Below, piece by piece: positions 1-20,909 of a DNA stretch of 20,909 bases (position 1 is the stretch's first letter; each line of letters begins with the position of its first letter). A program made the translations under genes and the position numbers. The notes beneath the pieces are model-generated. The model was not told the origin of the DNA and ran no database searches. It saw only the letters and a program-made list of their open reading frames with translations. The stretch spans positions 1 through 20,909 of the IMG/VR virus record IMGVR_UViG_3300037485_000558. The stretch is one strand, 5' to 3'. This stretch comes from a virus.

Positions 1-245
1 TAAGTACAAGTCGTGGTGACGGTTATCTTCTGACTCCCGACTCCTGTTGTCGCTGTACTCTCCATCGACTCAGCTACCTTCCTCGCCTGTCGTGCTGTTA
101 GGTCGCACTTCTTGACGTAGGTGATATCTGTCGATTCATTGTACTTCGATACGGTATTGGTTGTGATGTTGAACTGGTAGCAGGACTTCTCACAGGAAGT
201 CAATGTAGCTACAATGATCGTTAGGATTAAGATTGCTTTTTTCAT
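1..245 (-). CDS. Small lipoprotein, at or cut by the left edge
   Basis: The reading frame opens at ATG 245-243 and gives 81 sense codons, ending with a partial codon (TA) at bases 2-1, so the stop may lie exactly at the edge. The N-terminus MKKAILILTIIVATLTSC is a lipoprotein signal peptide with lipobox LTSC (lipidated Cys18). Translation begins 4 bp after the stop of the VRR-NUC gene, as the last visible member of that operon. The mature part is Thr/Ser-rich with a Cys near each end and one near the middle, suggesting a small exported beta-rich domain. I see no catalytic motif. A role at the outer membrane (superinfection exclusion or lysis) is only a guess. Confidence 0.7.
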   Translation of the reverse strand, partial: MKKAILILTIIVATLTSCEKSCYQFNITTNTVSKYNESTDITYVKKCDLTARQARKVAESMESTATTGVGSQKITVTTTCT

Positions 246-249
246 TTGT

Positions 250-630
250 TCAGTTGTTTAGGTATTCGTCAATAATTCTCAAACATTCGTCTGTTCCTGT
301 TCCGAACACGGCAAGATAGCCAGCTTCGTTTAGTGCCTTTAGTATATCAGCCTGTCGCTCTGTATGCTCGTTAGACTTCAACTCACCGTCTTTCTTGAAC
401 GGGTTGCCCTTCTCTGTCTTTATCTCAATAAAAAGCCCTGAGAAGTCTTTATTCGGCTTGGCTATAAATAAGTCAGGGTAGCCCCGTATTGGATTCATCG
501 CTTTGTGATTCTTGGATTGGAAGACACTCATGTACATTCCAGCGGCGAAGTCAAACCTAAAGATTACCTTCGGGTACTTGATGCTCATGTATCTTGCTAT
601 TACTCGGTAAATCTCAGACTCGTGTTGCAT
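250..630 (-). CDS. VRR-NUC family PD-(D/E)XK nuclease
   Basis: A 126-residue protein with the VRR-NUC core: R49-G50-Y-P-D53 (PD motif), then FIEIKTEKG with E69-x-K71, then His/Gln in EHTERQ (Q93), followed by a GY-x-AVFGTG strand and a C-terminal helix. Phage VRR-NUC proteins are structure-specific endonucleases that cut branched DNA (resolvase-like) or stalled forks. I chose ATG 630-628 because it gives a typical short N-terminus (MQHESEIYRV) and only a 17-bp overlap with the preceding gene; an in-frame ATG at 669 would overlap by 56 bp. It is near the end of the operon holding the exonuclease-like gene, fitting a recombination/replication role. Family is confident; exact substrate is unknown. 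Confidence 0.82.
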   Translation of the reverse strand: MQHESEIYRVIARYMSIKYPKVIFRFDFAAGMYMSVFQSKNHKAMNPIRGYPDLFIAKPNKDFSGLFIEIKTEKGNPFKKDGELKSNEHTERQADILKALNEAGYLAVFGTGTDECLRIIDEYLNN

Positions 631-994
631 GGTAATCGGATATGATTTGTTCTCGTGAATTATTCGCAAGATACAGATAGAACTCAGGTGAGTATGCTAC
701 CCTCGCCACCCGATGGGTGTTGTTCTCCAACTCTTTAATGGTAGACTCGATGATACAAGGCTGCTCCGTGTTGAGTATCTTCATCCCTGCCTTCTTGCCT
801 ATCTCGTACTGTATGCGCTCGGTCAGGTTGGATAGGTTAACCCTTAAATCATCGGCTATGATACACGCTGGCACTTCGCCATTCATCGCCCACCATCTGT
901 CCATCGCCATCTGCATACGTACCTCAACCTCTCGGTAGAATAGCAGCTTCTCTGTCTGATACCGCTCACGGTAGTGTTTAATTAACTCGCTCAT
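614..994 (-). CDS. Unknown 126-aa phage protein in recombination operon
   Basis: The start ATG overlaps the stop of the PD-(D/E)XK gene as ATGA (994-991), which implies translational coupling and supports the start. The N-terminal half is strongly helical and charged (KHYRERYQTEKLLFYREVEV), followed by a Trp-Trp pair in a possible second helix. The C-terminal half has a mixed alpha/beta pattern with VARVAYSPEFYLYLANNS. I recognise no family, and there are no Cys/His clusters or nuclease motifs. Its position between two nuclease genes suggests DNA metabolism, by context only. Confidence 0.72.
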   Translation of the reverse strand: MSELIKHYRERYQTEKLLFYREVEVRMQMAMDRWWAMNGEVPACIIADDLRVNLSNLTERIQYEIGKKAGMKILNTEQPCIIESTIKELENNTHRVARVAYSPEFYLYLANNSREQIISDYHATRV

Positions 995-1605
995 ACTTTA
1001 GCCCTCCCTAGTTGGTTTCTTACCGTTGTCCATTCCTTTCTGATGTAGTCCTCAATCAAGGCATCTGCCTGTTGTAAGTCGTGTTCGTTGTGTCGGAAGA
1101 CGAAGATATCGTTCTCGTTAGAAGTGAACTGCTTCGCTCTTGCCGGAACACCAATGTAGAAAAACATACTTGGGTCAACCCCTGCCACCTTGGCGAACCA
1201 TGCCGCTTGTATGTGGTTGTAGTGCTTTATCATATCCGACTGGAAAGCCTCCATCGTCTTCGCTGATGTGGTCTTGATGTCAGCAATAATACCTAATCCT
1301 GTGTTGAAAATGTCAAGCATCGCCTTCGCTGGTATCTCATTGCCAAGGATATTGACTGTTGAGATAACTGAGACCTCCTTCGATGATCCCGTGAAGATGC
1401 GAGAGGCGATAGGGTGATTCATGATACAACGGTGTACGTTGGTAGCCTCTGCATTCATCAACTCACGTTCTGTCTCTAGGAGTTGGTTGTGAAAGTCTGC
1501 CCCCTTAGAGAGGGCAAACTTAGCGTAACTGATATCTCCCGCGTAGTGCTTCTTTATTCTCGATGCCGATAGCGCAGGGTAGAATATAAACTCTTCTCTG
1601 CTCAT
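991..1605 (-). CDS. PD-(D/E)XK exonuclease (RecE/exonuclease VIII-like)
   Basis: A 204-residue protein with the full signature of the Cas4/RecE-like phage exonuclease group (PDDEXK_12/DUF3799 type): a His in the N-terminal helix (GADFHN, H39), E77, D98 in AMLDIF, the D109-I-K111 catalytic strand followed by TT, and a QAA helix (H131-I-Q133-A-A). These proteins resect double-stranded DNA 5'-3' to leave single strands for annealing or strand invasion. It is coupled through ATGA to genes on both sides (1605-1602 and 994-991). At about 200 residues it matches the compact phage form without extra domains. The SSB-like gene upstream and the VRR-NUC downstream make a recombination module. Confidence 0.85.
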   Translation of the reverse strand: MSREEFIFYPALSASRIKKHYAGDISYAKFALSKGADFHNQLLETERELMNAEATNVHRCIMNHPIASRIFTGSSKEVSVISTVNILGNEIPAKAMLDIFNTGLGIIADIKTTSAKTMEAFQSDMIKHYNHIQAAWFAKVAGVDPSMFFYIGVPARAKQFTSNENDIFVFRHNEHDLQQADALIEDYIRKEWTTVRNQLGRAKV

Positions 1606-1820
1606 GGCTTGGTGTATTGATTGTTGTAGAAATCTTCGAATGGTACGTTGCTGCCTTCAGATATTGCAATAGAACCCGAAAGGTAAGCGGTCTTCATGTG
1701 CAGCTTTTCAAGAGTAAGTGACTCGTTAGCCACTCTGATAGCGTATAAAGTTCCTTGATTCGGCTCTTCGTTATATTCACGCTGAAGCTGTGCGATTAGT
1801 AATTCTATCGGAGTCATCAT
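1602..1820 (-). CDS. Unknown 72-aa phage protein
   Basis: A small gene whose start overlaps the previous stop as ATGA (1820-1817) and whose own stop overlaps the exonuclease start (1605-1602). There are two adjacent ATG codons; the first is used here because it forms the overlap. The first 20 residues (TPIELLIAQLQREYNEE) look like an amphipathic helix. No family is recognised. Its obligatory coupling to the exonuclease gene suggests a small partner or regulator of it, but this is inferred from order alone. Confidence 0.68.
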   Translation of the reverse strand: MMTPIELLIAQLQREYNEEPNQGTLYAIRVANESLTLEKLHMKTAYLSGSIAISEGSNVPFEDFYNNQYTKP

Positions 1821-2317
1821 AGTTCAATCCAATTAGTGATAGTTTCTGATTTGCTTACTTTAAGACCGTTAGCCTTGCAGATAGCGATGGCTTGCTCTAG
1901 TGTATCTATCGGTGATGGGTTTGGTGGTGATGGTCTGTAAGTTGGATTTGGTTGAATTGGAGTGAAGGCTTGTTTTGGCTTGATTTCACTTTTTAACTTA
2001 TCGATTGCAATTCTGTAAGCATTATAGGATGCCATACTAAACCTTGAACTATAAGTTGAGACTCCGCTATAATGGTCATTTGAAACACCAGCCAAATTAC
2101 TTATCTCAGTTTTAGATAAGTTGTAACGGATTCTTTCCTTTTCAATTATATCAATAATCTCAAAGTGATTAATTGAAGTAAATCGGTATTTAGATGAAAT
2201 ACCATTCTTCATTACTTTATCGTCAATAGATAGTTGCTTGTCCATTTGTGTTTTATTTAGATGTTGATTGATTGAAACGGTTTTGAGTGGCGCACCACCT
2301 CTGAAGTTTGTACTCAT
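1817..2317 (-). CDS. Helix-turn-helix DNA-binding protein, XRE-like
   Basis: A 166-residue protein. Residues about 53-108 fit an XRE/Cro-type five-helix domain: IIDIIEKERIRYNLSKTEIS, then NLAGVSNDHYSGV as the recognition turn, then a further helix. A proline-rich linker (about 118-137) leads to a small C-terminal segment. It probably binds DNA as a regulator of the phage genes. It sits in the middle of an operon rather than beside a divergent promoter, which is unusual for a lysogeny switch repressor and fits autoregulation or an accessory regulator. This stretch (1830-2570) is visibly more AT-rich than the exonuclease gene. The ATGA junction at 2317-2314 supports the start. Confidence 0.66.
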   Translation of the reverse strand: MSTNFRGGAPLKTVSINQHLNKTQMDKQLSIDDKVMKNGISSKYRFTSINHFEIIDIIEKERIRYNLSKTEISNLAGVSNDHYSGVSTYSSRFSMASYNAYRIAIDKLKSEIKPKQAFTPIQPNPTYRPSPPNPSPIDTLEQAIAICKANGLKVSKSETITNWIEL

Positions 2318-2574
2318 AATTTTATTTTAGCACTATTTTTTTTATTCAATGACTTTAACAGTTCTGAGTATTCATCAAGAAGTTCAAGATATTTTTTGCT
2401 CCAATACTCCGCGGATGCTTTGTGGTCGCATTCTTTTATGTAACCTCTTTTTGTTATTTCATCAATCAGTTCAAGGTCTGAGAATTTAGATAGTTTTGAT
2501 TTCTTTTTCGGCTTGCTTTTTTCTTCAGAGGCAGCATAAAACCTTACTGTCTGTATTCCTTGTGGTGCGCTCAT
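2314..2574 (-). CDS. Unknown 86-aa Lys-rich helical protein
   Basis: It is coupled on both sides by ATGA overlaps (2574-2571 and 2317-2314). The N-terminus is followed by a Lys/Ser-rich stretch (about residues 18-31), then FSDLELIDEITKRGY, a pattern resembling small linker helices in phage proteins, then a charged predicted coiled coil to the C-terminus (YWSKKYLELLDEYSELLKSL). No catalytic motif is visible. It is AT-rich, like the HTH gene that follows, so the two may have arrived together. Function unknown. Confidence 0.66.
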   Translation of the reverse strand: MSAPQGIQTVRFYAASEEKSKPKKKSKLSKFSDLELIDEITKRGYIKECDHKASAEYWSKKYLELLDEYSELLKSLNKKNSAKIKL

Positions 2575-3236
2575 CGGATCACTTGTGTTTTATGTTCGTA
2601 GATTTCGATTCCTTTAATCTCTTTGATTCCCGTGTCAGCCATCGCCTTGGCGAGTCCTGTGAGTAACACATCAACATCGAACTTATCGGCAGCGATAAGA
2701 GCGAAGACAACAGCAGACCAGTCTACCATGTGAACGGGAGTGCCTTCGATGACTCTCGCCTTCTTAGTGGTTCTGATGTTCTTAGGCTGCTCTGTTTGGA
2801 TGCCTACTAACTTATCGGTGAATCGCCCCATCATATCGGCTATGGTGTCCGCTCCTGAGTTGGCAAGTGAAGCCTCTGCCTCTGCTTTAATCTTCTCGTT
2901 TGCCTCACGCTGGATGCGTTCCAACTCGGAAGAGTAGACTAGCATCATAGCCTTACGCTCAGATATGAAGTCAGTCAGCGGTGTGGTAGCCTCTTTCTCA
3001 ATCTCCATGATTTGCTTCTTGTAGGCATCGAGTGGAGACGTTGCCGTCTTACGTGCCGTTTCGATTGATTTAACGGCTTCGTTTGCCAACTTCAACGTCT
3101 CAGCCGTGATGTCATAAGACAAGCGGTCTGTGATGCTCTTAGGGGCATTCTCGATTAATTGCTGTGTTTTAAGTAGCGCAGGATGATTGATGACCTCGTA
3201 AAGGTCTGCGACTTTAATTGTTAGTTCTGCTCTCAT
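2571..3236 (-). CDS. Coiled-coil recombination-operon protein
   Basis: A 221-residue protein, first of the coupled recombination operon. Residues about 25-125 form long charged helices (ETARKTATSPLDAYKKQIME and SSELERIQREANEKIKAEAE). A basic segment RTTKKAR follows, then a compact alpha/beta C-terminal domain ending KGIEIYEHKTQVIR. ATG 3236 is the likely start. The same frame can be opened at TTG 3263, but that TTG is part of the promoter -7 box. By position and shape it resembles the coiled-coil phage proteins found with RecT/RecE-like genes, but no annealase motif is evident. The family call stays open. Confidence 0.72.
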   Translation of the reverse strand: MRAELTIKVADLYEVINHPALLKTQQLIENAPKSITDRLSYDITAETLKLANEAVKSIETARKTATSPLDAYKKQIMEIEKEATTPLTDFISERKAMMLVYSSELERIQREANEKIKAEAEASLANSGADTIADMMGRFTDKLVGIQTEQPKNIRTTKKARVIEGTPVHMVDWSAVVFALIAADKFDVDVLLTGLAKAMADTGIKEIKGIEIYEHKTQVIR

Positions 3237-3260
3237 TGCTCTGTGTGAATTAGTGAATGG

Positions 3261-3292
3261 CAAAGTAAAGGTTAATTATTTGATTTTGCAAA
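3261..3292 (-). promoter_or_regulatory. Bacteroidota-type promoter for the recombination operon
   Basis: On the minus strand, TTTG (3292-3289) is followed by a 20-bp AT-rich spacer and TTACTTTG (3268-3261), one mismatch from the Bacteroidota -7 consensus TANNTTTG. It lies between the terminator of the SSB-like gene and ATG 3236, leaving a leader of roughly 15-20 nt. The flanking 19-bp core (3279-3297) is repeated at the second promoter (4676-4694) with one mismatch, which raises confidence. Confidence 0.55.
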
Positions 3293-3300
3293 CATTTGAG

Positions 3301-3330
3301 AATAAAATAAAGGGAGGTGATTAGCCTCCC
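3301..3330 (-). terminator. Intrinsic terminator after SSB-like gene
   Basis: Read on the minus strand: a 6-bp GC stem GGGAGG/CCTCCC (3330-3325 with 3317-3312), a 7-nt loop, then TTTATTTTATT. It begins 6 bp after the stop of the SSB-like gene and just before the next promoter, so it separates two transcription units. Confidence 0.75.
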
Positions 3331-3336
3331 GATAAA

Positions 3337-4029
3337 TTAGAACGGTGACTTGCCGCTAGGTAGTTCCCAAGGAAGGTCTTCTTCATCTGTGATAGGTGAT
3401 GTAGCAGGGATGCCACCAGTACGATTGTCGGGTAGATCATAGCCATTCATCTGAGATGCCATATATGCGATGAACTCGTCCGACTCCTTAATCTTATCCT
3501 GCAAGAACGGTGGCAAGGAAGTGAACACATCCATGTCAGGAGTCTGAGTGCTGAAGGTGACCGCTGGGTTGAACGGCGCAGGGCATACCATACCCTTCGG
3601 CAGCGGTGTCATGTTGTTGATGTTAGCGTAGGTGTTCTCTCCTTTGACAACGTGAACAACTTGCACCATGCAGGGCGCACCGAGTAAACTGAACACGTTG
3701 AACTTAGATGCGTCATCGTCTGTCATCTTCTTGCCTAGCAGACTCTCTGTGTCCTTGCGGAGAATAGCCTTGCTGTTCATCGACAAGGTATAGCCCTTGC
3801 GTAGGTAGTAAGGCTGCTCTCCCTTCTCAGGATTAAAGACAGCCAACTCCATCGGCAGTTCAAATAGTAACTGAACCTTCCGCTTCTTGCCGGGAAAGTT
3901 GCCGCCCTGTTCTGTTGTTCCTAAGTCAATGATTTGATAGACACGAGCAACGTGCATCCCTTCCGGTGCGATGCTCTTAGTGTAGTTTGATTCACCCCCG
4001 ACAGGGGCAGTTAACGATGGTAGTGACAT
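3337..4029 (-). CDS. Single-strand DNA-binding-like phage protein
   Basis: A 230-residue protein. The N-terminal region (APEGMHVARVYQIIDLGTTE, then GKKRKVQLLFELP) matches the beta-rich start of the phage SSB-like/DUF669-type proteins commonly found beside RecE-like exonucleases. A middle section with alternating strands follows (YYLRKGYTLSMNSKAILR; VQVVHVVKGENTYANINNMT). The last 18 residues are acidic and end in aromatic/Pro residues (EEDLPWELPSGKSPF), resembling the protein-recruiting tip of SSB proteins. It would coat single strands made by the nuclease encoded downstream. The family assignment is from motif memory, not a search. Confidence 0.7.
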   Translation of the reverse strand: MSLPSLTAPVGGESNYTKSIAPEGMHVARVYQIIDLGTTEQGGNFPGKKRKVQLLFELPMELAVFNPEKGEQPYYLRKGYTLSMNSKAILRKDTESLLGKKMTDDDASKFNVFSLLGAPCMVQVVHVVKGENTYANINNMTPLPKGMVCPAPFNPAVTFSTQTPDMDVFTSLPPFLQDKIKESDEFIAYMASQMNGYDLPDNRTGGIPATSPITDEEDLPWELPSGKSPF

Positions 4030-4054
4030 ATTGATCGGATTAATTGGTTACAAA

Positions 4055-4351
4055 TTAAAATGAAGCAAAGGCAGAATGTGAAGTCTCGTTGATTGAGTTC
4101 TGTACCTTGTCGAATGCCTTAACGAACTCGTCAATACTTACCTCGGCATACAATGCCCATTCAGAAGGTACTAGGTATTCAATCTCTCTGTGGTATACTC
4201 TTACGATATTAGCCGCCTGTGAGTCGTTACGTCTGATGACCGCTCGGTAGCAGCCATCGTTGATGATGTGAAGTAGTTCACCAGTTAGGTGATTGTAGTG
4301 ATAGAAGTTAGTGCCTTCTACATTCTTGAAGTAAGTGATTGGACTTGTCAT
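4055..4351 (-). CDS. Unknown 98-aa phage protein
   Basis: A small gene in a three-gene unit (4619 to 3337) behind the promoter at 4660-4689. The first half is beta-like (ITYFKNVEGTNFYHYNHLTG, then YRAVIRRND), the second half contains a helix SIDEFVKAFDKVQNSI. It has one Cys and no metal-binding cluster. It lies 25 bp before the SSB-like gene, so it is probably an early gene. Function unknown. Confidence 0.7.
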   Translation of the reverse strand: MTSPITYFKNVEGTNFYHYNHLTGELLHIINDGCYRAVIRRNDSQAANIVRVYHREIEYLVPSEWALYAEVSIDEFVKAFDKVQNSINETSHSAFASF

Positions 4352-4373
4352 GATAGTTGAATTTATTGATTTA

Positions 4374-4619
4374 TTAAAGATTTTCGATTATGTCAAGGCA
4401 GCGAGTTTCGATATCTACCATGTTAGGGTTGGAAAGAGTGAACTCGATTAGATCACCTTTAACCATTTCCATTTTTTCGATTTCGAAAGTTGAGCCGATG
4501 GGAGCGGTATCGTAGTCACCGTCTTCGCCCATTGAGTAATATCCTGTGCATTCTAATTCGCACTCGTTGATTAGGATATTAACGGTAGTATCAAATCCTG
4601 ATAGGTATTTCTTTGCCAT
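4374..4619 (-). CDS. Unknown 81-aa acidic early protein
   Basis: First gene after the promoter at 4660-4689, with a leader of about 35 nt. The protein is acidic and beta-rich (VNILINECELECTGYYSMGE, then TFEIEKMEMVKGDLIEFTL). Its acidity and early position would suit a small host-takeover or DNA-mimic protein, but nothing in the sequence proves this. No family recognised. Confidence 0.7.
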   Translation of the reverse strand: MAKKYLSGFDTTVNILINECELECTGYYSMGEDGDYDTAPIGSTFEIEKMEMVKGDLIEFTLSNPNMVDIETRCLDIIENL

Positions 4620-4659
4620 TGTGATTGATTGATTAAGTGAGTAGTTAATTATTGATAGG

Positions 4660-4689
4660 CAAATATACTACTTATTTTGATTCTGCAAA
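4660..4689 (-). promoter_or_regulatory. Bacteroidota-type promoter, consensus -7 box
   Basis: On the minus strand, TTTG (4689-4686), an 18-bp spacer, then TATATTTG (4667-4660), an exact match to TANNTTTG. This is the best promoter match I found in the window. It precedes the gene starting at 4619 and follows the end of the gene at 4724. The -33 side lies inside the 19-bp core shared with 3279-3297. Confidence 0.68.
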
Positions 4690-4723
4690 CATTTTATGAA
4701 AATAAATGAAATTATTTTAAAAC

Positions 4724-4927
4724 CTATGCGATAATTCTCGACTGAGTAGTATTTGAAACGCCATCTAGTAGCGAGTTCCACAACTTTTCCAAGTTTGATT
4801 TTTCTTTGATATTCTGCTCTAGTATCTCCCGTGCCGTCTGTTTGGGCATTTCTTTATTAAGGTAGAATCTAATCTTAACAAGTAGCAACTCATCGCATTC
4901 TCTATCCGTTATCGGCATCTTATTCAT
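4724..4927 (-). CDS. Unknown 67-aa protein coupled to PAS-HisKA gene
   Basis: The start forms an ATGA overlap with the stop of the PAS-HisKA gene (4927-4924), so the two are probably made together. It is mostly helical: DRECDELLLVKIRFYLNKEM and TAREILEQNIKEKSNLEKLW. No DNA-binding or enzymatic motif is clear. A partner or antagonist of the PAS-HisKA protein is the simplest reading of the coupling, but this is inference. It ends the transcription unit; no GC-rich hairpin terminator follows. Confidence 0.66.
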   Translation of the reverse strand: MNKMPITDRECDELLLVKIRFYLNKEMPKQTAREILEQNIKEKSNLEKLWNSLLDGVSNTTQSRIIA

Positions 4928-5475
4928 AACTCACGAGCAAGTTTCTTGACTAACGAAAGTAATGCAATTTTTTCTTTTGCGTTGCATTCGGCTATCATCT
5001 TTAAGATATCATATTCGGGATGATCGTCAATAGCCAATTTAATCAAGCCTTCAGCCGTTACTACGTTATTGATAACATCGTGATTTATTGAGAATAGACA
5101 ATGCTCCAGCAGCTTGTCGGAGTTGTAATTCTGAATCGCTGCCTTAGAACTGAAGTCGGGTACTTGCGTTCCGAGAAAGTTGATTGACCCAAGTATCACG
5201 TAGATGTTCCATAGGGTGTAATGATTCACTCCCGTCTTTTGTCTGATAAGTGTAAAGAGCCTAACTGGTTTTGGGCTTGATTCATTCGCCTTGTTCACTT
5301 GCTCAAGGTAACGATCTAAATCATCATTGTCAGCTATGATATCGCTAATCTTGGATGGCTTGATGTGGCTGGTGTATTCTTTGAATAACTCATTAGACTT
5401 GACAATTTGCCCGTCCAAGTCTGTGATGCAATGCATAAAGTCTAACGCCTCACTAAGAATATAACTTGCGGACAT
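4924..5475 (-). CDS. PAS plus histidine-kinase-dimerisation-like protein, no ATPase
   Basis: A 183-residue protein from ATG 5475. Residues about 8-105 follow the PAS pattern (ALDFMHCITDLDGQIVKSNE with the D-x-x-G-x-I-x-x-x-N core, ending in strand WNIYVILGSINFLGTQV). Residues about 122-183 resemble a two-helix HisKA domain of Bacteroidota sensor kinases: INHDVINNVVTAEGLIKLA with H132-D133 at the phospho-acceptor place, and second helix ILKMIAECNAKEKIALLSLV. The usual R and P of the H-box are replaced (I135, N137). There is no HATPase domain and no membrane segment. Family resemblance is by eye. An in-frame ATG at 5517 would add 14 unlikely residues. It could act as a decoy or phosphotransfer protein. 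Confidence 0.6.
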   Translation of the reverse strand: MSASYILSEALDFMHCITDLDGQIVKSNELFKEYTSHIKPSKISDIIADNDDLDRYLEQVNKANESSPKPVRLFTLIRQKTGVNHYTLWNIYVILGSINFLGTQVPDFSSKAAIQNYNSDKLLEHCLFSINHDVINNVVTAEGLIKLAIDDHPEYDILKMIAECNAKEKIALLSLVKKLAREL

Positions 5476-5539
5476 GGTTCTTTTTGTTTTGCAATTTACG
5501 TCAAAACAAATAAACAAGTCCTAATCATTTTGGGTGGTA

Positions 5540-6001
5540 TTACCTATTGAAATAAGTCCGCTCAATGTACTTCCACGTAAGTCGCAATGCTACGAATGCA
5601 ACCAATAGCCAAAAGGCTACTATCTGGAATGACTGGAAGCGAGTAAGTATATTCTCGTATCGTATCTCAGTTGAATGGGTGGCTTTTCTTTCCTTCGTAT
5701 CGTACACCGTAATGTGAACGGTATCTTGCACAGTTCCTGACCGAACGGTCAAGACACCATCGTTCACGAAGATTTGTGGAGTAGTAGAGCGATTGCCGTG
5801 ATATTCTGCAATGGTTCGACCTATCGCAACCTTGCCATCGATAACATCCAACTGGACCGCTTTAAAAGCTGAATCACTTGGAAAGATTATAGCAGTATCA
5901 CGGGGCAAGATTGAAACGGTTAACGAATCGGTGTAAGTCGTTTTCGGCTTGTGTGCCTTACAACTAGCAAGAACGATTAATAGTAGGAGGATTCCACGCA
6001 T
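5540..6001 (-). CDS. u-spanin-like lysis protein (lipobox plus C-terminal TM)
   Basis: A 153-residue protein with an N-terminal lipoprotein signal ending in lipobox LASC (Cys14), a beta-rich periplasmic-type domain (about 20-120), one transmembrane helix near residues 125-142 (FQIVAFWLLVAFVALRLTW), and a short basic tail. An outer-membrane lipid anchor plus an inner-membrane C-terminal anchor in a single chain is the architecture of unimolecular spanins (T1 gp11 type), which fuse the two membranes in the last lysis step. Its place after the holin candidate, and downstream of the endolysin, supports this. The 38-bp overlap with the preceding gene is in a different frame. Homology to known u-spanins is not shown. 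Confidence 0.65.
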   Translation of the reverse strand: MRGILLLLIVLASCKAHKPKTTYTDSLTVSILPRDTAIIFPSDSAFKAVQLDVIDGKVAIGRTIAEYHGNRSTTPQIFVNDGVLTVRSGTVQDTVHITVYDTKERKATHSTEIRYENILTRFQSFQIVAFWLLVAFVALRLTWKYIERTYFNR

Positions 6002-6464
6002 TACGAAGGTCTTTAATTAGGTTTCCCCAAGCATTAGTTTTTGAGCATCGTACAATGTAAGCCAACGCTATTAAGAATATCGCAACGCCAGCAGCACAAT
6101 CAAACTCACTATTGAACGAAGTGTCAACAGGGTGAATATGGATAGGGTAGTAGGGATCAAATGACTGAACCGTTCCATGTAAGTAATCGCTTGGCTGTAT
6201 CGTATCGCTCGCTCTGAAGGGCTGCTTCATTAGTATGGGCATCTCGTATTCAAAGGTAGTCAGTTCGTGGCTAAGTGCAACCGTGTCACCATTTATTCCG
6301 ATGTACCAATATAACAATCCACTACCGTCAGGGTCAATGGTGGGCTTTAGCGCAACCAAATCATGCGCCTGTACTTCGATGAAGTGCTGACGGATAAACG
6401 TATCCTGCCCTGCCGCTTTCCATGCTCCTTCATTTATCAATAGCGTGTCTTTAGGCTGGTTCAT
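5964..6464 (-). CDS. Single-TM phage membrane protein in lysis cassette
   Basis: A 166-residue protein. A polar N-terminal region of about 125 residues, beta-like and rich in acidic residues and Pro/His (YYPIHIHPVDT), is followed by one transmembrane helix (AGVAIFLIALAYIVRC, about 126-142) and a short amphipathic tail. No signal peptide is visible, so topology is uncertain. It overlaps the holin candidate by 14 bp and the u-spanin candidate by 38 bp. Location suggests an antiholin, lysis regulator or membrane partner. I cannot choose among these. Confidence 0.65.
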   Translation of the reverse strand: MNQPKDTLLINEGAWKAAGQDTFIRQHFIEVQAHDLVALKPTIDPDGSGLLYWYIGINGDTVALSHELTTFEYEMPILMKQPFRASDTIQPSDYLHGTVQSFDPYYPIHIHPVDTSFNSEFDCAAGVAIFLIALAYIVRCSKTNAWGNLIKDLRNAWNPPTINRSC

Positions 6465-6705
6465 TTTCGCCTCCTCCCTTCTTGTAGTTTCCTATGTACT
6501 TGAACAGTCCTATAAAGTCGAATGTGTTGTTGATGAATCCACCGGCTACAAGTAGAATGATTCCGAATACTGCTTTCTCTTGTGTAATCTTATCGAGATA
6601 CCATAGCACCAACGTGCCGAGTATCGCAAGCGAACCGAATGTTTCTTTCCAGTTCTTGCCAATGGCAATAAGTACACGCAGCCATCTAGGGTAGTCAGGA
6701 TTCAT
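6451..6705 (-). CDS. Holin candidate, two TM helices
   Basis: An 84-residue protein with hydrophobic helices at about 23-38 (FGSLAILGTLVLWYL) and 45-68 (AVFGIILLVAGGFINNTFDF), a short turn between them, and a charged, Gly-rich C-terminus (NYKKGGGENEPA). Small size, two helices and a hydrophilic tail fit class II holins, which hold the timing of lysis and let a signal-less endolysin cross the inner membrane. The endolysin encoded at 8740-9165 lacks any signal or SAR segment and so needs such a protein. Holins share little sequence, so this is a topology and context call. One 27-bp repeat copy lies 10 bp upstream. Confidence 0.62.
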   Translation of the reverse strand: MNPDYPRWLRVLIAIGKNWKETFGSLAILGTLVLWYLDKITQEKAVFGIILLVAGGFINNTFDFIGLFKYIGNYKKGGGENEPA

Positions 6706-6714
6706 TAAACACTT

Positions 6715-6741
6715 TTACGGCGGCTAAGGTAGGAGGTTACG
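6715..6741. repeat. Direct repeat, left copy, flanking the methyltransferase
   Basis: A 27-bp element matching 7783-7809 with 4 mismatches; the inner 16 bp (6726-6741) are identical to 7794-7809. The left copy overlaps the last codons of the methyltransferase gene and sits just upstream of the holin start. The right copy sits just upstream of the methyltransferase start. Both therefore occupy leader positions. Confidence 0.85.
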
Positions 6742-7780
6742 TTGGGATAAAAGAGAAAATATGCTCTATGATTGGCAAAGTCCAACCATCACCTAGTAAT
6801 GAAGCTGCTTTATTTCGTGAAAGTATATCGCAGTAATTGTCAGGAAAACCCTGTAACCTGCAAAGTTCAATTTTGTTTAACAATCTAACACCATCTTCTT
6901 TTAATGCAAATAATGGCTCATTTCCTTGTAGTAAGCATGGAGATTTACCTTTAGTAACTCTACCCCTACGTGTTTTTGAAGTGGGGAATGAAAGGTTTAA
7001 ACAATCATTTTTTGTAATAACATCATAACCCTTTAAGGTATTTGCTTTTACTCTTAACTCATTATTTTCAATATATACTATTGGACACATCCCCATAGAA
7101 TCCCTTGATTTTAAATATTTTTGAGAATCATTTGATTGCTCATCTTTATATGAATTTTTATATCCATAACCCTCTAAAATTGCAGTACTTTTATCCCTAT
7201 CAGTATATCCGTCAGTCAAAATATCTTTAAACATTATCTTTCTATCTTTTGGCTGTGGTATATCAGTAACTAAATCGCCAAACATTCCCTCTTGTCGAGT
7301 TTTAATGTTAGTCCAATAGTACCTATCTCGCAATTGGGCGGTAACTAAACTACTATTTATACGCACTGGGTAAACTCCCATTGCTCTACTCATTATGCCA
7401 ATATCAAGTAGTGAAGCCGAACCTACGTTTTCTTGAAAGAAATAAACATTAGGATTGAGGCTTTTAACGTGCTGAAGTATCTCAATAAATACCCAAAACA
7501 AACTAGATTTTTTGCCATTTATTCCTTTGCGCTTTCCTGCAATAGATAAATCTTGACAAGGCGAACCGCTCAAAATGAAATTAATGCTTTTCCAATCAAT
7601 ATCCCAATCTTTCCATTTGGTAACATCACCTAATTGAATTGTGTCAGGAAAGTGGTATTGAGTTAATTCAATCGCATAAGGCTTTAACTCACTTGAATAG
7701 TATTTATCAACTTTAATACCGATATTTTCTAAGGCTTGTCTGCCCGTGTTCATCCCGTTGAATAGAGATAGTACATTCAT
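6737..7780 (-). CDS. DNA cytosine-5 methyltransferase, DNMT3-like
   Basis: A 347-residue protein with all the key C5-methyltransferase motifs: I (LSLFNGMNTG, SAM binding), IV with catalytic Cys75 (SGSPCQDLSIAGKRKG), VI (QENVG, E117), VIII (QLRDRYYWTNI), IX (LCRLQGFPDNYC) and X (ASLLGDGWTLPII). The F-x-G-x-x-TG form of motif I and the short length resemble the DNMT3-like group found in phages. It would methylate cytosines in a specific site, probably to protect phage DNA from host restriction. No cognate restriction gene is present. The gene is clearly more AT-rich than its neighbours and is bracketed by direct repeats, both signs of recent gain. Target specificity cannot be read from sequence. 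Confidence 0.92.
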   Translation of the reverse strand: MNVLSLFNGMNTGRQALENIGIKVDKYYSSELKPYAIELTQYHFPDTIQLGDVTKWKDWDIDWKSINFILSGSPCQDLSIAGKRKGINGKKSSLFWVFIEILQHVKSLNPNVYFFQENVGSASLLDIGIMSRAMGVYPVRINSSLVTAQLRDRYYWTNIKTRQEGMFGDLVTDIPQPKDRKIMFKDILTDGYTDRDKSTAILEGYGYKNSYKDEQSNDSQKYLKSRDSMGMCPIVYIENNELRVKANTLKGYDVITKNDCLNLSFPTSKTRRGRVTKGKSPCLLQGNEPLFALKEDGVRLLNKIELCRLQGFPDNYCDILSRNKAASLLGDGWTLPIIEHIFSFIPT

Positions 7781-7782
7781 AA

Positions 7783-7809
7783 TTACGAGAGCGAAGGTAG
7801 GAGGTTACG
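7783..7809. repeat. Direct repeat, right copy, upstream of the methyltransferase
   Basis: Partner of 6715-6741 (23 of 27 bases identical, the inner 16 fully so). On the minus strand it begins about 3 bp before the methyltransferase ATG. It contains TACCTTCG, one mismatch from TANNTTTG, with TTG 19 bp upstream, so it may also carry a promoter -7 element. Confidence 0.85.
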
Positions 7810-7862
7810 GTGTTCTTTCAATTCCATTAGCGCAGGTTTGTTGCGAGTTCATGGGATAAAAC

Positions 7863-7920
7863 AAAAAACCCCTTCCAGTTGCAGCCAGTCGGGGATGAAT
7901 TTCGTTTGTATCGCTGCAAC
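7863..7920 (-). terminator. Probable terminator between secreted protein and methyltransferase
   Basis: On the minus strand an 8-bp perfect inverted repeat (GTTGCAGC, 7920-7913, with GCTGCAAC, 7885-7878) encloses a possible second stem CCCC/GGGG (7894-7891 with 7872-7869), followed by TTTTTT-G-TTTT. The two stems are partly exclusive, so the exact terminator hairpin is uncertain, but the U-tract after GGGG is convincing. The surrounding 7781-7941 holds no other gene that I can support. Confidence 0.55.
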
Positions 7921-7941
7921 AATACTTGGCAAACTTAATAA

Positions 7942-8709
7942 TTATTTTGAACTTCCAACGTAGTACATGAATTTATTATCATTAACCCTTCGCCCAAGCA
8001 AATCAAATCCACTCCCGTCATTAGATGGATAAGGAACATCACAGAACACAATCGGGCTAACGTGAATGCCGCCGTTGAGGTCGTACTCACGAACAGCGAA
8101 GTAATTCATACCACCGCGATTAAAGGGAATGCAGACGTTGTAATGGCTCTCAGTTGACTTGGTTTCTACTTCGGGCAACACCTTAACAAGTGAAGTCCAA
8201 CTGACAGCATCGGTTGAGGTGATGATATCGTACTTCATCGTTCCTGAATTAGAGCAAGTAGAGAATCGTATCTTTAGATTGCCCTCGCTATGATACGCAT
8301 AGATGCCACACCAATCAACCGCCAATCCTCCTGCTAGAATTGTATAAGGGCAAAAGTTATCAATGAGTTGCGCTTGGATGGTGTAGCAAACATTAATCGT
8401 GTCATTCCCTGCTTGTATGAGCGTTCCGTTCTCAATGAATATACATTGCTTGTTGTACTGCTTAACGGCTGTTACGAATGCTGGTTGACCGCTTGGGGAT
8501 GAGTAACTAAACGCTGCTATCTGCCCTTGATTAGTTCGTGCTACTTTCACGCAAATGGTCGTATCACGAATGGATCCCGAAACACATTGATTAGCGAAGT
8601 ACAGCCCGAAGAAAGAAGGGAGCGCAAGATACGACTGAGCGAATCTATCCGTTGAGCATTGCCCTGCAACCTGAGTAGACAACAATAAAAAAAGCATGAG
8701 TGTTTTCAT
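7942..8709 (-). CDS. Secreted Cys-rich protein with Fn3-like domain and T9SS-like tail
   Basis: A 255-residue protein. A signal peptide (residues 1-16, MKTLMLFLLLSTQVAG) is followed by Gln, typical of Bacteroidota exported proteins. Residues about 30-140 are Cys-rich and unrecognised. Residues about 143-223 match the Fn3-like pattern common in Bacteroidota surface proteins: DIITSTDAVSWTSLVKV and NYFAVREYDLNGGIHVSPIV. The final 22 residues (GFDLLGRRVNDNKFMYYVG) resemble the type A C-terminal sorting signal of the type IX secretion system, in a short form. It lies directly after the endolysin and ahead of a terminator. It may be a host-derived exported protein made late in infection; its role is unknown. 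Confidence 0.68.
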   Translation of the reverse strand: MKTLMLFLLLSTQVAGQCSTDRFAQSYLALPSFFGLYFANQCVSGSIRDTTICVKVARTNQGQIAAFSYSSPSGQPAFVTAVKQYNKQCIFIENGTLIQAGNDTINVCYTIQAQLIDNFCPYTILAGGLAVDWCGIYAYHSEGNLKIRFSTCSNSGTMKYDIITSTDAVSWTSLVKVLPEVETKSTESHYNVCIPFNRGGMNYFAVREYDLNGGIHVSPIVFCDVPYPSNDGSGFDLLGRRVNDNKFMYYVGSSK

Positions 8710-8739
8710 GCTTTGTGATACGTGAGAATTGCTAGGTTG

Positions 8740-9165
8740 TTACTTCATAAACAGATTGTATTCTGCTTTTCTTCTTCGTACTAATCCTTTCAAAGTCATA
8801 CCATCGGCTTGAACGTAGCGAGTAGTCCACCAATCCTTAACGTCCTTACCTTCATTAATCAGTTTGAACAAAGTATCACTACCGCCTGTATTGAACGTGT
8901 GAGAAACGAGCGCATCAAATTGGTTTTGATTGAGTAGGACTTTGACCTTCTTCTTAACGATAGCCTCAAAACTAACAAGTATGTTCTTCAACAATTCATC
9001 CGCTTGTTCTTGGTTAACAGTATCGCCCATCTTCACCTTAGTTCCGTTGGCATAGAAGGTATTTCCATAGCCAATAGTAGCTTTCTTAGCAGGACATAGG
9101 TAAGCTGATAGGCTGCATCCTTCAAACTCTTTAATCAACGCAACCCCGATAGGTGAGGTGGTCAT
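8740..9165 (-). CDS. Endolysin, GH24 (T4/P22-type) lysozyme
   Basis: A 141-residue glycoside hydrolase family 24 muramidase. The catalytic triad is complete with the standard spacing: E15 in EFEG, C24 (E-x8-C, the P1/P22-like variant of Asp), T30 (C-x5-T) followed by IGYGNT. Later family features include NQNQFDALVSHTFNTGG and GLVRRRKAEYNLF at the C-terminus. It cuts the MurNAc-GlcNAc bonds of peptidoglycan for lysis. No signal peptide or SAR segment is present, so export depends on a holin. Its start overlaps the previous stop as TAATG (9167-9163). Confidence 0.93.
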   Translation of the reverse strand: MTTSPIGVALIKEFEGCSLSAYLCPAKKATIGYGNTFYANGTKVKMGDTVNQEQADELLKNILVSFEAIVKKKVKVLLNQNQFDALVSHTFNTGGSDTLFKLINEGKDVKDWWTTRYVQADGMTLKGLVRRRKAEYNLFMK

Positions 9166-9677
9166 TATAAGATTGAATAGATGCGTTGAACTGTAAACTC
9201 TGCTGTGATTGCAGTTCCGTTCATGGTTACTGCAACAACTCCATACTTCTGACTAGCAACAGCACCAACATTCACGGTGTCAAATTCTGAAATGGGACTT
9301 ACTGCTGACCAGAATGGAATTATATCACGAGTTGATGCAAAGTTAGTTGCAGGTAAAATGGCACAAGAAAGATTAAATTCTTCATAAGATTGCCCCGTGT
9401 CCATTTCGACTGAAAAGCGGCAAATGTCAGTAACAATATTACCTACCTGAGTGTATCGGCTTGTGCCAACTACTGTAATCGTAGCCGCACCTGATTGGTT
9501 TGTTATGCTTGGTGTCCATGTGCCGTTAGTTGGAATGCCCAATAAATCAACATCAATATTCTTTGTTGTTCCCGTTGGTGCTTCTGACGTATCAGAAACG
9601 TCAACGATTACTAACTTATCACCGCTTACGGGTGCGGTTAATAATTCGGGTAGTGCGGTAATCTTTACTCCTGCCAT
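9165..9677 (-). CDS. Small fibre-associated virion protein
   Basis: A 170-residue protein. The N-terminus MAGVKITALPELLTAPVSGD, with LVIVDVSDT soon after, is the short adaptor pattern seen at the start of many phage tail-fibre proteins (ITALPx-x-x-D-x-x-x-V). The rest is a beta-rich body (ATITVVGTSRYTQVGNIVTD; TAEFTVQRIYSIL) similar to the small tip or receptor-binding domains common in Bacteroidota phages. It lies between the large fibre gene cluster and the endolysin. It is probably a fibre tip or accessory spike; the binding target is unknown. Confidence 0.65.
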   Translation of the reverse strand: MAGVKITALPELLTAPVSGDKLVIVDVSDTSEAPTGTTKNIDVDLLGIPTNGTWTPSITNQSGAATITVVGTSRYTQVGNIVTDICRFSVEMDTGQSYEEFNLSCAILPATNFASTRDIIPFWSAVSPISEFDTVNVGAVASQKYGVVAVTMNGTAITAEFTVQRIYSIL

Positions 9678-9679
9678 GA

Positions 9680-9889
9680 TTAGTTTGTTTTTAATGTGTT
9701 TAGTTTATCGGCGAACAGTTCAACCGATTCAAATGATTCGTTGTTAATTGTCGTATCGCTAGGCGTGATTCCTAAGACCATTCCCCCTACTGTGATGTGG
9801 ACGAAGTTATCATCTACAATCTCAACGGCATCGAAATAGCCTTCAAATCCATTAACCTTTAAGATGTTATTTTCAAATTCTATATTCAT
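9680..9889 (-). CDS. Small 69-aa fibre-linked protein
   Basis: The start overlaps the large fibre stop as TAATG (9891-9887), so it is translationally coupled to the fibre. The protein is acidic and beta-like (FEGYFDAVEIVDDNFVHITV) and ends in a helix (ESVELFADKLNTLK). It has no recognisable family. A fibre chaperone or a small fibre-associated structural protein would fit the context. No Cys. Confidence 0.65.
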   Translation of the reverse strand: MNIEFENNILKVNGFEGYFDAVEIVDDNFVHITVGGMVLGITPSDTTINNESFESVELFADKLNTLKTN

Positions 9890-12699
9890 TATGTTTTGAT
9901 TATTCGATAGTAAGAAATTGCCGTTGAGTCTGTACCTCCTGTATTCTGAACGCAGAAAACGAAATACTTATCTACTGCCCAATTTATGTTATAGTTGGTC
10001 AGTACATTAACTCCAATGTCGGTCAACAGAACAGTCGTTGCCGTTGGCAATTCTGTTACAGTTGATGACTTGATGTTAAGCCTTCTCTCCATCCTTGTGC
10101 CTGATTGCACATTCGCCGCTAAGTAGGTTGCAATCAGTTGAGGCGAACCAGTTAAGTCAGCCGTTCCGTTCACGTATACACGATACACCACAGTACCACC
10201 CGTACCTGTCTTGTTCACAGTTCCCCAATCAAGTTGAATAATATCATTTCCGAAAGTTCCAGCAGGAATCAACTGAGTTTTAGAAACCGTGTTCGTGTTA
10301 GTCGATGAAGCAGTTCCCGTAGTGGTATCTTTGAATACCGTCAAGGCTGGAATAGTCCATGAGCGGTCAGCCGATAAGTCCTGCGCCGTTCCGTTGATTG
10401 TAATTGTTCGTGCATTGGTAACGGGAGTAAATCCTAGTGCATTTTGCTTACCATCAAACGCACTCCAATCAGCTGAACTTAACGCCCCTCTGTTGGCAGC
10501 ACTTGCTGTTGGTAGGTTGAAGGTGTGCGTATCAGCAACGGATGAGATAGCGAAGTCTGTTCCACTTGTTCCTACTGCAAGGAGTTGAGTCTGCGCAGTC
10601 AGTCCATTAAGCGAAGTTAAGCCAGTGGAGAAAGTTGTAATTATCTGACTCAAGTGATTATCCTCAGTGTGCATTGTAATTGTGCGCCCACTATGAATGA
10701 CATAAAAGCGCACAGCAAGCCTATCTGTTGCAACAAGTGTTGTCTGTGGTACTGCTAATGCAGTCAGATATAAATCAATTGCAGTGCCTCCTGTAATGTT
10801 TTCGGGATTAGTGGAGTTTGATGCAATCAATGTCAATGTTGCCCCATCCCACTTGTAAAGTTCAATGTAGAATCTTGGACTGCCTCCGCTGCTAGATGCG
10901 CTGAAGTAAGTTTCAAAAGTCCAATTACCTGCCGGTATTGATAATTGATTTGGGTCATTGGCATCGGTGATGAATGACTGAATATATCCATCTGCATTGA
11001 TTGTGAAATCCGTACCTGATCCAATGACTGGCACTTTATTAATCTCACGCATTGCCACGCCGCCAAATGTACCTTGACTCACCGAGCCGTTGAGGTAATA
11101 GCTAACTGATGCTCCGCCTCCGCTTGATGTCGGAAAGTTTGCAAGCTGCCCATCACCTCTGATGTATTGAGAAGCGACACCAGCAGCTGTCACAGCCAAT
11201 GTTCCACTCGTTGTCACTGGGTTACCACTAACGGAGAATGCGGCAGGCATTGATAGGTCGACACTTGTGACAGTACCTGTTGGCAAAGTCGGGAATGGCG
11301 TTGGTGTTCCAGTGCCATCGAGATAGTCGGAATTAGTTCCCGTTGGCACATCGAACTTGCCATCGAAGGTGTTCCAATCGGCAGAGGTAAGGTATCCATC
11401 ATCGACAGAGCTTGCAGGCTGTATCGATATGTCGGGAGTTGCTCCTCCACTTGATGACAATGGGCTTGTTGCGGTCACCGAAGTAACTCCTCCAACTGAA
11501 ACAACCGCCCAAACTGCTGCGCCGATTGTAGCATCACTGCATTCATACACAGTACCATCATCTAGACTCCATCGAGAACCATTTACAAAGCCCTTAGTTG
11601 AATCATCTGTCGGTTGAGGTACGAAGGTAAAATTGTGAGTAACATCACGAATTGTGAAGCCGTCTTGCTCCATGTAGTACAATCGCCCTGCTTCCCATTT
11701 TAACTCGTAGCTAATTGAGCAAATCTGCGCCGTTCCTTTTGCTCCTCCGTTGCCTGCATCGGTTGTTCCCTTGCGAATAAAAGCACCATTGTCAAATGAT
11801 AGCCCTGCATTTGCAATGAAGCCAATGTCGTTAGTTGTGCTATTTCCTAAGTCGGTAACCTCTTGCAATGTTCCTACTCCACCACTTCCTCCTCCCGGTA
11901 TATTTACCTCAACTACTCCTGCCGATGTCAGCGTTGCTGTTGCCCCTGCACCCGTAAAGTTCAAGGTGGTAGTGTTGGCACTTACCGTTGTGCCTTCTTC
12001 CTTCGTTATTAGCGGAGTGCCACCACCGCCACCGATTGCAACCAACGGGTCTGCTACCGTTCCGTTTCCTGTGATTGTAACACCATCAACAGCTACTTCA
12101 GTAAGGCACGGTGTGCATGGTTCGTAGTTAGGAGGAAGCGGTATCTCACCCGTTTGGCAAGTATCGTAGCACCCATCATCAGCACTACTCACTATCTGAA
12201 CATCGATGTCAATACTCACACAAGCCCACTCGTAGTTCTGAGTCAATGACTTAATTTCGTTGGCATAGCCGTTAGGTATCACCTCGTAAGACGTTACCCC
12301 GATGGAAGCCTTGAAGCCGAAGTCCATCCCTGATGTCAGCTTGTACACCCGTGAGGCAATCCAATCTTGAGCATCTTCTGAGTCGCATGGTAAGTGTGAC
12401 TTGCGGACAATAGCGTAAGCCGTCAGAGGGAAGGTAGTCTGATACATCTTCTTGCATCCTGACACTTTCAAAGAGTCAATGATGTTGATGTTAACCTTAC
12501 CCCTTTTTGCCCAAAAGATTGTTCCTTGCTTGGCATCGAAGTTCGTCACTACCTCACCCTGCCCATCACCGATGTAGTGAATCCATGCCTTGTCGTTTCC
12601 GTTGGCGTTAAGTTCACATAGTCCGAACTGCTTATCGAAGATATTAGCAACACCAATGCGTTGATTTAAACGTCTTATTATCTCAGATAGTAGATTCAT
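9889..12699 (-). CDS. Large tail fibre / receptor-binding protein
   Basis: A 936-residue protein. Residues 1 to about 185 form a distinct, Cys-containing N-terminal domain that probably attaches to the virion, ending in a CYDTC/CTPC cluster. Gly-rich linkers (GGGGGTP near 228, GGGSGG near 272) lead into long Thr/Ser/Gly/Asn-rich beta repeats typical of trimeric fibres. The motif SADWNTFDGK near 440 recurs as SADWSAFDGK near 745, preceded each time by a Gly-x-Leu. Phrases such as GTVTSVDLSMPAAF and SLNGLTAQTQLL are fibre-like. It probably mediates host recognition. The codon-level repeats make this gene a likely recombination hotspot. Starts with an ATGA overlap (12699-12696). Confidence 0.82.
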   Translation of the reverse strand: MNLLSEIIRRLNQRIGVANIFDKQFGLCELNANGNDKAWIHYIGDGQGEVVTNFDAKQGTIFWAKRGKVNINIIDSLKVSGCKKMYQTTFPLTAYAIVRKSHLPCDSEDAQDWIASRVYKLTSGMDFGFKASIGVTSYEVIPNGYANEIKSLTQNYEWACVSIDIDVQIVSSADDGCYDTCQTGEIPLPPNYEPCTPCLTEVAVDGVTITGNGTVADPLVAIGGGGGTPLITKEEGTTVSANTTTLNFTGAGATATLTSAGVVEVNIPGGGSGGVGTLQEVTDLGNSTTNDIGFIANAGLSFDNGAFIRKGTTDAGNGGAKGTAQICSISYELKWEAGRLYYMEQDGFTIRDVTHNFTFVPQPTDDSTKGFVNGSRWSLDDGTVYECSDATIGAAVWAVVSVGGVTSVTATSPLSSSGGATPDISIQPASSVDDGYLTSADWNTFDGKFDVPTGTNSDYLDGTGTPTPFPTLPTGTVTSVDLSMPAAFSVSGNPVTTSGTLAVTAAGVASQYIRGDGQLANFPTSSGGGASVSYYLNGSVSQGTFGGVAMREINKVPVIGSGTDFTINADGYIQSFITDANDPNQLSIPAGNWTFETYFSASSSGGSPRFYIELYKWDGATLTLIASNSTNPENITGGTAIDLYLTALAVPQTTLVATDRLAVRFYVIHSGRTITMHTEDNHLSQIITTFSTGLTSLNGLTAQTQLLAVGTSGTDFAISSVADTHTFNLPTASAANRGALSSADWSAFDGKQNALGFTPVTNARTITINGTAQDLSADRSWTIPALTVFKDTTTGTASSTNTNTVSKTQLIPAGTFGNDIIQLDWGTVNKTGTGGTVVYRVYVNGTADLTGSPQLIATYLAANVQSGTRMERRLNIKSSTVTELPTATTVLLTDIGVNVLTNYNINWAVDKYFVFCVQNTGGTDSTAISYYRIIKT

Positions 12700-13244
12700 T
12701 GCAGACCTTTATTGAACGCCTCTGTGATGAACTCAGATAGCGATATTTCGAACTCGTTTATCTCTTCGTTTGTCGGTTCGAAGATAGCACCGTATTTGTT
12801 TTCCAAGCCTTCAACTTTACCAAGTTCTGAAGAGATAATAGTAATTGATGATTCAAGCCCGTTGTTCTCTATTCCACTTGTCTGAAATCCAAACTTCAAT
12901 GCTCCTGTCAACTGAAGCGGAAGCACCGCCGATGTCTGACTCTTTAACTGAGCATAGCCATTTGGGAAGTATAGTGATTGAATCGGTGTGCCTCGCTTAC
13001 CTTTCTTAAATGAAGATGGTGCGTTCTTAACCGATGATGGTGATACGTAGATAGGTTCTTTAGAATACCCGACAGTTGGTAGCTTGTCTCCTGCGGAGTT
13101 GCTCCCTCCTGTTGTACCCGTTCCGAAGATTCGCAAGAACATCAATCCCTTCAAATCTTCAACAGCACGATACAGGGGTATGAAGTTGCTTCTCCATGCC
13201 TCCGTTATCGCCTCTGACTTTTGTTCGAACTCCTTGATTGTCAT
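12696..13244 (-). CDS. Virion morphogenesis protein, HK97 gp10-like candidate
   Basis: A 182-residue protein. Helical N-terminus (IKEFEQKSEAITEAWRSNF), a Gly/Ser-rich middle with basic patch FKKGKRGTP, and a C-terminal part with the pattern ENKYGAIFEPTNEEINEFEI that is common in gp10-like and Mu-type virion-morphogenesis proteins (tail-completion or head-closure factors). It sits between the Cys-rich virion protein and the fibre, joined by ATGA overlaps on both sides (13244-13241 and 12699-12696). Exact role (neck or tail completion) is inferred. Confidence 0.62.
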   Translation of the reverse strand: MTIKEFEQKSEAITEAWRSNFIPLYRAVEDLKGLMFLRIFGTGTTGGSNSAGDKLPTVGYSKEPIYVSPSSVKNAPSSFKKGKRGTPIQSLYFPNGYAQLKSQTSAVLPLQLTGALKFGFQTSGIENNGLESSITIISSELGKVEGLENKYGAIFEPTNEEINEFEISLSEFITEAFNKGLQ

Positions 13245-14254
13245 GGTAGGGCTGTGACGTATTTCATGTTTTTGTTGCAGTCAAAGCAATGGCGGTCATC
13301 AGGTAGCCTCATGTGCTGAAGCATTGCCGATACTTCGTCCATGTATCGAGTTTCGGCAATATCACGAGCCGTACTCAATGCCTCCGGTGTTACACTTACA
13401 GCCGTGTTAACTCTCTTTGATTGACTTGCCGTTAATCCGTAGTTGTATATCTCAACAGCGGTAGCGTAAGCAAGCGGTAGAGCCATAAGCCCACCAATAG
13501 AACATAGCCACCCTTCACGATCGCAATTAACATTGTAAACAATGCTCATTCCTTGAGTGTACTTCTTAGATGTTGATGTAAGCACACTAGTCCCGTCAGT
13601 CGTTAACTCAATGCCGATAGCATCAACGAATGGACAGATGTGCGATTCCTTCAATCGTCCTCCGCAGTCAGTACAAGCACCCTTCTTTGTTATCATCTTA
13701 TACGTTGCCGCCGTTGACTCATACACGAATGCTAAGTCTAGCTTGCGCCGTTTCGCCTTGAAAGTCTTACCGATGAACTGCTCAACGCTGCCCGTAGCAT
13801 ACACGAATGTACCAACTAGCTTGAGCGTTGTCATATCGAATACCTTAACATTGACGTTGGTAGATGCCGCAGGAAGAGCGATGCTAAAGTCTGATAGATA
13901 GAGATTGAGAAACGAAGTTGAGTTAGGGTCAATCTTCAATCTTATGCCTCCATACTTTCCAGCACCAAGAGCGGCATCGGTGTTACTAGCATCAGTCAGC
14001 ACCTGACCTACTCGCTTACCATCGATAACGGTATCGGCTTTCATAGATGGCGAAAGACGAGTTAAGATATCGCCCGAAAGTTTGCGCCATGCAAACTCAC
14101 GTTTGTCGTTAAACAAGTCAACACCGCTAACATACTGGTCTGTGATAAGCTGACCTAGTAGTGTGGTGTTGATGCCTAGACTATCGATATACAGCCCCGT
14201 TGATGGCTCGGTCTGATTGCAGCCTTTTAATCCTAGAAGTGATTCGTAACACAT
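13241..14254 (-). CDS. Cys-rich virion protein of unknown family
   Basis: A 337-residue protein, first of the transcription unit downstream of the capsid terminator. It begins MCYESLLGLKGC and carries two Cys clusters: C194-x2-C197 with C207 (ACTDCGG, HICPF) plus C244 and C251, and C323-x2-C326 at the C-terminus (HCFDCNKN, preceded by His). The pattern suggests one or two structural zinc sites. The body looks beta-rich (VNVKVFDMTTLKLVGTFVYA). Position after the capsid and before the gp10-like gene suggests a head-tail connector or stopper. I do not recognise a family. Confidence 0.7.
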   Translation of the reverse strand: MCYESLLGLKGCNQTEPSTGLYIDSLGINTTLLGQLITDQYVSGVDLFNDKREFAWRKLSGDILTRLSPSMKADTVIDGKRVGQVLTDASNTDAALGAGKYGGIRLKIDPNSTSFLNLYLSDFSIALPAASTNVNVKVFDMTTLKLVGTFVYATGSVEQFIGKTFKAKRRKLDLAFVYESTAATYKMITKKGACTDCGGRLKESHICPFVDAIGIELTTDGTSVLTSTSKKYTQGMSIVYNVNCDREGWLCSIGGLMALPLAYATAVEIYNYGLTASQSKRVNTAVSVTPEALSTARDIAETRYMDEVSAMLQHMRLPDDRHCFDCNKNMKYVTALP

Positions 14255-14269
14255 AGGTCAAAGTTAAAT

Positions 14270-14297
14270 AAAAAAAGGGTGAGCAGTTAGCCCACCC
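14270..14297 (-). terminator. Intrinsic terminator downstream of capsid gene
   Basis: On the minus strand an 8-bp stem GGGTGGGC/GCTCACCC (one G-U pair; 14297-14290 with 14284-14277) with a 5-nt loop, followed by TTTTTTT. It is a strong terminator that limits readthrough from the highly expressed capsid gene into the connector and fibre genes. Confidence 0.88.
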
Positions 14298-14303
14298 CTA
14301 TTC

Positions 14304-14378
14304 CTATACAAGTAGGTTAGTGTTATTCTCCGTGGTCAAATCGCTATCGTCTTCCGTTAGCAGATTCAACTCGGTTAT
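14304..14378 (-). other. In-frame open stretch after the capsid stop codon
   Basis: Immediately after the capsid TGA (14381-14379) the same frame stays open for 24 codons (ITELNLLTEDDSDLTTENN..., ending LLV) and stops at TAG 14306-14304, 6 bp before the terminator stem. The stretch reads like real protein. It has no ATG; the only possible starts are ATA or TTG. It may be a readthrough extension, a tiny gene or a relic. Confidence 0.35.
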
Positions 14379-15422
14379 TCATGCGTTGTTAATCAACACA
14401 CAGTTAACGTAGTTCACACCAGCTAACTTGTCAGATGCTTCGTAGATGTCAGTTGGAAGAGTCACCAACTTACCGATAGCAGTCACGATAACGGAAAGGT
14501 TACCGCAGTCATCCTTCAACGTCAAGTCAACAGGAACTCCTGCTGCCGTGAAAGCGATCGTGCGAGAGTAACCAGCACCAGCAGATGGTTGGAAACCGTT
14601 GTTCCACTCAGCAAGGTTGTAAGATAACCATTGGATTGCTCCAGCAGTAGTTACCAATGCGTGAGATTGGTCTCCTTGTGCAGCAGCTAAACGGCTGTCA
14701 TAAGCGAAACCGAAACCGTTCTGCTGACTGATAGCCAACAAGTCAAGTCCGTTCTGAGAGCAGCAACCAGCCTTAACAGCGTTTGCGTAGCGTTGCATAG
14801 CAGCACCACCGAAAGCGATAGGAGCAGATGGGTAGTTAGCCATCTGTGTAGCCTGAGTGATGTCAGCAAGAGCGAACTCGTTAACAGCACCACCTGAAGC
14901 TACCGTCTTAATCTGAAGACAGTCACCTGACATAGTGAAGAAACCATCAACGTCAGTACCCCATGCTCCGATAGCAGCAACAGCTTGTGTAGCAGCAGCA
15001 GAAGCAACCTTACGGTCTACAACATCCATCAAGCGCATAACGCTCTCCAAGAAGTATACTGAGTTATCCTGACAATGACGAGCGATGTCAGCACCTGAGA
15101 TTAACTGAGAAGCCTGATAGGTATCAGTTGTTTCAAGTGTGTAAGTGGTAGTTGAATCACCGTACAAGTTAGTCGCAGTACAGTTGCTGATGTCAGCACC
15201 TTCTACAACTTCTGTTTCGGGTAGACGTTGAATCCAACGTGCTTCAACCGTGCGAAGTTTACCGCCTCCTGGCGCAACTTGCATTTTAATCATCTTCACA
15301 TTCTCAGGTGAGTTAAGATACTCAAGGAAAGGAAGGGCTTCACGTTGACCAACTTCTATAAAGAGTTCGCCAAGCGGTGCTTGAATGTTAGGACATTCGG
15401 ATAGTAATCGAGAGATAGACAT
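14379..15422 (-). CDS. Probable major capsid protein
   Basis: A 347-residue protein placed where the HK97-fold major capsid gene is expected: after the portal, minor head and scaffold genes and directly before a strong terminator. Its features fit: length about 350, an N-terminal helix (MSISRLLSECPNI), a central region with alternating helices and strands, many small residues (APIAFGGAAMQRYANAVKAG), and a tail rich in strands (PVDLTLKDDCGNLSVIVTAI). It contains no enzymatic motif. GC content is higher than in the neighbouring HNH gene, as for long-resident structural genes. It is called by context and composition, not by a motif. Confidence 0.78.
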   Translation of the reverse strand: MSISRLLSECPNIQAPLGELFIEVGQREALPFLEYLNSPENVKMIKMQVAPGGGKLRTVEARWIQRLPETEVVEGADISNCTATNLYGDSTTTYTLETTDTYQASQLISGADIARHCQDNSVYFLESVMRLMDVVDRKVASAAATQAVAAIGAWGTDVDGFFTMSGDCLQIKTVASGGAVNEFALADITQATQMANYPSAPIAFGGAAMQRYANAVKAGCCSQNGLDLLAISQQNGFGFAYDSRLAAAQGDQSHALVTTAGAIQWLSYNLAEWNNGFQPSAGAGYSRTIAFTAAGVPVDLTLKDDCGNLSVIVTAIGKLVTLPTDIYEASDKLAGVNYVNCVLINNA

Positions 15423-15423
15423 T

Positions 15424-15489
15424 TTAGTTCGTCTTTAAGTTTGGATTTCCGCTCTGTTCAAGGTTGAGGGATTCACCTACTTGTCTCAT
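15424..15489 (-). CDS. Possible 21-aa micro-ORF before the capsid gene
   Basis: ATG 15489-15487 opens MRQVGESLNLEQSGNPNLKT and a last Asn, with TAA at 15426-15424, one base before the capsid ATG. The frame stays open upstream into the end of the HNH gene (QLRQQVVTHDSN before the Met), so a longer product from a non-ATG start is possible. It may serve translational coupling of the capsid gene, or be the remnant of a gene cut by the HNH insertion. Weak evidence. Confidence 0.3.
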   Translation of the reverse strand: MRQVGESLNLEQSGNPNLKTN

Positions 15490-15545
15490 GTTAGAGTCAT
15501 GAGTGACTACTTGCTGTCTTAATTGCGATGTAAAGATAATGAAAG

Positions 15546-16124
15546 TTATTTTATTGCCATCCAATTATCTGAAACTGAATCTTGAAGTTCAGCAACATCG
15601 TTTGGTCTATAATCAGATTCGTTTTTATTTGACTTCTCAAGATTACAAGACTTGCATAATACTTGAAGATTATCGATGGAAAGTTCCAGTTCAATAAACT
15701 TTGACCTTGGCTTTATGTGGTCAATATGAAACTCTCCTTTTGTTTCACCACACTTCATGCAGCATCTGCCGTGTTTATACAGAACTTTTCTTCTTAACGA
15801 AATCCATGCCTTTGATTTATAGAAGTTTGTGTATGCTTTCTTTTCATGCTTACTAAGGTCAATATATTGCTTAGTAGGTTTGATGCTTTCAAATGTTAGA
15901 TTGTTGGCTCTGAATTGGTTTACTATCCATTCAACATAATCACCGTCGACTGAATTTGACGAAAGTCTTGCGTAGTCGTAGACAAGTTCTCTTTTGTTTT
16001 TATTTCGGGTCTTGATTTTATTTAGAATTAAAACTTGATGCAAACTATCAAAGCAATTATCAAGCACAGTAACACCATGCTGCTTCATTAATCTTGTATC
16101 GAATTTATATTTATTGAATTGCAT
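15546..16124 (-). CDS. HNH endonuclease (probable free-standing homing type)
   Basis: A 192-residue protein from ATG 16124. The C-terminal HNH domain is complete: C122-x2-C125 (CCMKCG), HIDHIKPRS (133-136 carrying the catalytic His), N152 and LCKSCN (C157, C160) closing the zinc site. The N-terminal 100 residues are basic and probably bind DNA. The frame opens further upstream at a GTG (16190), but that part overlaps the terminator at 16145-16170, so the downstream ATG is preferred. It splits the scaffold and capsid genes, normally adjacent, and is more AT-rich than both. That fits a mobile homing endonuclease; a packaging HNH usually sits near terminase. Confidence 0.85.
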   Translation of the reverse strand: MQFNKYKFDTRLMKQHGVTVLDNCFDSLHQVLILNKIKTRNKNKRELVYDYARLSSNSVDGDYVEWIVNQFRANNLTFESIKPTKQYIDLSKHEKKAYTNFYKSKAWISLRRKVLYKHGRCCMKCGETKGEFHIDHIKPRSKFIELELSIDNLQVLCKSCNLEKSNKNESDYRPNDVAELQDSVSDNWMAIK

Positions 16125-16144
16125 AAGACGATAAATTATAGGAT

Positions 16145-16170
16145 AAAAAAGGGTAACATTTCTGCTACCC
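16145..16170 (-). terminator. Intrinsic terminator after scaffold gene
   Basis: On the minus strand an 8-bp stem GGGTAGCA/TGTTACCC (one G-U pair) closes a GAAA tetraloop (16162-16159) and is followed by TTTTTT (16150-16145). It lies 40 bp after the scaffold stop and before the HNH start. TATATTTG at 16209-16202 just upstream matches the -7 consensus but lacks a clear -33 element. Confidence 0.87.
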
Positions 16171-16209
16171 TCTTCCGTCAACATAAACACACAAAGCGAT
16201 TCAAATATA

Positions 16210-17034
16210 CTATAATCCTAAGAAACGAGGGTTGACACTCTTAACTTTTTGGTTGTTACCGTCAGCTTGTTGCTGAAATGTAGGCTTCGCACTACTGCCA
16301 AACGTCTTCCCTGCGTGAGGGTTCTTCTGAATTATCCCTGCGTCGGTAGCTTCTTTCAATAACACCTCCGAGATGCCTAGAAATTGACCAGCTTTGGCGG
16401 TCGATTTAAGACGTTCTCCCGTCTTCTTATCTTTCATGATAGGGCTACCGTCATCTTCGATGTCGATAACGTACTTATCAGATATCACAGACTTGAATCC
16501 TCGTATCGTTATCTCGTTAACCGATGGGTCAAGTTTGATAGCTGACAGTTCTTTCTCAAAAACCGAGTTGATTGTCGAGGCTTTTAGATCCGTCTTCACT
16601 TTCTCCTTGTACTGGTCAAACTGAGCGATGGCTTCTTGTCTAGCAACGTCAAGTTCTGTCGACTTCTTTTCAAGAGTCGTGTATTTCTTCTCCCATTCTT
16701 TGATGACAGCTTCAGAACCGTTGCCTGATGCTCTCTTTTCCCACTCTTCACGCTGTGCTTCGAATGCTTCTTTAGCTTTCTCGGATGCACCACGTATCAC
16801 ATCCTCAATCTTCTTGTCTTTAAAGTCATCTTCGGTCAATACTACACCGAAAGGTTCGAATGACTTACGTGCTACGTTGGCAATGCTGCCCGTTACACGT
16901 CCAATTTTAGAGGATAACTCCTCAGACTTTATCCACGCTGCGGAGAACTTCTCCTTTGCCTCGTCTATTGATTCTACTTCGTTTAGGTTTAGGAATTTCA
17001 GTAACTCCTGTGCTTCGTTCTCTTTGAGTGCCAT
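16210..17034 (-). CDS. Head scaffold candidate, coiled coil
   Basis: A 274-residue, highly charged protein between the minor head and capsid genes, the usual site of the scaffold. Residues about 85-165 are a long coiled coil (ASEKAKEAFEAQREEWEKRA; EKKYTTLEKKSTELDVARQE). A compact domain follows (about 185-240, VNEITIRGFKSVISDKYVID), then a flexible Gln/Asn/Gly-rich tail ending VNPRFLGL, typical of scaffolds that contact the shell through the C-terminus. It would guide assembly of the procapsid and leave before DNA packaging. No protease motif is seen, so no self-cleavage is suggested. Confidence 0.78.
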   Translation of the reverse strand: MALKENEAQELLKFLNLNEVESIDEAKEKFSAAWIKSEELSSKIGRVTGSIANVARKSFEPFGVVLTEDDFKDKKIEDVIRGASEKAKEAFEAQREEWEKRASGNGSEAVIKEWEKKYTTLEKKSTELDVARQEAIAQFDQYKEKVKTDLKASTINSVFEKELSAIKLDPSVNEITIRGFKSVISDKYVIDIEDDGSPIMKDKKTGERLKSTAKAGQFLGISEVLLKEATDAGIIQKNPHAGKTFGSSAKPTFQQQADGNNQKVKSVNPRFLGL

Positions 17035-17149
17035 AGTTTAATTCGATTGGTTTTAGTTCTATTTCTCGACCGCCGTTCTTAATTAGCAGTTCAGCAACCA
17101 TAGGGGATGCTTTCTTGATTGTGCCGTCCGGCATGACGATTATCTTCAT
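16922..17149 (-). CDS. Small protein overlapping the scaffold start
   Basis: A 75-residue frame from ATG 17149. The first 38 residues (MKIIVMPDGTIKKASPMVAE, LLIKNGGREIELKPIEL) lie outside any other gene and look genuine: a beta-strand start and a helix, resembling the short conserved phage proteins often found between minor head and scaffold genes. The last 37 residues, Arg/Lys-rich, overlap the scaffold gene by 113 bp in another frame. Start is 36 bp after the stop of the gpF-like gene and is preceded by TATCTTTG, a -7 consensus match without a well-spaced -33. The long overlap lowers certainty about the C-terminal half. Confidence 0.55.
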   Translation of the reverse strand: MKIIVMPDGTIKKASPMVAELLIKNGGREIELKPIELNYGTQRERSTGVTEIPKPKRSRINRRGKGEVLRSVDKV

Positions 17150-17185
17150 TGAAACAAAGATAGTAATAAGTTTGATTGTGTAGTA

Positions 17186-18097
17186 TCAATCAATGTAACC
17201 TTCGGCTTTCGCTCTTTCGATTACTTCGGGTGGCACTCTCTTAAGTTCAAGAGGTATAAGTACGTGCCGACAGTTCCAGCCACCAAGAAAGGTGAAAATA
17301 CTACGTGAATCCGTTCCTGCTATCTCACCTTCCCACGTACCGCCCTTGATATCGGTCAGCCCTCCTGAGTTCTTCCCATCACCCCATGCCTCTATCTCTT
17401 TCCGATGAAATACTTCTCCTTCACGGTGTTGGCAGAACGGTCTTGTCGTTGGTATCTCACCGCCAGCATAACGAAAAAATTGAATGTTTAGGTTCTCAGC
17501 CACGACAACAGAATAAGAACGGTCAGAGATAGCCTGTGCCGTTGTTGCCGTTGTCTTTATGTTAGCCAATAACCTACCGTCAGCCTTATCAGTACCAAGC
17601 AGCACCGTTTCAAGTGATTTGACAGCCTCTCTTAATGGCGCACGGGCAGCCACGTTAGAGGTAAGTTGTTCAAGGAATGGAAGAGTGACTCTGTTGCGAA
17701 GTCCTGAGCCGATGAAGGCATCGATAGCGTTTGCCTTTGTCAGTTGAAGCAATGCCTTCTGAGCCGATGTAGGTTCAAAGGACTGGTCGAACTTCTTGGC
17801 TATATCGTTGGTGAGTTGTATCCCCTCGTCAATACCATTTAGAAACGATTTAACAGCATCTTGATACTCTGCCCCTGCTAGTAGCTTATTGAGCCTTTCG
17901 CCTATCGCTCCGATTCGTTTAATGTTGTCATCGGTCTGTAAGATGTTACCATCGGCATCGACATCAAAGGAGTTGAGTAAGGGTGAAAGTTCACGCCATA
18001 CCTTTAACTGCACCTTAACCGCATCGGTGGCAAGGTTCTCAGGTGTTGCCTCAAAGAGGGCAATCTTTTTCTTTACTAACTCATCAAACGATGCCAC
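17186..18097 (-). CDS. Minor head protein, Mu gpF-like
   Basis: A 303-residue protein. The C-terminal domain (about 215-285) carries the Mu gpF-like signature: TTRPFCQHREGEVFHRKEIE (C222, H224, R225), then GG...GWNCRHVLIP (C276, R277, H278). These Cys/His residues probably form a metal site. The N-terminal 200 residues are helical. In Mu and SPP1-type phages this protein is in the head and helps assembly or DNA ejection. It overlaps the portal stop by 14 bp, the usual portal/minor-head arrangement. Confidence 0.85.
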   Translation of the reverse strand: MASFDELVKKKIALFEATPENLATDAVKVQLKVWRELSPLLNSFDVDADGNILQTDDNIKRIGAIGERLNKLLAGAEYQDAVKSFLNGIDEGIQLTNDIAKKFDQSFEPTSAQKALLQLTKANAIDAFIGSGLRNRVTLPFLEQLTSNVAARAPLREAVKSLETVLLGTDKADGRLLANIKTTATTAQAISDRSYSVVVAENLNIQFFRYAGGEIPTTRPFCQHREGEVFHRKEIEAWGDGKNSGGLTDIKGGTWEGEIAGTDSRSIFTFLGGWNCRHVLIPLELKRVPPEVIERAKAEGYID

Positions 18098-19997
18098 TCA
18101 ATAGATTTTGTTGGGCTTGTTGGATTGGATCTAATACCTCACGCACCTTACTAACTGCCGCCTCACGAAGGATCGTGACTTGCTCCGACATCGGTAGGCT
18201 GATAAAAGTAGGATTGTCCTGAGTTGGTACGAAGTCTCTCATCAACTCCATGATAAGCTGTGGTGCTGATTGATGTAGTACGTCTTGCCATTTCTCAACC
18301 GTGCCGTTTCCGATACGAGCAAGTACATCAGCACTGCTCATAAGAAGTAACTCATCGGCATTGACAATCAATTCATAGATAGCAGAACTTTGGTCATCGG
18401 TATAGTTTACCGCCTTGATGTAGTTGTATACGTTGGCATAGGTCACCGCAGGAGGAACACCAGCCTTGATACCTTCGCTGATTAGAGCGAGGTAGTCAGA
18501 TGGTGTACTGATATCGAAGGATGTTGGATAGACTAACGTAACACCTCCGAAGTATTCACCATAACGCATCTTACCCATTGTAACCAAGCAGAACTCGTAG
18601 ATAGAGAACAACTGGTCAGAGATAGGCTTAACGAATGCGTACAACGCTCGCATCTTATTGAGTGAGCCTGTCGCTGTTGATGCCTCTCCTATCGTTCCTG
18701 TTGAGTCAGATGATGGAAGGTGAAGTATCTGTCTTGACTTGGTAAGATGGGTGTCAATTTCTTTTCTCAGGAAGTCGAGCGTGTCCATCGGAGGACTAAC
18801 GAACTTCATGTAATCGCCACTTAGACCGCTATCACCTTCGCTTAGTGATGTCTTAGGCTTAACGAGTAGCATACCCGTTGGAGAGAATCTACTCTTTACA
18901 CCAGCACCGTTACAAGAAGGGCAAGTCATGTAGCCACCTCCGATAGCGTTGAACACCTGACCTGAGTCGCATCTGTTACCTTCACGATCCGTGAACTCAC
19001 ATATCTCACCGAGAGCGACCATGAAAGGGAATGCCGATGTAGCCTTGCTCATCTGAAGGTAGGACTCATCGAGTACCACTTGGTCAAGCAAAGGAACAGC
19101 GGTCGTAAATGGTGACTGGAAGAGTAACTCACTACCTATCATTTGAGGTGTACCCATCAGCTTCTTGCACGGCACATAGCCAAGGTCATGAGCGAAGTAA
19201 AGCACAGGCTGACCGAATACCATATCCGACTTCTTACCTACCTGTTCAATCCTCCAAATGTTAGTGTTATCGTACAGTTCAAGGACGATACCACTCTCTT
19301 CGTTCTTAGAGCCGTTCTTAACGACTGACTTATCTTCATCGAGGACTAAGTACCACTCATCCAATTCTTGCCCTACAATTCGCTTACACGAGTAATAAGA
19401 TGGCATCGGCTTGATAAGGTTGTTCGACAGGGCTAACTCTTCGGTATCACCTTCTACCAGTTCCATGTCGAAGTCTTCCGGCTCGATGGCGATAATACCA
19501 TTCGGGTCAATTAGCTTCAGCGTTGGTAGAAGTGACTTGATAAAAGACTCCAATGAGCCGAACTTCTCAATCTCGTTATTGACGAAGTGCTGGAAAGTAT
19601 CTTCACCGAATCGCTCGTCTGTCTCTGCATTGTACTTGATGCTCCAATTTTGGTCAGCAAAGGCACGAGATATAGTTGAGCGAAAGTCTTCAAACACATT
19701 GAGCGTTGATGGCTTGTAGTTCGCCTTGATGTACTCCGCTTGTGCATCGGTCTGATTCGGCGCACGAACAGAGAGAAGGTGTTCGGGGTAGACATCAGCA
19801 CGGGCATGAGGGAGGATAGAGTCATAGAGCATGGCTGCGAAGTTGTACCCATCCCAATACTCAGGATAGGGCAGCACTCCGACTCTTCGCTTACTGATAT
19901 AGTTAGTCGCAGTCTGTGCCTCGGCGTTCTTATGCGCCTTGGTCTTAGCTGCGAACTTGCCTACTATTCTGTTAATCTCCTCTACCGATAGTGCCAT
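18084..19997 (-). CDS. Portal protein
   Basis: A 637-residue protein in portal position, directly before the Mu gpF-like gene. It has the helix-rich, acidic layout of portal proteins, with a stem-like part (FLRKEIDTHLTKSRQILHLP, about 420-440) and a C-terminal helical crown rich in Gln/Glu. An internal four-Cys knuckle is unusual: C333 and C343 (EICEFTDREGNRCD) plus C359-x2-C362 in CPSCNGAG, a DnaJ-like zinc motif. The ring would form the DNA gate at one head vertex. The start overlaps the stop of a Cys micro-ORF as TAATG (19999-19995). Confidence 0.8.
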   Translation of the reverse strand: MALSVEEINRIVGKFAAKTKAHKNAEAQTATNYISKRRVGVLPYPEYWDGYNFAAMLYDSILPHARADVYPEHLLSVRAPNQTDAQAEYIKANYKPSTLNVFEDFRSTISRAFADQNWSIKYNAETDERFGEDTFQHFVNNEIEKFGSLESFIKSLLPTLKLIDPNGIIAIEPEDFDMELVEGDTEELALSNNLIKPMPSYYSCKRIVGQELDEWYLVLDEDKSVVKNGSKNEESGIVLELYDNTNIWRIEQVGKKSDMVFGQPVLYFAHDLGYVPCKKLMGTPQMIGSELLFQSPFTTAVPLLDQVVLDESYLQMSKATSAFPFMVALGEICEFTDREGNRCDSGQVFNAIGGGYMTCPSCNGAGVKSRFSPTGMLLVKPKTSLSEGDSGLSGDYMKFVSPPMDTLDFLRKEIDTHLTKSRQILHLPSSDSTGTIGEASTATGSLNKMRALYAFVKPISDQLFSIYEFCLVTMGKMRYGEYFGGVTLVYPTSFDISTPSDYLALISEGIKAGVPPAVTYANVYNYIKAVNYTDDQSSAIYELIVNADELLLMSSADVLARIGNGTVEKWQDVLHQSAPQLIMELMRDFVPTQDNPTFISLPMSEQVTILREAAVSKVREVLDPIQQAQQNLLSGIV

Positions 19998-20077
19998 TAT
20001 GCTACTACTTTAGTTGTTGGCTTGTTGATGATGTTAGAGCCGCACTTCTTGCCGCCACATAGTTGTATGCTTTTCAT
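19997..20077 (-). CDS. 26-aa cysteine micro-protein coupled to portal
   Basis: ATG 20077-20075 begins one base after the methyltransferase stop (TGA 20081-20079). The frame gives MKSIQLCGGKKCGSNIINKP, then TTKVVA, and its TAA (19999-19997) overlaps the portal ATG by one base (TAATG). Filling the gap exactly between two genes with coupled junctions argues that it is translated. Two Cys in C-x4-C (CGGKKC) with Lys/Gly could bind a metal or be a disulfide or redox site. Alternatively it is only a coupling leader for the portal. Function unknown. Confidence 0.55.
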   Translation of the reverse strand: MKSIQLCGGKKCGSNIINKPTTKVVA

Positions 20078-20078
20078 A

Positions 20079-20666
20079 TCACGCAAAGTTACGATGTAAG
20101 ATTGACAATCCCCGACCTTCGGGAGTGTTTAAAGTTACCGTGTTATAGCCGAATGACTTAGCGTATTCGACAAGGTGGCGAGGGTCATCAAGGTGGATGG
20201 TATCGTGATAGACGAACACACCGCCACGAGAGAGCAACCGCTCCAATACTTTGAACTCAGGTAAGATGTTATCCCACGAATGGTCACCGTCAACGAAGAT
20301 AAGGTCGAAGTGGTTTGGCTGCATCTTAGCGCACTTGTTGATTGAAGTACCGAGAACGAACTCAATCACTTTCCCGTTAGCGTTCTCCATCATCGCCTTG
20401 GTATCTTCTACCCTGTAATCGTTGATATCAACACCGATATACTGACCGCCGTTAGGTAGTGCCTCAATGATTGACTTCGTTGTTTCGCCTTCGAACACAC
20501 CTACTTCAAGGGCTGTCATCACACGACTCATCTTGATAAGTGATGCAATGAACTTACCTACCTCATCTTCCGAGTTCCAACCATGACGAGCCACCTCATT
20601 GAATGTAGGTGTAGTGACAATTAATTCCTTCTTTGGTCTTCCGACCTTCTTGTTATCGTTTGCCAT
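20079..20666 (-). CDS. Class I SAM-dependent methyltransferase (Methyltransf_24-like)
   Basis: A 195-residue protein. Motif I is ALEVGVFEGET (52-62), motif II GVDINDY (78-84, acidic D80 for the SAM ribose), and FDLIFVDGDHSW (120-131) with D126, G127, D128, H129 that matches the O-methyltransferase-like family related to cephalosporin hydroxylases. This is followed by LLSRGGVFVYHDTIHLDDPR. The N-terminus GRPKKELIV is basic. Start ATG 20666 gives a 14-bp overlap with the gene upstream; a longer form from 20708 is possible. Substrate is unknown: these enzymes act on small molecules, sugars or proteins rather than DNA. It lies directly upstream of the portal, where a terminase would be usual. Confidence 0.8.
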   Translation of the reverse strand: MANDNKKVGRPKKELIVTTPTFNEVARHGWNSEDEVGKFIASLIKMSRVMTALEVGVFEGETTKSIIEALPNGGQYIGVDINDYRVEDTKAMMENANGKVIEFVLGTSINKCAKMQPNHFDLIFVDGDHSWDNILPEFKVLERLLSRGGVFVYHDTIHLDDPRHLVEYAKSFGYNTVTLNTPEGRGLSILHRNFA

Positions 20667-20909
20667 CAGCGTGTTTTTGTTCTGTAATTCGTACAATGGT
20701 AAATTCATGGTGAAGGTTGAACTTCCTCATGTTAATCTTTAACAACCTATCAAGCCACTCGGTATAGAATCGTGGTGTAAAGCCAGCACCTCCGTAGTAT
20801 GACTGAAGGTAGAAGTTATCTGTCACCTCTTGGTAAGACATACCTCGCTGCATAGCGAAGTGAATGAATCCACTCTCCGAGCCATTTATCCTTCCTTCGT
20901 TTTTGTAAC
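20653..20909 (-). CDS. Unknown protein, C-terminal part, cut by right edge
   Basis: The frame is open from the right edge to TGA 20655-20653 and is read in phase with base 20907, giving 84 residues. The visible part starts YKNEGRINGSESGFIHFAMQ and continues through RGMSYQEVTDNFYLQSYYGG to WLDRLLKINMRKFN and a charged tail. An internal ATG at 20853 is unlikely to be the start, because sequence upstream of it reads as good protein. I do not recognise the family and no terminase signature is visible. It may act with the neighbouring methyltransferase. Confidence 0.65.
   Translation of the reverse strand, partial: YKNEGRINGSESGFIHFAMQRGMSYQEVTDNFYLQSYYGGAGFTPRFYTEWLDRLLKINMRKFNLHHEFTIVRITEQKHADGKR

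Follow-up and report, generated by a model that had tools for sequence, protein, structure and literature searches.

A conserved phage family of PAS–DHp proteins without an ATPase domain: candidate phosphoacceptors acting on host two-component signalling

Spo0B and ChpT carry out phosphotransfer through a DHp-like four-helix bundle without kinase activity of their own; they keep a degenerate CA-like domain and have no PAS domain. On the phage side, direct action on host two-component signalling is barely documented. The phage protein PIT4 binds histidine-kinase domains of its host and reduces motility; the 2023 paper describing it states that no phage acting directly on these pathways had been reported earlier (PMC10714779). 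For the chemistry of the DHp itself, the HisKA kinase CrdS provides a residue-level reference: the Glu next to its His is needed for kinase but not for phosphatase activity, the E372D substitution abolishes kinase activity and leaves the protein phosphatase-competent, N375Q at the +4 Asn leaves no measurable phosphatase activity, and the Pro that follows +4 also matters for the phosphatase reaction (PMC3510030). The DHp of HK853 alone binds the response regulator and dephosphorylates its receiver (PMC5727384).

Here we analyse a gene in a 20,909-bp viral record from IMG/VR, the whole of which we refer to as the window. A preliminary description had read its product as a PAS domain followed by a HisKA-type DHp, with neither an ATPase domain nor a membrane anchor, and had placed it in a two-gene module with a small helical protein. 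The features discussed below are collected in Table 1.

Table 1. Coordinates of the PAS–DHp module, the lysis-region genes around it and a divergent relative (window positions unless another record is named).
Feature	Position	Strand	Basis
PAS–DHp gene (HisKA-type, 183 aa, without ATPase domain)	4924..5475	-	ORF, HisKA matches of relatives and structural model
His132 codon, phosphoacceptor position	5080..5082	-	Counted from the start codon (5475)
Helical partner protein, 67 aa, ATGA-overlapped, no known family	4724..4927	-	ORF and family alignment
153-aa protein, lipobox and C-terminal transmembrane segment (unimolecular-spanin-like)	5540..6001	-	Read from sequence
166-aa protein, C-terminal transmembrane segment	5964..6464	-	Sequence and comparison with relatives
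84-aa holin-like protein, two hydrophobic segments	6451..6705	-	Sequence
Endolysin (Phage_lysozyme)	8740..9165	-	Pfam and PHROGs
L062-type PAS–DHp relative, motif IHHELLSHHSK	L062 17645-18178, also L222		

On its own, the 183-aa protein gave no significant match in sequence searches of Pfam, PHROG or the PDB, and a direct scan returned no near relative, nor any among cultured phages or plasmids, so that direct homology could not check the PAS/HisKA call. Relatives were retrieved through two other genes of the window, that for the major-capsid-like protein and one of 230 aa nearby; phmmer linked the window protein to 52 distinct full-length relatives at the equivalent locus, with E values down to 4e-51, and a profile scan of IMG/VR enlarged the family set to 92 distinct members. 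The C-terminal half of these relatives is a textbook HisKA H-box, FRFMLSHELRQPLTSI, and the Pfam HisKA profile (PF00512) is matched by 22 of 23 aligned members (best 6e-11), the window copy being the sole failure; relative L018, for example, scores 39.8 bits with a cut-off of 26.9. The PAS half is weak at the level of sequence profiles, PAS_9 being matched in 2 of the 23.

AlphaFold2, given the window protein together with 48 homologues, predicts a PAS fold at approximately residues 11–108 followed by two long helices, 119–151 and 156–182, that form the DHp hairpin (mean pLDDT 82.6); given the window protein without homologues, it returned a useless fold (pLDDT 36.7). The top PDB matches found by Foldseek for this model are PAS/LOV-histidine kinases (4gcz and 8a52), its residues 11–108 superpose on PAS chains with Z of about 13 and an rmsd of about 2 over 90–100 residues, and among viral entries the top matches include proteins of giant viruses and uncultured phages that are annotated as histidine kinases. 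We regard the PAS–DHp identity of the window protein as secure through its relatives on sequence grounds, and the model shows a predicted PAS plus DHp fold for the subunit, so both halves of the original domain reading hold.

The chain stops at the DHp, with residue 183 as its last, at the point where the ATPase domain of a kinase would start, and inspection of the sequence shows no visible transmembrane segment; the absence of an ATPase domain and of a membrane anchor had both been described correctly. A complete kinase cut short by a stop is ruled out, as the relatives share the end point and the coupled gene. A split kinase within one phage, with the ATPase encoded elsewhere, is not supported either: HATPase_c was found in none of 34 near-full-length related records and HATPase_c_2 in none of 26, with positive control genomes in both searches. 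A cognate response regulator was likewise sought, and Response_reg was found in none of the 34 near-full-length records, again with positive controls. As the phage carries neither an ATPase nor a receiver, the likely partners are the kinases and regulators of the host.

By tblastn, 431 IMG/VR stretches encode PAS–DHp relatives, and the gene is present in each of the 26 long contigs checked from related phages (about 34 kb or more, fetched by similarity to the capsid-like or the 230-aa protein). It is a core gene of a large uncultured phage group and evolves under strong purifying selection, with a median dN/dS of 0.07 over 208 family pairs. Among 50,697 phage records we found no cultured relative that carries the family, and we found no description of this family in the open-access literature. 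The sole GTDB contig with the gene, JAKPPP010000416.1 (L198), comes from a Bacteroidota metagenome-assembled genome (MAG) and has the same phage gene neighbours around it, which makes it a binned phage fragment and not a bacterial gene. This MAG is the only direct hint at the host phylum, which is probably Bacteroidota. The nearest bacterial kinases in its family reach E values of only about 1e-10, have ordinary SHDLRSPL-type boxes and point to no specific host kinase target. At the far end of the family's diversity, the L062 type is a very divergent relative (26% identity to the L218 protein).

The residues around the acceptor are where the family and the window copy part. The preliminary description had placed His132 and Asp133 in the acceptor position; across the aligned homologues the His is invariant (92/92), whereas the residue after it is Glu in 91 of 92 members and Asp in the window copy only. 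At +4 from the His, 86 members have Gln and 5 have Ser, with Asn (Asn136) confined to the window copy; the family at large does not have the E/DxxT/N phosphatase motif. The two tests that the preliminary description had set for its reading, on the fold of the subunit and on the constancy of His132, thus came out in its favour. The P of the H-box is kept in 89 of the 92 and the R in 86, nearly all relatives keep the SHELRQPL box, and even the L062 type retains His-Glu despite its deep divergence. That the H-box has lost its R and P, as reported, thus holds for the window copy, which has also lost the S before the His, and does not extend to the family: since nearly all relatives keep both residues, the loss is a feature of the window allele, not of the system.

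We propose, giving it roughly even credence, that the family protein acts on host two-component systems as a soluble DHp phosphoacceptor with a PAS sensor and no ATPase of its own. It would form a four-helix bundle by homo- or heterodimerisation, the ATPase domain of a host kinase would phosphorylate, in trans, the His of the phage protein, whose DHp could then feed host response regulators or, more likely, divert or compete for them; the PAS domain may tune this action through a ligand or redox cue. Its routes into the host would be to dimerise with host kinases, to be phosphorylated by them or to compete. Read against the CrdS mutants, the HExxQ of the family predicts a protein that is acceptor-competent in trans and phosphatase-deficient, a prediction at the level of single residues that is testable with purified proteins, and this would favour a role as decoy or hijacker over one in erasing phosphate from response regulators.

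An eraser is nonetheless conceivable, as a DHp that alone removes phosphate from host response regulators has a precedent in the phosphatase-active DHp of HK853, and the HDxxN of the window copy fits the E/DxxT/N motif and recalls the kinase-dead, phosphatase-competent E372D form of CrdS. We consider it distinctly unlikely, because the critical +4 position is Gln or Ser in all other members, with the matching N375Q change in CrdS lacking measurable activity, and because the Pro after +4 that matters in CrdS is lost in the very copy that fits the motif. The idea, put forward at the outset, that the protein drains phosphate from a response regulator is therefore improbable as phosphatase action for the family, and possible for the window copy: its HDxxN might lean toward phosphatase and away from acceptor activity, although the lost Pro tempers this prediction.

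PAS domains and DHps are dimerisers, and the architecture would also suit a PAS-controlled dimerisation scaffold whose DHp hairpin serves only to dimerise or to bind kinases, as a dominant-negative partner of host kinases, with the His never phosphorylated. Binding of kinase domains by a phage protein has a precedent in PIT4, and the window copy lacks most of the H-box around its His. The H-box could also be kept for the stability of a dimerisation-only bundle, which would run counter to the acceptor reading. We hold such a scaffold to be somewhat unlikely, given that the family conserves the His without exception, the Glu with one exception and the SHELRQPL box as a whole, and that the His-Glu pair persists even in the L062 type.

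By sequence comparison, the window copy is the most divergent member of the family. It shares 45–49% identity with its counterparts in phages where the genes on either side mostly reach 83–95%; its pS is saturated (0.82–0.86, with pN of 0.34–0.36), whereas the flanking genes have pS of about 0.24–0.52 in the comparison with relative G061. In the tree it is sister to L218, L004 and L198 (support 0.99), its terminal branch measuring 1.05 substitutions per site. A divergent gene amid similar flanks, together with a long branch, fits replacement by an unsampled allele, and the window copy was probably swapped in from an unsampled source. Of the highly conserved positions, 25 of 32 are retained in its PAS domain but only 8 of 20 in its DHp (Fisher P 0.008), and these losses make its phosphoacceptor role less sure than that of the family.

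The long branch and the loss of conserved DHp residues would also be expected of a decaying remnant of a truncated histidine kinase that has no function. We judge this very improbable: the window ORF is intact, and a pN of 0.34–0.36 at saturated pS argues against decay, while the relatives share both the end point and the coupled partner, the low dN/dS speaks for constraint, and all long relatives carry the gene. For the family, then, sequence comparisons largely refute the remnant reading.

The stop and start of the 183-aa and 67-aa ORFs overlap as ATGA, and such overlaps are common among the relatives. The two-gene module that had been suggested from this overlap is borne out across the family: partner homologues occur in 135 of 143 PAS–DHp loci, or in 135 of 136 evaluable ones once seven of the eight partner-less loci, which lie at or near contig ends, are left out. 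The one true exception is the L062 type, whose PAS–DHp gene is ATGA-coupled to a gene for a signal-peptide protein near lysis-like genes. The partner family has the consensus LPxTDxECDERLxKVxxxYVxExxMPxxxAxxIL, in which, over 24 members, an L and the MP motif are invariant and the Y and an A nearly so. Searches of the PDB, Pfam and PHROG for relatives of the partner family gave chance-level matches only. We assume that the partner would bind or regulate the PAS–DHp protein. Sda, the DHp-binding antikinase of B. subtilis, was considered as a model, as both proteins are short and helical and share a superficial DELL...EM...I motif, but the likeness is not supported by profile comparison: hhalign gives a probability of 1% (P 0.055), and none of the 24 partner members has an Sda match in Pfam.

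The module comes last in the lysis cassette. Upstream of the PAS–DHp gene, 74 of 92 loci encode a protein with a membrane segment at its C terminus, and in most relatives the gene directly upstream resembles the 166-aa gene of the window; in the window clade only, the 153-aa spanin-like gene stands between the 166-aa gene and the PAS–DHp gene. No family match was obtained for the 84-aa holin-like protein. This location weakly suggests late expression, and might couple lysis timing to the state of the host. It could also point inwards, to a lysis sensor in which the PAS–DHp pair regulates holin or spanin, or the timing of lysis, through contacts with phage proteins, the more so as even the L062 type adjoins lysis-like genes. 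We find this improbable: the argument is one of position, the phages searched yielded no partner carrying a receiver or an ATPase domain, and the conserved His-Glu chemistry would be left unexplained. Returning to the acceptor reading, its fullest form, a counter-signalling module of a new class in which host kinases phosphorylate a PAS-gated, ATPase-less acceptor in trans and it reroutes their two-component signalling late in infection, alleles switch between acceptor-type (HExxQ) and phosphatase-type (HDxxN) chemistry from one related phage to another and a small partner is dedicated to it, strikes us as rather unlikely when taken as a whole.

Several other features of the window deserve mention. 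A C5 cytosine DNA methyltransferase gene (6737-7780) lies within the late/lysis region and is unmatched in the compared parts of four relatives (G001, G061, G062 and L198), and would be either a recent insertion in the window lineage or a loss in the others. An HNH endonuclease gene (15546-16190) adjoins the major-capsid-like gene, is essentially absent from G001, G061 and G062, and resembles, from this distribution, an inserted homing endonuclease gene of the free-standing type. A promoter pattern of Bacteroidota, TTTG-N-TAnnTTTG, has a single match, at 4660-4689 on the minus strand in the gap that separates the module from the operon after it, which is weak because 36% of shuffles contain at least one. 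The genes of the tail-fibre region (9165-9677 and 9889-12699) vary strongly in identity among relatives, the first of them showing 57% or 92% depending on the relative, as expected for host-range mosaics.

Taken together, one odd gene of the window has been extended to a conserved core phage family, in which hundreds of metagenomic phage sequences keep, under strong selection, the half of a kinase that would accept phosphate but not the half that drives it. This suggests that a phage gene plugs into the host's own signalling circuits. If the proteins are phosphorylated by host kinases, they would constitute a natural split kinase and a viral route to read or rewire host sensing.

Compared with PAS-containing HisKA kinases such as YF1 (4gcz), FixL-type kinases and those of Bacteroidota, the phage family has the PAS fold, the DHp hairpin and the SHELRQPL H-box in common, but ends at the DHp and lacks ATPase, receiver, membrane and other sensory domains. 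Unlike Spo0B and ChpT, it has a PAS domain and no domain beyond the DHp helices; the Spo0B analogy of the preliminary description captures a possible phosphotransfer role and is imperfect, as the CA-like C-terminal domain of Spo0B has no counterpart after the phage DHp. PIT4 of Pseudomonas phage LSL4 acts on host two-component kinases, which is shown there and proposed here; its paper presents it as an early unknown protein and does not call it a DHp (PMC10714779). The agr genes of phiCDHM1 are a partial two-component pathway on a phage, without a response regulator and relying on that of the host; their AgrC keeps HATPase_c and has no identified receptor domain, the reverse of the PAS–DHp family (PMC3901668). 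The HisKA kind itself is known, and what is new here is a phage-encoded candidate HisKA phosphoacceptor without an ATPase domain, accompanied by a dedicated partner.
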